Assembly: GCA_951801825.1 (NCBI GenBank)
Contig: CATOOF010000002.1
Location: 226,441 to 290,440 of the forward strand
Direction of reading: 5' to 3'
Source of the DNA: an uncultured Alphaproteobacteria bacterium
GTDB taxonomy: Bacteria; Pseudomonadota; Alphaproteobacteria; Rs-D84
DNA: 64,000 bases
Below the pieces are notes generated by a model. The model was not told where the DNA came from. It saw nothing but the letters and a program-made list of their open reading frames with translations, and did no database searches. The position numbers and the translations under genes are program-made. This document shows, in pieces, positions 1 through 64,000 of this stretch. Every line of letters starts with the position of its first letter. Positions within the stretch are counted from its first letter, which is position 1.

Positions 1-339
1 CCCGTTAATGTTTAGTTCTTTTATGTCGTTGGAATTTTGTATTACCTGTGTCACAACGGCGTCAGGTTCCAGATTGATGTCGCCGTTTATTGTGCCATTG
101 TTTCGGATGTATACGTCACAGCCACTGCCAATTGATATATCCGAGGATATAATGCCATGATTGTTCAAGTACACCGATTGAATAATATTTATATTCTTTG
201 CGCTGAACAGTATCTCTGGCGCAATAGTAATATTATCTTCAAAATTGAAATAATCGCCATATATGTCGCTGTTGATATACGCGGCATTTGCAGAGCCGGA
301 AACAATTACGACATACAGCGTAAAGTGATATAGCCTCAC
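1..339 (-). CDS. Exported protein, N-terminal part; gene runs off the left edge
   Basis: Only the first 113 codons are visible. The start is GTG at 339, chosen because AGGAGAG lies about 6 bases upstream and no in-frame ATG is nearby. Residues 1-19 form a hydrophobic leader ending in SANA, a good signal-peptidase I site, so export is likely. The mature part is rich in Ile, Asn and Gly with short strand-like stretches (HGIISSDISI, NNGTINGDIN) of the kind found in beta-helical autotransporter or adhesin passengers. That class is an inference, since the 3' part is missing. The gene lies downstream of the guanylate-kinase-like gene on the same strand, and its leader contains a small hairpin (GTCCCC-AAAT-GGGGAT). 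Confidence 0.65.
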   Translation of the reverse strand, partial: MRLYHFTLYVVIVSGSANAAYINSDIYGDYFNFEDNITIAPEILFSAKNINIIQSVYLNNHGIISSDISIGSGCDVYIRNNGTINGDINLEPDAVVTQVIQNSNDIKELNING

Positions 340-406
340 AACGCTCTCTCCTCATCCCCATTTGGGGACAAGATTAGCATATAGGATATTTTTCATAAAG
401 TAAAAA

Positions 407-1006
407 TTAACGTATCATCTGATATCGCAGCAAAAAACATTTAAGGCGCGGCGACAACACAACTTCTTGTGTGTTGCATTTCGCCATAAAATCAATATCA
501 AGCCCTGCATTCAGTATATCGGACGGTTCACACGTATTGTTTGTTCGAACTGCGTCATCGTCGGGCATATTTGCGCGTTTTCGAGCTATGTCCATGCTAT
601 TATGGGGCGGAATAAAGTACAATGTTTTTATGTCATATTCGTTGTGCAGATTATGCTCAAAAAACCAATACTTCAGCTGATATGCATATCTGGGCTGAAT
701 AACGTCATATACCAGGTTTTTGTCCAGGTTGGCGCGAACTTCAAATTCTGGCGCACCATAAAGCCATTTCGGTTTTCCCGGCATCCATAATGTCTCGTTT
801 ACCCAAAGACGCGTTGCCAGCTTCATTGAATCAAAATCAGCCTCGCTGCGAAAATAGTAGTCTCGCCCATCTGCCTCGCCCGGGCGCATGGGCCGCGTTG
901 TTGCCGAAACCAGCTTATGAAACATTTTTTTTGGCAGATAATTTTGTATAAAATAAGATTTCCCGCTGCCCGATACGCCCACGCAGAGTAATAATGTCTT
1001 TTTCAT
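407..1006 (-). CDS. Guanylate-kinase-like P-loop protein
   Basis: The protein has 199 aa. A Walker A loop GVSGSGKS is at residues 10-17. The stretch at residues 33-52 (VSATTRPMRPGEADGRDYYF) reproduces the GMP-binding signature of guanylate kinases. After this the protein diverges: where Gmk has the GNYYGT segment it carries a longer loop ending WLYGAPEFEV, and the C-terminal 80 residues do not resemble Gmk. It is therefore a nucleotide-kinase-fold protein whose substrate cannot be assigned; a housekeeping gmk may exist elsewhere. It lies 48 bases downstream of rpoD on the same strand, separated by a C5/G5 hairpin without a clear U-tract, so read-through from rpoD is possible. Confidence 0.75.
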   Translation of the reverse strand: MKKTLLLCVGVSGSGKSYFIQNYLPKKMFHKLVSATTRPMRPGEADGRDYYFRSEADFDSMKLATRLWVNETLWMPGKPKWLYGAPEFEVRANLDKNLVYDVIQPRYAYQLKYWFFEHNLHNEYDIKTLYFIPPHNSMDIARKRANMPDDDAVRTNNTCEPSDILNAGLDIDFMAKCNTQEVVLSPRLKCFLLRYQMIR

Positions 1007-1054
1007 ACCTAATAACTATATAGTTCGCCCCCGTTTATTTAACGGGGGTGTAAA

Positions 1055-3133
1055 TTAATCCTCCAAGAAACTGCGCAGTTTTCTGGCGCGGGTCGGATGC
1101 TTTAGCTTATTAAGCGCCTTTTGTTCTATCTGGCGGATACGTTCACGTGTTACGCCGATATATTCGCCAACCTCTTCCAGGGTGCTGGTTTTATTTGTGC
1201 TCATACCGAAACGCTGGCGCAGAACAGTTTCTTCTTTTGGATCCAGTTCCGATAAAATCTGGGTAACAATTTTGCGCAGGTTTTTCTGAGCCGCCGACGT
1301 AAATGGATTCTTGGCGGTTTCGTCTGCAATAATTTCTATACGGCTGCTATCATCTTCGGTTCCAACCGGCGCCTCCAACGATATGGGTTTCAGATTAACC
1401 TTCATTGCCTTATGTATCTTGTCGACAGGCAAATAGATGATTTTTGACAGCTCTTCCGCCGTGGGATTGCGCCCGTACTTATGCATAAACTGACGAGAGG
1501 CGCGCTGAATCTTGTGAATGTTGTCAATCATATGAACCGGGATTCTGATTGTTCGTGCCTGGTCTGCGATACTGCGCGAGATTCCCTGCTGAATCCAGTT
1601 GGTGGCATATGTTGAAAACTTGTTGCCCAAACGATAGTCGAATTTGTCCACAGCCTTCATCAGACCGATATTGCCGTCCTGGACCAGGTCGGAAAAATCT
1701 AATCCCAGACCGCGATTGCTGGATTTTTTTGCAAATTTGATAACCAGACGCAGGTTCGCCTCTATCATTTCGCGTTTTGCACGCGCCGCCTCTGTCTGGC
1801 CGCGTCGAACCAGTTCAACAACCTTTTTATATTCGGCCGTTGGCTGGCCGGTTTCGGTTGCGATGGCGGTTATGTCCTCCTGAATTTTCAGGATGTCTTT
1901 TTCGTGTTTTTTTGCAAAATTCGCCCACAATGCATTTTTGGATTTGGCCAGTTTCTTTACCCAGTTACGGTTTAATTCATTTCCGGTGTATTCCGCCAGG
2001 AAATCCTCGCGCTTTATTTTATTGGCCAGTGCCAGACGCAACAGTTTTCCCTCCAGCCCCATTAACAGCTGGTCGCGTTGGGTCAAACGCTCTAAAATTT
2101 CTGCATTTCTGTCATCGTTAAGGCGTATTTTGCTGACATGTTCAAACAGCTCCAGGCGCATTTTTGCATATTTCTTTTCCAGCGCCTCGTCGGGTGTATT
2201 TGACGTCAACAAATTTTCCAGACGCTTTGCCTGCAGCTTTTGCATGCTGTTAAACGTCTTTTTTATTTTGCCGAACAAATCCACAACCATCGGCATCAAC
2301 GCCTCTTCCATAACGGGAATCGGAACACCGGATGTTCCACGCGGCGTTTCTTCTTTCTTTATGCCGTCATCTTCTGTGTCTTCTTCTTCATCCTCTTCGT
2401 CGGATGCGGCGGACTCTTCCAAGTCATCCAGTTCGTCGTCATCCAATTCGTCTACATGTTCTACGCCTTTGGATTTTAACGCCTCTGACAACGCCGCCAG
2501 AGATTTTTGTTCGGATTCGCTGGAATACATAACTTCCAGATTTACAATATAGCGCAGACGTATGTCTTCGTTCAGCAACTGCTGATACCAGTCCAGCATG
2601 GCCTGAATGGTCATTGGGCTTTCGCACAAACCGTATACCATCAAACGAGATGCGGCCTCTATACGCTGGGCGATGGCAACTTCGCCGGCGGCGGTCAACA
2701 GCTGTACTGTGCCAATCTGTTTCAAATATGACTGAACAGAATCTTGAACACCCAGAACCAAGCTGCCTGTTTGACTGCGCTCTAGCTGTTTTGCAAAATG
2801 CTCGTAATCGTCGTCGTTGACATCAACCTGTTCGGCATCGGCATTCAACAAGTTGCGTGTCTTGTCGCGTGGCTCATCGGAATCATCGTCATAATATTTT
2901 CCCATATCCTGGGCAAAATTATCAGACTCCAAAATCTCGAGCCCCAAATCCTGCTGAAAGAAATCCAGCACTTCGTCCTGTTCCTCTGCCGGGATTTCAT
3001 CCGCCTCGGTTGCGGCATCAAAGTCCATTTGGGACATATAGCCAACCTCGGCGGCAGATATAGCCAGTTTCTGTAAATTTTCCGGCAATGACTCTATCAG
3101 CAATCTTGTTGCGTCGTCTAATTTTTTCGCCAT
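1055..3133 (-). CDS. rpoD: RNA polymerase primary sigma factor RpoD (sigma-70)
   Basis: The 692 aa protein is the housekeeping sigma factor, directing RNA polymerase to -35/-10 promoters. Region 1.1 is at the N-terminus. Region 2 is visible as [20 protein letters not shown] and [10 protein letters not shown] followed by [15 protein letters not shown]. Region 4.2 is the helix-turn-helix [20 protein letters not shown] near the C-terminus. A strongly acidic Asp/Glu stretch occupies about residues 225-260 in the non-conserved region between 1.2 and 2. Conserved WWIRQA of region 2.4 reads NWIQQG here, a mild divergence. ATG at 3133 is preceded by AGGGG. It follows trcR by 34 bases, and the two are probably co-transcribed. 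Confidence 0.97.
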
Positions 3134-3167
3134 GAGCGAACCCCTGAATTTCTAGGTTAAAAAAGAG

Positions 3168-3686
3168 TTATTTTTTTGCTTTTGCCACTGCTTCGTGTAG
3201 CGCGGATTCCGATACCAGCCCCAGTACAATCGGGCTCTGAATCTGAATCAATGAATACGATTTGTGTGTTTTGTTGCGAACAGATGCAACCGTAGGATTG
3301 GTACTGCGCATCAGGCGGGCAACCTGGCCGTCTGACAGCTCAGGGTAATTCTTTACAATCCACAAGATGCCGCCCAGACGATTCTGGCGGTGCAGTTTTG
3401 GGGTATAGCCGACGCCACGCTTGTTCTGGGTCTTTTGTGCAACTACAATTTCATCGCGCAGGCTCAAACGTGCGTTGGGGTCCGCCTCACACCGCTCGAT
3501 ATCTTCGCGTGTCAACTGGCCGTTCAGTATCGGGTTCAACCCTTGAACCTTGTTTGTTTCGGCATCGGCGATATTTTTTACCTCCAGCTCGTGCATGCCG
3601 CAGAAGTCTGCGATTTGCTCAAAAGTCAGGGCTGTATTTTCAATCAACCAAAGGGCGGTGGATTTAGGCATATATGGATAATTCAT
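3168..3686 (-). CDS. trcR: TrcR-like cell-cycle transcriptional regulator (DUF1013)
   Basis: The 172 aa protein matches the DUF1013 family, which is essentially restricted to Alphaproteobacteria; its Caulobacter member TrcR associates with RNA polymerase and affects cell-cycle transcription. The hallmark N-terminus MPKSTALWLIENTALTFEQI and the following IADFCGMHELEVKNIADAE are clear. I start at 3686 (MNYPYMPKS) rather than a longer frame because AGAGGAAC sits just upstream. A sigma-70-type promoter lies 26-54 bases upstream of this start. The position directly before rpoD on the same strand fits a transcription-machinery operon. The family assignment rests on sequence recall. Confidence 0.85.
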   Translation of the reverse strand: MNYPYMPKSTALWLIENTALTFEQIADFCGMHELEVKNIADAETNKVQGLNPILNGQLTREDIERCEADPNARLSLRDEIVVAQKTQNKRGVGYTPKLHRQNRLGGILWIVKNYPELSDGQVARLMRSTNPTVASVRNKTHKSYSLIQIQSPIVLGLVSESALHEAVAKAKK

Positions 3687-3711
3687 GGATGTTCCTCTTA
3701 TTGCTGGGGGC

Positions 3712-3740
3712 AATATACCCTAAAACAGCCCTGATTTCAA
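3712..3740 (-). promoter_or_regulatory. Sigma-70 promoter for trcR-rpoD
   Basis: Read on the minus strand: TTGAAA (3740-3735), a 17-base spacer, TATATT (3717-3712). Transcription would begin about 7 bases on, leaving a leader of about 20 nt before trcR. Confidence 0.6.
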
Positions 3741-3747
3741 GAATAAA

Positions 3748-5175
3748 TTATCCCTTTTTAATAATTTTTGCCCCGTCCTTGGTATCTATAACGTTCCAGC
3801 CGGCGGCATCAATTTGCGCACGCAGTGCATCCGCCGCCGCCCAGTCACGTGCCGCTTTTGCGGCGGCACGCTGGTCCGCCAGTGCCTGAATCTCTGCTGG
3901 GACTGCAATATTTTCCAGCGTCAGCTGTTTTTTTGCGCTTTCAACCAGCCGCAACCCCAACAGACGGTCTATAAAATCTATCAATGATATCTTGGTCGCA
4001 GCATTCACGTCAGAATTTTTCAACAGCTCTTGTACAGCAACCAATGCCTCGGCTGTTTTCAGATTATCTGATACCGCCCCCAATATTTTGTTATGCCATG
4101 CGTCAAACACTTCGCTGTCAATGGCGCCGGGCTGCTTGTCGCTAATAATATCGGCGACACGACGAACCATGTTTTTATATCCGTTTGCGGCCGCGTCCAA
4201 TCCATCCCAAGAAAACGCCAGCTGAGACTGATAATGCCCCATCAGCAACATATAGCGGTACGCCATCGGGTCGTAACCCTTGTTTTTTAATACGGACAGC
4301 GTCAGAAACTCGCCACTGGATTTCGACATTTTTTCGCCGCTTTTGTCCACCAAAAACTCGGAATGAACCCAATATTTTACCCATGGTGCGCCCGTTATAG
4401 GTTCTGACTGGGCGATTTCGTTTGCATGATGAATACGCGACAGGTCTACGCCCCCCGTATGAATATCAAAGTGCGGCCCCAACAGCGCCATTGACATCGC
4501 ACTGCATTCTATATGCCAGCCGGGAAATCCGACACCCCAGGGACTGTCCCATTCCATTTGACGCTTTTTGTCGGTCGGCGAAAATTTCCATAGCGCAAAA
4601 TCCGTAGGGTTGCGTTTTGCATCATTAAATTCTACGCGCGCGCCGGCACGATTGCCCGCCATTGCGCCACCGGTCAATGCGCCATATGACGCAAATTTGG
4701 ATGTATCGTAATAAATCCCGTCGCCCGGAATCTGATACGTATAGCCCAAATCCACCAGTTTTTGAACCAAATCTATTTGCTCGTTTATATACTCGGTTGC
4801 ACGCGGACGGGCGGATGGCGGCAACAGGTTCAAATCGGCACTGTCGCGTAAAAATTCATCCGTATAAAATTTGGCAACATCCCAAACAGACTTGTTTTCC
4901 CGGGCCGCGCCTTTTTCCATTTTGTCTTCGCCGGAATCGTCGTCATCGCTGGTCAGGTGCCCTACGTCTGTTATATTCATGACATTGTAAACATCGTAAC
5001 CATTCTCTATAAACATACGCTTTAACAAATCCGCCAACACAAAACTGCGCAGGTTTCCAATATGCGTATAATGATAAACGGTTGGGCCACATGAATAAAA
5101 GCCAACCTTGCCGGGAACCAGGGGTTGAAAATCTTCCATTTTACGTGACATTGTGTTAAAAAGTTTGATAGTCAT
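3748..5175 (-). CDS. cysS: Cysteinyl-tRNA synthetase
   Basis: 475 aa, normal length for bacterial CysRS, a class I synthetase charging tRNA-Cys. CGPTVYHYTHIGNLRSF contains the first zinc cysteine and the HIGH-type motif (HIGN). Further zinc ligands are in WHIECSAMS and in DLSRIHHANEIAQSE, where the usual DLxFPHHENE is slightly altered. KMSKS is in GEKMSKSSGEF. The C-terminal anticodon-binding helical part ends with a typical Ala-rich DQRAAAKAARDWAAADALR segment. It lies just upstream of the trcR promoter and downstream of tRNA-Ser(GCU). Confidence 0.97.
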   Translation of the reverse strand: MTIKLFNTMSRKMEDFQPLVPGKVGFYSCGPTVYHYTHIGNLRSFVLADLLKRMFIENGYDVYNVMNITDVGHLTSDDDDSGEDKMEKGAARENKSVWDVAKFYTDEFLRDSADLNLLPPSARPRATEYINEQIDLVQKLVDLGYTYQIPGDGIYYDTSKFASYGALTGGAMAGNRAGARVEFNDAKRNPTDFALWKFSPTDKKRQMEWDSPWGVGFPGWHIECSAMSMALLGPHFDIHTGGVDLSRIHHANEIAQSEPITGAPWVKYWVHSEFLVDKSGEKMSKSSGEFLTLSVLKNKGYDPMAYRYMLLMGHYQSQLAFSWDGLDAAANGYKNMVRRVADIISDKQPGAIDSEVFDAWHNKILGAVSDNLKTAEALVAVQELLKNSDVNAATKISLIDFIDRLLGLRLVESAKKQLTLENIAVPAEIQALADQRAAAKAARDWAAADALRAQIDAAGWNVIDTKDGAKIIKKG

Positions 5176-5279
5176 GAGAAAATCCTTGCGTTGTAAAAAC
5201 TGTAATAAAACATCGTGTTAAACGCAACAAAAAAACCGCCAATCGGCGTTTTTATCAGTGGTGTAATAACAAATATAAA

Positions 5280-5368
5280 TGGCGGAGCGTATAGGACTCG
5301 AACCTATGGACCGCTAATTCACGGTCACAGATTAGCAATCTGCTGCATTACCACTCTGCCAACGCTCC
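5280..5368 (-). tRNA. tRNA-Ser, anticodon GCU
   Basis: Folds as a class II (long variable arm) tRNA. Acceptor GGAGCGT pairs with ACGCTCC, the discriminator is G and CCA is encoded (5282-5280). The anticodon loop is TTGCTAA, anticodon GCT, reading AGC/AGU. Length 89 nt. Confidence 0.95.
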
Positions 5369-5516
5369 GCTGCGGGATGAATTATATAGAAACACCTTGG
5401 GGAAATCAAGCACAAATAAACAGTTCTTTATATTTTTCAAAATTATAGTACTAATAATCCTTGTTACGTACGGGCGTTAAGCAAAATACAAAATATAACC
5501 ATTGATAGACAGCGTT

Positions 5517-5544
5517 AAAAAATCCCCCATTCGGGGGATTTTTA
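5517..5544 (-). terminator. Terminator of ihfB-accDA (bidirectional)
   Basis: AATCCCCC-attc-GGGGGATT (5521-5540) with T-runs on both sides, directly after the accDA stop codon. Confidence 0.85.
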
Positions 5545-7287
5545 TTAATGCTCTTCCGATTTGTGTTCCGGCTGATATATTTCTACATCACGCGTCATAG
5601 ACAAGAATTTTGCCGTACGCGATGCCGGCAATGTTTCCGGATCGACTTTTTGCAAATCCTTAATCTGGTCCGCAACCGCGGAACTTAGCAGTTCCATGGT
5701 TGTCTGCCAATCGGTATGTGCACCGCCGGCCGGCTCATTAACTATCTGGTCAATAACGTTTAGGTCCGCCATGTCGCGCGCCGTCAGTTTCATCGCCTGG
5801 GCGGCGGTTGCCTTAAACTTGTTATCCTTCCATAAAATACTGGCGCATGATTCCGGCGCAATAACCGAATAAATCGCATTTTCCAGCATTAAGACACGGT
5901 CGCCGGTTCCAATGGCAATTGCCCCGCCAGAGCCGCCCTGGCCTACATTCACGGCGACATATGGCGTCTTGATGGAAAGTCCTGTCGCAATCGATGATGC
6001 CACCGCCTGTGATTGGCCGCGCTCTTCGCCTTCGCGGCCGGCAAATGCACCGGCGGTATCAAATAAAGAAATGACGGGCAGTTTGAATTTTTCAGCCAAA
6101 CGCATCATTCGCTGGGCCTTGCGATAACCGTCGGGGTTGGCCATACCAAAACGATGCTTTTGACGCGTCTCGATTGTGCGACCCTGCTCTTGACCTATTA
6201 TGACAGCCGGAATGCCGCGCCAATAACCAATACCACTGCCCATGGCGGCGTCTTCGGCAAATGTGCGGTCGCCGGCCAGGTATGTCCACTCGTCAACAAT
6301 GCCATTTATATAGTCCAGGAAATGCGGACGGTTTTCATTACGCGCCAGCAGAACTTTATCATAGGCATCTGTTTCGCCCATGCCGCGCGCAGGCTTGCCG
6401 TCGGATGACGGCGTGGCAATGTTTATTTCTTTTGCATCACGCGGCTGTTTTGTCAAAACAGCCAATATTTTTGCAATTGTATCATGCAACTCGGGACGCG
6501 GAACGACCATGTCCACCATTCCGTGCTCGTACAAGTATTCCGCTGTCTGAAAGTTTGACGGCAGTTTTTCACGAATATTTTGCTCGATAACGCGCCGGCC
6601 CGCAAAACCAATACGGGCGCCCTTTTCAGCGATATGAACATCGCCCAGCATTGCAAACGATGCCGTCACACCGCCATACGTCGGGTCGGTCAGCAATACT
6701 ATATACGGTATGCCCTGCTCATGAAGGCGATTAACCGCAACGGTCGTACGCGCCATCTGCATCAGTGATAAAATATTTTCCTGCATTCTGGCGCCGCCAC
6801 TGCTGGTTACCATGATAAACGGCCGCCGCTCTGATATTGCATGCTCTATGCTGGCGATTATTCCATCACCGGCCGCGCGACCCATAGACCCCATCATAAA
6901 GTCACCGTTTAAAACGCAAACGGTTGACGGAATGCCGCCAATAGTGCCATCGGCGGTTGTTATTGCATCATTACATCCCGTATCTGCACGGGCATCGGCC
7001 AGGCGCTGACCGTACGGAACACGGTCGGTAAACTGTAACGGGTCATCAGTAACCGTTGGCAGTGAAATTTTTTCCCATGTCATGTCATCAAACAGCAGGT
7101 CAAAACGCTGTTTCGGGGTCATGATAAATGCACGCCCGCACATTGGACAGATATAATGATTATCCTTGTAATCTTTGTAATATACCAGTTTGCCGCATGA
7201 TTCACACTTAATCCACATCAGGCGACGCACGCGGTCATAGCGTTCGCGATTGCGGTTTTTTATTCCAGACTTTTTACCAAACAACAT
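5545..7287 (-). CDS. accDA: Fused acetyl-CoA carboxylase carboxyltransferase, beta (AccD) + alpha (AccA)
   Basis: 580 aa. It carries both halves of the carboxyltransferase that moves CO2 from carboxybiotin to acetyl-CoA, making malonyl-CoA for fatty acids. Residues 1-290 are AccD: a zinc ribbon with Cys28, Cys31, Cys47 and Cys50 (CESCG...CPMCG) and the crotonase-like core (SSGGARMQENILSLMQMA). From about residue 310 the AccA part follows (RHRFGMANPDGYRKA-type sequence, FDTAGAFAGREGEERGQ, GQGGSGGAIAIG, APESCASILWKD). The AccA N-terminal helical region is shortened. Most Proteobacteria encode these as separate genes. It starts 4 bases after the ihfB-like stop, so the two are co-transcribed. Confidence 0.93.
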   Translation of the reverse strand: MLFGKKSGIKNRNRERYDRVRRLMWIKCESCGKLVYYKDYKDNHYICPMCGRAFIMTPKQRFDLLFDDMTWEKISLPTVTDDPLQFTDRVPYGQRLADARADTGCNDAITTADGTIGGIPSTVCVLNGDFMMGSMGRAAGDGIIASIEHAISERRPFIMVTSSGGARMQENILSLMQMARTTVAVNRLHEQGIPYIVLLTDPTYGGVTASFAMLGDVHIAEKGARIGFAGRRVIEQNIREKLPSNFQTAEYLYEHGMVDMVVPRPELHDTIAKILAVLTKQPRDAKEINIATPSSDGKPARGMGETDAYDKVLLARNENRPHFLDYINGIVDEWTYLAGDRTFAEDAAMGSGIGYWRGIPAVIIGQEQGRTIETRQKHRFGMANPDGYRKAQRMMRLAEKFKLPVISLFDTAGAFAGREGEERGQSQAVASSIATGLSIKTPYVAVNVGQGGSGGAIAIGTGDRVLMLENAIYSVIAPESCASILWKDNKFKATAAQAMKLTARDMADLNVIDQIVNEPAGGAHTDWQTTMELLSSAVADQIKDLQKVDPETLPASRTAKFLSMTRDVEIYQPEHKSEEH

Positions 7288-7290
7288 TTC

Positions 7291-7569
7291 TTATCCATTC
7301 ATTTTTTTTGTCAGCTCGCGACTGGGTTTAAACAATATTGTTGTTCCCGCCTCAAGATGCATCGGTTGGCCGGTGCATGGGTTGTATCCTATCTTGGTCG
7401 CACGGGCACGCGGCTGAAAAGTACCGAAACCGCGAACCTCTATCCTGTCGCCGGCGGCGACGGCCTCAATCATATGCTCTGCCACAGTATCCAGTATCGC
7501 CGATGCATCAGCAACGCGCATGTGTTTAAACTGAACCTGTATAGAGCGAACAATATCCGAACGTTTCAT
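7291..7569 (-). CDS. ihfB: HU/IHF-family DNA-bending protein, IHF-beta-like
   Basis: 92 aa, typical IHF subunit length. MKRSDIVRSI, RIEVRGFGTF and the C-terminal LFKPSREL match IHF beta; the arm carries GYNPCTGQPM in place of the usual GRNPKTG. I start at MKRSDIV (7569) because GGGGA precedes it and the family begins there; a frame 8 codons longer has no support. It heads an operon with accDA. A separate HU gene lies at 58186. IHF normally works as a heterodimer; no alpha subunit is in the window. Confidence 0.8.
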   Translation of the reverse strand: MKRSDIVRSIQVQFKHMRVADASAILDTVAEHMIEAVAAGDRIEVRGFGTFQPRARATKIGYNPCTGQPMHLEAGTTILFKPSRELTKKMNG

Positions 7570-7680
7570 CTTTTTTCCCCTATTTAGTGCCACCTATTAT
7601 TTATATCTTAGCATATTTTATCAAGAGTAAAGTTTTTTCTTTAAAGAAGACGTTCCTAAGGTCTGCCATCCCCGGGCGTG

Positions 7681-7700
7681 ATAGCCTGAACACAGGCTAT
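7681..7700. promoter_or_regulatory. Perfect palindrome upstream of peroxiredoxin, probable operator
   Basis: ATAGCCTG-aaca-CAGGCTAT, an 8-bp perfect inverted repeat 20 bases before the peroxiredoxin start. It overlaps the likely -10 (TATATA, 7698-7703). No good -35 is present at the right distance, which fits control by a bound regulator. Confidence 0.55.
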
Positions 7701-7720
7701 ATAAAACAAAGGAGAAAAAC

Positions 7721-8503
7721 ATGCACGACTTATTTGATATATGTCCATGCGATGATGGTGCCGATACCGAACCAACAATGCCGTTAATCGGCGACCCGGC
7801 ACCAGAATTTACCGCCCAAACAACAAACGGCCCCATAAACTTTCCGACGGATTATGCCGGGCGCTGGGTGGTTCTATTTTCGCATCCGGCCGACTTTACA
7901 CCGGTCTGCACCTCAGAATTTATGGCATTCCAGGCCCTGCAGGAAGAACTGGCAGAAATCAATACGGCCCTAATCGGGTTGTCCGTGGGCAGTATATCAT
8001 CGCATTTGGCGTGGATTGACGCAATAAAGCATATAAAATATCGCGACTGGGAGAACATGGAAATTACATTCCCTGTTATAGACGACGCGGGTATGAAGGT
8101 TGCAAAAAAATATGGAATGATTCATCCCAACGCATCGGACACGCATGCGGTTCGTGCCGTTTTTATAATAGATCCTGCCGGAATTATACGTGCAATACTG
8201 TATTATCCCGCATCAACAGGCCGTAATTTGGATGAAATAAAACGCATGGTTGTCGCATTGCAGACCGCAGATGCGTTTAAGGTTGCAACGCCGGCGGACT
8301 GGGTGCCGGGCGAAGAAATACTGGTTTCGGCCCCCGCGACCGCGGGCGACATGCGCCGCACAATGCAGGCTATGGCGAATCCGGACAGAAACCGCGACGT
8401 AAAGGCATGGTTCCTGACATTTAAGAAGTTGCCGGCTGATGAAATAGAGGCCAAACTGCGCAGGAAGCCTGCCGCAAAAAAGAAACCTAAAAATATTTCG
8501 TAA
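7721..8503 (+). CDS. Peroxiredoxin (AhpC/Prx6-like)
   Basis: 260 aa thiol peroxidase reducing H2O2 and alkyl hydroperoxides. The peroxidatic Cys63 is in PADFTPVCTSEF, and the rest (YGMIHPNASDTHAVRAVF, LYYPASTGRNLDEIKRM, TADAFKVATPADW) follows the Prx6-type family closely. The C-terminal region where relatives often carry a further Cys reads KAWFLTFKKLP, so no resolving cysteine is there. An unusual 19-residue N-terminal extension contains CPC (residues 8-10). The ATG at 7721 has AAAGGAG upstream, so the extension is part of the product. It ends in a Lys/Ala-rich tail. A palindromic operator-like site precedes it, suggesting stress control. Confidence 0.93.
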   Translation: MHDLFDICPCDDGADTEPTMPLIGDPAPEFTAQTTNGPINFPTDYAGRWVVLFSHPADFTPVCTSEFMAFQALQEELAEINTALIGLSVGSISSHLAWIDAIKHIKYRDWENMEITFPVIDDAGMKVAKKYGMIHPNASDTHAVRAVFIIDPAGIIRAILYYPASTGRNLDEIKRMVVALQTADAFKVATPADWVPGEEILVSAPATAGDMRRTMQAMANPDRNRDVKAWFLTFKKLPADEIEAKLRRKPAAKKKPKNIS

Positions 8504-8527
8504 AAACGGGGCAAAGCCCCGTTTTTA
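8504..8527. terminator. Bidirectional terminator between peroxiredoxin and the ATL gene
   Basis: ACGGGGC-aaa-GCCCCGT (8506-8522) with A-run before and T-run after; it serves the two convergent genes. Confidence 0.85.
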
Positions 8528-8528
8528 T

Positions 8529-8873
8529 TTAAAATACCAACGGCAAATCACGCACGTCCATCGGAACGGCATCACGTTCCGGGTCCCATTGAAACTGTTC
8601 CATTATAACTGTTTTTTCTTTTGTAAACTTTACGCCTTCGGCACGCAGTGCCTTGTATTGCTGTTCAAAAAAACCGGCGCCGCACAAACTGCCGTCTTTA
8701 AAAACAACGCGATGCCACGGCAGATGCCATGATGCCTTGTTGTTTGATGCGTATCCCACAAAGCGGGCCATCCGTTGCCGCCCAATCATGCGTGCGATTT
8801 GCCCAAATGTTGCAACGCGGCCGGCCGGAATACGCGCAACAATGTCATAAACTTGTTCGTTAAACGTTTTCAT
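8529..8873 (-). CDS. Alkyltransferase-like protein (MGMT fold without catalytic Cys)
   Basis: 114 aa, matching the C-terminal DNA-binding domain of O6-alkylguanine-DNA alkyltransferase (FNEQVYDIVARIPAGRVATF, GQIARMIGRQRMARFVGYA). The active-site PCHR motif reads PWHRVVF, so the acceptor cysteine is replaced by Trp, as in ATL proteins. These bind O6-alkylguanine lesions and hand them to nucleotide excision repair without transferring the alkyl group. The last 30 residues (EKTVIMEQFQWDPERDAVPM) are an extra tail. It converges on the peroxiredoxin gene. The family is clear; the repair role is inferred from characterised ATLs. Confidence 0.9.
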   Translation of the reverse strand: MKTFNEQVYDIVARIPAGRVATFGQIARMIGRQRMARFVGYASNNKASWHLPWHRVVFKDGSLCGAGFFEQQYKALRAEGVKFTKEKTVIMEQFQWDPERDAVPMDVRDLPLVF

Positions 8874-8930
8874 GATAAAACCGGAATAATATAAAATATT
8901 TCAAGCCACCCATTCGGGCGATTTCTATTT

Positions 8931-9020
8931 TGGCGGAGAAGAAGGGATTCGAACCCTTGATACGGTTGCCCGTATACACGATTTCGAGTCGCGCGCATTC
9001 GACCACTCTGCCACTTCTCC
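8931..9020 (-). tRNA. tRNA-Ser, anticodon CGA
   Basis: Class II tRNA: acceptor GGAGAAG/CTTCTCC, discriminator G, encoded CCA. The anticodon loop CTCGAAA has anticodon CGA, reading UCG. The long variable arm uses the GTATACGGGCAACCGTATC segment. Length 90 nt. Confidence 0.95.
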
Positions 9021-9077
9021 GTGCCGTGTATTATACAGGCTTTCTTTCTTTTTGCAAGGCTTTTATAATCTTTATTG

Positions 9078-9107
9078 TTGTCAAGGCGTATAAAAATCTG
9101 ATAGAAT
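9078..9107 (+). promoter_or_regulatory. Sigma-70 promoter of the 9.1 kb structured leader
   Basis: TTGTCA (9078-9083), 18-base spacer, TAGAAT (9102-9107). The predicted start is near 9114, about 240 nt upstream of the next start codon. Confidence 0.6.
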
Positions 9108-9110
9108 TTA

Positions 9111-9340
9111 TAGCGAAATCACTGGGAAGTGCTTTCGGGACTTTAGCAGGTCCTTAGTAATGACGGCATGCTTATTGCAGACCGTATCCATAATATGACG
9201 CATTTGCGTAAATTATTGCCCCCGGCACAGGTCGGGGTGCCGCGGGTTATACAACAGGGAACATCCCAAAGATCTGTGGAATCATTTCATTACTATGATT
9301 TGCTAACACCCCGACCGCCATTCCTTAGTGGCGGTTTTTA
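9111..9340 (+). ncRNA. Structured leader RNA with possible pseudoknot and terminator (copy A)
   Basis: This fills the otherwise gene-free stretch 9021-9355. A closing stem joins TAGCGAAATCA (9111-9121) to TGATTTGCTA (9296-9305), continued by AGTAATGA/TCATTACT (9156-9163/9287-9294). Inside are several local hairpins, including ATAAT..ACGC-attt-GCGT..ATTAT (9190-9216) and GGCAC/GTGCC (9224-9241). GGTCGGGGTG (9230-9239) is perfectly complementary to CACCCCGACC (9307-9316), which lies just outside the closing stem. That strand overlaps a terminator (ACCGCCA/TGGCGGT, 9314-9335, then a T-run). I recognise no known RNA family. See copies B (50.4 kb) and C (53.5 kb). Confidence 0.55.
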
Positions 9341-9355
9341 TAAAAAAAGCGTTGT

Positions 9356-10450
9356 ATGATGAAGAGAGTTACTTATGGCACAATGTTTGTACTGCTGGGC
9401 TGTATAATATCAGCACAATGCCACGGAATAGAATACAAATCATTGATGCAAATGTGGGGGGTATATGATTACAAAGCGACATCTGGTACCGCCGGGGCCT
9501 TCGTACTGGCGGGATGCGTTGGCAAATCAGGATGTAAATCAATCGTTGGCCTGGTGGCCGACAAAATTGTAGAGCATGGCGGATACTTTTGTCCATATCG
9601 CATTGCCCTGGGATTGTCGCGTTTTAAATATTATTACCCCGCCAACGACCCCACATGGAGCACACGGTGCGCGTGGCTGTGTGAGGCCGGATATTCCGGC
9701 ACGGGTTGCGCAGTGCAGACCGGCACACCATCCTATTGCGACACAAAACCATATACCGCAACCAGTACCGGAAAATTCGGCGACCCTCAGACAATAAATG
9801 CGTCGGTGGGCAAGACAATAGAAATCAGCCGGTTTGCCAGCTGGGATTTTAATACACTGGTTTTGGGCGCAACACAATTCATTGATCATGGAATAATAGC
9901 GGCCCCCGTACGACTGAGATATGGCAAACATATACACGGCATACATGTATACGGCGGCAACGGAACCACCAAAACATTATGCGCCACGGGATATAAACCG
10001 GACAACAACGGCACAAAATGCGTACCAATAAATGCCGAGATTTGTAATACCTCAATGGCAAATCTGAGCATGTGTTACGGATTTTCCAAATCGGATTACA
10101 ACAGCAAAATACACTATCTGGTGGATGATGGCGGATGCGCAAAATTCTTTTGTTCCGAAGTGGGCACCGCATTTGCGCAACCGGGACAATACGAATGCCA
10201 GCCATGCCCGGCAGAGGGCCGAAATGGAATAGATCCGGCAAGCGGCGTCTGCATAAAATGCAACAGCGGGCAAGCTTTTGACAGCACCAGCAACCAATGT
10301 GTTACCGCACGGCCATACACACATACAGATTTACAATACGGTATCGGGCAAACATCCGGCAGTACGGCATTAAAAAACCAGTGTTGGACATATACAGAGC
10401 CAGATGAATACAAAAACTGCGTTATGGGGAATAATTCCATAAATGATTAA
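9356..10450 (+). CDS. Secreted cysteine-rich protein, 364 aa
   Basis: Residues 1-24 form a signal peptide (MMKRVTYGTMFVLLGCIISA..). The mature protein has scattered CxxxC and CxxC pairs, e.g. CATGYKPDNNGTKCVP and ECQPCPAEGRNGIDPASGVC. These resemble the units of the giant proteins at 27745 and 33509. The end NQCWTYTEPDEYKNCVMG loosely resembles the C-terminal module of the small secreted proteins at 18868, 49785 and 54555. No enzymatic motif is seen. No strong ribosome-binding site precedes the ATG, which lies 15 bases beyond the leader's T-run, so expression probably depends on read-through or refolding of that leader. Function unknown. Confidence 0.8.
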   Translation: MMKRVTYGTMFVLLGCIISAQCHGIEYKSLMQMWGVYDYKATSGTAGAFVLAGCVGKSGCKSIVGLVADKIVEHGGYFCPYRIALGLSRFKYYYPANDPTWSTRCAWLCEAGYSGTGCAVQTGTPSYCDTKPYTATSTGKFGDPQTINASVGKTIEISRFASWDFNTLVLGATQFIDHGIIAAPVRLRYGKHIHGIHVYGGNGTTKTLCATGYKPDNNGTKCVPINAEICNTSMANLSMCYGFSKSDYNSKIHYLVDDGGCAKFFCSEVGTAFAQPGQYECQPCPAEGRNGIDPASGVCIKCNSGQAFDSTSNQCVTARPYTHTDLQYGIGQTSGSTALKNQCWTYTEPDEYKNCVMGNNSIND

Positions 10451-10480
10451 AAAAATATCCCGCGTTGCGGGATATTTTTT
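10451..10480. terminator. Bidirectional terminator
   Basis: ATATCCCGC-gtt-GCGGGATAT (10455-10475) with flanking A- and T-runs; shared by the convergent secreted protein and amidase genes. Confidence 0.85.
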
Positions 10481-11636
10481 ATACGTCAAAATTATATTTC
10501 TTTATCGATTTCACAATCGCATTAGCCAGTTTATTCTGATGCGAATCCGATTTTAATAATTTTTCTTCGGCCGCGTTTGACAGGTGTCCCAACTCAACCA
10601 GCGCCCCCGGCACAGTTGAACGCAATACTGCGAACGGCGCATGCCGCACATTGGCACCGGGCTGTTGTTCTATGCCGCTGCCACGGAATGTCTTGGCACA
10701 GCCCATTGCGTATTCCTCGCTAAGCTCTGCCACGGCGTGCTGTTGCAACGCGGATAATGCGATACGAATATCCTTGGAAAACTCAGAGAATCCACTGACG
10801 TCTATTTTATCGGCCGCGTTTTCCGCATCCGCCAGCTTTTGCGCCTCTTCGTCGGACGCCTTTTCAGATAGTGTGTATATCGAAAATCCTTTCATTGCGC
10901 GGCTGGGGTTCGCGTTTGCATGCAACGATATAAACAGGTCGCCCTTGCGACGTTCCGCAATGGATGCGCGCTCCGCCAGTTTTAAATATGTGTCGTCACT
11001 GCGCGTCAGATACGTCTTGAAACCCGCCGCATCCAGTTTTGCCTTCAGTTTTTTAGCAACCGCCAGAACGACCACTTTTTCCTTGGTTCCGCCCTTACCT
11101 ATACAGCCGGGATCTTTGCCACCGTGGCCGGCATCTATTACAATAGTGTATTTTTTCGACGGGGTTGCCGCGGCAATCTGTTGTGCCGCCGCCTGGTTGG
11201 ATTGCGATGCGGCAGTGCCGGCTGCAAAATCCAGCACCAGGCGGTAATCAGTATCGCCATTTGGCGACAACACCATAATCTGGGACTTTGGAATATCCGA
11301 AACAGGACGGCGCAACATTGCACGTATTTCCAATGTGTCGCCACTTTGGGCCTGTGATATGGAAGAGACCAGCGTACCGGCCGCCAATGTCGGCGCCAGC
11401 GATGCATTCGCCGCCGTATTTGCCAGACGTATAACCAACTGGTTCTCAGGATAACTTATTGTATAGGATGGACGCTGGGCCGTTTCTATAACAAGGCGCG
11501 TTTTGTTCCCAGGCTGTACCCCCGTGCGCAACGAACGCAATGAATTCCGTGCCGCCATCGCACGACGCGGCATGACCATAACCGCCATTGCACCAATGCC
11601 GGTTATTTTCAAAAGATTTCTTCTGGATATTTTCAT
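10479..11636 (-). CDS. amiC: N-acetylmuramoyl-L-alanine amidase, AmiC type, Tat-exported
   Basis: 385 aa. It cleaves the amide bond between MurNAc and L-Ala of peptidoglycan, as in septum splitting. The N-terminus MKISRRNLLKITGIGAMAVM has the twin-arginine motif SRRNLLK followed by a hydrophobic stretch and AMAA cleavage site, so export is by the Tat route. Residues about 35-150 form an AMIN-like wall-targeting domain, then a short linker. The Amidase_3 catalytic domain follows, with zinc ligands in DAGHGGKDPG, the Glu of KEKVVV, and SLHANAN, plus catalytic Glu in ALVELGHLSN. It lies convergent to the secreted protein at 9356 and divergent from the glycosyltransferase. Confidence 0.93.
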   Translation of the reverse strand: MKISRRNLLKITGIGAMAVMVMPRRAMAARNSLRSLRTGVQPGNKTRLVIETAQRPSYTISYPENQLVIRLANTAANASLAPTLAAGTLVSSISQAQSGDTLEIRAMLRRPVSDIPKSQIMVLSPNGDTDYRLVLDFAAGTAASQSNQAAAQQIAAATPSKKYTIVIDAGHGGKDPGCIGKGGTKEKVVVLAVAKKLKAKLDAAGFKTYLTRSDDTYLKLAERASIAERRKGDLFISLHANANPSRAMKGFSIYTLSEKASDEEAQKLADAENAADKIDVSGFSEFSKDIRIALSALQQHAVAELSEEYAMGCAKTFRGSGIEQQPGANVRHAPFAVLRSTVPGALVELGHLSNAAEEKLLKSDSHQNKLANAIVKSIKKYNFDV

Positions 11637-11702
11637 GATAAAAATTATATCAAATTAACACCCCACGTTCAAGCGATAAACAACGCTTAAGCCAATCGCC
11701 GC

Positions 11703-11731
11703 TTGATTTTATAACAATACTGATATAGCAT
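11703..11731 (+). promoter_or_regulatory. Promoter of the glycosyltransferase gene
   Basis: TTGATT (11703-11708), 17-base spacer, TAGCAT (11726-11731). Confidence 0.45.
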
Positions 11732-11759
11732 ATATGTCCATTAAGGACAGGAGTATGGC

Positions 11760-12644
11760 ATGCAGCCAAATTTTTTAATATCAGTCGTAATCCCGATGTA
11801 TAACGCCGAACGGTTTATTTCCAAATGTCTGGAACATCTGATTCATCAGACATACAAAAATCTGGAAATAATTATCGTGGACGACGGCAGCACGGATAAA
11901 TCTGTCGAGATATGCCGCCGCTATGCAGCCGCCGACGCCCGAATAAAGATAATATCCCAGAAAAACGGCGGACCATCGGTTGCATTGAATACGGGCCTGG
12001 ATGCGGCAAGCGGCATGTATGTCCACTTTCACGATCACGACGATTATGTAAATCTGGACTATTTTGAAGTTATGGCACGCGCGGCGGAACAAACAGGTGC
12101 CGACATTATGTGCGGAGAGGTAAACCAGCACGAATATAACTTTCCGCGGTTTCGGTCGTTAGAGATATGTATAAGCTTGCGCGACAAGGTGCTGAAAACA
12201 GCGGCAAACAAATTTAACCCTGCGTGGCGCTATCTGTATAAAAAGAGTTTTCTGGATAAAACAGGCCTGAAATACGAACCAGATATATTCGGCGCCCAAG
12301 ATGTATATTTTACCAAGCCGGCAATTATACTGGCCGACAGTGTGGCACTGGTTCCGGGCGCGGTTTACAATGTTGTAAATACCGACACAGCATTGGGCAA
12401 GGCCCATAAAAAGCTACGCAGGGCCGCTGAATGCCCGGGGGCCCGGGCCGCGCATGCGCGATATTGTGAATTTTTGGCGAAACACAATGCGACGGAAATA
12501 ATATCAATGCCAGAGGCCCCACTGGAAACACAAGAGTTGCGCATATTTAACATGCCCATTACGCGTCGCGTAATATTTCACAATAAAATCCGCTATTATT
12601 TTATGGGATTGAACATAGGGACAAGACGCATTATTCGTGATTAA
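11760..12644 (+). CDS. Family 2 glycosyltransferase
   Basis: 294 aa GT-A fold enzyme. The N-terminus ISVVIPMYNAERFISKCLEH and EIIIVDDGSTDKS are the nucleotide-sugar-binding motifs of GT2. The DXD-like site is HDHDDY near residue 98. No membrane segment is evident, so it probably acts at the cytoplasmic face on a lipid-linked or LPS/capsule acceptor; donor and acceptor sugars cannot be read. RBS AGGAG lies 7-8 bases before the ATG. It stands alone between divergent amiC and a convergent secreted protein. Confidence 0.92.
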   Translation: MQPNFLISVVIPMYNAERFISKCLEHLIHQTYKNLEIIIVDDGSTDKSVEICRRYAAADARIKIISQKNGGPSVALNTGLDAASGMYVHFHDHDDYVNLDYFEVMARAAEQTGADIMCGEVNQHEYNFPRFRSLEICISLRDKVLKTAANKFNPAWRYLYKKSFLDKTGLKYEPDIFGAQDVYFTKPAIILADSVALVPGAVYNVVNTDTALGKAHKKLRRAAECPGARAAHARYCEFLAKHNATEIISMPEAPLETQELRIFNMPITRRVIFHNKIRYYFMGLNIGTRRIIRD

Positions 12645-12671
12645 AAAAAACGCCCGACGGGCGTTTTTTTC
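12643..12671. terminator. Bidirectional terminator
   Basis: ACGCCC-gac-GGGCGT (12650-12664) flanked by runs of A and T; between convergent genes. Confidence 0.85.
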
Positions 12672-12680
12672 TATATGCGT

Positions 12681-13922
12681 TTACTGTGCACGACAGCTGG
12701 CAAACGTCTGGGCCATCAGTGATGTTTCCTGGGAGGTCATCGGCTGGACCGGTATTGTATAACAGCGCGAGCCATCCTCTATTACAAAAACCTTGGTTCC
12801 ACGTTTATAGGCCGTCTGCATGCTGTCCATTTGGGCGGATGTCAAAAACGCATTCTGGGTCAGTGCAGAATTTGTCAGCGCCGCATTCACAACCTGTTTT
12901 GCCATATTATAATTATCCAAGCGCGACAATGTCTGTACCTGCATGTACAGGCTTTGGGCCTGATACGGATTATCGGGCTGGGCACCGTTCTGCGTTGGGA
13001 ACGCCACCCCGGTTATCAGCGCCGCCGCCGTCTGTAATGCGGTTGGCTGGTCCGAATTGCCGGCAGAATAATCGGCGGTATTTATCTGCAGATTGTCGCC
13101 GCATGCCAAATTCATTCTATTCGCATAACCCGCCAATACGGAATCAACCGCGGCCTGCCAATCGGCCCCCTTGTTATTCATATCCAGACTGACGATTTTT
13201 TCTGCCCAGCCCCATATGTTCGCACCAACATTTCCGGCATTGGAAAAACGAGTTACCATTTCCGCACTGCCACCCGGGACGCCGGCGCCACATGCCCCGG
13301 TCAGCTGAGAACTAAGCATGCTTGACGTTTCGTTTCCATATGTCATGGCCACAGAATGGCATGCCATTGCCGCCTCTAGTTCCTGGCGGCGCAACAGACA
13401 CAGATCTGAATGAGATTTTGACAGCTGGTCCGCCATGTTCGCCATCGCCAGATATGACATAACCTCTTGCTGAACATATGACGGGCACAGGCGCGCCGCA
13501 GTGTTCATACCACCGGCCCCACCCAGCGTATTTACCCCATATTGCGGCAACAATATCGATGTATCTTTTTGCAGGCACAGCATTGCATAATTATACAGTT
13601 CGCTTTCAGAGCTGTACTGACAGCGACCAGAACGCTGTCCCGGGACCGCCGTCACATCGCCACAATAATCCGACAGGCATTTGTAAATTTTTTCACGGCA
13701 TGCCGTATCAACATCAGGCTGGGTTACCATGTAATATGTATTGCGCTGATTTGCCTTGTACGCATTTGCCAGCCCCTGTTTCCCGCGGGCACCACCAGTC
13801 GACGGGGTATATATCCCACCCGTGGCATCAGATGCAGATACCGTCCCGGCCGATACAGCCATGGCCGCCGTCCCCCAGGAAAACAGCACGGTCAAACAAA
13901 ACGCCAGCGTCAAATTTTTCAT
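12681..13922 (-). CDS. Exported protein of unknown function, 413 aa
   Basis: I start at MKNLTLAF (13922) because AGAGGGGA precedes it at good spacing; a frame 7 codons longer has no such site. Residues 1-23 are a signal peptide ending AAMA. The mature protein has spaced cysteines (CREKIYKCLSDYCGD, CQYSSESELYNYAMLC, LCLLRRQELEAAMAC) in helical, Ala/Met-rich context, unlike the loop-like giant cysteine-rich proteins. Ends with CYTIPVQPMTSQETSLMAQT. Four or more disulfides are plausible. No family is recognised. It is monocistronic, convergent with the glycosyltransferase. Confidence 0.8.
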   Translation of the reverse strand: MKNLTLAFCLTVLFSWGTAAMAVSAGTVSASDATGGIYTPSTGGARGKQGLANAYKANQRNTYYMVTQPDVDTACREKIYKCLSDYCGDVTAVPGQRSGRCQYSSESELYNYAMLCLQKDTSILLPQYGVNTLGGAGGMNTAARLCPSYVQQEVMSYLAMANMADQLSKSHSDLCLLRRQELEAAMACHSVAMTYGNETSSMLSSQLTGACGAGVPGGSAEMVTRFSNAGNVGANIWGWAEKIVSLDMNNKGADWQAAVDSVLAGYANRMNLACGDNLQINTADYSAGNSDQPTALQTAAALITGVAFPTQNGAQPDNPYQAQSLYMQVQTLSRLDNYNMAKQVVNAALTNSALTQNAFLTSAQMDSMQTAYKRGTKVFVIEDGSRCYTIPVQPMTSQETSLMAQTFASCRAQ

Positions 13923-14024
13923 TAAAATCCCCTCTCTTTCCATGAAATTTTAACATATCGGCGCTAAAAAGGCAAACATTCATTTTAGGTTGATTTGCAT
14001 TTTATAATTGTTATTATTCTGCAC

Positions 14025-15105
14025 ATGATTATACCAAACGAAGTCTTATCACAAATACACGACGACATCGCCGCCGTAAGGGGGTTTCTTTGACCCCGAC
14101 AAACTGCAATCCGAAATAGAAGAACTGAACAAGGCCGCATCCGCACCGGACCTGTGGTCTGACCAGGACGCCGCACGCGCCATATTGCAAAAGAAAGCGG
14201 GGCTGGAAAAATCTTTAAGCGAATTAAGCAAGCTGGAATCTGATTATCAGACACTGGCTGAACTGTACCAAATCGCGCCGGATGATGCAGATGTTATTGC
14301 CGATATAGAACGTTTGGGCTCGGACGCACACCGCGCCAAATTCATTACCCTGTTCCGTGACCCTGCAGACAGTAACGGCGCCTTTTTGTTTATTCAGGCC
14401 GGCGCCGGCGGAACCGAGGCCCAAGACTGGGCTCAGATGCTGGCCCGGATGTATGCACGCTGGGCGGAACGCCACGGATTTACGTTGGATATAATAGAGG
14501 AACATGAAGGCGATACCGCCGGAATAAAAAACATAACATACCGCATATCCGGAATGCGCGCGTACGGATGGCTGAAAAATGAAATCGGCGTCCATCGCCT
14601 GGTCCGAATATCGCCATTTAATGCCAACGGCAAGCGCCAGACCAGTTTTGCATCTGTGGATGTATGGCCCGATGTTGATGATACAATTGAAATCGAGATA
14701 AATGACAAAGATTTACGCATTGACACATACCGCGCATCGGGTGCCGGCGGCCAGCACGTTAACAAAACCGACAGCGCGGTACGCATAACACACATTCCCA
14801 CAAATACAGTCGTTACATGCCAGAATGAACGCAGCCAGATACAGAACAAGGAAATGGCGATGAAAATGTTGCGCAGTAAACTGTACGAGCTGGAAATGCA
14901 AAAACGTGCCGCCGAACAGGATGCCACCAAAGCCGCCCAAAAGAAAATTGAATGGGGCAGCCAAATCCGCAACTATGTCCTGTACCCGTATCAGTTGGTA
15001 AAAGATGTACGAACCGGGGTCGAAAATACCGATTCTGATGCTGTTCTGGACGGCGATTTGGATGAATTTATGCTAAGCCTGTTACAACGCGGTAATTTAC
15101 TATAA
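14025..15105 (+). CDS. prfB: Peptide chain release factor 2, with programmed +1 frameshift
   Basis: RF2 ends translation at UGA and UAA. The gene is two frames: 14025-14090 (22 codons, ending ...AGG GGG TTT CTT, then TGA at 14091) and 14092-15105. The slippage site, internal Shine-Dalgarno AGGGGG plus CTT TGA C, is the classic autoregulatory element: low RF2 lets ribosomes shift past its own UGA stop. The product has 359 aa. The stop-codon-recognition tripeptide SPF is in VRISPFNANGKR, and the catalytic GGQ is in GAGGQHVNKTDSAVRI. Annotators that ignore the shift would call only the second frame from about 14185. Confidence 0.95.
14082..14094 (+). promoter_or_regulatory. RF2 programmed frameshift site
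   Basis: GGGTTTCTTTGAC, with AGGGGG acting as internal Shine-Dalgarno just upstream. CTT slips to TTT before the in-frame TGA at 14091-14093. Confidence 0.92.
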
Positions 15106-15118
15106 AAAACCTAAAAAC

Positions 15119-15146
15119 TTGACTTTTTGTGATTTTTGTATAGCAT
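15119..15146 (+). promoter_or_regulatory. Promoter of the 15179 kinase-like gene
   Basis: TTGACT (15119-15124), 16-base spacer, TAGCAT (15141-15146). Confidence 0.55.
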
Positions 15147-15178
15147 TTATAAACTGAAAAATAATAAGGTTAGACATA

Positions 15179-15994
15179 ATGGACAAAAAGATACCTGATT
15201 TTCGTAAAAAAGTACTGTTAAGTTGTTTTCGCGGGGTAATAAACATAACAACACCCAACAACGCGGGCACTCAAAACACCGTATATTTTGTAAAAACCAA
15301 CACCGGCGATTTTGTCGCAAAATTCGGCTGTCGTGATATGGTGTTAAAGAATTGTATTGCGGCACGCCTGGCGGGCCGGCACGGAATATCCGTGCCCGAT
15401 GTGTCCACCGCGGAATACAACGGCCAATGGATAGAGACATACCCGATGATTTCCGGCAAAACATTATTTGAACGCATTCGCAGCGGCATGCCCGAACCGG
15501 CGGTACGCCTGGCGTTTGAAAATATGCTGACCCAGTTTGTGTATATGGGCAATATTCAAATGCCAGCAAAACAGCCTATAAATAATAAATGTTTTGAAAT
15601 TCACAACACCACATATGAACACACCAAAAACTCTAATGGTGCGGCGATGGCTATGGTTTTGCGCCCAATCGTATATATGCTAAATCGCGGTCGTGCACAC
15701 AACAGCGGCCTGTACCATTCCGACATGTCGCCGAAAAATGTTATCGTAAATGAAAAAGGCCATATTGTTTCCATAATAGATATGGACAGCATGACCGTAT
15801 GCAATCGCGATTTCGCATTCAGCGCAATAGCTGACAAATGGTGCGAGATGGGCTTTAACCTTAATGAACTGTATGACAAATACGAATACCTATCAAATCA
15901 TCAGATAAACCGCATACGCATTGGCGGAATGTTGCGTACGATACATCTGGGCAAGTATTTGATGTTCAAAACAAACAAGCACAGACAAAAATAA
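15179..15994 (+). CDS. Small-molecule kinase-like protein (APH/choline-kinase fold)
   Basis: 271 aa. The catalytic loop YHSDMSPKNVIVNEKG (HxD...N) and metal-binding IIDMDSM are those of the aminoglycoside-phosphotransferase/choline-kinase/LicA superfamily. N-terminal VYFVKTNTGDFVAKF supplies the ATP-binding lysine. Such proteins phosphorylate choline, sugars or lipid A precursors; the substrate cannot be told. The window has a second, distant relative at 43174. RBS is weak (AAGGT). Downstream is tRNA-Arg. Confidence 0.82.
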   Translation: MDKKIPDFRKKVLLSCFRGVINITTPNNAGTQNTVYFVKTNTGDFVAKFGCRDMVLKNCIAARLAGRHGISVPDVSTAEYNGQWIETYPMISGKTLFERIRSGMPEPAVRLAFENMLTQFVYMGNIQMPAKQPINNKCFEIHNTTYEHTKNSNGAAMAMVLRPIVYMLNRGRAHNSGLYHSDMSPKNVIVNEKGHIVSIIDMDSMTVCNRDFAFSAIADKWCEMGFNLNELYDKYEYLSNHQINRIRIGGMLRTIHLGKYLMFKTNKHRQK

Positions 15995-16079
15995 TATTAT
16001 TTCAAATGTTATAGATACGGTTTTTGCGGGGGAATGCCGGGGCGCACTGTGTGTTTTATGATTTTTTAATAATTCATGT

Positions 16080-16107
16080 TTGATTTTACAGGAAATCGCT
16101 GTATAAT
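16080..16107 (+). promoter_or_regulatory. Promoter of tRNA-Arg
   Basis: TTGATT (16080-16085), 16-base spacer, TATAAT (16102-16107). Confidence 0.6.
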
Positions 16108-16124
16108 TATGTGCAAATCAGATT

Positions 16125-16201
16125 GCACCCATAGCACAACTGGATAATGCGCCGCCCTCCGAAGGCGGAGATTACAGGTTCGAATCCTGTTGGGTGCGCC
16201 A
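16125..16201 (+). tRNA. tRNA-Arg, anticodon CCG
   Basis: 77 nt cloverleaf: acceptor GCACCCA/TGGGTGC, discriminator G, encoded CCA. Anticodon stem CCGCC/GGCGG with loop CTCCGAA, anticodon CCG reading CGG. Confidence 0.95.
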
Positions 16202-16205
16202 GAAA

Positions 16206-16238
16206 CAAAAAACGCCCATAATTGGGCGTTTTTTTTAT
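16206..16238. terminator. Terminator after tRNA-Arg (also faces msbA)
   Basis: AACGCCC-ataatt-GGGCGTT (16211-16230) with A-run before and T8 after. Confidence 0.8.
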
Positions 16239-16258
16239 GTTTTGAAGGTTTATGGGGC

Positions 16259-18037
16259 TTATAAATTGTGGCCCTTAAACTGCATGTCGTGCAATGAACG
16301 ATACGCCCCACCCTCTATTTTCAATAATTCATCATGAGAGCCGGCCTCAACAATATGACCGTGATTTATAACCACAATTTTTGTCGCATTACGTATCGTA
16401 GATAGACGATGCGCAATTACAAATACCGTCTTGTCCTCCATCAGGTTTTCTATTGCCTTTTGAACAACGGCCTCTGCCTTGTTGTCAAGGGCGGATGTTG
16501 CCTCGTCCAGGACCAAGATAGGTGCATTTTTAAGGAATGCACGCGCGATGGCAACACGCTGTTTCTGGCCACCGGATAGCAAGATTCCGCGTTCGCCTAT
16601 CTGGGTGTCGACACCGTTGGGCAGCGAGCTTATAAAATCATCCAAATACGCCATTTTTATTGCGCGCTGAAGATCTTCGTCGGTTGCGGTTTCATTCCCC
16701 AGCATGATGTTTTCGCGTATTGTTCCCGCAAACAGGAAATTATCCTGGAAAACAACCGCAATGTTACGACGCAGTGACTTTAATGAAAAATCACGGATAT
16801 CTGTACCATCGATAAGTATGGCCCCGTGCGTTGGGTCATAAAAACGCGGCAGCAAGCTTACCAGTGTGGATTTGCCACCCCCAGAATTTCCAACCAGTGC
16901 AATCGTATCCCCGCGCTTTACGCTTAGGTTCACATCTGACAAAACAGGGGAATTGGGCACATATTCAAAGCACAAATCCCTGAACTCTATTTTCTTTAAT
17001 TTGCCGTCAAATTCTTTTGCATTTGGCTTGTCTTTTATTTGCGGTTCTGCGTTGAGTATTTCAAACACGCGATCAATGGCCATAAACGACATAACCATAG
17101 AGTTAAAGTTCCCGCCCAAGCTTTTCAAAGGCGTATACAACATGATAAGCGCGGTAAGGAACGAAACAAAACTGCCGCTGGTTATCTGGCCGCTAAGAAT
17201 CAGATACGAACCGTACCAGATGGCAAGCCCTATTCCAACCGACATAATCATATGCATCAATGGCGACAGCCAGCTGGTGCGCTGAATCATTTTTATTCGC
17301 AGCCAGAATATATTATCCAATACCTTAGAAAACTTTTCTGTTTGGCACTGTTCCAGATTATAGGATATAATCGTCTTGTTCCCCGCATAAGATTCATTAT
17401 ATGCAGTCAATATCGCAGAATCTGCCGATATTGATTTTTTTATTACCGAATTTATTCTTTTCTTGATACGCGTGGCCGGCAAAAATGCAAACACCAGCAC
17501 CATAACGCATATCAGCGCCAACTGCCACGAGTTATAGAACATCACACCAATCAGCGACAACGAAGAGAACAGACGCTGGACAAAAGTTTTTAGATTCTTT
17601 AACAGCCCCGCGCATGCCATGTCTGCATTATTATTGAACATGAATATAACGTCGCCTGAATTTTTGGTGTTAAAGAAATTCGTCTCGAACCCCAGCATTT
17701 TCTTGTATAAATCGAATTTCAGACGATTTGTTATCTTGGACCCCGTCCATGTGTTCAGATACGTTGCAACATACCCCAGGCCGCCCTGAAGCGTTGTAAA
17801 CGCAATTATGACCAGCGGTATATACCATGATGCCTGGATGGACTTTTCCACCATGACCAAATCCATATACGGTTTTAGCGAAAGCGCAATAACCGCATCC
17901 AGCGAGCCAATCGGAATAGTAATCAATATCGCCAACAGGGCCCGGAACCAATAAGGCTTAACATACGGCCACATGCGCCGATAATTATATATGAACGGAT
18001 TTTGAATCGCTTTGTTTAAACAATCTTTTACTGTCAT
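16259..18037 (-). CDS. msbA: MsbA-like ABC exporter (lipid flippase type)
   Basis: 592 aa half-transporter. Residues 1-320 hold about six membrane helices. The ATPase domain follows, with Walker [12 protein letters not shown]-loop, signature [14 protein letters not shown], Walker [13 protein letters not shown] and H-loop IAHRLSTIR. Most similar in layout to MsbA, which flips lipid A-core across the inner membrane; a multidrug exporter is possible. I start at MTVKDCLNK (18037) because AAGGGA precedes that ATG; a TTG six codons earlier lacks support. It is convergent to tRNA-Arg and divergent from the lipoprotein at 18164. Confidence 0.88.
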
Positions 18038-18100
18038 ACCAATCCCTTGTAACAACGCCTACCATAGCTCAGACGAGGCAGATTGGCAAGTATTAATTAC

Positions 18101-18129
18101 TTGTTTTAAAACACCGTAATAGGTAAAAT
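18101..18129 (+). promoter_or_regulatory. Promoter of the 18164 lipoprotein gene
   Basis: TTGTTT (18101-18106), 17-base spacer, TAAAAT (18124-18129). Confidence 0.55.
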
Positions 18130-18163
18130 ATCCTTGTTTCTATTATTAAACAAAGGCGCACCC

Positions 18164-18619
18164 ATGAAATTTATTTCAATTTTTACGCTGGCAGTCATCT
18201 TGACCGGATGCAACAGCATATCCATTAAACCCGGCACGATGCAGCCCAACACAACCGTTTACACAGACCGCGGCGGATTTACCATGCGCCGCAGTATAAA
18301 AGACGAACTGGAGCGCAGGGGATACAATGTTTTAGTCGGCACGGTTCAAAACAACAAAACGTCGGCAGACAACAGTGAAGAGTTCAGCAGAGTGCCAAAA
18401 AATGCCCGCTATTTTATAAAGGTATCGGAACGCAGTGAAAAATTTCGGCCGATATGGTGCATCTTTAACGGTGTTTGGTGGTGGAATTTTAATATATCAG
18501 TCGCAGACCAGAAAACCGGCACAGAACTGATGACATGGCGCGGACGCGGATGTGCCGACAGTTCCATGCGTCTGTTACGCCGAACGCTGAACCAGCTGGA
18601 AACATCACAGGCCAAGTAA
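18164..18619 (+). CDS. Small lipoprotein of unknown function
   Basis: 151 aa. The N-terminus MKFISIFTLAVILTGCNS is a lipoprotein signal with lipobox LTGC (Cys16), so the mature protein is lipid-anchored. The body (YTDRGGFTMRRSIKDELERRGYNVLVGT) looks like a compact alpha/beta periplasmic domain. GVWWWNFNISVADQKTGTEL near residue 110 is aromatic-rich. I start at 18164 because of AAAGG upstream and because the longer frame would bury the signal peptide. It is monocistronic with its own promoter and terminator. Confidence 0.82.
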   Translation: MKFISIFTLAVILTGCNSISIKPGTMQPNTTVYTDRGGFTMRRSIKDELERRGYNVLVGTVQNNKTSADNSEEFSRVPKNARYFIKVSERSEKFRPIWCIFNGVWWWNFNISVADQKTGTELMTWRGRGCADSSMRLLRRTLNQLETSQAK

Positions 18620-18644
18620 AAATTCATAAATCATCACACACATT

Positions 18645-18684
18645 AACAACAGCGTATGAAACATTTCACACGCTGTTGTTTTTT
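18645..18684 (+). terminator. Terminator of the lipoprotein gene
   Basis: AACAACAGCGT paired with ACGCTGTTGTT around a loop, followed by T-run (18645-18684). Confidence 0.8.
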
Positions 18685-18728
18685 ATGAAAATAATCCCGA
18701 CAAAACAAGAAGTTATGAAAGAAATCCC

Positions 18729-18848
18729 TATGCCTAATTGAAATGAGCGGTTTAATTAGTCTCACTCTTGGTAACCAGAATATCTTAAAAACATGGCATG
18801 TGTCAACGGCAAAATATGCCTAAAAAAACCGCTGGGTTTAATTAGGCA
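18729..18848 (+). promoter_or_regulatory. Paired TGCCTAA elements forming a long imperfect stem in the leader of the 18868 gene
   Basis: TATGCCTAAT begins at 18729 and a second ATGCCTAAA at 18816, 86 bases apart. TGCCTAATT (18731-18739) pairs with AATTAGGCA (18840-18848), and AGCGGTTT (18746-18753) with AAACCGCT (18826-18833). This makes an imperfect stem of about 23 bp with a 72-nt loop. It ends 9 bases before the GGAG of the next gene. A near-identical arrangement stands at the start of the 54555 gene. Confidence 0.55.
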
Positions 18849-18867
18849 ATAGTTGATGGAGAAACAT

Positions 18868-19551
18868 ATGAATAAATACCCAATCTCAACACTTTTTTTC
18901 CTGGGGTTGATTTCTGCACCGCATTATGCAAATGCCGCGGGTGACGCCTGTAGCAGAGTTGGTATAACATCTGGCGTAAGGTGTAGCACGATTGATTTTA
19001 GTGGTGGAATAACTGTGATGAGGGACCCAAGTTGCTATAAGAACTCTATTGATATGGACGAGGGCATGTTATCAACATGTATTGCAAGGAGTTGCAATGG
19101 CATATGCGTCTGCACCTCTAAGCTCTGCGAACAACAAGAACAACAGTGTACTATCCCAGCTTGTATAACAGGAATTACATGGGGGGCGACGTTATCGTCT
19201 GGCGTACAAGTGGGGTTAACCACGGCAAGCAGTGTTTCAGCTTGCAAACCTTGTAAAGATATTCCGGTATATAGATGCGGCGAGGGATATTATTTATCAA
19301 AACTAGGTAGTTTTGATACGCTGGAATATGATGGCGAAATATATGCCGCATCCAGCATAAATTGCATTGCCTGTCCATATGCGTCCGACGATAAAAACAA
19401 ACCAACGATCATGGAGACCCCGCCATCTTATGCCACATCAACGGCGGGATTAAATGATATAAACAGCTGTAGAGTAAAGGCCAACTCTTCAATACAGTCA
19501 ACCGCCGGAACATATGTTTATACCGCGAATTGCGGATATAGCGGCTCTTAA
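18868..19551 (+). CDS. Small secreted cysteine-rich protein (17 Cys, 227 aa)
   Basis: Start is MNKYPIS (18868), with GGAG 6 bases upstream; an upstream TTG/ATG pair at 18853 is ignored. Signal peptide is residues 1-23 (..HYANAAG). The mature part has 17 cysteines. The C-terminal module, RCGEGYY...CIAC...SCRVKA...GTYVYTANCGYSGS, recurs in the proteins at 49785 and 54555. No enzyme motif is present; probably a disulfide-stabilised surface or periplasmic protein. Its leader carries the paired TGCCTAA elements. Followed by a strong terminator, so monocistronic. Confidence 0.82.
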   Translation: MNKYPISTLFFLGLISAPHYANAAGDACSRVGITSGVRCSTIDFSGGITVMRDPSCYKNSIDMDEGMLSTCIARSCNGICVCTSKLCEQQEQQCTIPACITGITWGATLSSGVQVGLTTASSVSACKPCKDIPVYRCGEGYYLSKLGSFDTLEYDGEIYAASSINCIACPYASDDKNKPTIMETPPSYATSTAGLNDINSCRVKANSSIQSTAGTYVYTANCGYSGS

Positions 19552-19553
19552 AA

Positions 19554-19584
19554 AACACCGCCAATTCGGCGGTGTTTTTTTAAG
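19554..19584. terminator. Bidirectional terminator
   Basis: AACACCGCC-aattc-GGCGGTGTT (19554-19576) with flanking A- and T-runs; between the secreted protein and rubrerythrin. Confidence 0.85.
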
Positions 19585-19592
19585 AACAATTA

Positions 19593-20216
19593 TTAGTCCT
19601 TGGTCGTGTATTCGCAGAACCCTTCGTTCGTGTCACAGCGGGCAATAACACCCTCGCTGATGAAATAGCCGCGATCATGCAGGCATGCCGCACAAACCTC
19701 GGGCGCCTCTGTTCCGATATGCCAGTTGCCACAGTTGGTGCAACGCCACATCACAATTTTATCAGACTTAAACAATGTGCCGTTTTCTATTGCCTCTGCC
19801 AAGGCGCGAAAACGAGATTCATGATAGCGTTCCGCATAACCGATATTTTTCAGAACCTCTGCGATTGCCGGAAAACCTTCCTGGGCGGCAATCTGGGCAA
19901 ACTTTGGATACATGTCTGTATTTTCTTCGTGTTCGCCATAGGCCGCGGCCTTTAAGTTTTCAAGCGTATCGCCAATTTTTCCCGCCGGGAATGCCGCCGT
20001 GATTTCCAAATCGCCACCTTCTAAAAATTTAAACAGGCGGGACGCATGTTCTTTTTCCTGGTCTGCGGTTTCCATAAAGATTTTTGCAATGGCCTGGTAA
20101 CCATCTTTTTTTGCCTTGGACGCATAGAACGTATAACGGTTGCGAGCCTGAGATTCCCCGGCAAACGCCATTAATAAATTCTTTTCAGTCTGGGTTCCTT
20201 TTAGGGATACTGTCAT
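19593..20216 (-). CDS. rbr: Rubrerythrin
   Basis: 207 aa diiron peroxidase of anaerobes and microaerophiles. The ferritin-like domain shows GESQARNRYTFYASKAKKDG, ETADQEKEHASRL and later NIGYAERYHESRF, supplying the Glu/His iron ligands. The C-terminal rubredoxin-like iron site is CTNCGNWHIG...CAAC. It reduces H2O2 with electrons from rubredoxin or an NADH-dependent reductase. ATG at 20216 has AAAGGAG upstream; a frame 21 codons longer is ignored. Together with the peroxiredoxin it points to a low-oxygen lifestyle. Confidence 0.94.
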   Translation of the reverse strand: MTVSLKGTQTEKNLLMAFAGESQARNRYTFYASKAKKDGYQAIAKIFMETADQEKEHASRLFKFLEGGDLEITAAFPAGKIGDTLENLKAAAYGEHEENTDMYPKFAQIAAQEGFPAIAEVLKNIGYAERYHESRFRALAEAIENGTLFKSDKIVMWRCTNCGNWHIGTEAPEVCAACLHDRGYFISEGVIARCDTNEGFCEYTTKD

Positions 20217-20283
20217 GCTTTTTGCTCCTTTGTGATTATTTTCCCACAAAATACTATCAGAGACCTTTACAAAAAGCAAAAAA

Positions 20284-21850
<1,567 letters not shown>

Positions 21851-21856
21851 TATAAG

Positions 21857-22160
21857 GTCGCGAAAGCGATGATGATTCTGAAGTCTATGCGGAATAAACG
21901 TTTTGGACCCGGGGGCGGTACCCGGCAGCTCCACCAATAAGCAATACGGGGCTGACATAGTTTCGACAGGCGCGGTAAAGGCAAAAGATTGAATCCGACA
22001 TGGCGTCGTTAAAAGCCGTTAAAAAATGAATGCGAACGATAACGTTCAGCTTGCAATGGCTGCCTAATATGGCGTTGAATACGGTTGGCGATTGTTAACC
22101 CTATTCGTTTTAGCTTTTGCGGGGCCCGCCGGGTGCCTGGCACCAGAAACCCGGTATTTA
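21857..22160 (+). ncRNA. ssrA: tmRNA (ssrA), circularly permuted two-piece alphaproteobacterial form
   Basis: The acceptor half comes first: T-arm CCGGG-GGCGGTA-CCCGG (21909-21925), CAGCTCC, A and CCA (to 21936). After an 11-nt spacer the coding half begins at 21948 with GGGGCTG, which pairs with CAGCTCC, then ACATAGTTTCGACAGG. The tag frame is at 22032-22067. The coding half ends in a CCGGGT...ACCCGG hairpin containing CCTGGCACCAGAAA (22129-22154). Processing would release two RNAs held by base pairing. It works with SmpB (48842) to free stalled ribosomes. The T-loop does not match TTCRANY. The 5' and 3' ends are estimates. Confidence 0.92.
22032..22067 (+). other. tmRNA proteolysis-tag reading frame
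   Basis: GCG AAC GAT AAC GTT CAG CTT GCA ATG GCT GCC TAA encodes ANDNVQLAMAA. With the alanine from tmRNA itself the tag is AANDNVQLAMAA, ending in the hydrophobic-Ala-Ala degron typical of ssrA tags. Confidence 0.9.
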
Positions 22161-22183
22161 TAAATAATAAAAAGGCAAAAAAA

Positions 22184-22414
22184 ATGTTTGGAAAAGTAAA
22201 AAAAGTATTCTTTACGGGTGTGTTTGGAATCCTGTATGTTTCGTTTATTGCACAATTGGTTTATATTTTAGGCTGGGTCCCGGGCGTTGAGGGCAAACTG
22301 AGCTGGCTGGGGGCGTTGTCCTTGGAATGGCTGGTTCTGATTGCGGCACGATATCTGTCAAAGCGCAGCAGCACCGGTGCACAATATAACGGATATAATA
22401 ATCGCCGCCGTTAA
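22184..22414 (+). CDS. Small membrane protein, 76 aa
   Basis: Starts at MFGKVKKVFF (22184), about 25 bases after the tmRNA coding half; an upstream in-frame ATG lies inside tmRNA and is ignored. Two hydrophobic segments (about residues 10-33 and 42-58) predict a hairpin in the inner membrane with basic ends; the tail is RSSTGAQYNGYNNRRR. RBS is weak (AAGGC). No family is recognised. It may be read from the ssrA transcript, as no separate promoter is obvious. Confidence 0.6.
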   Translation: MFGKVKKVFFTGVFGILYVSFIAQLVYILGWVPGVEGKLSWLGALSLEWLVLIAARYLSKRSSTGAQYNGYNNRRR

Positions 22415-22436
22415 TATTGGCACATGCAAACAAATG

Positions 22437-22464
22437 AAAATCCCCCTATGACGGGGATTTTTTA
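22437..22464 (+). terminator. Terminator after the small membrane protein
   Basis: AATCCCC-ctatgac-GGGGATT (22439-22459) followed by T-run. Confidence 0.8.
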
Positions 22465-22506
22465 TTGTCTTGAAAAGTTCAAAAAATAGCTTATATTTGG
22501 TAAGCC

Positions 22507-24264
22507 ATGAAAGAATATATACTTCCATTTAGAGATTTGGTCGTACATCCCGGCCTGACGGTTCCTGTTTTTATTGACAATCCAATGTCGATAGCGTGTA
22601 TAGAGGCCGCAATGGAGGGCAGCCGCCGCTTGGTTTTGGCCGCCCAGCACAGCTGGAACTATCCGGCAGAGGTCAATGATATTTTTGATATCGGAACAAT
22701 AGGCGACATCGCCCAGGTTCTGCGCATGCCAGATGGTGCAATACATGCCATTATCAGAACAACTGACGTGGTGTCACTCCATGACATATCCGTAAACCGC
22801 GGCCTGTTTACCGCCGACACCCAGGTTATTTCATGCATGGATGATGCAGAATTCGAGCAGACAATCGCACTGCGTGACAGAATTGCAGAAAACCTGCAGG
22901 CGTTGGCGGCGGGGCGCAAATTTAAAATAGACAAACTGCGCAACATTGTTCAGAACTATCCCCTGCCCGCATTTGTAGATGCCGTGATTCAAACAGCCGA
23001 CATCGACACAGATGCCGCAGTTGCAGTTTTGCGTGCGGCCAGCTGGCGGGACAAACTGGTCTTGCTGTTGGAACAGGTAAACCTGATAGCGGAAACCGCA
23101 AAAATCGAAGATTCAATTAATCGACGCATTCACCAGCAGATGGAAGCCGGCCGCCGCGAGGCTATTTTGCAAGAAAAAATGCGCGCAATACAAAAAGAAA
23201 TGGGTGACGACGCCGAAGAAATGGACGCTGAAAACATGCGGCGGCGCATTGAAAAATCGCCCCTGCCGACAGAGGCGCGCGAAAAGGCGATGTCCGAATG
23301 GCGGCGCATGCGGTCACTGGCGCCGATGTCAAACGACGGCGCGCTGATAAAAACATATCTGGACGAACTGCTGGCAATGCCATGGGCAAAAACGCCCGCC
23401 TCAAAGATAGAACTGGGGGCCGCACGAAAAACGCTGGACGCCCGGCACTCTGGCATGAATGCAATAAAAGAGCGAATTTTGGAACATATCGCCGTGATGA
23501 AAAAAACCGGCAGCAACCGCGGCAGCATACTGTGTTTTGTCGGGGCGCCGGGCGTTGGCAAAACGTCGCTATGCAAATCGATTGCGGATGCACTGGGGCG
23601 AAAGTATCAGCGCATATCGCTGGGCGGCATTTCAGACGAGTCACACTTTCGCGGTCACCGCAAGACATATATAGGCTCTCAGCCGGGGCGCATTATGGAT
23701 GCACTGAAACGCTGTCACGCCAATAATCCTGTCATTGTTTTAGATGAAATAGATAAAATGGGACGCGACTGGCGCGGCGATCCAGAGGCGGCGTTACTTG
23801 AAATTATGGACCCTGAGCAAAACAAGACTTTCCGCGACCATTATTTAGAGGTGGATTTTGACCTGTCGAATGTTTTATTTATCGCCACAGCAAACAGCCT
23901 TAACCTGTCCAGCGCCCTGAAGGACCGTATGGAAATTATAGAGATTCCCGGATACACCGAAGAGGACAAGGTTTGTATCGCACGCGAACATTTGGTGCGA
24001 CGCGCCGCCGCCGATACGGGATGGGCAACAGAAAATATTATCATTAATGACGAAGCAATACGCCATATAATCCGAAACTATACGTCAGAACAAGGCGTAC
24101 GCCAGTTGCAGCGCGAACTGACCGCGATGCTGCGGCGGGCGCTATTGGAACACGACGGCGAAGATATTCTGACCGAGTTCACGCCGGAAAAAATTGACCA
24201 ATTACTGGCGGTACGAAAATTATCAGGTGTTTCAAAACGGATTGGTTTTGGCATGGGTGCATAA
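22507..24264 (+). CDS. lon: Lon-like AAA+ ATPase lacking the protease domain
   Basis: 585 aa; standard Lon has about 780-810. The Lon N-domain (ILPFRDLVVHPGLTVPVF), the coiled-coil/helical segment with INRRIHQQMEAGRREAILQE, and a complete AAA+ module are present. The latter has Walker A VGAPGVGKTSL near residue 345, FRGHRKTYIGSQPGRIM, and Walker B VIVLDEIDKMGRDWRGDP. The frame stops at KRIGFGMGA, exactly where Lon's P-domain (Ser-Lys dyad) should begin, and no P-domain sequence follows in any frame. The product should unfold substrates but not cut them. It leads an operon with 24286, tsaB, rimI and radC. It could be natural loss or an old truncation. Confidence 0.88.
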   Translation: MKEYILPFRDLVVHPGLTVPVFIDNPMSIACIEAAMEGSRRLVLAAQHSWNYPAEVNDIFDIGTIGDIAQVLRMPDGAIHAIIRTTDVVSLHDISVNRGLFTADTQVISCMDDAEFEQTIALRDRIAENLQALAAGRKFKIDKLRNIVQNYPLPAFVDAVIQTADIDTDAAVAVLRAASWRDKLVLLLEQVNLIAETAKIEDSINRRIHQQMEAGRREAILQEKMRAIQKEMGDDAEEMDAENMRRRIEKSPLPTEAREKAMSEWRRMRSLAPMSNDGALIKTYLDELLAMPWAKTPASKIELGAARKTLDARHSGMNAIKERILEHIAVMKKTGSNRGSILCFVGAPGVGKTSLCKSIADALGRKYQRISLGGISDESHFRGHRKTYIGSQPGRIMDALKRCHANNPVIVLDEIDKMGRDWRGDPEAALLEIMDPEQNKTFRDHYLEVDFDLSNVLFIATANSLNLSSALKDRMEIIEIPGYTEEDKVCIAREHLVRRAAADTGWATENIIINDEAIRHIIRNYTSEQGVRQLQRELTAMLRRALLEHDGEDILTEFTPEKIDQLLAVRKLSGVSKRIGFGMGA

Positions 24265-24285
24265 AAAAATTATAAAGGAAAAATT

Positions 24286-24561
24286 ATGAATCTTTCTGAA
24301 AAATACAAGCTGTTCAAGGCAATCATACTGGCTGATGACGTAAAGTTCCAGACGCCCGGCATTTTTAATGAAACATACAGGGCAATAACCAAAGACTATG
24401 TAATCGAATCCGAGATACTATTGCCACATTTTGACGGCGAAAAATCGCAGTATACAATAAACGCCATTAACAGACACAAGCATTTATCATACACGTTAAA
24501 TGGCCGCATCGCACAATTAGCAACTTTTATAATGAACAAAAAACACGCCAAGACAAAATGA
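24286..24561 (+). CDS. Hypothetical protein, 91 aa
   Basis: RBS AAAGGA precedes the ATG. The protein is soluble and helical-looking, with no recognised family (NLSEKYKLFKAIILADDVKF at the start, basic tail KKHAKTK). Its stop overlaps the tsaB start by 4 bases (ATGA), so it is translationally coupled to tsaB. It sits where Lon's missing domain would be but bears no resemblance to it. Confidence 0.68.
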   Translation: MNLSEKYKLFKAIILADDVKFQTPGIFNETYRAITKDYVIESEILLPHFDGEKSQYTINAINRHKHLSYTLNGRIAQLATFIMNKKHAKTK

Positions 24562-25109
24562 TTCTGCTTATCAACACTTCGGGCGGGGGGCTGGAATTTG
24601 CCCTGGGGGCCGCACACAAACAAATAGCTGTGGAAAAACAGTCTGTTGCGCTAGCGCCGGAATGCGAAAAATTTATGACCGAGTGCGGGGTATCATGGCG
24701 CGAATTAACGGCAATCGGCGTAGTGGTGGGCCCGGGCAGTTTTACCGGCGTACGCCTGGGCATTGCATACGCAAAGGGCCTGGGGCTGGGGTTGAATATT
24801 CCGGTGGTCGGGATAAGCGCGTTTGAATTATATCTGGCGGCGACGCCGGACGCGTTTGTCGCAATAGAATCCGGACGTGGCGACTTTTTTGTCGCATCAG
24901 AAAAAACAGCCCCTCAAACAATGACAATTGACGAGGTGGAAACGCGCCAGATGGAATGCCCGCGAACCGTCGGACATTTACCGTTTAACCTGGGGCTGGG
25001 GGATGGCATTGTCCGCAAAAAGCTGGCAGATGGCGACACCACGCCCGCCGTGCCGATGTATCTGCGCCCCAGCTATGCCGAAGAGAATCACAAATGCTGC
25101 AACAACTAG
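24558..25109 (+). CDS. tsaB: TsaB, tRNA threonylcarbamoyladenosine synthesis factor
   Basis: 183 aa, shorter than the usual 220-235. The ASKHA-fold signature VVVGPGSFTGVRLGIAYAKG is intact, as is the N-terminal MILLINTSGGGLEFAL strand. TsaB forms the platform for TsaD and TsaE in making t6A37 on ANN-decoding tRNAs. The second, C-terminal lobe is trimmed. It overlaps the upstream 91-aa gene by 4 bases and rimI by 16, a tight operon. MtaB at 44686 acts on the product t6A. Confidence 0.92.
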   Translation: MILLINTSGGGLEFALGAAHKQIAVEKQSVALAPECEKFMTECGVSWRELTAIGVVVGPGSFTGVRLGIAYAKGLGLGLNIPVVGISAFELYLAATPDAFVAIESGRGDFFVASEKTAPQTMTIDEVETRQMECPRTVGHLPFNLGLGDGIVRKKLADGDTTPAVPMYLRPSYAEENHKCCNN

Positions 25110-25480
25110 AAAAACTGCACGCGCAATGCTTTCCGCACAAACCGTGGTGCGCCAATGATTTTGACGATTTAAAAAAGTCGGGCTGTGACATTATCGCCAG
25201 CCAAAACGGTTTCATCATTTATCGCGTCGTCGCAGACGAGGCAGAAATTATCACTATCGGGGTGGCGCCTGCGGCGCGGCGCGGCGGGATTGCCGCGGCA
25301 ATGATTGAGATAGCGGCCGCCGATGCAAAAAAACGCGGCGCAAAAAAAATGTTTCTGGAAGTGGCACGCGACAACGCGGCCGCAATTGCACTGTACAGCC
25401 GCGCCGGATTTTCCGAAATCGGCGTCCGCCCGAAATACTATGATGGGATTGATGCAATTTTAATGCAACGCCAATTGTAA
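25094..25480 (+). CDS. rimI: RimI-like ribosomal-protein-alanine N-acetyltransferase
   Basis: 128 aa GNAT protein. Acetyl-CoA-binding motif A is VAPAARRGGIAAAMIEIA; LEVARDNAAAIALYSRAGF is motif B, typical of RimI. It acetylates the N-terminal alanine of S18 in E. coli. The tsaB-rimI pairing is conserved in many bacteria. N-terminal part is short, so motif C/D strands are minimal. Confidence 0.9.
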   Translation: MLQQLEKLHAQCFPHKPWCANDFDDLKKSGCDIIASQNGFIIYRVVADEAEIITIGVAPAARRGGIAAAMIEIAAADAKKRGAKKMFLEVARDNAAAIALYSRAGFSEIGVRPKYYDGIDAILMQRQL

Positions 25481-25492
25481 AAGAGAATACGC

Positions 25493-26230
25493 ATGGCGAC
25501 ACCACCTGACAGCGCATTTCACAACGGCCATCGCGAAAGGCTGCGCCAGAAGTTTCTGGATGACAAAATAACGGATTACGAGTTTCTGGAATTACTGCTG
25601 GCGTTTGTGATACCACGGCGCGATGTCCGGCCACTGGCGCGCGGTCTGATAAACAAGTACAGCGGCCTGCATCAAATTTGCAGCCTGCCGATGGAACAGT
25701 TGCTGGAATTTCCGGGCGTGGGACGCAACACGGCCATATTTTTAAAAGCAATTCGCCATGCCATGCTGGCCGAATATCGCGAACACCTGGACAAGCGCCC
25801 TATTTTCCATACAAACACTACGTTGATAAACTATTGCCTGACACTGCTGGGCGGTAAGACAATAGAAGAATTTCATGTTCTGTACCTGGACGAGGAAAAG
25901 CGCCTGTTGCGCGACGACACGCACAGCGTCGGAACAATAAACTGGGCGGCGGTATACCCGCGCGAGATAGTTCGCCGCGCACTGGATATAAACGCACGCA
26001 GTATTGTGATGCTGCACAACCATCCGACGGCGGGCGTGCCTTTTTCCACACCGGACATAGAGATTACAACAATTACGCGCGACATGCTGGCACCGCTGGA
26101 TATTGAGCTGTACGACCATTTTCTGGTCACGGGCGGCCAGGTATTATCTGCAAAGAACAGCCAACTGCTGAATCAAAGCAAAACTAGTTTGACGAATTCA
26201 CAAAATCAAGGACACGCGGGTCAAAAATAA
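25493..26230 (+). CDS. radC: RadC / JAB-domain protein
   Basis: 245 aa. The N-terminal helix-hairpin-helix region (GRNTAIFLKAIRHAML) is followed by a JAB/MPN metalloprotease-like domain with HNHPTAGVPFSTPDIEITT (HxHP...SxxD) and YDHFLVTGG. The E. coli radC mutation itself turned out to lie in recG, so the cellular role of this family is unsettled. It is last in the lon-tsaB-rimI operon. Its 3' end overlaps the convergent helicase gene by 47 bases. Confidence 0.93.
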   Translation: MATPPDSAFHNGHRERLRQKFLDDKITDYEFLELLLAFVIPRRDVRPLARGLINKYSGLHQICSLPMEQLLEFPGVGRNTAIFLKAIRHAMLAEYREHLDKRPIFHTNTTLINYCLTLLGGKTIEEFHVLYLDEEKRLLRDDTHSVGTINWAAVYPREIVRRALDINARSIVMLHNHPTAGVPFSTPDIEITTITRDMLAPLDIELYDHFLVTGGQVLSAKNSQLLNQSKTSLTNSQNQGHAGQK

Positions 26231-27458
26231 CATCACGCGGACGCAGTGCCGCGGCGATATGAATATCGGCGGCACGACGCGTACGCGACAGTGCAACATA
26301 TGCCTGGCCGTGGGCAAAAGCACCGCGCGATATATCCACCACAACCGCATCCAGTGTTTTTCCCTGGGCCTTATGTATTGTCATTGCATACCCCAACGAC
26401 AGCGGAAATTGGCGATATGCACCAACTTCGTTTTCAACCAGTCTATCGTTTTCATCGCGGGAATATTCTATCTTTTCCCACTTTTCAGGCCGCACCGTCA
26501 CGGTTTCGCGATTATCGGACAGCAATTGCACCACTATCTCGCGCGGGCCCAGACTGCGCACAATTCCCATAGAGCCGTTATGCCATTTGTCGCCGTTTTT
26601 AACAAATACAACCAACGCCCCAACTTTTAACACCAAGCTTAGCGGGGCGGGAACATCACGTTCTGCAAAATTGCCGGTCAGTTCGCCGTTATACGCAACC
26701 TCTGGCGCGGCTATCTGGGCCAGGCGGCCGGCGTTTATCCGTTCGGCAACGGCACGAAACGGTGTAATCAGCACCGCATTTTCACGACGCGCCGCATCAT
26801 CTATTTTGCAACTGTTAAAAAATGCAAGTGCACTGGTGTCGCCACCACGCAATCTGGTTAAGTTTTCCAGCAACGCCATATCATTTTGACGATAGACCAA
26901 ATCGAAATCATATTTTATAAAGTCGGCCCGCTTGAAAACATTGCTGTCAAAGAAATAAGCGTTTTCATATCCATAATTCTGGGCATACAGGCCGGCCGCA
27001 TCACGCGTAATTACCGGCGGCAATTGAAACAAATCACCAATTGCCAACACCTGCAGGCCGCCAAAAGGCGCATTATTGCGCCGTGCCTGGCGCGCCAGTA
27101 TGTCCATCGCATCAAGCAGGTCCGGCGCAACCATTGAAATTTCATCAATAATCAGCACATCCGCCCCGGTCAGAATATTGCGCGTTTTCGCCTTAAGCTT
27201 TAGAAATTCCGGCATTACAAAATCACGGGGCTGAATCTGAAACATTGAATGTATCGTCTGGCCCGCGATATTCAGTGCCGACACCGCCGTCGGGCATGCA
27301 CATATTATGCGCTTTTTCGATGCCGACCGCAGATAATTCACAAACGTTGATTTTCCCGTTCCGGCCTGGCCCATAATAAGAATGTTTGAATATGTATTTT
27401 CCAGCGCGTTCATGGCCGCGGTCTGGGTTGGATTCAATATCGGGACAAATTCAGACAT
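26184..27458 (-). CDS. PIF1/RecD-like superfamily 1 helicase
   Basis: 424 aa. Q-motif-like PTQTAAMNAL, Walker A IMGQAGTGKSTF, Walker B VLIIDEISMV, and C-terminal GYAMTIHKAQGKTLDAVVVD plus YVALSRTRRAADIHI are the SF1B PIF1/RecD2 motifs, implying a 5'-3' DNA helicase. No extra nuclease or accessory domain is present. Start has AAGGTC upstream. Convergent with and overlapping radC by 47 bases. Confidence 0.9.
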   Translation of the reverse strand: MSEFVPILNPTQTAAMNALENTYSNILIMGQAGTGKSTFVNYLRSASKKRIICACPTAVSALNIAGQTIHSMFQIQPRDFVMPEFLKLKAKTRNILTGADVLIIDEISMVAPDLLDAMDILARQARRNNAPFGGLQVLAIGDLFQLPPVITRDAAGLYAQNYGYENAYFFDSNVFKRADFIKYDFDLVYRQNDMALLENLTRLRGGDTSALAFFNSCKIDDAARRENAVLITPFRAVAERINAGRLAQIAAPEVAYNGELTGNFAERDVPAPLSLVLKVGALVVFVKNGDKWHNGSMGIVRSLGPREIVVQLLSDNRETVTVRPEKWEKIEYSRDENDRLVENEVGAYRQFPLSLGYAMTIHKAQGKTLDAVVVDISRGAFAHGQAYVALSRTRRAADIHIAAALRPRDVIFDPRVLDFVNSSN

Positions 27459-27510
27459 GACCTTATGTTTGCATATAAGACATAAAAAAGCAACCTTGAT
27501 AAAATTTAAC

Positions 27511-27538
27511 TTGCAACAAAACAGATTTCATATATAAT
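27511..27538 (+). promoter_or_regulatory. Promoter of the CAU tRNA
   Basis: TTGCAA (27511-27516), 16-base spacer, TATAAT (27533-27538). Confidence 0.7.
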
Positions 27539-27547
27539 GTGCGCCGT

Positions 27548-27624
27548 GGGTTAGTAGCTCAGTTGGTTAGAGCGGAGCGCTCATAACGCTTTGGTCGTGG
27601 GTTCAAGTCCTACCTAACCCACCA
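27548..27624 (+). tRNA. tRNA with anticodon CAU (Met elongator or Ile2)
   Basis: 77 nt: acceptor GGGTTAG/CTAACCC, discriminator A, encoded CCA; anticodon loop CTCATAA. It is not an initiator (G1-C72 is paired and the anticodon stem lacks three G-C pairs). Whether the first anticodon base becomes lysidine (Ile2) or not (Met) cannot be settled by eye; the TTGGTCG variable region looks somewhat Ile2-like. Confidence 0.9.
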
Positions 27625-27631
27625 ACTTATT

Positions 27632-27654
27632 TCCGCCAATGGCGGATTTTTTAT
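27632..27654 (+). terminator. Terminator of the CAU tRNA
   Basis: TCCGCC-aat-GGCGGA (27632-27646) followed by T-run. Confidence 0.8.
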
Positions 27655-27744
27655 TTCTGGGCCACAATATCAGTAAAAATATATTTTTTCTCTTGCGCGA
27701 TATAAGCGATTTTTTCTATCATTAGCTACAAAAGAGAGGAAGTT

Positions 27745-30700
27745 ATGGAAAAAAAGCGCAGTTTCCTTGGGTTTTTGGCATCTTTATTCGTTGTCTTTTT
27801 TATGGCAAATGCTTTTGCCGCGGGGTATACATGCAACGATAAAAAGCAATACACGTCGTGTAATACTAATTATTATCTGAACAAATCCGGCGTTGGAAAT
27901 GCCTGTCTTTTGTGTTCCAGTGCATCTAATACGACATCTACCGAAACCAAAACGCGTACATGTACGGATGCTGAAAAAACAGCCCTGCATGCAACCGCAT
28001 GCAGCACGACATCATGTCAAAAAAGATGTAATGGTAACTTTACAGCAGGTACCGGTGGCACTACGGTTGGAACGGGCACATGTTCTGGATGCAGTAGCTA
28101 TGCCGATTGTACACCCCGGGACCCGGTGGCAACAGCATGTATAACCGAATATTTTTTCAATGACTCCCAAGATGTTTGCGATCCTTGCTCTGGTCAGCGT
28201 AATTATGATGAATTAGGCAGAACAACTATTACCGGCGGGACAAGAATCCAGACATGTACCGGTTATCATACGGGCGGCGCCGGCGGCACCAGCGGCAGTG
28301 AGGCCTGTACCGGGTGTTCGGCATCCACTTATTCCTGCTCTTGTAATTCTGGCTATCATGTTGTGGGCAGCGGCTCTTCGTGTACATGCGCGCCAAATAC
28401 CATAGACCTTACCTGTAACCCAGGATTCTATGTCAAAAAAGGCACAACAACCTGTTCAGCCGAATGCCCGGTCAATAAATGGTGCGCCGGCGGGAAACAG
28501 ACCATCAACTCTTCCGGGGCAACCGCCGACACCGGAATTAGCGGTAGCTGTCCGTCTGGATTCTCGGCACCTGTAAAGAGTACTTCGTACACGGCATGTT
28601 TTACATCATGTCTCCAGACATGTTCCGGTGAAGCTCCATGTACATATGCCAATGCTAAATGTCTTTATGATACAAGCTATGAATATACCGGAATCAGGAA
28701 ATGTCAAAACGCGGCCTGTACCACAACAACCAGCTGTAGCGCCAGTGGAACATGTCCTGTCAGTAGCTTTGTATGTAACGCCTGCTATAAAAAAAATGCC
28801 GGGGGAACGGGATGTATTGCTGAAACATATACCCTTACATATCAGCCGGGTGGCGGATCTGGTTCGGTACAATCACAGCTTATTCAGTTTCAATCCACAT
28901 TTACAACCAAACCGAGCAACACGTTTACACGGGGTGGGTATAACTTCAGCAGCTGGGGTGGTAGCTATCCAAATGCCAACAGTACATATACATATACCAA
29001 ATGCGGAAATACAACACTGACGGCACAGTGGACAGCATGCAATGCCAGCAATACCGCGGGGGCGTGCAACTGTTCATCCACCCAACACCCAACCGGCAGC
29101 GGCTGTGCAAACTGTAGCGTATCATGCAGCAGCGTAAGCGGATTTACGCTGGGTACGTACAATGTATGCAACTCTCAAACCGACAGCATATGTTACCGCA
29201 ACTGTACAACAGCCGACGTAGCGGGCTCTGCCACGGTAAGCGGAACAGTGACTAAGGGCGGAACCAAGACATGCAAGGCCGATACATGTGATGCAAATCA
29301 CTGTAAAACAACGGTCGGAACATGTATTACAAAGCCCGCAAACGGAACATGTAATACCGGCGGGGGCGATCCGATTACATGTAACGCCGGCTATCACCTT
29401 AACACGGCAAAGACGGACTGTCTGCCGAATACATACAATGTTACCTATTCCTGTGGCGCCGGAACAGGCACGGCCCCAACGGCAAACACGGCAACATACG
29501 ACGCATCTTATACGCCAAAGTCCAATACATGCTCGCGCGCCAACTATGCCTTTAGCGGCTGGCTGGTATCGGGAACCAGTGATACAAAGCAAGGCAACTT
29601 TATATGGAAATATACAGAAAACAAAACCTTTACGGCACAATGGGTTCCGACAAAGTGTCCTGCTAATCAGTATCTGGAAAATGCACAATGTAAAACATGC
29701 CCAACATCTCATCCAAAATCTGTTGAGGGCAACAATAACAGCATAAACGACTGTTACAAGGATTGTAATGCCAGCTGTACATCCCCGTCGTCTTGCCCGG
29801 CGAACTCCAGCGGCTGTACATTTGATACGACGGTAAAAAAGCCCGGAACACAGAAATATAATTCGTCTTCGTGCGTAATAAATACCGGCGTAAACAGTGC
29901 ATGTCCGGTAAAAACGCTGGCGTGTAATCGTAACTATTATACGAACGATCAGGTTTGCTCTGCGTGTACCAGCCTTGGTAACGGACAATGGAATACGTCG
30001 TTGTCATCAAACAACAGCGGACCAGAAGGCTGTTATGCAACATGCAAAAAACCGTGTACACCGATACAATGTCCGGCACACTCTACCTGTACACATGGCA
30101 ACGAAGAAAAAATCGGCGGAATATACTACCCCAGCTCTGAGTGTAACGTGGAAAACTTTAGTTGCTCTGTATCAATAACACCGGATCCCGGATACGAGGG
30201 CTGTGATGATGGCGTGTGCGACCCGATTGTTGCAGAAATAACCCTGAATCACGAAGGCGGAACCAGCACCGTCAGCAAAATATACCAAAAATACAGTGTT
30301 GGATATTCGCTGACCAACTTTGGTGCAACGGTTACCAAAATACCTGTTCCGACACGTGCCACATGGGGCTTTAACGGGTACTTTACAGCGGCCACAGGCG
30401 GCGAAAAGATTGTGGACGCCAATGGTAATATTATTGCTGCAAATACAAAGTTTTTACAGAAACAGAACAACACAATATACGCCCAGTGGACACGTCTGAC
30501 ACGTAATTGCGTCGTCGGAAAGGCATATGACGGAACAAACGACGTTAACTGTCCGGCAGGCAAATATTGCCCTGGAACAGGAACGGCGGTAATCGGAACC
30601 GCCGGATGTGCAACACAATGTCCGGCCGATGCGGCGGGTGGAACGGTTACATCCGACGTAAACTCTTCGGTTGTCACGGCATGCCGTACGGTGCGCTCTA

Positions 30701-33123
30701 ACCAGGTGTTGGATGATCAAACCGGCCGCGGCGACCAGACCTGTGGGTATAACACATCAAAATCCGATTACTCTGCCAGCTGTACAATTAAAGTTACGGC
30801 ATGTAATGCAGGATATTATCGTCAGGCTGAAAATTCAACAACTTGCTCTTCGACAGAGATTGGCGCATACAGCCCAGCAAACGATATTAAAAAGTATATG
30901 TGTAGCGCACTTAGCGGTGCCACAGCCGATGTAACAACAGCGGCCAAGAATTCTGGCGCGGCAACATTGTGCTATAATCCGTGCGGCAATGTTCCAATTG
31001 CCAATGGAACGCGCGTGCCTGTTAACACCAAAGAGTTCTATAACGGAACAAAAATACCGGCATGTACATATACAACATCATGTAGCGACGGATACAAGCC
31101 GGAAGGCACAACGTGTGTACCCAATGTATATAAAATTACATTGAACCATAACAACGGAACGCCAAACAGCACTATTTATCTAAAGTTTGCCACAGGCTGG
31201 TATTCCAACGAGGCGGCGACCAATCAGATTACATCTGTAACCGTGCCGTCCAAGGGTGACGGAATGGCATTCTCGGGCTATGTATCGTCTAATAATGACG
31301 TTATAATCAGTGCAAACGGTACGCTGACCACGAACTATAACGTGTTCAAGTCAAATGCGACCATTACGGCTGAATGGGGCGCACGCACACCAATCACATG
31401 TGCGGCCGGTACATATTACACTGGTTCGGGCACATCATGTACGGGATGTACCGCAGGAAACTATTGCCCTGGTGTCGAAACATTTGAAGGCGTGGGCAGT
31501 CCGCGTGGCATCAATACGTGCGCATCACTGGGCGGAACATATGTACATGCCGACGGGGCGCCGGCCACGGTCGTCACATCAAAGGCAAACGCCAAGGCAT
31601 CCACAGACTGTTATGCGACAAATGTTGCGTATACATCTGCATCAAACAAAGCGACCGGCAGCCAGACATGCTATTTCAACCCGGCAACAACAAAATACCA
31701 GGACGGCAAGTGTGAGGCAATCCAGGTGCTTAGCTGTGGTGGTGGTTATTACGCAAACATCGTATTAAATCGCGATGACTGTATTGAGGTCGGATACGGA
31801 TTCTATAGCCCGGCCCCAACCCCCAGTCATTTGGCGGAAAGTTTGGAGAGAACCGCCTGCGAGGAAGGTGCAACAACCAGCACGCCAACCAGTGTATCGG
31901 CCGACGCATGCTTTGTCTGCCCGGCAGGTATGGTATGCGATCCGATAACCGGCGAAGAACCTAAAACATGCGCAGAGCTGACCAATGGCACGCATCCGAA
32001 TTCAGATACCGGAAACACGGATGTTGCAGGATGCTGGCGTGATTGTGCGGTCGCGACAAATGCCGCCACAATGAAAGGACATGATTACTACGGATTGCCG
32101 TCAACTTGTGAAATCGACAACTGTAAGGCCGGATTCACGTACAATGCGACGACAAGAACATGTGACCTGTGTCCAGAAGGGTCGTTCTGTGGTGGCGGCG
32201 AAGGCAGTGGCGACTGTCCTGAGGGTCAAAACTGTGATGCGCCTAAATCGTGCTCTGACCTGGGCGATGGCAGTTGGGAATATTCCGACATTGGCGCAAC
32301 AGGTCCAAAAAGTTGCTATAAAAAGTGCGAACAATATAATCTGGATGGCGGAATTGCCGTACCGGTGGCCGATCGTGCGTACTATGCAAACCAGTGCGAG
32401 TTCAAGGGCTTTGACATTGATAACACCCCCTGTGATATTGAGGACGGCGTATGTGTGACAACATCATGTAAACCATCTTTTGAAATGGTAAACGGCAAAT
32501 GTGTTGCATGTAACCGCGATCACGCACTGAGCTATAAAAACACAGGCAACTGTATGGTGGCAACATGCGAGCCGGGCTGGCATCCATACGGCCAGAGCTG
32601 TGAAGGCGACATTACCGAGTGCTCTGCCCCGAATGCATTACGCGCTGAAAAGCAGTGGGATTATAAAAAGAATGCATACGGCATCTGTCTGATAAAGCAG
32701 TGCGAAGATGGATTCCACATATCGTCCAACGCCTGTGTAAGCGACATCCAGGACTGCACGGTTGAACACGGAACGGGCGAAAAGACATGGAATCATACAA
32801 CGAACACATGGGGCGAATGTGTAGCAACATACTGTGACCCGGGATGGACGAATGATCCGTACGAAACAAACGAGCCAACCAAGCAATGCGGGCACTGTAA
32901 GAACAAGTTCGGTATAAAGGGCGAACTGGCCGTCAGTGGTTATAGTCGCGGATGCACAATATCGGCATGCATGTACCAGGGCGAACTTTATAACCTGGAA
33001 AACAACGAGTGCAACCCGATATGCGACGTAAACGGCTATGAGGATGAAACGGGTACGATGAAATGGAACCCGGCAACCAAAAAGTGCGAACGCACATGTA
33101 AAGAAGGCTATGTAATGTGGTAA
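27745..33123 (+). CDS. Giant secreted cysteine-rich protein with InlB B-type repeats (1792 aa)
   Basis: Signal peptide residues 1-28 (..ANAFAAGY); RBS AGAGGAAG. The mature protein is almost entirely short cysteine-bounded loops (C-x-x-G-Y/F.., CPAGKYCPG, TCAAGTYYTG). Four beta-grasp segments resembling InlB B/Listeria-Bacteroides repeats are embedded near residues 360-430 (YTLTYQPGGGSG...TLTAQW), 563-635 (YNVTYSCGAGTG...TFTAQW), 831-915 (AEITLNHEGG...TIYAQW) and 1129-1212 (YKITLNHNNG...TITAEW). No anchor, autotransporter barrel or sorting motif is visible at the C-terminus (CKEGYVMW). Likely a cell-surface protein held by disulfides. It has its own terminator. Confidence 0.88.
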   Translation: MEKKRSFLGFLASLFVVFFMANAFAAGYTCNDKKQYTSCNTNYYLNKSGVGNACLLCSSASNTTSTETKTRTCTDAEKTALHATACSTTSCQKRCNGNFTAGTGGTTVGTGTCSGCSSYADCTPRDPVATACITEYFFNDSQDVCDPCSGQRNYDELGRTTITGGTRIQTCTGYHTGGAGGTSGSEACTGCSASTYSCSCNSGYHVVGSGSSCTCAPNTIDLTCNPGFYVKKGTTTCSAECPVNKWCAGGKQTINSSGATADTGISGSCPSGFSAPVKSTSYTACFTSCLQTCSGEAPCTYANAKCLYDTSYEYTGIRKCQNAACTTTTSCSASGTCPVSSFVCNACYKKNAGGTGCIAETYTLTYQPGGGSGSVQSQLIQFQSTFTTKPSNTFTRGGYNFSSWGGSYPNANSTYTYTKCGNTTLTAQWTACNASNTAGACNCSSTQHPTGSGCANCSVSCSSVSGFTLGTYNVCNSQTDSICYRNCTTADVAGSATVSGTVTKGGTKTCKADTCDANHCKTTVGTCITKPANGTCNTGGGDPITCNAGYHLNTAKTDCLPNTYNVTYSCGAGTGTAPTANTATYDASYTPKSNTCSRANYAFSGWLVSGTSDTKQGNFIWKYTENKTFTAQWVPTKCPANQYLENAQCKTCPTSHPKSVEGNNNSINDCYKDCNASCTSPSSCPANSSGCTFDTTVKKPGTQKYNSSSCVINTGVNSACPVKTLACNRNYYTNDQVCSACTSLGNGQWNTSLSSNNSGPEGCYATCKKPCTPIQCPAHSTCTHGNEEKIGGIYYPSSECNVENFSCSVSITPDPGYEGCDDGVCDPIVAEITLNHEGGTSTVSKIYQKYSVGYSLTNFGATVTKIPVPTRATWGFNGYFTAATGGEKIVDANGNIIAANTKFLQKQNNTIYAQWTRLTRNCVVGKAYDGTNDVNCPAGKYCPGTGTAVIGTAGCATQCPADAAGGTVTSDVNSSVVTACRTVRSNQVLDDQTGRGDQTCGYNTSKSDYSASCTIKVTACNAGYYRQAENSTTCSSTEIGAYSPANDIKKYMCSALSGATADVTTAAKNSGAATLCYNPCGNVPIANGTRVPVNTKEFYNGTKIPACTYTTSCSDGYKPEGTTCVPNVYKITLNHNNGTPNSTIYLKFATGWYSNEAATNQITSVTVPSKGDGMAFSGYVSSNNDVIISANGTLTTNYNVFKSNATITAEWGARTPITCAAGTYYTGSGTSCTGCTAGNYCPGVETFEGVGSPRGINTCASLGGTYVHADGAPATVVTSKANAKASTDCYATNVAYTSASNKATGSQTCYFNPATTKYQDGKCEAIQVLSCGGGYYANIVLNRDDCIEVGYGFYSPAPTPSHLAESLERTACEEGATTSTPTSVSADACFVCPAGMVCDPITGEEPKTCAELTNGTHPNSDTGNTDVAGCWRDCAVATNAATMKGHDYYGLPSTCEIDNCKAGFTYNATTRTCDLCPEGSFCGGGEGSGDCPEGQNCDAPKSCSDLGDGSWEYSDIGATGPKSCYKKCEQYNLDGGIAVPVADRAYYANQCEFKGFDIDNTPCDIEDGVCVTTSCKPSFEMVNGKCVACNRDHALSYKNTGNCMVATCEPGWHPYGQSCEGDITECSAPNALRAEKQWDYKKNAYGICLIKQCEDGFHISSNACVSDIQDCTVEHGTGEKTWNHTTNTWGECVATYCDPGWTNDPYETNEPTKQCGHCKNKFGIKGELAVSGYSRGCTISACMYQGELYNLENNECNPICDVNGYEDETGTMKWNPATKKCERTCKEGYVMW

Positions 33124-33156
33124 GAAAAAATCCCCCGTCCGCGGGGGATTTTTTCT
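33124..33156 (+). terminator. Terminator of the first giant gene
   Basis: AAAAAATCCCCCG-tccg-CGGGGGATTTTTT (33125-33154). Confidence 0.9.
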
Positions 33157-33160
33157 TATA

Positions 33161-33508
33161 TTATATATGCTACAACACCGTAAACTATACATAATATTTT
33201 CACTTTTTTACATAAAATATATGAGATTTTTCATATTTTTGATTTTTTCAAAATTTGATATTTTTTGACAAAAATGAGTCAAGAAAAAAAAGATGTTTTA
33301 AATATGAAAAACATCCTGATTTAACATGATTTTTGTCATATTTTAGAGACAAAAAACTTGACAAAACAGGAATGTAAGCTTATGAAAAAAATCATGATTT
33401 TGTGCTTTACAAAATTTTACGTATTCCATATAATCCGTGATGTGTGGGGTATATTAGATATGCCTAATCTAATTGGACGGTTTTTTGGCAAAAACAGGGA
33501 GGAAGTAA
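33161..33508 (+). promoter_or_regulatory. AT-rich regulatory region before the second giant gene
   Basis: 348 bases without a convincing gene. Dyads: GATGTTTT/AAAACATC (33292-33315) and TTTTTGTC/GACAAAAA (33330-33355). Two promoters: TTGACA-17-TATGAA (33358-33386) and the better TTTACA-17-TATAAT (33406-33434). The leader has a hairpin ATTAGAT-atgccta-ATCTAAT (33454-33474 approximately) carrying one TATGCCTAAT element, then GGGAGGAAG before the ATG. A 62-codon frame from 33358 overlaps the start of the giant gene and is probably not a gene. Confidence 0.6.
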
Positions 33509-36500
33509 ATGCTACGGGAATCAGGGATTTTTTGTCGTCTGAATAGGACTAAAAAAATCCTCCACTTTTTTTCTCTTATACTGATTCTTGTAACATGGTC
33601 CTTTGGTGCGTCTGCCGCCGGCTATACATGCCCCACACAGAAAAAATATACATCGTGCAGCTCTGGTTATTATCTTTCCGAATGCGGCGCATCCAGTAAT
33701 TGGAACGGTCAAACAATTGCATCCAGCAGTCTGAAAGCTGGAAACTCTTGTATCAAGGGAACTAATTCTGCGTATACATATCCTGGCGGAACTGTTTGTC
33801 CAAAACCAAACAAGGTAACGTGTGCAGCGGGCAAGTATTTACCGGCAAATAAATCTAGCACTTCAGATTGTACTACGTGTGAAATCGGGTACTATTGTCC
33901 CGGCGGTACTTTTACGCCAAACAGCAGTTCAGTCCAAGGACGAAGCAGTTGTGTTGGAAATGCAACAACAAGCAGCACTGGTCAAACATCCGTTTCTGCC
34001 TGTATATGCAAGGCAGGATATGGTGGAAACGCCGCATCAACCAGTGGCAGCTGTACAGCATGTACAACTGGTCGCTATAAATCAAGCAACGGGAATACGG
34101 CCTGCTCTGTTGCCAGTATCGGATACTACGTCAGCACAACCGGCGCGACATCACAATCAGCATGCACATCATGGCGCGCCAACACAACAACAACAGGTAC
34201 AGGCTCTACATCAACAAGTGCATGCGTCTGCAAGGGTGGTTACAGACTTAACAGCACAACATGTACGGCGTGCTCCACGGGAACTTATAAATCCGCCGCA
34301 TCAAATGCAACCTCCTGTACATCGGCAGGTATCGGATACTATGTCAGCACAACCGGTGCAACATCACAATCGGCATGTACAGCGTGGCGCGCCAACACAA
34401 CAACAACCGGTACGGGTTCAACATCAACAAGTGCATGCGTCTGCAAGGGTGGTTACAGACTTAACAGCACAACATGTACGGCGTGTTCCACGGGAACTTA
34501 TAAATCCGCCGCATCAAATGCAACCTCCTGTACATCGGCCGGTATCGGATACTACGTCAGCACAACCGGCGCGACATCACAATCGGCATGTACATCGTGG
34601 CGCGCAAATACCTCTACAACCGGTACGGGTTCAACATCAACAAGCGCATGTGTTTGCAATATAGGATATGGCTGGAACGGTTCGGCATGTGCAAGCTGTG
34701 GCGCCGGAACATACAAGACATCCAAAGCAAATAGCGCCTGTTCCAGCTGTGGGGCGGGATACTATTGTACAGGCGGCTCACATCGGGCGTCCTGCAGTTC
34801 GATTTCCGGGGTTTCCGTGGCGGGCGGAAGTTATACTTCGGTATCTCCATATAACGCTTCTTCAACCTGTCGATATACGGCACCGGCCAAAACTATTGGC
34901 GGATGCAAAACGGTTACCAGCAATCAGGTCTCATACAGTGGGTCCGCATGGGGAACCAGCACTTATTCGGTTACCGCAAATCCGGGTTATATTATCGCCA
35001 ACAACAACACTGCAAATGCAACCTGTTCGCAATGCAACGGCGCGGTATGGTCTGCAGGCGGCACGGCAACGTCGTGCAGTGGATGCCCCGCCCAAACATC
35101 TGGCTGGACTCGCAATTCTGGCGCGGGTTGGAGCGCGGTGACACAATGCAACCAGACAAAAAATGTTGGCGGAAACTGCAGCGCGGGTGTACTGCGCCAG
35201 AATGCAACCAGCACAACGGCATGGGGTGCGTCAACAATCTCAACCGCATTGCAGGCAAAGGCTGGATACATTGTCAACGGCCAGACATGTACAGGATGTT
35301 CGGCCGGCACATACAGTGCGGGCGGTACTGCAACATCGTGCAGTGCATGTACAACACGCGCTAAGTACAGTGGCGCCAATGCCTCTGCGTGCACAAATGT
35401 TAGTTCCGGATACTATACCACCGGATGCAATACCAGCGGCAATAACTGTACCGGCCAAGCACAATGTACAGGCGCAACATACTGTAGCGGCGGTGTTAAT
35501 AATAACTGTCCGGGCAGCTATACCGCCAATACCACAAACGGCAAAACCGCCGCAACACAATGTACAATCAATGTGGGCGCAGGAAAACATATAGGAACCG
35601 CCAACAGTTCTACAATCTCAAATTGTGCGGCCGGCCAATATCGTGCAGCGCATACTGTAAACTATGGCAGTACGTCTAGCTGTAGCAGTTGCCCAAGCGG
35701 CTATACATCCAATGCGGGGTCGGCCGGGGCCGAAACATCATGCTATATCAACGTTGCCGGCGGTAAATATTTAGGCACCGAAAAGGGAACCACGCTGTCA
35801 ACATGCGCGGCTGGAACATACAAGGCAGCACATACTGTAAATTATGGCAGCAAGTCCAGCTGTGCGGCATGTACGGGCGCAACTTTCTCTGGGGCGGGCG
35901 CCGCCAGTTGCACCAACTGTCCCTCAGGATATACAGCTAATACCGCATCAAACAAAACCGCGAATACACAGTGTCAAATTTCTGTGAGCGGGGGTCACTA
36001 TATCGGCGCATCCGGCCAAAATAGCGGAAATTGGGGAACGTGCGCGGCGGGTACCTCAAAGGCGGCACATACCGTAAATTATGGCAGCACGTCCAGCTGT
36101 GGCGTATGCACAGCCAACAATACTTATTCGGCGGCCGGTGCGACATCGTGCAGCACGTGCCCCACGGGATATGCAAACACCGGTACGACAGCCGCGGCAC
36201 ATGCAAACGCAGCATCCTGTAAAATAAGCGTTGCTGCAGGTAAATATTTGGCCACAGCAAACGGAACAGCACTGACTTCTTGTGCGGCGGGGAAATACAA
36301 AGCGGCACACAGCGTATCTTATGGTTCCACATCCAGCTGTGATACATGCGGTGCGGGAACCTATTCAGGAGCGGGCGCGGGCAGTTGCAGTGCATGTTCC
36401 GGAACATTGCAATATCAGGATGCCACGGGCCAGTCATCATGTAAAACGGTATCTTCGGGATATTATAAATCCAGCAACAGCGCCCAGACACAATGTCCCG

Positions 36501-38485
36501 CGAATTACCGTAATGGCGGCGCCGCGGCAAATATAAGCGGATGCACGGCATCATGTGCCGCCGGCAGCCGCGTTACAACCGCAAATGGCGCATGTACCGC
36601 GATAACCACCGGGAATGTGTATATGCTGGCACATAATGTGACATATGGCAAAACATCAGCCGCGGCAACATCTTGCCCCGGCGGGTACAGCATCAGCGGC
36701 ACGTCCCAGACAGACCATGACGCAAAGAACGACTGTAAAATAAATTGCGGCGCCGGAACACGTGTTGCATCCACGGACGCAACATGCAGTGGCGTTGGAA
36801 ACGGATATTACATCGCGGCGCATACGGTATCTGCGGGCTCTATATCGGGGGCGGCAACACAGTGTCCTGCGGCATACCCGAATTCTGATGCGGGCGCCGG
36901 CGTTATCACAAAATGCTATAGCGGGCAAAAATCGCGTGCATGGACCGGCGGTCAAACAGCATGCGATACTCCCGCCAACAGCTATGGCCATACTTGCAAC
37001 AGTTGCTCTAACCCGGCATGCAGTTATGTTGCGTTCTCTAACAGCGCCGGCAATGGTGACGGAACTATAAAAACAGGATGCGGAACAAATAATGCCGCAT
37101 GCAAGCAGACAGTAAAAAGCTTTACATGTAATGCCGCATATTATGTAAACGGTGCCGCATGCAGTGCATGCAGCGGGCTGGGCGGGGGCTTTTATCCCAA
37201 CAGCGCGGCCGGCAATACCGGGGGCGCGACCGCGTGCAAGACAAACAATCTGGCCGGCCAGTATATCGCAACCGCAAATGCAACCAGCGCCACCGACTGT
37301 GGTGCGGGCAAATACAAAGCCGCACATCAGGTTGCATACGGCAGTACGTCCGCATGCAGCACAGCATCTGCGGGACATTATGCGCCGGGTCCGCGCAGTG
37401 CATCCCAGACACAGTGTGTTGCCGGCTCTTATAGCACGGCGGGGGCGTCGGGATGTACGGCATGTGGTGCGGGAAAAACATCTGCGGCCGGGGCAACCGC
37501 AGCCAGTGCATGTACAAACTGTACCGCGATTGCAAATATAAACACATGGGCAACGCCTGTTTGGAACACAAACAACACGATGAGTAATCTGTGCAGTGTT
37601 GCAACATGTAATGGCGCATCGTATAAAAACGGCAACACATGTCCGACATGCCCGCCAAACTATGGTGTGAACACGGCAACAGGCAAAACATCCATCGGCC
37701 AGTGTCAGACATCCTGTGCGGCCGGATACGCGGTTCAAAATGTGAACGAGGCATGCAAAATAATCCCTAGCGGGTATCAGACAGGAACGCACCGTATCGG
37801 ATATGGTTCTAAAACCCCGACGGCCGTCGACAGCACGTCCCCAAAGGCAGGGACCTGGTACAGCTGTCCGACAAATTATAGTGCGACAGGAACGGCGGCC
37901 ACAGACCACGATGCTCGCATCGACTGCAAAATAAGCTGTGGTGCGGGCACCCGGATTGTAACCGCGGACGCGGCCAGTTGCACCACCCCGGCAGGCAACT
38001 GGTGGGTTGGCGCACATACGGTTGGCGCAGGAACCATATCAACGGTAAACAACTGCTTGAATAATTATACCATCGCCGGCACTGCGGCCACAGACCACGA
38101 CGCGGCGGCAGACTGTAAGATAAGCTGTGGCGGGGGTTATTACATTGCGGCGGCGAATGCGACATCCTGCAGCAGTGTTGGTGCCGGATACTGGACGGGC
38201 GCCAGTGTGGTATCCCAGGGCAGTACCGGTTCGCGTACGGCCTGTGCGTCGGGTCTGACCACAATAGGCTATGGTGCTGGTGCGGACGAGTCTGGGGACT
38301 GTGGACGTATAATGCACTTTGGGGACAGCAAGCTGTACCTGCGCAGTACGAAGAAGACGACCCCGTCGTTGAACGTAAAGGTTGGCGACAAGACGTATTA
38401 CGGCAACATGAGCACGTCGACCAAGGGCAAGTTGCGTATTAAGAAAGACGCAACCACGTACAGTGTTCATGACGACAGTATGTAG
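33509..38485 (+). CDS. Giant secreted cysteine-rich repeat protein (1658 aa)
   Basis: ATG at 33509 with GGAGGAAG upstream; signal peptide residues 1-36 (KKILHFFSLILILVTW..SAAGY). The body is dozens of cysteine-bounded units of about 40-70 residues, many as CAAGTYKAAHTVNYGSTSSC then CP.GYT and QC.I. Near residues 205-385 a 71-residue unit (213 bp) is repeated about 2.5 times with near identity. The last 70 residues, from CGRIMHFGDSKLYLRSTKK on, lack cysteine and are basic and beta-rich (VGDKTYYGNMSTSTKGKL), suggesting a C-terminal targeting or anchoring domain. Presumably surface-exposed. Paralogue of the 27745 protein in style, though lacking InlB-type repeats. Confidence 0.88.
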   Translation: MLRESGIFCRLNRTKKILHFFSLILILVTWSFGASAAGYTCPTQKKYTSCSSGYYLSECGASSNWNGQTIASSSLKAGNSCIKGTNSAYTYPGGTVCPKPNKVTCAAGKYLPANKSSTSDCTTCEIGYYCPGGTFTPNSSSVQGRSSCVGNATTSSTGQTSVSACICKAGYGGNAASTSGSCTACTTGRYKSSNGNTACSVASIGYYVSTTGATSQSACTSWRANTTTTGTGSTSTSACVCKGGYRLNSTTCTACSTGTYKSAASNATSCTSAGIGYYVSTTGATSQSACTAWRANTTTTGTGSTSTSACVCKGGYRLNSTTCTACSTGTYKSAASNATSCTSAGIGYYVSTTGATSQSACTSWRANTSTTGTGSTSTSACVCNIGYGWNGSACASCGAGTYKTSKANSACSSCGAGYYCTGGSHRASCSSISGVSVAGGSYTSVSPYNASSTCRYTAPAKTIGGCKTVTSNQVSYSGSAWGTSTYSVTANPGYIIANNNTANATCSQCNGAVWSAGGTATSCSGCPAQTSGWTRNSGAGWSAVTQCNQTKNVGGNCSAGVLRQNATSTTAWGASTISTALQAKAGYIVNGQTCTGCSAGTYSAGGTATSCSACTTRAKYSGANASACTNVSSGYYTTGCNTSGNNCTGQAQCTGATYCSGGVNNNCPGSYTANTTNGKTAATQCTINVGAGKHIGTANSSTISNCAAGQYRAAHTVNYGSTSSCSSCPSGYTSNAGSAGAETSCYINVAGGKYLGTEKGTTLSTCAAGTYKAAHTVNYGSKSSCAACTGATFSGAGAASCTNCPSGYTANTASNKTANTQCQISVSGGHYIGASGQNSGNWGTCAAGTSKAAHTVNYGSTSSCGVCTANNTYSAAGATSCSTCPTGYANTGTTAAAHANAASCKISVAAGKYLATANGTALTSCAAGKYKAAHSVSYGSTSSCDTCGAGTYSGAGAGSCSACSGTLQYQDATGQSSCKTVSSGYYKSSNSAQTQCPANYRNGGAAANISGCTASCAAGSRVTTANGACTAITTGNVYMLAHNVTYGKTSAAATSCPGGYSISGTSQTDHDAKNDCKINCGAGTRVASTDATCSGVGNGYYIAAHTVSAGSISGAATQCPAAYPNSDAGAGVITKCYSGQKSRAWTGGQTACDTPANSYGHTCNSCSNPACSYVAFSNSAGNGDGTIKTGCGTNNAACKQTVKSFTCNAAYYVNGAACSACSGLGGGFYPNSAAGNTGGATACKTNNLAGQYIATANATSATDCGAGKYKAAHQVAYGSTSACSTASAGHYAPGPRSASQTQCVAGSYSTAGASGCTACGAGKTSAAGATAASACTNCTAIANINTWATPVWNTNNTMSNLCSVATCNGASYKNGNTCPTCPPNYGVNTATGKTSIGQCQTSCAAGYAVQNVNEACKIIPSGYQTGTHRIGYGSKTPTAVDSTSPKAGTWYSCPTNYSATGTAATDHDARIDCKISCGAGTRIVTADAASCTTPAGNWWVGAHTVGAGTISTVNNCLNNYTIAGTAATDHDAAADCKISCGGGYYIAAANATSCSSVGAGYWTGASVVSQGSTGSRTACASGLTTIGYGAGADESGDCGRIMHFGDSKLYLRSTKKTTPSLNVKVGDKTYYGNMSTSTKGKLRIKKDATTYSVHDDSM
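34121..34660 (+). repeat. 213-bp tandem repeat inside the second giant gene
   Basis: GGATACTA recurs at 34121, 34334 and 34547, exactly 213 bases apart, with near-identical sequence between. The repeat keeps frame (71 codons), and the third copy decays after about 110 bases. Confidence 0.88.
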
Positions 38486-38490
38486 GTATA

Positions 38491-38516
38491 TGCCCCGCCG
38501 CAATCAGGCGGGGTTT
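38491..38516 (+). terminator. Terminator of the second giant gene
   Basis: CCCCGCC-gcaatca-GGCGGGG (38493-38513) followed by a short T-run. Confidence 0.75.
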
Positions 38517-38563
38517 GTTATAATATTTGACCAGCATTCGTTATACATATAATATATAAGCAA

Positions 38564-39718
38564 ATGAAAAAATATGATGTTGCAATTATTGGGGCGGGCG
38601 CCGCTGGTCTGGCGGCGGCGGGACGTGCCGTGGCACGCGGACGCAGTGTTGTCATTTTTGATATGGGCGAAACACCTGCACGAAAAGTTGCGGCCGCCGG
38701 CGGCGGGCGATGCAATTTTACCAACATGGCGGCGGCACGTGACAAATATTTTGGCGGGAATCCTGATTTTGTACGCGGCGCCCTGGCACGTGTTACGCCG
38801 GCGGATATTCTGCAATGGGTTGAAGGCCACGGATTACAAGCTATAGAAAAAGCCCCGGGGCAATTATTTTGCCGCAGTGGCGGCGCCGACATAGTAGCGT
38901 CATTGATGTCCGACGCAATGGGCGCCAGGATAATAACAAATGCCACAATCGACAATTCCAAATTTAAAGACGGCAATTTTATTATCACATCAAACAACAT
39001 TGAATTCAGCGCAACCAGCCTGATTGTTGCAACGGGCGGCATATCTTTTGCAAGTTTGGGCGTATCCGATGCAGGCTATAAAATAGCAAAAGATTTCGGG
39101 CACAAAATTATTCCGCCCCGCCCTGCACTGTGCGCAATTGACACTAAAACATTTCCCACGCAATGGGCCGGAATTTCCATACCTGTTCATATTACAGCAA
39201 ACGGCCGCAACATTAATGGCGATATGCTGTTTACACATTTCGGCATTGGGGGGCCGGCGGTATATTCGGCATCAGTGGCGCCGGCGACATCTGAAATACG
39301 GATAAACCTGATGCCCGGGATTAACATGGACGAATGGCTGCGCGAAATGAAACGCAGTGCCGGGCGAAAATCTTTGTTTACAATATTGTCCGAACACATG
39401 CCAAAACAAATCGCGCGTTATTTTGCCGGCGAACCACGCAACATGGCAGACTTTCGTGATACAGACTTGATCAATATTGCACAACGAATTAACAGCATTG
39501 TTATCCCGGCCGGCCAATGGCGACATCATGGCATGGCCGCGGCCGAGGTTACTTTTGGTGGTGTTGATACATGTGATATTTCATCGAAAACAATGGAATC
39601 CAAAATTCAACCCGGCCTTTTCTTTGCAGGCGAAGTCATGGATATCATCGGCGACCTGGGCGGCTACAATTTACACTGGGCATGGGCATCGGGAAGAATA
39701 GCCGGGGAAAATGCATAA
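38564..39718 (+). CDS. HI0933-family FAD flavoprotein (YhiN/BaiN-like)
   Basis: 384 aa. The FAD-binding N-terminus YDVAIIGAGAAGLAAAG and the family signature ARKVAAAGGGRCNFTNM are exact for HI0933-like flavoproteins. The C-terminal return to FAD is FAGEVMDIIGDLGGYNLHWA. Members are NAD(P)H-dependent reductases of unclear substrate; the gut enzyme BaiN reduces bile-acid intermediates, but that role cannot be assumed. Soluble. It stands alone, convergent with the small lipoprotein gene. Confidence 0.92.
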   Translation: MKKYDVAIIGAGAAGLAAAGRAVARGRSVVIFDMGETPARKVAAAGGGRCNFTNMAAARDKYFGGNPDFVRGALARVTPADILQWVEGHGLQAIEKAPGQLFCRSGGADIVASLMSDAMGARIITNATIDNSKFKDGNFIITSNNIEFSATSLIVATGGISFASLGVSDAGYKIAKDFGHKIIPPRPALCAIDTKTFPTQWAGISIPVHITANGRNINGDMLFTHFGIGGPAVYSASVAPATSEIRINLMPGINMDEWLREMKRSAGRKSLFTILSEHMPKQIARYFAGEPRNMADFRDTDLINIAQRINSIVIPAGQWRHHGMAAAEVTFGGVDTCDISSKTMESKIQPGLFFAGEVMDIIGDLGGYNLHWAWASGRIAGENA

Positions 39719-39745
39719 AAAATGCGCCGTTTTGGCGCATTTTTT
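39717..39745. terminator. Bidirectional terminator
   Basis: AATGCGCC-gtttt-GGCGCATT (39721-39741) with A- and T-runs; between convergent genes. Confidence 0.85.
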
Positions 39746-40079
39746 ATTCCGGCTGTAAAACCATTATATTTCCATCATTAACGATTAAATCGGCGTCATC
39801 AGAATATGTTTTGTTGCCCGCCCAAACACGATATTCATATGATGTATTTGGGTTACCCTCTATCTGGATGACATGGTGACGCGTTTCCAGCGTCAAATCG
39901 CCATCACGCGGAACAGAATATTTTATTTGGGATGCGGTCGTAACATCAGGCTGGTCTATAACCACGGTCTGATATTCAACATCATCTGCATATTCCACAT
40001 ACTCTGTTGGCGCAGAATGCGAAACACATCCGCATAAGGCAACAACACCGACCAATAAAAATATATGTTTTCCTTTCAT
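39744..40079 (-). CDS. Small lipoprotein, 111 aa
   Basis: MKGKHIFLLVGVVALCGCVS is a lipoprotein signal with lipobox LCGC. The mature part is acidic and strand-rich (YSVPRDGDLTLETRHHVIQI, VWAGNKTYSDDADLIVND), possibly a small beta domain. No family recognised. It lies downstream of the Mla operon on the same strand, 39 bases after the PqiC-like gene, and may belong to that operon. Confidence 0.75.
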   Translation of the reverse strand: MKGKHIFLLVGVVALCGCVSHSAPTEYVEYADDVEYQTVVIDQPDVTTASQIKYSVPRDGDLTLETRHHVIQIEGNPNTSYEYRVWAGNKTYSDDADLIVNDGNIMVLQPE

Positions 40080-40118
40080 GATCTATATTATATCACATAT
40101 TTTCAATTATCCTAAGCC

Positions 40119-40685
40119 TTATTTTTCAATACGCGTCAAGTCGCGCGATATATCGCGTGACAGCATATCCACCATTTCCCCCAATTTACGAACATAATCT
40201 GCATAATCATCGGCGGAATCAGAACTATATTCAACACGGCGTGTACGCAGTGCATTTCCATCGGGGCCATTTATGGAATATGACGCATCCATCCGTACGG
40301 TTCCCGGCAGTGCACCATCCATGCGATAAACCTCAACAAAAATGGTATAATCCGCCGGCGTGCCGATAAAATCGACGCTTTTTACCGATGCGCCCGTTAT
40401 GCGCGTGCGAATTCCGTCCATTATGCGCCGCCCCAGCATTGGCGACAAATTTTCCGCCCAGCGATTGTCCTGGCTGATATTTACCGCGACACCATCTGTG
40501 GTGACAATCTGGGGGCGGTCCATATATTCAGGAATCTTTATACGGGCGACATCAACGGACATTTTATCTGCAGAAATAGCCCGGCCATTTACATCATCAC
40601 CCAGTGAATAATATGCAGGCCCGCTATACCGATTAGCGCATGCACACAAAATAGTGGCAAAAACAACGGCGATATATTTTTTCAT
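40119..40685 (-). CDS. pqiC: PqiC-like / ABC-transport auxiliary lipoprotein
   Basis: 188 aa. Signal MKKYIAVVFATILCACANRY with lipobox LCAC. The mature part matches the PqiC/YmbA (DUF330) fold: YSLGDDV..., VDVARIKIPEYMDRPQIVT and an amphipathic middle GRRIMDGIRTRITGA. Such lipoproteins pair with MCE transporters and probably link them to the outer membrane. It starts 3 bases after mlaD's stop and is the fourth gene of the operon. Confidence 0.85.
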   Translation of the reverse strand: MKKYIAVVFATILCACANRYSGPAYYSLGDDVNGRAISADKMSVDVARIKIPEYMDRPQIVTTDGVAVNISQDNRWAENLSPMLGRRIMDGIRTRITGASVKSVDFIGTPADYTIFVEVYRMDGALPGTVRMDASYSINGPDGNALRTRRVEYSSDSADDYADYVRKLGEMVDMLSRDISRDLTRIEK

Positions 40686-40688
40686 TTG

Positions 40689-41438
40689 TTATTTCCTCCC
40701 CCGGATAAGCGCGTCGGGATGCTGTTCGAGATAATCGGTCAAATTCCGCAGGGAATTTGCCGCGCGACTGACATCTTGGACGGCATGATTAAAGTTATTA
40801 AGAGTGGCGGCTGATTTATTTGACAGCTCTCGGCTAACCCGGGCGGCCGGGCCTAATATCTCTTTGAACTCTACCAGCGTGGTGTTTAGATTTTCAACAA
40901 CATCCTTGAACGGTATGTTTTCAAAATTCGACGACAGCTCTGTCAGCGACGACAGGGTTGTTGGAATTTCTATTACCCCGTCGACCTCTCCTTTTGTCAT
41001 TTTGGTTTTTGCAGGCTTTACATCCAGTTCTATCATCAACTGGCCTGTTAGCAGGTTCTGATTTATTAAACGCGCATGCAACCCCTTTGCAATCAGTGCC
41101 GATATCAGCTTTTCTTCGGACCAGTCTTCGTGACCAGATGGCGTGGATATTATTTTCTGAATGTTGTTAAAAGCAATATAAACAGGGATGTTAAATTCAT
41201 GAGTCTTGATGTCAGGAACTATCTCTATTTTTACAACCTTGCCTACCTCAACCCCGCTTAACACAACCGGCGACCCGATGGACAGCCCCTTTATCGATTC
41301 TTGAAAATACATAACGTACAAATCTTTGTTACGGTTCCGATACCCGGCCCCGAATGCAATTATTATTATCGCCAGGAATGCAAAAATTCCAGCCAAGATA
41401 AAGGCGCCAACTGTTTTTTTATTTGCTTGAGGTCTCAT
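40689..41438 (-). CDS. mlaD: MlaD-like MCE-domain protein
   Basis: 249 aa. One N-terminal membrane helix (VGAFILAGIFAFLAIIIIAF) then one MCE domain (KGLSIGSPVVLSGVEVGKV, LMIELDV) and a long helical tail with Asn/Leu spacing. It forms a hexameric ring that carries phospholipid between MlaEF and the periplasmic partner. Directly abuts mlaF. Confidence 0.93.
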   Translation of the reverse strand: MRPQANKKTVGAFILAGIFAFLAIIIIAFGAGYRNRNKDLYVMYFQESIKGLSIGSPVVLSGVEVGKVVKIEIVPDIKTHEFNIPVYIAFNNIQKIISTPSGHEDWSEEKLISALIAKGLHARLINQNLLTGQLMIELDVKPAKTKMTKGEVDGVIEIPTTLSSLTELSSNFENIPFKDVVENLNTTLVEFKEILGPAARVSRELSNKSAATLNNFNHAVQDVSRAANSLRNLTDYLEQHPDALIRGRK

Positions 41439-42167
41439 TTATTTTTTCCCCCTGGTTAAAAATTTCAATACGTCCGCATTGGGCGGCCGACGCAACAAAT
41501 CGTTCGGATTACCCCGTGCCGTTATCGTATGTGCGGTCGGGTCCAGAAATATGGAATCCTGGCCGACTGCAAATATGGAATCCAAATCATGCGACACCAT
41601 TACGATTGTTGTCCCCAGGCTACGATTAATTTCTAATATCAGCCTGTCCAGATTTCCTGCGGATATCGGATCCAAACCGGCAGACGGTTCATCCAGCAGC
41701 AGGATTTCCGGATCCAGCGCCAATGCACGGGCCAAACCAACACGCTTTTTCATACCACCAGACAACTGTGATGGATACATATTTCCAATTCCGGGAACAC
41801 CAGCCAGCGCCAGCTTTTCCGTAACAATTTTTTCAATACGTTCCGCCGAATAGTCTGTATGGCGCAGCAACGGCAACGCAATATTTTCCGACACGGTCAT
41901 AGAGGTAAACAATGCCCCACCCTGAAACAGCATGCCTATATTTCGCATGGTATCACCATCGACCGAAGAAGACGCAACCTCTATCTTTCCGCGCAGCGGC
42001 TTTAACAGCCCCGCCATTGCACGCAACAACGTACTTTTCCCGCATCCGCTGGGGCCCATTATTACAAACACTGTACCACGGCTGATTTCAAATGATATGT
42101 TTTTCAATATCGGTGATTTATCATATCCGACACTGATACCGGAAAGACGAATAATCGCATTTTTCAT
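41439..42167 (-). CDS. mlaF: MlaF-like ABC ATPase
   Basis: 242 aa ATPase of the Mla phospholipid transporter. Walker A MGPSGCGKSTLL, signature QLSGGMKKRVGLARALA (MKKR is typical of MlaF), Walker B ILLLDEPSAGLDP. Its ATG overlaps the mlaE stop by 4 bases. Confidence 0.95.
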   Translation of the reverse strand: MKNAIIRLSGISVGYDKSPILKNISFEISRGTVFVIMGPSGCGKSTLLRAMAGLLKPLRGKIEVASSSVDGDTMRNIGMLFQGGALFTSMTVSENIALPLLRHTDYSAERIEKIVTEKLALAGVPGIGNMYPSQLSGGMKKRVGLARALALDPEILLLDEPSAGLDPISAGNLDRLILEINRSLGTTIVMVSHDLDSIFAVGQDSIFLDPTAHTITARGNPNDLLRRPPNADVLKFLTRGKK

Positions 42168-43027
42168 ATCCCCAGCACCTCAAATACAAACGTGATAAAC
42201 CCGGTGGCAACAACCATCCACACAATGGCAGAAACCACCGCACGCGTTGTCGCGACACCAACCGCACCGGCATCACGGCCACAATAAATTCCATAATAAC
42301 ATCCGCACAGTGCAATTATTATGCCATATACCCAGCCATGAAATACGCCCACCAAAAAATTCTGCATTCCCAACGCCTGTATTGTATATGACGTATATTC
42401 CCCCAGCGGTATGTGAAACATGCCGCACCCAACCGCGGCACCACCCAAAATAGCCATAAAATCAGCCAGCAATGTTAAAATAGGCATGCAAACAGACATC
42501 GCGACCAACCGCGGCAGAACCAAAAAATCCATTCTGTTTATCCCGATTACCCGCAACGCATCCAGTTCCTCGTTCACGCGCATTGTGCCTATTGTTGCCG
42601 CATATGATGCCCCCGTGCGGCCGGCCATTATAATACCGGTCATCATTGCACCCATGATGCGTATGGCCGCAATGGCGACCAAACTGGCAACATATACCTG
42701 GGCGCCAAACAGTTTCAATTGAGCCGCACCAACAAACGCCAAAATCAAACCAATTAAAAAACTTATCAGGGAAACAATAAGAACCGCGCGCGGCCCAACC
42801 GTGTCAAATGCCGCCCACCAATCGACACGACGAACAAACACCCCGCCACGAACCCAGCGAACAACAGATGCAAACGCAGCATTTATAAACCCCAGGCCGC
42901 GGCATAGTGCTGAAAAAATACAAATTCCCCAGGCGCCGACATCTTCGATAAAGTTATTTGCGCGCCCAGAGGACGCCGTATTGCGACGTTGAGAACTTCT
43001 TAGAAAACAGCCTGTGTTTTGCGCCAA
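42164..43027 (-). CDS. mlaE: MlaE-like permease
   Basis: 287 aa inner-membrane permease of the Mla system with about five helices. Core motifs TGIIMAGRTGASYAATIGTM and NEELDALRVIGINRMDFLVLPRLVA define the family. The start is TTG at 43027, accepted because AGGAAGG lies a few bases upstream and no ATG is available. N-terminal 75 residues form an extension with QRRNTASSGRANN. First gene of mlaE-mlaF-mlaD-pqiC. Confidence 0.94.
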   Translation of the reverse strand: MAQNTGCFLRSSQRRNTASSGRANNFIEDVGAWGICIFSALCRGLGFINAAFASVVRWVRGGVFVRRVDWWAAFDTVGPRAVLIVSLISFLIGLILAFVGAAQLKLFGAQVYVASLVAIAAIRIMGAMMTGIIMAGRTGASYAATIGTMRVNEELDALRVIGINRMDFLVLPRLVAMSVCMPILTLLADFMAILGGAAVGCGMFHIPLGEYTSYTIQALGMQNFLVGVFHGWVYGIIIALCGCYYGIYCGRDAGAVGVATTRAVVSAIVWMVVATGFITFVFEVLGI

Positions 43028-43124
43028 TTTTCCTTCCTACCCTTTATGTCTAATTAGAATATCATAAGGGTAATTTATGTGCAACCATTATAAGAATAAA
43101 TCATTAATTTTTTTAATGTTTTTG

Positions 43125-43154
43125 TTTACAATTCAATAAATATTGTGATAATAT
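43125..43154 (+). promoter_or_regulatory. Promoter of the 43174 kinase-like gene
   Basis: TTTACA (43125-43130), 18-base spacer, TAATAT (43149-43154). Confidence 0.5.
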
Positions 43155-43173
43155 TCCTTTTACAGGAATATAA

Positions 43174-44022
43174 ATGACTATACGTGAACGTTTAACAAAA
43201 CACAAAAAATGGAAACAGAATCCGATCGAGCATGCATTGCATGCCGCGGATAAGGCCGCACGTGCGGCCCCGCAAATTATAAATTTGCGGGGATTGTGCG
43301 ATTTTTTAAAATCTCACTACGGAATAACAAACGTTACGCCCGTTGCATCAATAATATGTAATAAATTCCTGACCGGCACGGACGCCAATGGGCGAGAATT
43401 GTTTATAAAAACGGGTCATCACACAGGAATCTATGAAAATGAATATAATATGGGACGCCGTCTATATGACATAGACCCGGAGCATTTTTTAGAGCCACTG
43501 TATTACAACGATTTTGATACATTTAACTTTTTTGCAAATGAATATGCACGCGGCCAGACACTAAAAACCGCAATCATGACGAACGCGCTGAGCCGTGAAC
43601 AAAAATCGCGAATAATAAATGATATATGGATGATTTTTTCCGCCATGCGAAAATCCGACGTTGTTCATCGCGACGTGCGGCCAGATAATCTTATGATTAT
43701 TAACGGGCGATTGGTATTAATTGACTTTCAGTTGGCGGTATCCAAAACAAATTTTGTGGAACTGGAATATTTGGCGCAACGCCCGAATCGTCTGCGCAAA
43801 CTGGGCGGCACAAAATATAGATACAAACCGTTCGTATGGGATGACGCCTATTCATTGTTAAAAGTTATGGAATTTGTGGGCCGGGATAAATACTACGGTA
43901 TGCGTTACGACATAATTTATAAACACATAAAAGAACATGTTGGCCAAGACAAGCTTAAGACATCTGTGCGAGAAAACGATTTTCATCGTATGGTGCGCCA
44001 TATACGGGCACTTCATCTGTAG
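43174..44022 (+). CDS. Kinase-like protein (protein-kinase/Kdo-kinase fold)
   Basis: 282 aa. Catalytic loop VVHRDVRPDNLMIINGRLVL and metal-binding LIDFQLAV are those of the eukaryotic-like kinase superfamily, including lipopolysaccharide core kinases. FIKTGHHTGIYENEYNMG provides the ATP-site lysine. Downstream Asp loop residues look intact, so it is probably active. Substrate unknown; an LPS-sugar kinase is one option. It resembles the 15179 protein only in fold. Monocistronic. Confidence 0.82.
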   Translation: MTIRERLTKHKKWKQNPIEHALHAADKAARAAPQIINLRGLCDFLKSHYGITNVTPVASIICNKFLTGTDANGRELFIKTGHHTGIYENEYNMGRRLYDIDPEHFLEPLYYNDFDTFNFFANEYARGQTLKTAIMTNALSREQKSRIINDIWMIFSAMRKSDVVHRDVRPDNLMIINGRLVLIDFQLAVSKTNFVELEYLAQRPNRLRKLGGTKYRYKPFVWDDAYSLLKVMEFVGRDKYYGMRYDIIYKHIKEHVGQDKLKTSVRENDFHRMVRHIRALHL

Positions 44023-44138
44023 TGTGACGTCAAATTCCGATTAACCCACAATATTTTATAATTAATAAAAAAAGAGGCAATCACCACACGAACACCATGT
44101 CCGCCAAAAATTAACCCGCCATGCGGCGGGCAAATTTC

Positions 44139-44229
44139 TGGCGGAGACGAAGGGATTCGAACCCTTGATACCGTTGCCGGTATACTACATTTCCAATGTA
44201 GCGCACTAGACCAACTATGCGACGTCTCC
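44139..44229 (-). tRNA. tRNA-Ser, anticodon GGA
   Basis: 91 nt class II tRNA: acceptor GGAGACG/CGTCTCC, discriminator G, encoded CCA; anticodon stem CTACA/TGTAG with loop TTGGAAA, anticodon GGA (UCC/UCU). It starts 16 bases after the rpoZ stop. Confidence 0.94.
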
Positions 44230-44245
44230 TGGTCTGGTTTGCAGA

Positions 44246-44626
44246 TTATTCCGCATCGTCCGCGGCAACCTCTGCCTCCTGCTCAATCTCGGACGCATCG
44301 GCCGGCGCATCAACCAATGCATTTTCCAATTCTGCATCTATCTCGCGCAGTAACGGATCCTCGGCACCGATTTCCAAAGACGCCTCGTCTGCGGATGGCA
44401 TCGGCGATTCCTTGTACGACTGTATGAATTCATGACGAACGTTTTCAACGTCCAGACGGCCACTGGCAATTTCACGCAGGGCAACAACTGTCAGTTTGTC
44501 GTTTGTTTTTTCAACAACGGATTCTGCACCGCCGTTCAAATCGCGAACACGCTGGGACGCCAGCATTCCAAGCTCATAACGGCTTTCTACAAATGGTAAT
44601 GTATCTGAATTCGTTGTACGGGCCAT
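44246..44626 (-). CDS. rpoZ: RNA polymerase omega subunit
   Basis: 126 aa. The conserved core YELGMLASQRVRDLNGG and NDKLTVVALREIASGR matches omega, which stabilises beta-prime in RNA polymerase. The usual protein has about 70-130 aa; here an acidic Glu/Asp/Ala-rich C-terminal tail follows (ADASEIEQEAEVAADDAE). Divergent from mtaB. Confidence 0.92.
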   Translation of the reverse strand: MARTTNSDTLPFVESRYELGMLASQRVRDLNGGAESVVEKTNDKLTVVALREIASGRLDVENVRHEFIQSYKESPMPSADEASLEIGAEDPLLREIDAELENALVDAPADASEIEQEAEVAADDAE

Positions 44627-44685
44627 TTCAAATCCTTTGTTGAAATCGTTTTTAACCCCGCTATAATGCCCTAAGGATGTGAAAA

Positions 44686-45924
44686 ATGCAAGCAGAAAAT
44701 AATAAAAACGATATTCGCACGCTCTCTTTCGGATGCAGACTTAATTCCCTGGAATCGGAAAAGATTCAATCTATGCTAAGCGGGCTTATCAATACAGCCA
44801 TAATAATAAACACATGTGCTGTTACCGCCGAAGGTGAACGCCAGTCAGGCCAGGCTGTACGCAAAGTCGCCCGCGAAAATCCAAATGTTCCATTATTTGT
44901 AACAGGGTGTGCTGCAACCCGCAACCCGGCATTATTCACAGAAATTCCAAACACTTTCGTTATCCATAACAGAGAAAAAATGCGCCCAGAGGCATATACT
45001 GATGCCATCGCCGGTGCACCTTGCGACATAAATGCGGCAAAAATAACATGCTTTAATCATCGCGCGCAACAAATGTCAAAACAGTTTATCCAGGTTCAAA
45101 ATGGATGCAACCATAGATGCGCATACTGTGTAACACGCCTGTTGCGCGGCCCGGCGGTATCATTTGAATATTCCACAATCTTAGCCGATGCAAACGCGGC
45201 AATAAAAAACGGATTTTCAGAAATAGTTTTAACCGGCGTTGATATCGCCAGCTATGCGGCGAACGGAATGCTGATATCCGATGTATGTCGCGCATTGTTA
45301 CGTGATGTGCCCGGGATTGAGCGCCTGCGCCTGTCTTCGATGGACCCGGCATCCCCTGAAATATTCAAAATAATAGATTTAATGGAGCAAGATCCGCGCA
45401 TGATGAGGCACATGCATTTATCTATGCAGTCGGGCAGCGACACCATTCTGGGCGCAATGGGTCGGCGGCATAATGCCGCGCTGGTCAGACGCATTGCGGC
45501 GCGCGGGGCTCAAATTGGCCTCACGTTCAGCTGGGACATTATTTGTGGTTTTCCCGGCGAAACAGATGAGCTGTGGCGCGAAACAATGCAACTGGTACAC
45601 GACACACGACCAATAAAAGTGCATGCCTTTCCGTTTTCGCCGCGCCCGGGAACGCCGGCCGCAGATATGCCGAACCAGGTGCCGCGCGAAATATCAAAAC
45701 AGCGCGTAAAGGACATATCAGATGCGGCGGGACGTTTGCGCACCGAATTCATGACCACACAGGTTGGGAAAACTGTTCAGGTTTTGGTGGAACAAAATAA
45801 TTCCGCACGCGACCCGCACGATATTTGTGTAAAGATTATCGGGGCAAAAATACCGGCACGCTCTGTATGCAACATTGTTGTCACAAACATAAAAGACGAC
45901 GCTTTTGTTGGGACGGCGGGATAA
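44686..45924 (+). CDS. mtaB: MtaB, tRNA t6A37 methylthiotransferase
   Basis: 412 aa radical-SAM enzyme adding a methylthio group to t6A37, giving ms2t6A. The N-terminal UPF0004 domain has cysteines in FGCRLN, INTCAVT and VTGCAAT for one [4Fe-4S] cluster. The radical-SAM motif CNHRCAYC follows. The C-terminal TRAM-like region is short. TsaB in this window works upstream in the same pathway. Confidence 0.93.
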   Translation: MQAENNKNDIRTLSFGCRLNSLESEKIQSMLSGLINTAIIINTCAVTAEGERQSGQAVRKVARENPNVPLFVTGCAATRNPALFTEIPNTFVIHNREKMRPEAYTDAIAGAPCDINAAKITCFNHRAQQMSKQFIQVQNGCNHRCAYCVTRLLRGPAVSFEYSTILADANAAIKNGFSEIVLTGVDIASYAANGMLISDVCRALLRDVPGIERLRLSSMDPASPEIFKIIDLMEQDPRMMRHMHLSMQSGSDTILGAMGRRHNAALVRRIAARGAQIGLTFSWDIICGFPGETDELWRETMQLVHDTRPIKVHAFPFSPRPGTPAADMPNQVPREISKQRVKDISDAAGRLRTEFMTTQVGKTVQVLVEQNNSARDPHDICVKIIGAKIPARSVCNIVVTNIKDDAFVGTAG

Positions 45925-45970
45925 AAAACTGTTGCCATTGGCTTAATATTATTGCTAGGATTGGGGTATC

Positions 45971-47146
45971 ATGAAAAAGAAGATTTTTATACTGTTTTTA
46001 TCCATTATTACCGGTACGGCCCATGCTGAATTTTCTACAAAGGCCAAGTCCGCCTTTCTTATAGATTATGATTCGGGGACGGAAATCGTTGCAAAAAACG
46101 CAGATGTTTTAATGCCGCCATCATCTATGATAAAGCTGATGACGCTGGTGGTGCTGTTTGACGAAATAAAGGCCGGCAGAATCAGCATGGACGACCGTAT
46201 AACGGTTGGAAAAAATGCAGACTATAACGATCCAAAATGGTATCCGGCCAGTAAAATCTGCCTGGTAGAGGGTCAAACAATAACTGTACGCGATTTGATT
46301 TTGGGCCTGATTGTGTTGTCCGGGGGCGACGCATCGGTTGTTGTGGCGGAAAAACTGGCGGGGTCCGAGGCCGCATTTACAAAAATGATGCAGGACAAGG
46401 CGCGTGCAATTGACATGCCGCAATCTACATTCGGAAATGCATCCGGCCTGCCCGACCCAAATAATTTGATGACCAGCCGCGAACTGGCGACGCTGGCATA
46501 TCACATAATATCGGATTATCCTGATATATATCCAATGTTTGCAACCAAACGTTTTGAATTCGGCGAACATAAAACCGACTGGTGCCGGGAATGGGGGCGC
46601 ACACATACGGTTAATTATAACAAATTACTGTTTATAATGCCGGGGGCGGACGGATTAAAGACAGGCCACACCGCAGATGGCGGATATGGTATGGTCGCCA
46701 GCAGCAATGTTGGCGGGCGACGCCTGATTGGCATAATCAACGGATTTAACGGAAAGGGTCACGATGCACTGGCCGGGGAAATGAAAAAACTGTTGAATTA
46801 CGGGTATGCCAACACCACAAACAAACTGTTTTATCATGCCGGCGACAAAATTGCCGCAATTCCAGTATGGTATGGCCGGGCACCGCATGTAATTGCCACC
46901 GTAGAGAAAAATTTTGCGATAACACTGCCAAAATCAAACAGCATGGCGGGATTGCGCGTATTGGCGCGTTATAACGACCCACTGGCGGCACCAATTGCAA
47001 AAGGCGACCAGGTCGGCGAAATAATAGCTGAACAAAACGGCGTCGTTATTGCACGGGCACCATTGGTGGCGATGGATAAAGTTTCAAAGACTCAGTTTTT
47101 AGGGCGTGTGTTTCGTAACCTGCGCGTAATGTTTGGAGGCCGCTAA
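45971..47146 (+). CDS. dacA: D-alanyl-D-alanine carboxypeptidase (PBP5/DacA family)
   Basis: 391 aa. Signal peptide residues 1-19 (..GTAHA). The penicillin-binding triad is SSMIK (SxxK), SGD near GLIVLSGGDAS (SxN-type) and KTG in GADGLKTGHTADGGY. The C-terminal beta domain follows. It trims the terminal D-Ala of peptidoglycan stem peptides in the periplasm. holB starts 4 bases after its stop. Confidence 0.93.
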   Translation: MKKKIFILFLSIITGTAHAEFSTKAKSAFLIDYDSGTEIVAKNADVLMPPSSMIKLMTLVVLFDEIKAGRISMDDRITVGKNADYNDPKWYPASKICLVEGQTITVRDLILGLIVLSGGDASVVVAEKLAGSEAAFTKMMQDKARAIDMPQSTFGNASGLPDPNNLMTSRELATLAYHIISDYPDIYPMFATKRFEFGEHKTDWCREWGRTHTVNYNKLLFIMPGADGLKTGHTADGGYGMVASSNVGGRRLIGIINGFNGKGHDALAGEMKKLLNYGYANTTNKLFYHAGDKIAAIPVWYGRAPHVIATVEKNFAITLPKSNSMAGLRVLARYNDPLAAPIAKGDQVGEIIAEQNGVVIARAPLVAMDKVSKTQFLGRVFRNLRVMFGGR

Positions 47147-47150
47147 ACCA

Positions 47151-48050
47151 ATGGCACCAAAGAAAGCACCAGAATACACTTTTCCCGCACCGATGGATAA
47201 CGACACACTGGTCGGCCATGCGGATATTTTACAGTCATTCATGAATGCATGGAACGCACGCGATGCGCATCCCATCCACCCGGTTTGGATGCTGACCGGG
47301 CCACGGGGAATCGGCAAGGCAACGCTGGCATACAAAATTGCAAAAAACGTTTACGGAAATGTGGGCGATTTTTTTATCATTGACCTGGCACGCAACATTG
47401 ACAAAGACGGCAAAAACAAATCCGACGGCAAAGTTATATCGGTATACACCGTACGTGCAATGATTGAACGTATGCGAATGTCATCAATGTCGGGCGAATG
47501 GCGCGTTGTATTGATTGACTCTGTTGACGAATTAAACACCGCGGCGTCAAACGCAATACTGAAACTGTTGGAAGAGCCGCCGGCAAAGACACTGTTTTTA
47601 CTGGTTACGCACCAACTGGCAAATGTTTTGCCTACGGTTCGTTCCAGGGCACGCGTTGAAAAAATGCGGCCGCTGACCATTGCGCAGTTGCGCGAACTGT
47701 GCGCAAAATTTATACCAGATGCGGACATCAGTACGGCAACACTGAAACTGGCCAACGGCAGTTTCGGGAAAATAGCATCACTTAAATCATCTGGCGGCGA
47801 TGTCATATACGAAGACTTGATTGAGTTGCTGAAAAATCCGCGCGCCAGTTACGGCGACATAATGGCAATGTCGAAAAAAATTGCACCCAATCCAGCGCTG
47901 CATGGAATATTGCTGGATGCGGTGGCGGGATTTGGACTGGCCGACATGTATCCTGCGACAACACATGCAATTGCCGATATTGCACGGGTAAATCTGGAGC
48001 CTGAAATAGCGGTATTTAAAATCATTGCGGATATAAAAAAATGCTTGTAG
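47151..48050 (+). CDS. holB: DNA polymerase III delta-prime subunit
   Basis: 299 aa clamp-loader subunit. P-loop GPRGIGKATLAYKIAKN, and sensor-type stretches SSMSGEWRVVLIDSVDELNT and AILKLLEEPPAKTLFLLVTH are typical. The delta-prime zinc cysteines are absent, as in many Alphaproteobacteria. I start at ATG 47151 with GGAGG upstream. It overlaps tatD by 10 bases. Confidence 0.9.
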   Translation: MAPKKAPEYTFPAPMDNDTLVGHADILQSFMNAWNARDAHPIHPVWMLTGPRGIGKATLAYKIAKNVYGNVGDFFIIDLARNIDKDGKNKSDGKVISVYTVRAMIERMRMSSMSGEWRVVLIDSVDELNTAASNAILKLLEEPPAKTLFLLVTHQLANVLPTVRSRARVEKMRPLTIAQLRELCAKFIPDADISTATLKLANGSFGKIASLKSSGGDVIYEDLIELLKNPRASYGDIMAMSKKIAPNPALHGILLDAVAGFGLADMYPATTHAIADIARVNLEPEIAVFKIIADIKKCL

Positions 48051-48802
48051 ACACACACTGTCATTTGACGGATTCCACAATGTCTGGCGCCCAGTTGGGG
48101 GATGTTTTGCGCCGCGCACACCAGGCTGGCGTGGGAACAATTATTTGTCCCACCGCCGACCCGGCAGATATTCCCGCCGCGCTGGATATTGCAAAAAATC
48201 ACGACAATATTTTTGTTACAGCGGGCATACATCCTGAATACGCCGGCGCCGATGCCGACGCATATTTGACGGATACGGTACTGCGGAACCCGCGCGTGGT
48301 GGGCATCGGTGAAATTGGCCTGGATTATCATTACGGCGCAGAAAACCGAACCGCCCAAATAGAACTGTTTCTGAAACAGATTGACATTGCGCGGCGCAGT
48401 GGGTTACCGGTGGCAATTCACACCCGCGAGGCAGAGGCCGACACCGCACAAATCCTGGGCGGCGACGTCACAGGTGTAATGCACTGCTATACCAGTTCAT
48501 GGGATTTGGCAAAAAAAATGCTGGACCGCGGATTTTTCTTTTCAGCCAGCGGAATTCTGACATTTAAAAACTCTGATGAAATTCGTGAAACTTTTAAGAA
48601 AATCCCAATTAACAGAATTGTTATTGAAACAGACGGCCCCTACTGCGCCCCTGTGCCGCATCGCGGAAAAAAATGCGAACCGTTTATGGTTGCCGATACC
48701 GCACGTGTTTTAGCCGACTTGCACGGTATCGAGTTGCCAGAACTGGACATGATTCTTAGCGAAAATGTTCAAAGACTTTATCCTAAAATAACATTATCAT
48801 AG
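48041..48802 (+). CDS. tatD: TatD-family metal-dependent DNase
   Basis: 253 aa TIM-barrel hydrolase. Metal ligands: VDTHCHLTD, GEIGLDYHYG, AIHTREAE, MHCYTSS and ETDGPYCAP. The family acts as 3'-5' DNase and in DNA repair or D-aminoacyl-tRNA quality control. Its overlap with holB is a common arrangement. Confidence 0.94.
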   Translation: MLVDTHCHLTDSTMSGAQLGDVLRRAHQAGVGTIICPTADPADIPAALDIAKNHDNIFVTAGIHPEYAGADADAYLTDTVLRNPRVVGIGEIGLDYHYGAENRTAQIELFLKQIDIARRSGLPVAIHTREAEADTAQILGGDVTGVMHCYTSSWDLAKKMLDRGFFFSASGILTFKNSDEIRETFKKIPINRIVIETDGPYCAPVPHRGKKCEPFMVADTARVLADLHGIELPELDMILSENVQRLYPKITLS

Positions 48803-48841
48803 TAATTGCTTTTAGTTGGGCAACGTTGTAAAATATTAGCG

Positions 48842-49312
48842 ATGGCACGGCAAATTATTAAATCAGGTCAGGTTTCTGAAAATCGCAAGGCGCGATATGC
48901 GTACTCTATCGAAGACACGATAGAGGCCGGCATCGCATTAACCGGGGCCGAGATTAAGTCCATTCGATACGGCCTGGTTACAATCGTAGACGGGTTTGTT
49001 CAGAAAAGAGACGACAATCTGATGCTGGCCGGGATAGAAATCCAAAAATTACCAACCGCGGCACGTATTACTAATTTTGACGAACGCCGACCGCGCCAAT
49101 TACTGTTGCATCGCGCCCAGATTAACCGTTTGGCCGGGAAACTGCAGGACAAGGGTGCAACAATAATTCCATTAAAGCTGTATTTTAACAACCGCGGCCG
49201 TCTTAAGGTTTTGCTGGGGGTGGGATATGGAAAAAATAAAATAGACAAGCGCGAAACAATAAAACGCCGCGAGTGGGATAAAAACAAGGCCAGAATTTTA
49301 AAAAAGTCGTAA
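48842..49312 (+). CDS. smpB: SmpB, tmRNA-binding protein
   Basis: 156 aa. VSENRKARYAYSIEDTIEAG, LTGAEIKSIR and the C-terminal basic tail KRETIKRREWDKNKARILKK are clear SmpB features. It delivers tmRNA (ssrA at 21857 in this window) to stalled ribosomes. I start at MARQIIKSG (48842); a longer frame from 48806 lacks family support. RBS is weak. Confidence 0.95.
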   Translation: MARQIIKSGQVSENRKARYAYSIEDTIEAGIALTGAEIKSIRYGLVTIVDGFVQKRDDNLMLAGIEIQKLPTAARITNFDERRPRQLLLHRAQINRLAGKLQDKGATIIPLKLYFNNRGRLKVLLGVGYGKNKIDKRETIKRREWDKNKARILKKS

Positions 49313-49349
49313 AGTATGAATGCATCCAAAATCGTTACAGAAAGAGATT

Positions 49350-49371
49350 ATCCGCCGGTTGGCGGATCTTT
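49350..49371 (+). terminator. Terminator of the dacA-smpB run
   Basis: ATCCGCC-ggtt-GGCGGAT (49350-49367) then CTTTTG. Confidence 0.7.
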
Positions 49372-49428
49372 TGCTTGTATAAACATAGGCGCGCGATTAT
49401 CATTGAATAACAGGGAAAGGGGTATGTC

Positions 49429-49743
49429 ATGAAAAAAATATTCGCGACAGTATTGTTTATATCGGCACTGGCGATGCCAATATGCGGACACGCCAACCGG
49501 CCGGACGGCGATTTGCCCCAGTATGACAATCTGCCAAGCAATCCAAATATGTGCTGGGAAAACGGCCAAATGGTTTATTGCCCGGCCAACGCCCCTAAAA
49601 AATCAAAAAAACATAAAAACACCGGCGAAATTGTTGTTATTTCTGTTGTCGTGGGCGCGGTGTTTGTTGGCGCAATGTATTATATATTTAAAAAGATGCC
49701 ATCTGAAAAAAATCCCGGCCAGGTTAAATTAATGGAATTTTAG
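49429..49743 (+). CDS. Small exported membrane protein, 104 aa
   Basis: Signal peptide residues 1-22 (MKKIFATVLFISALAMPICG..). The short mature ectodomain has two Cys (NPNMCWENGQMVYCPANAP), then a Lys-rich turn KKSKKHKNTG and a second membrane helix (EIVVISVVVGAVFVGAMYYI). Possibly the ectodomain is held outside with a C-terminal cytoplasmic tail, or the reverse. RBS AAAGGGG. No family recognised. Monocistronic with terminator. Confidence 0.72.
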   Translation: MKKIFATVLFISALAMPICGHANRPDGDLPQYDNLPSNPNMCWENGQMVYCPANAPKKSKKHKNTGEIVVISVVVGAVFVGAMYYIFKKMPSEKNPGQVKLMEF

Positions 49744-49770
49744 CAAACGCCCCAATTTGGGGCGTTTGTT
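49744..49770. terminator. Bidirectional terminator
   Basis: AAACGCCCC-aattt-GGGGCGTTT (49745-49767); between convergent genes. Confidence 0.8.
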
Positions 49771-49784
49771 CACAGTATCTCATA

Positions 49785-50279
49785 TCAAGAACCAGAATAA
49801 TAACAGTTTGCCGCATACACCCCCGAACCATTAGTTTCATTAAAAGCGGTGTCTTTTGGAATATAGCACTCAGAACTCTGCAGCGCACCCGGCCCAGACG
49901 TTGTGCCCGGCGCATCACATGGGGTGCAGCTGCGACTGAAACATATGTTTTCCGGAGCACCGTAATAGCCTTTTGCGCATCTGTAACTGGTCACGGCAAG
50001 ACATGAATTATTTACACACCCTTTGCTTGTTACCTGTTCACAGCCCTTTACTATTTCGATAGAGGTCGTACCAACGCATGTTAAGGGATCACAGTCAATA
50101 ACATCCCCTGGTTTTATTGTACATGGGGGACAGCAAAAGGAACCATATTGGTTACATCCGCCCGAAATATCTAACCTGCACTCAAAACAATCAATAGGAT
50201 CCCCTGAATCGGTTGCATTGGCCGCATTTATATATATTAGACCAGACCCAAGAGCGGTCAATATTAATTTAGCTTTCAT
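49785..50279 (-). CDS. Small secreted cysteine-rich protein (17 Cys, 164 aa)
   Basis: I start at MKAKLILTALGSG (50279), with AGGAGA upstream and a signal peptide ending ANA; an 85-codon longer frame runs through the structured leader and is rejected. The mature part is about 12% cysteine, including CCPPC and CTPC. The C-terminal module RCAKGYYG...CTPC...ECYIPKD...GSGVYAANCYYSGS matches the 18868 and 54555 proteins. No enzyme motif. It is transcribed behind RNA copy B and its terminator, so expression may be controlled by attenuation. Confidence 0.82.
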   Translation of the reverse strand: MKAKLILTALGSGLIYINAANATDSGDPIDCFECRLDISGGCNQYGSFCCPPCTIKPGDVIDCDPLTCVGTTSIEIVKGCEQVTSKGCVNNSCLAVTSYRCAKGYYGAPENICFSRSCTPCDAPGTTSGPGALQSSECYIPKDTAFNETNGSGVYAANCYYSGS

Positions 50280-50309
50280 TTGCTCGTATCTCCTGTTCGT
50301 TTTTGCATC

Positions 50310-50514
50310 GAAAAAACCACCCAAAATATGAGTGGTCAGGAGGTTCAGAACAATCGTATGAATTGTGTGCTTATTCTTTATATTCGCAACCCTCCTGACC
50401 CCGGGTTCAGGAGTTGTTCGTCCGTATATAAAAACAGGCGCAGGCGCGCCATCATCTATATCCTGACGCATACGCAGAGGTTCTGACACCCCGCCGGCGA
50501 AACTCTCGCCAGGC
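50310..50514 (-). ncRNA. Structured leader RNA (copy B) before the 49785 gene
   Basis: Starts about 7 bases after the promoter at 50521-50549. Closing stem GAACAA/TTGTTC (50414-50419/50348-50353). Local hairpin CTCCTGA/TCAGGAG (50407-50413/50392-50398). GGTCAGGAGG (50391-50400) can instead pair perfectly with CCTCCTGACC (50334-50343), just outside the stem. That strand overlaps a terminator ACCACTC/GGGTGGT (50336-50316) followed by T6. Upstream are GGCGA/TCGCC and GGCGC/GCGCC hairpins. The 3' part resembles copy C in sequence (CACAATTCATACGATTGTT versus CGCAATTTATAGTGATTGTT). Confidence 0.55.
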
Positions 50515-50520
50515 ACATTT

Positions 50521-50549
50521 ATTATATCGCGCAATCAAGTATAATGCAA
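50521..50549 (-). promoter_or_regulatory. Sigma-70 promoter of leader B
   Basis: TTGCAT (50549-50544), 17-base spacer, TATAAT (50526-50521), starting about 235 nt before the start codon. Confidence 0.7.
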
Positions 50550-50553
50550 TAAC

Positions 50554-51471
50554 TTATTCGGTCGCGGCGGCGCGTGGATGCGCATGCGAATATATATTAC
50601 AAATCTCGTCCATATTAACACGGGTATACAACTGGGTGGTGGACAGCGACGAATGACCCAATAATTCCTGCAGACTGCGCAGATCCGCCCCGCCCGATAA
50701 TAACACCGTCGCAAAAGTATGACGCAGTGCATGCGGCGTCACATAGTCCGGCAGTTGCAGATAATTACGCAGATTTTCCACAACCTTTTGCGCCATACGC
50801 GGCGTCATTGGCAGACCGCGAATACTGCGAAACAAAGAATCTTGGGGGGCGGCGCCAAACGGACGTATTGCGACATATTTATCAATCGCATCATATACAG
50901 GGGCCAGTATTGGAACAATGCGCTGTTTGTTGCCTTTTCCGGTAATGCGCAAAACATCAGGCCGCCCCGCAATATCAGAATTTCGCAGGGACAAAGCCTC
51001 TGATATGCGCAGGCCGCAACCAAACATCATCATAACCAGCGCCCAATCGCGCGCGGCAATCCAGGGCTCATTAGAATCCACAGCCTTTATGGCATCATGC
51101 ATACTTGCCACATCGGACGCGGCAATCGCCTTGGATACCTTGCGCGGAATTTTTGGCGATGATATCAACCCAATCGAATCATTTGAAACGTTATAGTGCT
51201 TTTTTAGAAATCTATAAAACGAACGCATTGAAGACATCGCGCGCGCCGTTGACTTATGCGATAATGCCCGACGCCCACGCGACGCCAGCCATGCACGAAA
51301 ACATAGCGTATCGGCATGCGCCATATCTGACAATTCCGGAGCCGCGCCCGAATAATCCTGATAGAACTCTAAGAAATCCAGGATATCGGAATTATAGGCC
51401 GCCACAGTGTTCACAGAATAATGCCTGGTCTGTGTCAGATAATCTGCAAATGCGGTGACGGCCTGATTCAT
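50554..51471 (-). CDS. xerC: Tyrosine recombinase XerC/XerD type
   Basis: 305 aa. N-terminal SAM-like core-binding domain (VTAFADYLTQTRHYSVNTVAAY), then catalytic domain with Arg in GCGLRISEALSLR, Lys in GKGNKQRIVPI, HALRHTFATVLLSGG (HxxR), LGHSSLSTTQLYT with nucleophile Tyr. It resolves chromosome dimers at dif with its partner. C versus D assignment is by general look. No integrase-like context, so a housekeeping role is likelier than a mobile element. Confidence 0.9.
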   Translation of the reverse strand: MNQAVTAFADYLTQTRHYSVNTVAAYNSDILDFLEFYQDYSGAAPELSDMAHADTLCFRAWLASRGRRALSHKSTARAMSSMRSFYRFLKKHYNVSNDSIGLISSPKIPRKVSKAIAASDVASMHDAIKAVDSNEPWIAARDWALVMMMFGCGLRISEALSLRNSDIAGRPDVLRITGKGNKQRIVPILAPVYDAIDKYVAIRPFGAAPQDSLFRSIRGLPMTPRMAQKVVENLRNYLQLPDYVTPHALRHTFATVLLSGGADLRSLQELLGHSSLSTTQLYTRVNMDEICNIYSHAHPRAAATE

Positions 51472-51478
51472 TGTGTTA

Positions 51479-52213
51479 TTATTTTATCTCGAATACGGCA
51501 GATACATTCACGGTTACCTGGGTATCCTGGGCGACAATGCCACCACCGGCATATGCGCCCGCATCTTGGGCCAGTTCCATTTTGGCCGAACGCAGGAAAT
51601 TAGACACCGGACGTGCGACATTGGCCGTCTGGGCGCCATATTCCAGCGCCAACACCTTTCCCGCGCGACGACCATCGCCCGCCGCCAATGCGTTTGCGCG
51701 ACTGCGTGCATTTTCAACCGCCGTACCCAGACATTCCTCTAATACTGGTTTCATGGCCTCGGTGCTGGTAAACATGCGCAAATTCTCAGAATAAATATTT
51801 TGCTGGCCTGCAAACTGGGTCAGAATTTTTTCAATTGTTTCGATGCTGTCGGCGGAAACCTCTATCGCGATATTGGTTTCTATTCCCAACACAACAGATT
51901 TCTGGGCCGTGCGGTCCCATTCTGTCTTTTCATAGGAATCAAACTGGGTCGTCTGCATTTTGACATCCTGCTTTTTCAGGTATGCCGTTATTTCCGACAT
52001 TTTTGCCGACGCCTGTTTCATGGACGCCGCCGCAGATTTATCCAGCGTCGTAACACGCAATGTTATCGCCGTACGATCTTTTGGGGCGGTCGTCAGACAT
52101 TCACCCGTTACCGCAATCGTTCGCGGGGCTTTAGGTTCTGGGCGAGCGCCGCACAGTGCAATAACCGCCGCCGCAACAATAAAAGATGCAACCCATATTA
52201 GTTTGTTGTTCAT
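51479..52213 (-). CDS. SIMPL-domain (DUF541) periplasmic protein
   Basis: 244 aa. Signal or anchor MNNKLIWVASFIVAAAVIAL, then a SIMPL/DUF541 domain (TLDKSAAASMKQASAKMSEI, QNIYSENLRMFTSTEA, ENARSRANALAAGDGRRAGK). Family members are oxidative-stress-linked outer-envelope proteins of unclear function. RBS AGGAGGAGAAG. It lies between trpS and xerC on the same strand. Confidence 0.88.
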   Translation of the reverse strand: MNNKLIWVASFIVAAAVIALCGARPEPKAPRTIAVTGECLTTAPKDRTAITLRVTTLDKSAAASMKQASAKMSEITAYLKKQDVKMQTTQFDSYEKTEWDRTAQKSVVLGIETNIAIEVSADSIETIEKILTQFAGQQNIYSENLRMFTSTEAMKPVLEECLGTAVENARSRANALAAGDGRRAGKVLALEYGAQTANVARPVSNFLRSAKMELAQDAGAYAGGGIVAQDTQVTVNVSAVFEIK

Positions 52214-52237
52214 TTTTCTTCTCCTCCTTTTTTGTTT

Positions 52238-53236
52238 TTATATCTGGCCCAGCATGGCACGGCGCACACGCGCATATGTTTCCGCCGCCACAGCCTGTGC
52301 ACGCGACGCACCCTGGTCTAAGATTTTATCCAATTCAGCCGTATTCGACATCAGGCGCTCGTACTCTGAACGCGGGGCCGATAAACAGCTGTCGATTTTT
52401 TCAAATAAAATTGTTTTGGCCGTGCCGTACCCCATGCCGCCATCTGTAAATTTTTTACGAAACAGTTCTATTTCATCCGAGGTGGCAAAATGCTTGTAAA
52501 GCTGGAATATCGTTGAAGAATCCGGATCTTTTGGTTCTTCGGGCAGTTTGCTGTCGGTTATAATGCGCATGATTTTCTTTTTAAGTTCCGCACTGGGTGC
52601 AAACAGCGGAATTATGTTATCGTACGATTTGCTCATCTTTCGGCCGTCAAGCCCGGGAATAATCCCCGTATCCGAGCCGATGACAGGCAACGGCATCTTA
52701 AACGTTTCACCGTATATATTATTGAAATATCCGGCAATATCGCGGGCAAATTCAACATGCTGTTTCTGGTCGGCACCGACAGGAACAACATCAGCATTAT
52801 ATAATAAAATATCTGCCGCCATCAATATCGGGTAAGTATAGAGCCCCATATTCACGCCCGCATCAGCATCCAGTCCGGCGGCGGCGTTTTTATCCATGGC
52901 GGCCTTGTAAGAATGTGCGCGATTCATCAATCCCTTTGGTGTCACGTTCATCAGCATCGAAGACAGCTGGGGTACCTGTACTATATCTGATTGACGGAAT
53001 AAAACCGCATTTTTCAAATCGAGCCCCAGCGCCACCAAAATCGCGGCAATTTCGTAAGTATGCCGACGCAGTGCCGACGCATCACGCATAAAGTTAAGCG
53101 CATGCAAATCTGCGATAAACATAAATGTCGTGTTTGATTTAGACATTTCAACCAGCGGCTTTAACGCACCGACATAGTTTCCAAGATGCAGCGTGCCTGT
53201 TGGCTTTATTCCCGTTAAAACAATTTTATCTGACAT
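52238..53236 (-). CDS. trpS: Tryptophanyl-tRNA synthetase
   Basis: 332 aa, normal length. Class I motifs: GIKPTGTLHLGNYVGAL (HIGH-type) and GRKMSKSYDN (KMSKS). VVPVGADQKQHVEFARDIA is the Trp-binding conserved stretch. Operon-like run trpS, SIMPL gene, xerC. Confidence 0.97.
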   Translation of the reverse strand: MSDKIVLTGIKPTGTLHLGNYVGALKPLVEMSKSNTTFMFIADLHALNFMRDASALRRHTYEIAAILVALGLDLKNAVLFRQSDIVQVPQLSSMLMNVTPKGLMNRAHSYKAAMDKNAAAGLDADAGVNMGLYTYPILMAADILLYNADVVPVGADQKQHVEFARDIAGYFNNIYGETFKMPLPVIGSDTGIIPGLDGRKMSKSYDNIIPLFAPSAELKKKIMRIITDSKLPEEPKDPDSSTIFQLYKHFATSDEIELFRKKFTDGGMGYGTAKTILFEKIDSCLSAPRSEYERLMSNTAELDKILDQGASRAQAVAAETYARVRRAMLGQI

Positions 53237-53515
53237 AATAAATACCCTTACCTTGTATTCAATATTAATGCGTTAAATGCAAAAATGAAAGCCGAAATTA
53301 TAAAAAAATGTAAAACGCCCTGGGGGCTGGCCTGGGCGTTTTTGCGCAATTTATTTTAGTGATTGTATATTGATTATTCCATAATTTTTTCAATTTTCCA
53401 TAGGAACAAATGCCGATATTAAACACAAAAACACAATTTTTTGAAAAAAATACTGGCATTAATAAAAAAAATAAGATAAGATTCTTCTCGCAACAAAGAA
53501 AGTATTGTTGTGGGC

Positions 53516-53693
53516 CTTCTAACCCAACACTATAAAAAATATCCAACATTGGTTGGAGTGCAGGTAATAACCAATAACTGCGCAATTTATAGTGATTGTT
53601 AGAAGCTCCAACCACCTAACTTTCGGTGGTATTTTTAATGGGGCTTTACCGTCTTCTCATCTCCAATCACAGAAACGGTAGCCCCACTTTTTA
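53516..53693 (+). ncRNA. Structured RNA, orphan copy C
   Basis: Closing stem CTTCTAAC...CACTATAAA (53516-53536) with TTTATAGTG...GTTAGAAG (53586-53605). Local hairpin CCAAC/GTTGG (53543-53556). GGTTGGAG (53551-53558) is complementary to CTCCAACC (53606-53613), immediately outside the stem. Terminator ACCACC/GGTGGT (53611-53630) shares ACC with it and is followed by a T-run. A second hairpin TGGGGCTttACCGT/ACGGTAGCCCCA (53639-53686) with T-run follows. No gene lies downstream on this strand. Its promoter is unclear; TTGTGG-17-TATAAA (53508-53536) would start inside the stem. Confidence 0.5.
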
Positions 53694-53732
53694 TTTCCAA
53701 TAATATATTCGGCACTCAAAATAAATGTAATA

Positions 53733-53762
53733 AAAAAATCCCTGCAAATGCAGGGATTTCTG
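53733..53762 (-). terminator. Terminator of rpsD
   Basis: AAATCCCTGC-aaat-GCAGGGATTT (53736-53759) with T-run on the minus strand. Confidence 0.85.
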
Positions 53763-53776
53763 TACGCCTTTCCCGA

Positions 53777-54409
53777 TTAACGAGAATAGAATTCGATGAC
53801 CAATTCCGGGAACATCTGAACCGGATACGGAACATCTGCAAATGCCGGTACACGCGTATATGTCGCAGTGAAATTCGCACTATCAACACTGATATAATCA
53901 GGGAATGTGCGTTCGGCAGATTCTAGTGCCAAAACAACCAGCGGCATCTGTTTTGCTTTTTCGCTGACGGTAATAACGTCGCCCGGTTTTACCTGGTATG
54001 ACGCAATCTTTACGCGCTTTCCGTTAACGTTGATGTGGCCGTGGCTGACCAGCTGGCGGGCCGAGAAAACAGTCGGCGCCAATTTCGCGCGGTATACAAC
54101 CGCATCCAGACGGCGTTCCAGCAAACCAATCAAGTTATCTGGCGCGTCCCCCTTCATATTGGCCGCCTCTAAATAATATGCACGGAACTTTTTTTCGCCC
54201 ACGTTACCATAGTAACCTTTCAGAGTCTGCTTTGCACGCATCTGTTTTGCGTAATCCGAAGAATTACCACCACGAGATGTCGGACCATGCTGCCCCGGCT
54301 TGTACTTGCGCTTGTTAAACGGAGATTTAGCCTGACCCCACAGGTTTACACCCAGACGACGGCTGATTTTCAATTTACGAGTGCTACGTTTTGCACCTGC
54401 TCTTGCCAT
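53777..54409 (-). CDS. rpsD: 30S ribosomal protein S4
   Basis: 210 aa, 205 being usual. S4 RNA-binding fold: [41 protein letters not shown]-terminal [20 protein letters not shown] and [20 protein letters not shown] are conserved S4 sequence. A primary binder of 16S rRNA and a translational repressor in many bacteria. Confidence 0.98.
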
Positions 54410-54554
54410 AATTTAATCCTTTTGGTTTTTATGGTGCCAGGCTTCTTACAGAATCCTTATCGCGGGCGGGACCAAAAAGCACCGCCGTTTAATCAGTTCT
54501 GATTACCCAGCGGGGCTTAGTTTATATTGTTTTTATTTGAAAATCAAGCATTTT

Positions 54555-55043
54555 CTACTTAACATAATAACAATCTGACAGATAAATATAAGTTCCCGAT
54601 GAATCTTTCTGCGGTGTATTGACAGCGATATAGCAGTCTGTTATATCTTTCTCTTGCCCCCATAGAATATCCGACGTTCCACCAGACGGGCACTGACTGC
54701 AACCACGCAAGGCATAATCATCTGCCTCCCAGGGGAAACCATAAAATCCGGCAGAACATGCCGTCCAGCGTTCGTCTACTATTTCACACCATGTGGTATC
54801 GTCGCTGTTATCATATACATACCTAACACCATTTTTATCCGCCATGCTGCCGTCCACCTCTGCGATTTCCCCGTTCGCACCACGCAGGCATATATAACAT
54901 TCATCTACAAGGCCCGACGACAACCAGCTATTATCACATTCCTCTATGCTGTCAAAATACTCTCTGTCCTCAACCGCCGCCGCCGCATCCGCCAGGCCAA
55001 TGATAGAAAATGCCGAAAAAAATCCGACGATTTTATTAGGCAT
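54555..55043 (-). CDS. Small secreted cysteine-rich protein (162 aa, 9 Cys)
   Basis: Starts at MPNKIVGFFSAFSIIGLADA (55043), a signal peptide ending in Ala residues. No Shine-Dalgarno is visible, and the start codon lies in the loop beside one arm of the paired TGCCTAA stem. A longer frame to 55175 would include that stem and is rejected. The C-terminal module ACSAGFYG...CSQCPSGGTS...DCYIAVN...SGTYIYLSDCYY matches the 18868 and 49785 proteins. The N-terminal half is acidic (EDREYFDSIEECDNSW, DNSDDTTWCEIVDE). Confidence 0.78.
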   Translation of the reverse strand: MPNKIVGFFSAFSIIGLADAAAAVEDREYFDSIEECDNSWLSSGLVDECYICLRGANGEIAEVDGSMADKNGVRYVYDNSDDTTWCEIVDERWTACSAGFYGFPWEADDYALRGCSQCPSGGTSDILWGQEKDITDCYIAVNTPQKDSSGTYIYLSDCYYVK

Positions 55044-55128
55044 AAAAACAGGGGAAAACAGATGCGGAAAACGGGAATTTATAATAAAATAACATGCGCT
55101 ATGAAAATCGTCCCATTTTTTTAGGCAT
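55011..55128 (-). promoter_or_regulatory. Paired TGCCTAA elements around the start of the 54555 gene
   Basis: ATGCCTAAAAAAATGGGACG starts at 55128 and ATGCCTAATAAAATCGTCGG at 55043, 85 bases apart. GACGATTTT (minus, 55112-55104) pairs with AAAATCGTC (55034-55026), A7T with AT7, and TGCC (55127-55124) with GGCA (55014-55011). This gives an imperfect stem of about 24 bp with a 69-nt loop. Closely parallels 18729-18848. Confidence 0.55.
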
Positions 55129-55189
55129 ATGTTATACCCGTATATTTTACCCGTTTTCCGCAATCTGCGCAACATAAATCATTGTAAAA

Positions 55190-55211
55190 AAAACGCCCCG
55201 TTCGGGGCGCG
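55190..55211 (-). terminator. Terminator of lemA
   Basis: CGCCCC-gttc-GGGGCG (55194-55209) with T8 on the minus strand. Confidence 0.85.
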
Positions 55212-55214
55212 GTA

Positions 55215-55754
55215 TTAAAATTCAACCTTTGGTGCGGATTTTTCAGATTCCGCGATTTCAAAAAACTTTTCCGGCGTGATGCCAAACATGCGCGCAATCA
55301 TGTTTGACGGGAACTGCTGAATTGATGTGTTCAGGCCCATAACAACCGTATTATAAAACTGGCGTGCGGCCTGTATCTTGGTTTCCGTATCAGTGATTTC
55401 ACGCTGTAATTCCAAAAAGTTTTCGTTCGCACGCAGGGTGGGATAGCTTTCGGATAATGCAAAAATACTTTTCAGCGTCTGGGTCAGTTTATTTTCGGCA
55501 TCGGCCTTGTCCGGGCCGGTGGCAGACATTGCCGCATTACGTGCCGAAATAACCGCATTCAATGTTTCTTTTTCATGCGCGGCGGCACCTTTTACCGATG
55601 CAACCAAGTTCGGAATCAGATCATATCGACGTTTCAACTGGGTATCGATTGTTGCCCATGCCTCGCGCGCCTGGGTGCGGCGGGAAATCAGGCCGTTATA
55701 TACGGCAATTACATACAATACAACAATTGCAACAACAGCAATGGCGGTCCACAT
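55215..55754 (-). CDS. lemA: LemA-family protein
   Basis: 179 aa. N-terminal membrane helix (MWTAIAVVAIVVLYVIAVYN) then the LemA helical domain: EAWATIDTQLKRRYDLIPNL, ESYPTLRANENFLELQREIT and RMFGITPEKFFE. Envelope protein of unclear function. RBS AAGGAG. Confidence 0.95.
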   Translation of the reverse strand: MWTAIAVVAIVVLYVIAVYNGLISRRTQAREAWATIDTQLKRRYDLIPNLVASVKGAAAHEKETLNAVISARNAAMSATGPDKADAENKLTQTLKSIFALSESYPTLRANENFLELQREITDTETKIQAARQFYNTVVMGLNTSIQQFPSNMIARMFGITPEKFFEIAESEKSAPKVEF

Positions 55755-55835
55755 AATAAAACTCCTTAAGTCTTAACACTTGTTACTGATTATACCCGGA
55801 GCGCATTAAAAAAGCAACCTAAAAGCGGCCCCGCC

Positions 55836-57113
55836 CTATTTCCAAGATACAGGCATTGTTGCATAATCGGACAGCCCCGGCGCATTATAATAACACTGCT
55901 GACCGATGTTTGTTGGTCCAGACGGCCATATTTCATACAAATATTTCCCATTTATCCGCGCAGACGGACCAGTTAAGCCGGTACATCCAAAAAATGTGCT
56001 GCGGAACATAAATTCTGCGGCATCACCGGATATATCGCCAAATAGGTTTTCTGGGATTTCGCCTGTTAAATTTAAATCACCATTAAACAAGAAATGATAC
56101 ATATAGATAGCGGGTGCGCCCTTTATCCCGGCAAACAGCCCGGCCGGGATTTCGCCACTTAAACCGTATACCCTGTCAAAAGTGCCCGCAAACATATATT
56201 GTGCGGGTGCACCCTTTATCCCGGCAAACAAGTCTTTGGGAATCGAGCCTGTTAATCCAGACCGCATGAACGTATTATTAAACATGGCATAAACCGGTGC
56301 ACCTTTTATGCCGGAAAACAACCCCGCAGGGATACTGCCATAAAAAGCCGAATCTTGAAATGTTGCCGCAAACATCCAATCTATGGGGGCGCCATGGACA
56401 CCTTCAAATAAATTTTCTGGGATTGTACTGCTAAGGTTGTCACATTCACGAAATGTATTACGGAAAGCCGGTTGCTGGCCAGGCTGGCTGCCGTCGCCGA
56501 TTGTGCCAAAAATAGCCCCCAGACTACCTTCTATTTTCGCCAGATTCTCATTATAACGAAAATGCAACGCCGGCGCCGGGTCCAGATGGCTGTTTTCCGT
56601 ACTGTATGCCGTGGCACGCCCTGAAAACCCTATCTTATAGGCATCGGCCTGTTTATACGTATGCGAATACGTTGTCTTTTCGGTATTGTTCTTTTCTATT
56701 ACATCGGTTGTGCCATCGCCCCAACTTATATAAAACTTTCCCTGGGCAGACATTTCAAAACTGAAACTGGTGGTGTCGGGTGTTGTGGTAATATAAAAAG
56801 GTTGTACCACCAGACGCGCGACAGCATCATTGGTTGCCACCGTATCGGCCGCCGCAAGTGTTGCATATTTCGCATCATCGCCATAATTTGTAATATCTTT
56901 GTCGTTTAACACCTCGTTCATGCGGTCAATGGCCGTTAACAAATATTTCATATTGGCGGCGACACGCGGATTGGTCAGCGCAGGATTATACGGCAATGAT
57001 ACACCCCAGCGACGTTGCAACGCCGTATGAATATATTCAACATTTACCATCTCCGCCGCATTGGCAACAGGTGCAAACAATATGGCGAAAAGAATAAATA
57101 AACGCTTTATCAT
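55836..57113 (-). CDS. Secreted protein with five 30-31-residue IPxxLF repeats (BspA-like)
   Basis: 425 aa. Signal peptide residues 1-19 (..PVANA). A PKD-like strand (GKFYISWGDGTTDVIEKN) lies near residue 130. From about residue 240 five tandem units run IP-x-x-LF-x-GIKGAP-x-x-x-MF-x-x-TF..LTG, similar to BspA/DUF285 leucine-rich surface repeats. The end is CYYNAPGLSDYATMPVSWK. Likely a cell-surface or adhesion protein. Its ATG shares a base with the stop of the preceding gene (TAATG), so translation is coupled. Confidence 0.85.
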   Translation of the reverse strand: MIKRLFILFAILFAPVANAAEMVNVEYIHTALQRRWGVSLPYNPALTNPRVAANMKYLLTAIDRMNEVLNDKDITNYGDDAKYATLAAADTVATNDAVARLVVQPFYITTTPDTTSFSFEMSAQGKFYISWGDGTTDVIEKNNTEKTTYSHTYKQADAYKIGFSGRATAYSTENSHLDPAPALHFRYNENLAKIEGSLGAIFGTIGDGSQPGQQPAFRNTFRECDNLSSTIPENLFEGVHGAPIDWMFAATFQDSAFYGSIPAGLFSGIKGAPVYAMFNNTFMRSGLTGSIPKDLFAGIKGAPAQYMFAGTFDRVYGLSGEIPAGLFAGIKGAPAIYMYHFLFNGDLNLTGEIPENLFGDISGDAAEFMFRSTFFGCTGLTGPSARINGKYLYEIWPSGPTNIGQQCYYNAPGLSDYATMPVSWK

Positions 57114-57388
57114 TATGGCAATGGAGGCGTCGGAACAATCGGCGACGAAGTATATGTTTTGGTTCCAGAAATTTCTTGGTTATCAGTCTTTGTTACAACG
57201 CGCTGGGGCAGTTGGTCGGAAAATGTTTTCAGTTCTTCCTTGGAAACGGTGCGCGCCTCTATAACGGCGGCGCGATTCTCAACATAATTTGCCGTGGCAA
57301 TGGAAACATCCGCCGCGGCGTCCGTTACCGGACACCACAATATCATAAAAAACATTGAAAAACATATTACTGACAATATATTTTTCAC
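57113..57388 (-). CDS. Small exported protein, 91 aa, coupled to the repeat protein
   Basis: GTG start at 57388, accepted because AAGGAGAAAAGCT precedes it. Signal peptide residues 1-25 (..CPVTDAAA). The mature part is about 65 residues (ADVSIATANYVENRAAVIEA, then GTKTYTSSPIVPTPPLP). The ANYVENRAA stretch is seen in tail-fibre-like trimeric stalks, but the match is weak. First of a two-gene unit with the IPxxLF repeat protein. Confidence 0.7.
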   Translation of the reverse strand: MKNILSVICFSMFFMILWCPVTDAAADVSIATANYVENRAAVIEARTVSKEELKTFSDQLPQRVVTKTDNQEISGTKTYTSSPIVPTPPLP

Positions 57389-57495
57389 AGCTTTTCTCCT
57401 TATCTATCCCCCGATACAGTCAAACATTATATATATTTGCAGGCTATTATAAAAAAAGCCCTATAAGAGTCAAGTCCTCTGCCTGGTTATCATGC

Positions 57496-57524
57496 AAAAA
57501 AATCCCGCCGTTATTCGGCGGGAC
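57496..57524 (-). terminator. Terminator of the EF-hand/Cys-cluster gene
   Basis: TCCCGCCG-ttatt... CGGCGGGA (57503-57522) with T7 on the minus strand. Confidence 0.8.
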
Positions 57525-57545
57525 ATATCCAGAGACATGCATAAA

Positions 57546-58067
57546 TTATTCAGCAACGTCAGCCTGGACTTCAACTTCCTGGACCTGGATATTGCGAATT
57601 TCAGCACGCATCTGGCGCTTTACCTCGCGGAATTCGTCACGCGTAATGCAACCATCCTGGTTGATATCCATCGCCGGCAGAGCCTGGGCCAGTTTCGGGC
57701 ATTTTACAGATGCCACATCCAAGCAACCGTTTGTAAAGTGTACGCGCGGACCATAATGACGCGGACCACAGCAACACAGTTTTGCCGCGGCAAAACCCAA
57801 TGCAAAAATAATGATAAACCAAACCAGTTTGCGCATAAAGCGACCAAACCGAGAGCCCTTGCGGCAACCGCAGTTACCACCGCATCCGCAATCATGACCA
57901 CAGCCGCAACCGTGCTTTTCCATAACCGGTGTTGCAACCGCCTTTGGTGCCGGGGCCACGACCTTTTTTACCGCCGGTTTCTTTGCCGCCGGAGCAGCTT
58001 TTTTCACGGGTGCTTTTTTTGCCGCCGCCGGTTTGGCAGCCGCTTTCTTAACTGTTTTTTGTGCCAT
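57546..58067 (-). CDS. Membrane protein with Lys/Ala tail, Cys/His cluster and EF-hand
   Basis: 173 aa with an unusual order of parts. Residues 1-48 are histone-H1-like Lys/Ala/Pro repeats (KKAAAKPAAAKKAPVKKAAP). Residues 52-70 are a cysteine-glycine cluster (HGCGCGHDCGCGGNCGCRKG) that could bind metal. A membrane helix follows (LVWFIIIFALGFAAAKLCCC), then a C-terminal domain with a canonical EF-hand DINQDGCITRDEF and a helix. Basic N-terminus probably cytoplasmic, with the calcium site periplasmic. RBS AAAGGAAG. No single known family covers it. Confidence 0.8.
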   Translation of the reverse strand: MAQKTVKKAAAKPAAAKKAPVKKAAPAAKKPAVKKVVAPAPKAVATPVMEKHGCGCGHDCGCGGNCGCRKGSRFGRFMRKLVWFIIIFALGFAAAKLCCCGPRHYGPRVHFTNGCLDVASVKCPKLAQALPAMDINQDGCITRDEFREVKRQMRAEIRNIQVQEVEVQADVAE

Positions 58068-58136
58068 TTTTCTTCCTTTCTGTTATGACATACGTATTGT
58101 ATTGGAAATAAAATTTTAAGTAAAGGGGAAAATGCA

Positions 58137-58164
58137 TAACGGCCGCTAAAATCAGCGGCCGTTA
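58137..58164 (-). terminator. Probable terminator of hupB
   Basis: TAACGGCCGCT-aaaatc-AGCGGCCGTTA (58137-58164), an 11-bp stem with a weak T-run on the minus strand. Confidence 0.6.
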
Positions 58165-58185
58165 TTTGAAACAAAATCAAACGAT

Positions 58186-58458
58186 TTAGTTCAATGCGTC
58201 TTTCAGAGCCTTACCCGGCTTGAACTTCGGCTGAACAGATGCCGGAATCTTGATTGCGGCACCAGTCTGCGGGTTGCGGCCTGTGGTCGCTTTGCGCTTT
58301 GCGGTTGCAAATGTACCGAAACCAACCAGGCGAACTTCGCCCTTCTTTTTCAGAACCTTGGTAACTGTGTTGATGAACGCATCCAGGCACGCAGCGGCGG
58401 TCGCTTTTGTAACATCCACTTCGTTTGCGATTGCTTCAATCAATTGCTGTTTGTTCAT
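58186..58458 (-). CDS. hupB: HU DNA-binding protein
   Basis: 90 aa, exact HU length. MNKQQLIEAIANEVDVTKATA, VRLVGFGTFATAKRKATTGR and NPQTGAAIKIPA are diagnostic. Nucleoid architecture. RBS AAAGGAG. Preceded by a strong promoter and a structured leader. Confidence 0.97.
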   Translation of the reverse strand: MNKQQLIEAIANEVDVTKATAAACLDAFINTVTKVLKKKGEVRLVGFGTFATAKRKATTGRNPQTGAAIKIPASVQPKFKPGKALKDALN

Positions 58459-58506
58459 ATGTTTCTCCTTTCATAAATTTATTAAGGTCTGTCCGGCAGT
58501 TCATAG

Positions 58507-58595
58507 GCAATGTCAACAGAATCTGTCATCCCCGGAATTGTGCACTTTTTGCATTTGCAATTTCTTCGGCGCCTTTAATTCTGTGGACATTGCCT
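58507..58595 (-). promoter_or_regulatory. Long inverted repeat in the hupB leader
   Basis: GGCAATGTC-A-ACAGAAT (58507-58523) and ATTCTGT-G-GACATTGCC (58579-58595) form a 16-bp stem with one mismatch, enclosing about 55 nt with a TTGCA-aa-TGCAA hairpin. It lies entirely in the 5' UTR of hupB. Confidence 0.6.
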
Positions 58596-58610
58596 GTACT
58601 GCTTACCCGA

Positions 58611-58639
58611 ATCGTAGAGAATTCCGCCGTTTAAGTCAA
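58611..58639 (-). promoter_or_regulatory. Sigma-70 promoter of hupB
   Basis: Minus strand: TTGACT, 17-base spacer, TACGAT, giving a leader of about 145 nt. Confidence 0.65.
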
Positions 58640-58664
58640 GAGCATATTTATTTTTTCATTTTTT

Positions 58665-59141
58665 TTACATCGTCACTGCATCCGCACGAACCGCCGCCGC
58701 ACCCGGCGTATTGGCATCGCACAGAACCCAGTCACCGCCGACACCGCGGATATGAACCGTTCTAAAATGATTCGGCGTCATCGACAGCATTAATAGTATA
58801 ACACCGGCCCAAAACGTGAATTTTGTGAATTTCCATACGTTTGTGAATGCCTCCCGCTTAAACTTGTCATTTAACAGGTTTTGATACATCGCCCATCCCC
58901 AGTTAAACAGCAGTATCATCACAACAAAGAAAAAACCAATTACTATATATTTGTTAACAAGGCGCAAGGAATTCGCAATCGCATCCCATGTCTGGGATGC
59001 CGCATGACAAACATACAGCTCCGACCCGGCGACGGATGCCGGAACCTCAATAGCCGGGTGCGGGGCCATCTGTAATCCAAATGATGCAACCACAACTATT
59101 GCAACCAGGGCCACTATTGAAAATATAAATGACGGCTTCAC
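58665..59141 (-). CDS. Membrane protein of unknown function, 158 aa
   Basis: GTG start at 59141 with AAGGAA upstream. Three hydrophobic segments: residues about 3-24, 65-88 and 107-125. A periplasmic loop carries ELYVCHAASQTWDAIANSLR, and the C-terminal part carries GDWVLCDANTP, two Cys that may pair. No family recognised. Upstream of hupB on the same strand but separated by the hupB promoter. Confidence 0.72.
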   Translation of the reverse strand: MKPSFIFSIVALVAIVVVASFGLQMAPHPAIEVPASVAGSELYVCHAASQTWDAIANSLRLVNKYIVIGFFFVVMILLFNWGWAMYQNLLNDKFKREAFTNVWKFTKFTFWAGVILLMLSMTPNHFRTVHIRGVGGDWVLCDANTPGAAAVRADAVTM

Positions 59142-59226
59142 AAATATTCCTTTCTTGTTATGATTTATTATATCATAAAAAACTAACCGATTGCAATTTT
59201 AGAAACTTAAGAGTAAAATTTATTTC

Positions 59227-59943
59227 ATGTTGTTTAAAAAAAATACCCTTGCCGTTTGTATTATTTCATCCAACCCTGATTTGCTGCGGATATCCTTACC
59301 GCCGCTGGGGCGACTGGGGAAAAATTTTACCGCAATCATTTATAACACCAATCCCGAGATTACATTAACAAAAAGCGATGTTCGCGCCATGGGATACTCG
59401 GGGCCGACGGAAATAATAAACGCCCAAGCGGTTACAGGGAAAATAGTAGCAGTGGCCGAGACTATAAAACATATTACCGAAATGAAAAATCGGCCTGCAT
59501 GGGTAATTTTTCTGAATGAATGCGATATGCTGATAAGCGATGAACTGCCCGATGTATCAACCGCACACTGCGCCGTTATACAAAACGCGGTGGAAATAAA
59601 CAGCGATTTGGGAATTCTGATGCGGGTTTTGGCCAATCCGGCCAAATTTGAAACAGACGGAAAAAATGTTATACACCGCGCACCGGCCGGGGATATATTC
59701 GGCATATTAATACGTACCGATGCCCTAATATCCGCATGCACAGCCATTTCCAACCTGGCACTGGGATTACGACAGGAAAAACCCGCCCAGGCCGCAAAAA
59801 TGGATGATACATCCGTGATATGGCAGATTATACGCGATGCCGCAAGGGCAGACAATTCAACACCTATTTACATGGACAGGGTCAACAGAATCAAAATAAA
59901 CTCAAATTTTGGCTCCAAAAAGCAAAAATCTAAAAATATATGA
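59227..59943 (+). CDS. Hypothetical soluble protein, possible nucleotide-sugar-transferase fold
   Basis: 238 aa. The start FKKNTLAVCIISSNPDLLRI and RPAWVIFLNECDMLISDELP look like alternating beta/alpha units of a Rossmann or GT-A fold, with ECDML at a DXD-like position. No clear family, so the fold is a guess. Basic tail GSKKQKSKNI. The alaS start follows 56 bases later on the same strand. Confidence 0.7.
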   Translation: MLFKKNTLAVCIISSNPDLLRISLPPLGRLGKNFTAIIYNTNPEITLTKSDVRAMGYSGPTEIINAQAVTGKIVAVAETIKHITEMKNRPAWVIFLNECDMLISDELPDVSTAHCAVIQNAVEINSDLGILMRVLANPAKFETDGKNVIHRAPAGDIFGILIRTDALISACTAISNLALGLRQEKPAQAAKMDDTSVIWQIIRDAARADNSTPIYMDRVNRIKINSNFGSKKQKSKNI

Positions 59944-59998
59944 TTGCAAGGTGCAAATATTCTCTCTAAAATGCACCCGAAATACAAGGATATGTGAT

Positions 59999-62056
59999 AT
60001 GAAATATAATGAAATAAGAACGGCTTTCTTAGACTTTTTTGAATCCAAGGGACATAAAATTGTTCCATCGGCATCACTGATACCAAACGACCCGACACTG
60101 TTGTTCACCGTGGCCGGCATGGTGCCATGGAAGTCCATTCTGCAGGGGGCCGAGGCACCATTTGCAAATCGCGTTGCCGATGTTCAAAAATGCATTCGCG
60201 CCGGGGGCAAACACAACGACCTGGACGAGGTAGGATTTGACGGCCGACATCACACATTCTTTGAAATGATGGGGAACTGGTCTTTTGGAGACTATTTCAA
60301 AGAAGGCGCGATAGAAATGTCATGGGAACTGCTGACCAAGGTTATGGGGCTGGACCCGGATAAAATTCGCGTAACAACACACATATCAGACGAAGAATCA
60401 ACCGAGCTGTGGCGTAAAATTGCCGGGAAAGAGGCAATACGCTTAGGCGACAAAGATAACTGGTGGTCGGCGGGCGATACAGGACCATGCGGCCCCTGTA
60501 CCGAAATGTTCTACGATTTTGGCGAAGACATTCAAAACGAAGATGACCGTTGGGTCGAAATTTGGAACGACGTTTTCATGCAGTTTGACCGCGACGCAAA
60601 CGGTAACCTGAGCGCACTGCCGAAACAAAACGTCGATACAGGCGGCGGGCTGGAACGCTGGGGGGCGATGATGCAGGGCGTTCGCGACAATTATGACACC
60701 GACCTGTTCCGGGCGCTAATTTCCGCAACAGAAGGTGTTGTTGGCGTAAAAAAGACCGCAGAAAACACCGCATCGTTCAAGGTTATTGCAGACCACCTGC
60801 GCGCGGTCGGATTTGCAATTGCCGACGGCGTTATTCCATCAAATACAGACCGCGGGTATGTTATTCGCCGCATTTTGCGACGCGCAATGCGACACGGCCA
60901 GATTTTGGGGCACAGGGGCGAATTGCTGTCAAAACTGTACCCTGCGCTGGTTACAGAAATGGGTGCAGCGTATCCGGAACTGGCTGCTCAGCAATCACGC
61001 GTTGTTGAAATCATACAAAATGAAGAGCATGCATTTGCAGACCTGTTGCAAAATGGAATGAAATTGCTTGATGCGGAACTGCCAAAGGTAAACAACGGCG
61101 TTTTACCAGGCGATATTGCATTCAAATTGTTTGATACGTACGGATTCCCTCTGGATTTAACCCAGATGATTTTGCGCGACAAAAATATGGATGTAGACAC
61201 CGCCGGATTTGAACGCGCCATGACCGAACAGAAAGAGCGCAGTCGCGCAAACACCAAGGGCACGCGCGTATTATGGGAATCGCAAGGCGACCTGCCCGCG
61301 ACAGACGATGCGACAAAATACGCCCCAGAATCTGACATGACATCCAGTGTTATATCAATATTACGCGACGGCGAATTCGTAAAAACAGCTGATGCGGGCG
61401 ATGATGTCGAAATAGCACTTAATAAAACAAACTTTTACGGAACCCAGGGCGGCCAAGTGGGCGATGCGGGCGAAATATTAAAAGACGACACGGTCGTCAT
61501 GACGGTATCAGAGGCCGCACGCGCCGGCAATATCGTAATCCACAAAGGACGCGTCACGGCACAAATTGCCGTGGGCGATGCGGTTAAACCCGTAATAAAC
61601 ACGGCCACGCGCGCGGCAACGGCACGTGCACACACCGCAACACACCTGTTACAGGCGGCCCTGCGCGAGGTGCTGAACGAAGATGTGGAACAGCGCGGTT
61701 CAAAGGTTTCGCCGGATTCTGTACGATTTGATTTTTCATTCGGCCGTGCAATGACGGCGGAAGAAAAACAGGCGGTGGAAGATCTGGTTAATAAATGGAT
61801 TGCGGCAGATATGCCCGTTCTGCACGAAGAAATGTCACTGGATGCGGCCAAATCACGTGGCGCAATGGCACTGTTTGGCGAAAAATATGGCGATACCGTT
61901 CGCGTTATTACAGCCGGCGACATATCGTGCGAGCTGTGCGGCGGAACGCACATTCATCATACCGGCGAAATAATAAAGGCCAAGATAAACAAGGAAAAAT
62001 CCATCAGCAGTGGCATCCGTCGTATTACGATGTCGGTGGGCAATCTTGCCGAGTAA
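59999..62056 (+). CDS. alaS: Alanyl-tRNA synthetase lacking the C-Ala domain
   Basis: 685 aa against about 870-880 in most bacteria. Class II catalytic domain (RTAFLDFFESKGHKIVPSAS, QKCIRAGGKHNDLDEVG, HHTFFEMMGNWSFGDYFK) is intact. The editing domain is intact with zinc/active-site ligands HTATHLLQAAL (HxxxH) and CELCGGTHIHHTG. The frame ends right after the editing domain (RRITMSVGNLAE), so the C-terminal C-Ala domain that aids dimerisation and tRNA binding is missing. Start at 59999 with AAGGA upstream; a frame 30 codons longer is rejected. Confidence 0.95.
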   Translation: MKYNEIRTAFLDFFESKGHKIVPSASLIPNDPTLLFTVAGMVPWKSILQGAEAPFANRVADVQKCIRAGGKHNDLDEVGFDGRHHTFFEMMGNWSFGDYFKEGAIEMSWELLTKVMGLDPDKIRVTTHISDEESTELWRKIAGKEAIRLGDKDNWWSAGDTGPCGPCTEMFYDFGEDIQNEDDRWVEIWNDVFMQFDRDANGNLSALPKQNVDTGGGLERWGAMMQGVRDNYDTDLFRALISATEGVVGVKKTAENTASFKVIADHLRAVGFAIADGVIPSNTDRGYVIRRILRRAMRHGQILGHRGELLSKLYPALVTEMGAAYPELAAQQSRVVEIIQNEEHAFADLLQNGMKLLDAELPKVNNGVLPGDIAFKLFDTYGFPLDLTQMILRDKNMDVDTAGFERAMTEQKERSRANTKGTRVLWESQGDLPATDDATKYAPESDMTSSVISILRDGEFVKTADAGDDVEIALNKTNFYGTQGGQVGDAGEILKDDTVVMTVSEAARAGNIVIHKGRVTAQIAVGDAVKPVINTATRAATARAHTATHLLQAALREVLNEDVEQRGSKVSPDSVRFDFSFGRAMTAEEKQAVEDLVNKWIAADMPVLHEEMSLDAAKSRGAMALFGEKYGDTVRVITAGDISCELCGGTHIHHTGEIIKAKINKEKSISSGIRRITMSVGNLAE

Positions 62057-62079
62057 GCTTTTTTCCACCATTCATATAT

Positions 62080-62120
62080 GGCCGCGGCGCAGCAATGTGT
62101 GTGCCGCGGCCTGATTGTTT
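62080..62120 (+). terminator. Probable terminator of alaS
   Basis: GGCCGCGGC ... GCCGCGGCC (62080-62111) followed by a T-containing stretch. Confidence 0.6.
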
Positions 62121-62135
62121 GGGATGTTATTTTTC

Positions 62136-62163
62136 TTGCTTTTTATCGTAAAAACACTATCAT
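62136..62163 (+). promoter_or_regulatory. Promoter of the RNase J gene
   Basis: TTGCTT (62136-62141), 16-base spacer, TATCAT (62158-62163), giving a leader of about 185 nt. Confidence 0.5.
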
Positions 62164-62261
62164 ATGCCATGCTGGAAAGAGAGAGCGGGCATTAAACGCC
62201 CAAAATAAACCCATCGTGTCTTTAGTTGTAAAAAATTGCCACATGGGGCTGAAAGCTTGCA

Positions 62262-62321
62262 CGCGCCACAGATTCACTACAAATAAAGAAATACTTTATT
62301 CGCAATGAATTTGGTGGCGCG
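62262..62321 (+). promoter_or_regulatory. Long hairpin in the RNase J leader
   Basis: CGCGCCAC..GATTCA..AATAAAG-aaata-CTTTATT..TGAATTT..GTGGCGCG: three stacked perfect stem segments ending 33 bases before the start codon. A possible autoregulatory cleavage site. Confidence 0.65.
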
Positions 62322-62353
62322 GCAATGAAAATAAACTGTAAAAAAGGACCAAA

Positions 62354-64000
62354 TATGGTAAAAGTTAAAGAAAAAAAAGATATGCCGGCGCCTATGCCGA
62401 TGTTTAATCAGCCAGAGCCACAGGCAAAGGCACCAAAACATCAAAAGAAAGGCCCCCAGCCAAACAAACCGGCCAAGATTGCCCCAATGCCAAAGCATGA
62501 AGGCGACAAAAACGATGAAAAAATGTATTTCATGGCACTGGGCGGACTGGAGCACATCGGCCAGAATATGTACGTCTATAAATACAAGGGCAAATATCTG
62601 GTTGTTGATTGCGGCATGGGATTTTTAGAAGAAGAAATCGGTGCAGGCGATGTTCAGTACTGTGACACGGCATGGCTGGAAAAGCGTAAAAAAGATGTTG
62701 TAGGATTTGTCATCACACATGGTCACGAAGACCATATTGGCGCACTGAAATTCATATGGCCCAAGTTCAGAAAGCCTATTTATTGCACACGATTCCCGGG
62801 GGAAATAATTCGCCGCACTTTTGAAGGTATTGAAATGGATTTCAATCCGAAGAAAGACATCATGATATTTGATCATAATGGCGCGACACTGGATTTGGCG
62901 CCGTTCGAAGTGGAAACATTCCATGTGTCCCACTCTGTACCAGAGGCACAGATGCTGATTGTAAAAACACCGGCGGGTAAAATTCTGCATACTGGCGACT
63001 GGACATTCAATGATGATAACCCGGTTGAAAATCCGACTGATTTTGCGCGCCTGCGTGAAATCGGTTCAGACCCCAAACTGTTGGCGTGCGCATGCGATTC
63101 AACATCTTCGTCACGCCAGGCAAAACAGACCACTGAAACAGAGGTTCGCGACACATTTGAACGCCTGATGAAGGAAGCGCCGGGCCGCGTAATTGTAACG
63201 GGATATTCCCGCAGTATCGCACGTCTGAAAATGTTCGCAGAGGCCGCACGCAACGCCGGCCGCGTCGCCGCAATCAAAGAGCGCAGCAATCCAAATCCTG
63301 TTCCGTATGTTGGTCTGCCGGAATTCCGCGAAATGGGTATTAAATTCGGATACCTGAAAAAAGACGAAGTTTATCTGCACAGCGAAATCAAAGACCTGCC
63401 GGCGGAAAAGCAGGCAATATTCCTGACCGGTTCCCAGGGCGAACAGTTCGCAATGCTGACGCGTCTGTGCCGCGGCCAGGTAAAGGAAATGAAACTGCAA
63501 CCGACAGATACTATTTTGTTCAGTGCAATAATTATTCCAGGACGCGAACAGGATGTATCATACCTGTATAACAAACTGGCGCGGATGGGTATCAAAACGC
63601 ATACCATATTTGATACAGACCATCTGCACGCCAGCGGGCATGCCGGCCGCCCGGAACTGGAGCGCTTTTACGACATGGTTCATCCCCAGGTCTCTATCCC
63701 TATGCATGGCGACTATATAAACGAAATGCTGAATGGCAAAATGGCAATGGAGCGCGGTGGTGCAAAATACATGATGGTCGTACACAACGGCGAAATGATT
63801 GCATTGGCAGATGGCAAAGAACCGTATGTTGCAGAAACTATTGAAACGGGTTTTGTCGTAATGGAAGGCGAAACCGAGCGTAACAAAAACGACCAGGTAT
63901 ATAAAAACCGTAAGAAAATCGCCGCCAACGGCGCAGTGTTCGTAACGCTACCGGTGGACAAGCGCGGATTTCTGAAAGGCGTTCCAGAGGTTTCCAGCGC
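62354..64000 (+). CDS. rnj: Ribonuclease J, runs off the right edge
   Basis: 549 codons visible; normal RNase J has about 550-560 aa plus a tail. The beta-lactamase/beta-CASP core has THGHEDHIGALKF (HxHxDH-type zinc motif), HTGDWTFND, and STSSSRQAKQT. A 55-residue Pro/Lys-rich extension (PMPMFNQPEPQAKAPKHQKK) precedes the core, which starts at FMALGGLEHIGQNMYVY. It does 5'-3' exo- and endonucleolytic mRNA turnover. RBS AAAAGGA. A leader hairpin may regulate it. Confidence 0.95.

Follow-up and report, generated by a model that had tools for sequence, protein, structure and literature searches.

sRNA-Xcc1-related RNAs of C4 type as probable terminator-coupled gene leaders in an uncultured alphaproteobacterium

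An RNA element that recurs in the genome of an uncultured alphaproteobacterium is a divergent sRNA-Xcc1 (Rfam RF02221) of the C4-antisense type, C4 being the antisense RNA by which phages control antirepressor genes. Its copies are probably C4-type RNAs that have turned into terminator-coupled leaders, placed before genes whose products are either secreted and rich in cysteine or small helix-turn-helix (HTH) proteins. Some of the copies stand alone or in tandem. Three copies, A, B and C, lie in the window, that is, the whole 64,000-nucleotide stretch of DNA analysed here. A preliminary description took them for a candidate new RNA family. The three copies are real, but the RNA is not new, and the actual size of the family in this genome is about 45. 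The same description correctly recognized a structured, covarying and partly pseudoknotted RNA with a 3′ strand common to a long helix and a terminator, an arrangement that points to an attenuator or an sRNA.

Results

Copies in the window

Copy A is made up of the following parts, all on the plus strand:

9078-9107, plus strand: promoter predicted from sequence reading, with the -35 element TTGTCA at 9078-9083 and the -10 region at 9100-9107
9120-9131, plus strand: 5′ hairpin P0, CACTGGGAAGTG, which covaries in homologues (helix 1)
9137-9163, plus strand: C4-type internal target, with a1 at 9142-9150 and b1 at 9154-9163
9219-9226, plus strand: c1, which also complements the G strand and may form a local hairpin with it
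9230-9239, plus strand: G-rich 5′ strand of P1, GGTCGGGGTG; the RF02221 match covers 9231-9323
9240-9279, plus strand: P2 hairpin, whose internal loop, AUACAACA / AAA, is conserved; P2 covaries (helix 6)
9287-9306, plus strand: antisense strands b′ (9287-9295, in P3) and a′ (9297-9306), helices 3 and 4 in the covariation test
9307-9316, plus strand: 3′ strand of P1, CACCCCGACC, then the RCC motif (GCC)
9314-9339, plus strand: intrinsic terminator, ACCGCCATTCCTTAGTGGCGGTTTTT, with ACC common to P1; terminator pairs covary (3/3)
9356-10450, plus strand: gene for a 364-aa cysteine-rich protein with a signal sequence

As first described, the two P1 strands are exact complements, and the terminator and the 3′ strand of P1 have ACC in common. 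What had been called an outside pseudoknot is P1 of the RF02221 core, followed by P2 and P3. The closing stem proposed between TAGCGAAATCA (9111-9121) and TGATTTGCTA does exist, but the upstream strand had been wrongly chosen: in copy A the 3′ strand has TTTAGCAGG plus TTAGTAATGA, at 9142-9163, as its homologous partner. The stem at 9111 is a side or extra pairing, and the conserved pairing is that of 9142-9163 with 9287-9306. In copy A, a1 lies within a hairpin loop (GGGAC..GGTCC), and the computed pairing of a1/b1 with a′/b′ amounts to -26.6 kcal/mol. By analogy with C4, RNase P is predicted to cleave this copy before G9230.

Copies B and C keep the part order of A with different sequences, again as described, and A and B both lie upstream of genes for secreted cysteine-rich proteins. 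Copy C stands alone and precedes no gene. A and C form much more stable folds than shuffled sequence does, with z scores of -5.5 for A and -6.5 for C. The parts of B and C are:

50311-50510, minus strand: whole copy B, 85.8 bits with model R1 (see below)
50510-50496, minus strand: P0 of copy B, followed by a1 (50487-50479) and b1 (50475-50467)
50400-50391 with 50343-50334, minus strand: P1 of copy B, with a′ at 50351-50342 and the terminator at 50336-50311
49785-50279, minus strand: gene 3′ of copy B, for a 164-aa secreted cysteine-rich protein
53491-53636, plus strand: whole copy C, stand-alone, 64 bits with R1, of whose training set it is a member
53491-53510, plus strand: 5′ hairpin of copy C, followed by a1 (53516-53523) and b1 (53527-53536)
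53551-53558 with 53606-53613, plus strand: P1 of copy C, with b′ at 53586-53594, a′ at 53598-53605 and the terminator at 53611-53636

The gene immediately 5′ of copy B (window 50554-51471), read in the same direction, encodes a tyrosine recombinase of the Xer/phage integrase type. Elsewhere in the window, two very large adjacent open reading frames (27745-33123, 1792 aa, and 33509-38485, 1658 aa) possibly encode giant surface proteins; the former has one weak match to the Listeria-Bacteroides repeat and the latter has no Pfam match. An alphaproteobacterial tmRNA is found at 21818-22158, part of which is also matched by the permuted-tmRNA model.

Family members in this and other genomes

A covariance model, R1, was built from eight B-type copies; it was limited to this type because MAFFT, applied to all 12 copies found at first, put the G strand out of register between the subtypes. 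Searched with R1, the 897-kb genome has matches at about 47 places, 32 of them with E<1e-5 (R1 E-values are rough, and the training copies match by construction). Several are in tandem, about 200 nt apart. R1 also matched 28 of the 44 other genomes searched. For statistics, 45 copies of the source genome were retained. The closest named relatives of the source are Candidatus Enterousia.

The Rfam model of sRNA-Xcc1 aligns with copy A over its full length, 1-87 (34 bits, E 2e-4). It also matches nine further places in the same genome (E 3e-6 to 4e-3). All ten are below the gathering score of 53 bits, the best copy reaching 41 bits, and at gathering score no Rfam family matches A, B or C. Among 40 relatives, 23 have RF02221 matches, and one copy from the same genus is above the threshold with 57.8 bits; 14 control genomes gave 0 matches. 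Since the element is nearly a palindrome, five of the first RF02221 matches fell on its antisense strand. Matches of Hrs13 and NsiR4 to copy A were rejected as weak and terminator-like. A search of a phage collection with one relative gave no match.

Directly before a same-strand start codon lie 27 of the 45 copies, usually with 10-30 nt from the U-run to the start. The genes that follow encode mainly secreted cysteine-rich and small HTH proteins. The remaining copies are either in tandem upstream of a gene-leader copy or stand alone like C, as about a dozen others do. One stand-alone intergenic array lies between tsf- and tyrS-like genes (names read from translations). In two intergenic regions, C2:60000-64500 and C2:80000-84500, three to four copies follow one another in tandem with no gene after them, and several members of these arrays have no overlapping terminator. 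In 42/45 copies a TANWWT motif is present 85-165 nt upstream of P1, compared with 60% in shuffles, which is weak evidence for a promoter.

Pairing and covariation

In an alignment of 17 copies, the 41 proposed pairs are paired in 93.4% of cells; none of 500 shuffles was as good, and structures slid along the same alignment were 33-55% paired. The structure was written from the same sequences, so the percentage paired is biased towards it, and the shuffles leave relatedness in; it is safer to rely on the count of pairs in which both partners have changed. By this count the covariation claimed earlier proved strong, with changes on both sides in 22/41 pairs across the 17 related copies, including 6/7 pairs in a1:a′, 4/4 in b1:b′, 4/5 in P2 and 3/3 in the terminator.

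Across the 45 copies, a′/b′ pair with their own upstream a1/b1 at -21.2 kcal/mol, as opposed to -15.3 when partners are swapped (0/5000 permutations). For the G strand with its own c1 the values are -11.6 and -9.2 kcal/mol (0/5000, 45 copies), although c1:G has no covariation in the 17-copy subset. Pairing of a′/b′ with their own downstream leader in this genome (n=23) was -7.6 versus -7.5 kcal/mol (1987/5000), and a class-level test of downstream pairing was mixed (213/5000). The upstream pairing is locus-specific in this genome and the downstream pairing is not, so the internal target has been kept and a downstream target is undetectable. P1 is paired at 9/9 positions in 40/45 copies. It starts with GG in 40/45 and is followed by R[CT][CT] in 38/45, which fits the prediction that RNase P cuts P1 at its 5′ G. 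The internal loop of P2 is A-rich, strongly conserved (AUAYAACA/AAA or GAAUA/AAUAA) and outside the C4 scheme; an extra hairpin is sometimes inserted in it.

The overlapping terminator

In the window's genus, an intrinsic terminator overlaps P1 by 3 nt and occupies the place where a downstream target would be. Its 5′ arm consists of the last three nucleotides of P1 and the next three, with 6/6 paired in 30/42 copies and 5/6 in 4 more. As in an attenuator, the terminator lies in the 5′ UTR and overlaps an alternative helix. The computed difference between finishing P1 and finishing the terminator is -1.1 +/- 0.9 kcal/mol in 30 copies. The last three pairs of P1 could therefore be exchanged for the first three of the terminator at nearly no cost, and this calculation leaves a switch between the G strand/P1 and the terminator plausible. 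Overlapping terminators were found in 26/27 gene-leader copies and 8/18 others (Fisher p 1.2e-4, with the copies divided by hand). In other small alphaproteobacterial genomes, five RF02221 relatives (L121, L123, L126, L128 and L134) have a terminator-like hairpin after P1 and no downstream target. This variant may therefore predate the window's genus.

Relationship to sRNA-Xcc1 and C4

sRNA-Xcc1 and the window copies share the P1-P2-P3 core, an AUACAA-type internal loop, a P1 that starts with GG and is followed by RCC, and the upstream a1/b1 pairing. The window copies differ in their sub-threshold score (34 of 53 bits for A), in the overlapping intrinsic terminator and in the loss of a2/b2. 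The Rfam model covers only the 3′ 87 nt. At wider RF02221 loci, a′/b′ can pair upstream and in many cases also downstream, over the ribosome-binding site. We tested locus-specific pairing at 28 loci above the gathering score across Pseudomonadota. The upstream pairing was -32.3 versus -25.1 kcal/mol and the downstream leader pairing -22.6 versus -18.3 kcal/mol, each with 0/5000 permutations. The genes after these 28 loci include those for Bro-N, KilA-N, P22_AR_N, Rha and SymE proteins.

This is the order of C4 (RF01695) with c4-a1b1 (RF03163) of phages P1 and P7, where a1/b1 are followed by helix P1, which encloses P2 and P3; b′ occupies the loop of P3, and a′ precedes the 3′ strand of P1. In C4, RNase P cuts at the 5′ end of P1, b′ acts over the ribosome-binding site and a′ gives specificity (PMC5320573 and work cited there). 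The second target over the ribosome-binding site and the phage antirepressor genes downstream are C4-like traits of the RF02221 relatives, whereas copies of the window's genus have a terminator in place of a2/b2, and chromosomal surface-protein and HTH genes in place of antirepressors. The c4-a1b1 model matches the upstream part of one RF02221 locus (30 bits) and, at three loci from the window's genus, is placed about 40 nt upstream of the core. Genome-wide c4-a1b1 matches were rejected as evidence, since they are unspecific and occur in control genomes too; a match is informative only where it lies immediately 5′ of the core. RF01695 itself identified two true C4 copies in one other genome, with the same layout and before an antirepressor-like gene.

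Discussion

Alternative explanations

The copies may instead be trans-acting sRNAs: the terminator would end a C4-like sRNA gene, the neighbouring genes would be self-controlled and the targets would be mRNAs elsewhere. Copy C and the stand-alone or tandem copies at C2:62007-62607, C2:82040-82560 and C1:281731/281958 are in agreement with this. Moreover, C4-like sRNAs (Group 1) are an abundant class in Acinetobacter baumannii (PMC5320573), with many C4-type paralogues in one genome and variable a′ loops as here; unlike the present copies, they were matched to C4 itself and are described as processed sRNAs, not terminator-bearing leaders of a gene set. For Xylella fastidiosa, PMC12189769 describes five clustered sRNA-Xcc1 copies, a tandem RF02221 arrangement with a like spacing of a few hundred nucleotides; there, seven copies are treated as trans-acting sRNAs, and the passages on them give no analysis of a1/b1 or terminators. 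Against this explanation, more than half of the copies here directly precede a same-strand gene, and the usual 10-30 nt from U-run to start codon leave insufficient room for a separate promoter. The overlapping terminators are also concentrated in the gene-leader copies. We regard such a family of trans-acting sRNAs as rather unlikely. A spreading repeat, multiplied by transposition or gene duplication with its structure kept for mobility and no regulatory role, would account for some 47 copies in 0.9 Mb, the tandem arrays and the paralogous downstream genes. Yet the sequences have diverged while compensatory pairs and start-codon spacing were kept, and neither a transposase nor target duplication was noticed in an unsystematic look. 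This origin seems very unlikely. As for the riboswitch-like function suggested in the preliminary description, the P2 internal loop is conserved without a known role and could be a ligand pocket, with the terminator before the genes as expression platform. However, what covaries is an antisense pairing, and its sequence varies from copy to copy, the downstream genes have no pathway in common, RF02221 relatives have target copies over ribosome-binding sites, and no Rfam riboswitch matches the window copies. Nothing indicates a ligand, and a metabolite riboswitch is extremely unlikely.

Several observations also weigh against C4-type leaders. RF01695 failed to match the core at E 0.1 in any of six genomes from the window's genus, and RF02221 is absent from the C4 clan in Rfam. 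The stand-alone copies do not fit a purely cis-acting leader, and both the missing covariation of c1:G and the weak promoter evidence count against the C4-leader explanation.

Proposed mechanism

If the copies are C4-type leaders, each would be an antisense module of the sRNA-Xcc1 lineage with its own promoter, in which the internal target a1/b1 precedes the P1-P2-P3 core and is complementary to the b′ loop in P3 and the a′ strand. In the ancestral layout, a second target, a2/b2, covers the ribosome-binding site of the gene that follows, which in many cases encodes a phage antirepressor. In relatives of Candidatus Enterousia, the window's genus, a2/b2 has been replaced by the intrinsic terminator, built with its 5′ arm on the end of P1 and the RCC motif and usually ending shortly before the start codon. 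Most transcripts would end there and, once cut by RNase P just before the initial G of P1, would be left as a C4-like RNA of about 90-115 nt, with the downstream gene expressed by read-through only. The balance may be set by the completeness of P1, by the G strand being held by c1, or by a′/b′ being held by a1/b1, either in cis or from a sibling RNA.

Implications

The kind of RNA is known, but its terminator-coupled, genome-wide use looks new. No paper on C4-type wiring of sRNA-Xcc1 or on a terminator-refitted gut family was found in literature searched outside most subscription journals. sRNA-Xcc1, a stand-alone sRNA in Rfam and discussed as virulence-linked in plant bacteria, gains a concrete C4-type wiring, its targets lying in front of genes for antirepressors and SymE. 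An RNA of phage lysogeny appears to have been multiplied and given terminators in an uncultured gut lineage. It is possible, and we put it forward tentatively, that a phage-type antisense immunity RNA was adopted by a reduced-genome gut bacterium and built into a genome-wide network. In it, about 45 leaders coupled to terminators, every one with a separate antisense address, would control the cysteine-rich proteins of the surface and the small HTH regulators, while the stand-alone copies would act on these leaders in trans. A phage RNA refitted with terminators would amount to RNA-based control of a large set of surface proteins.
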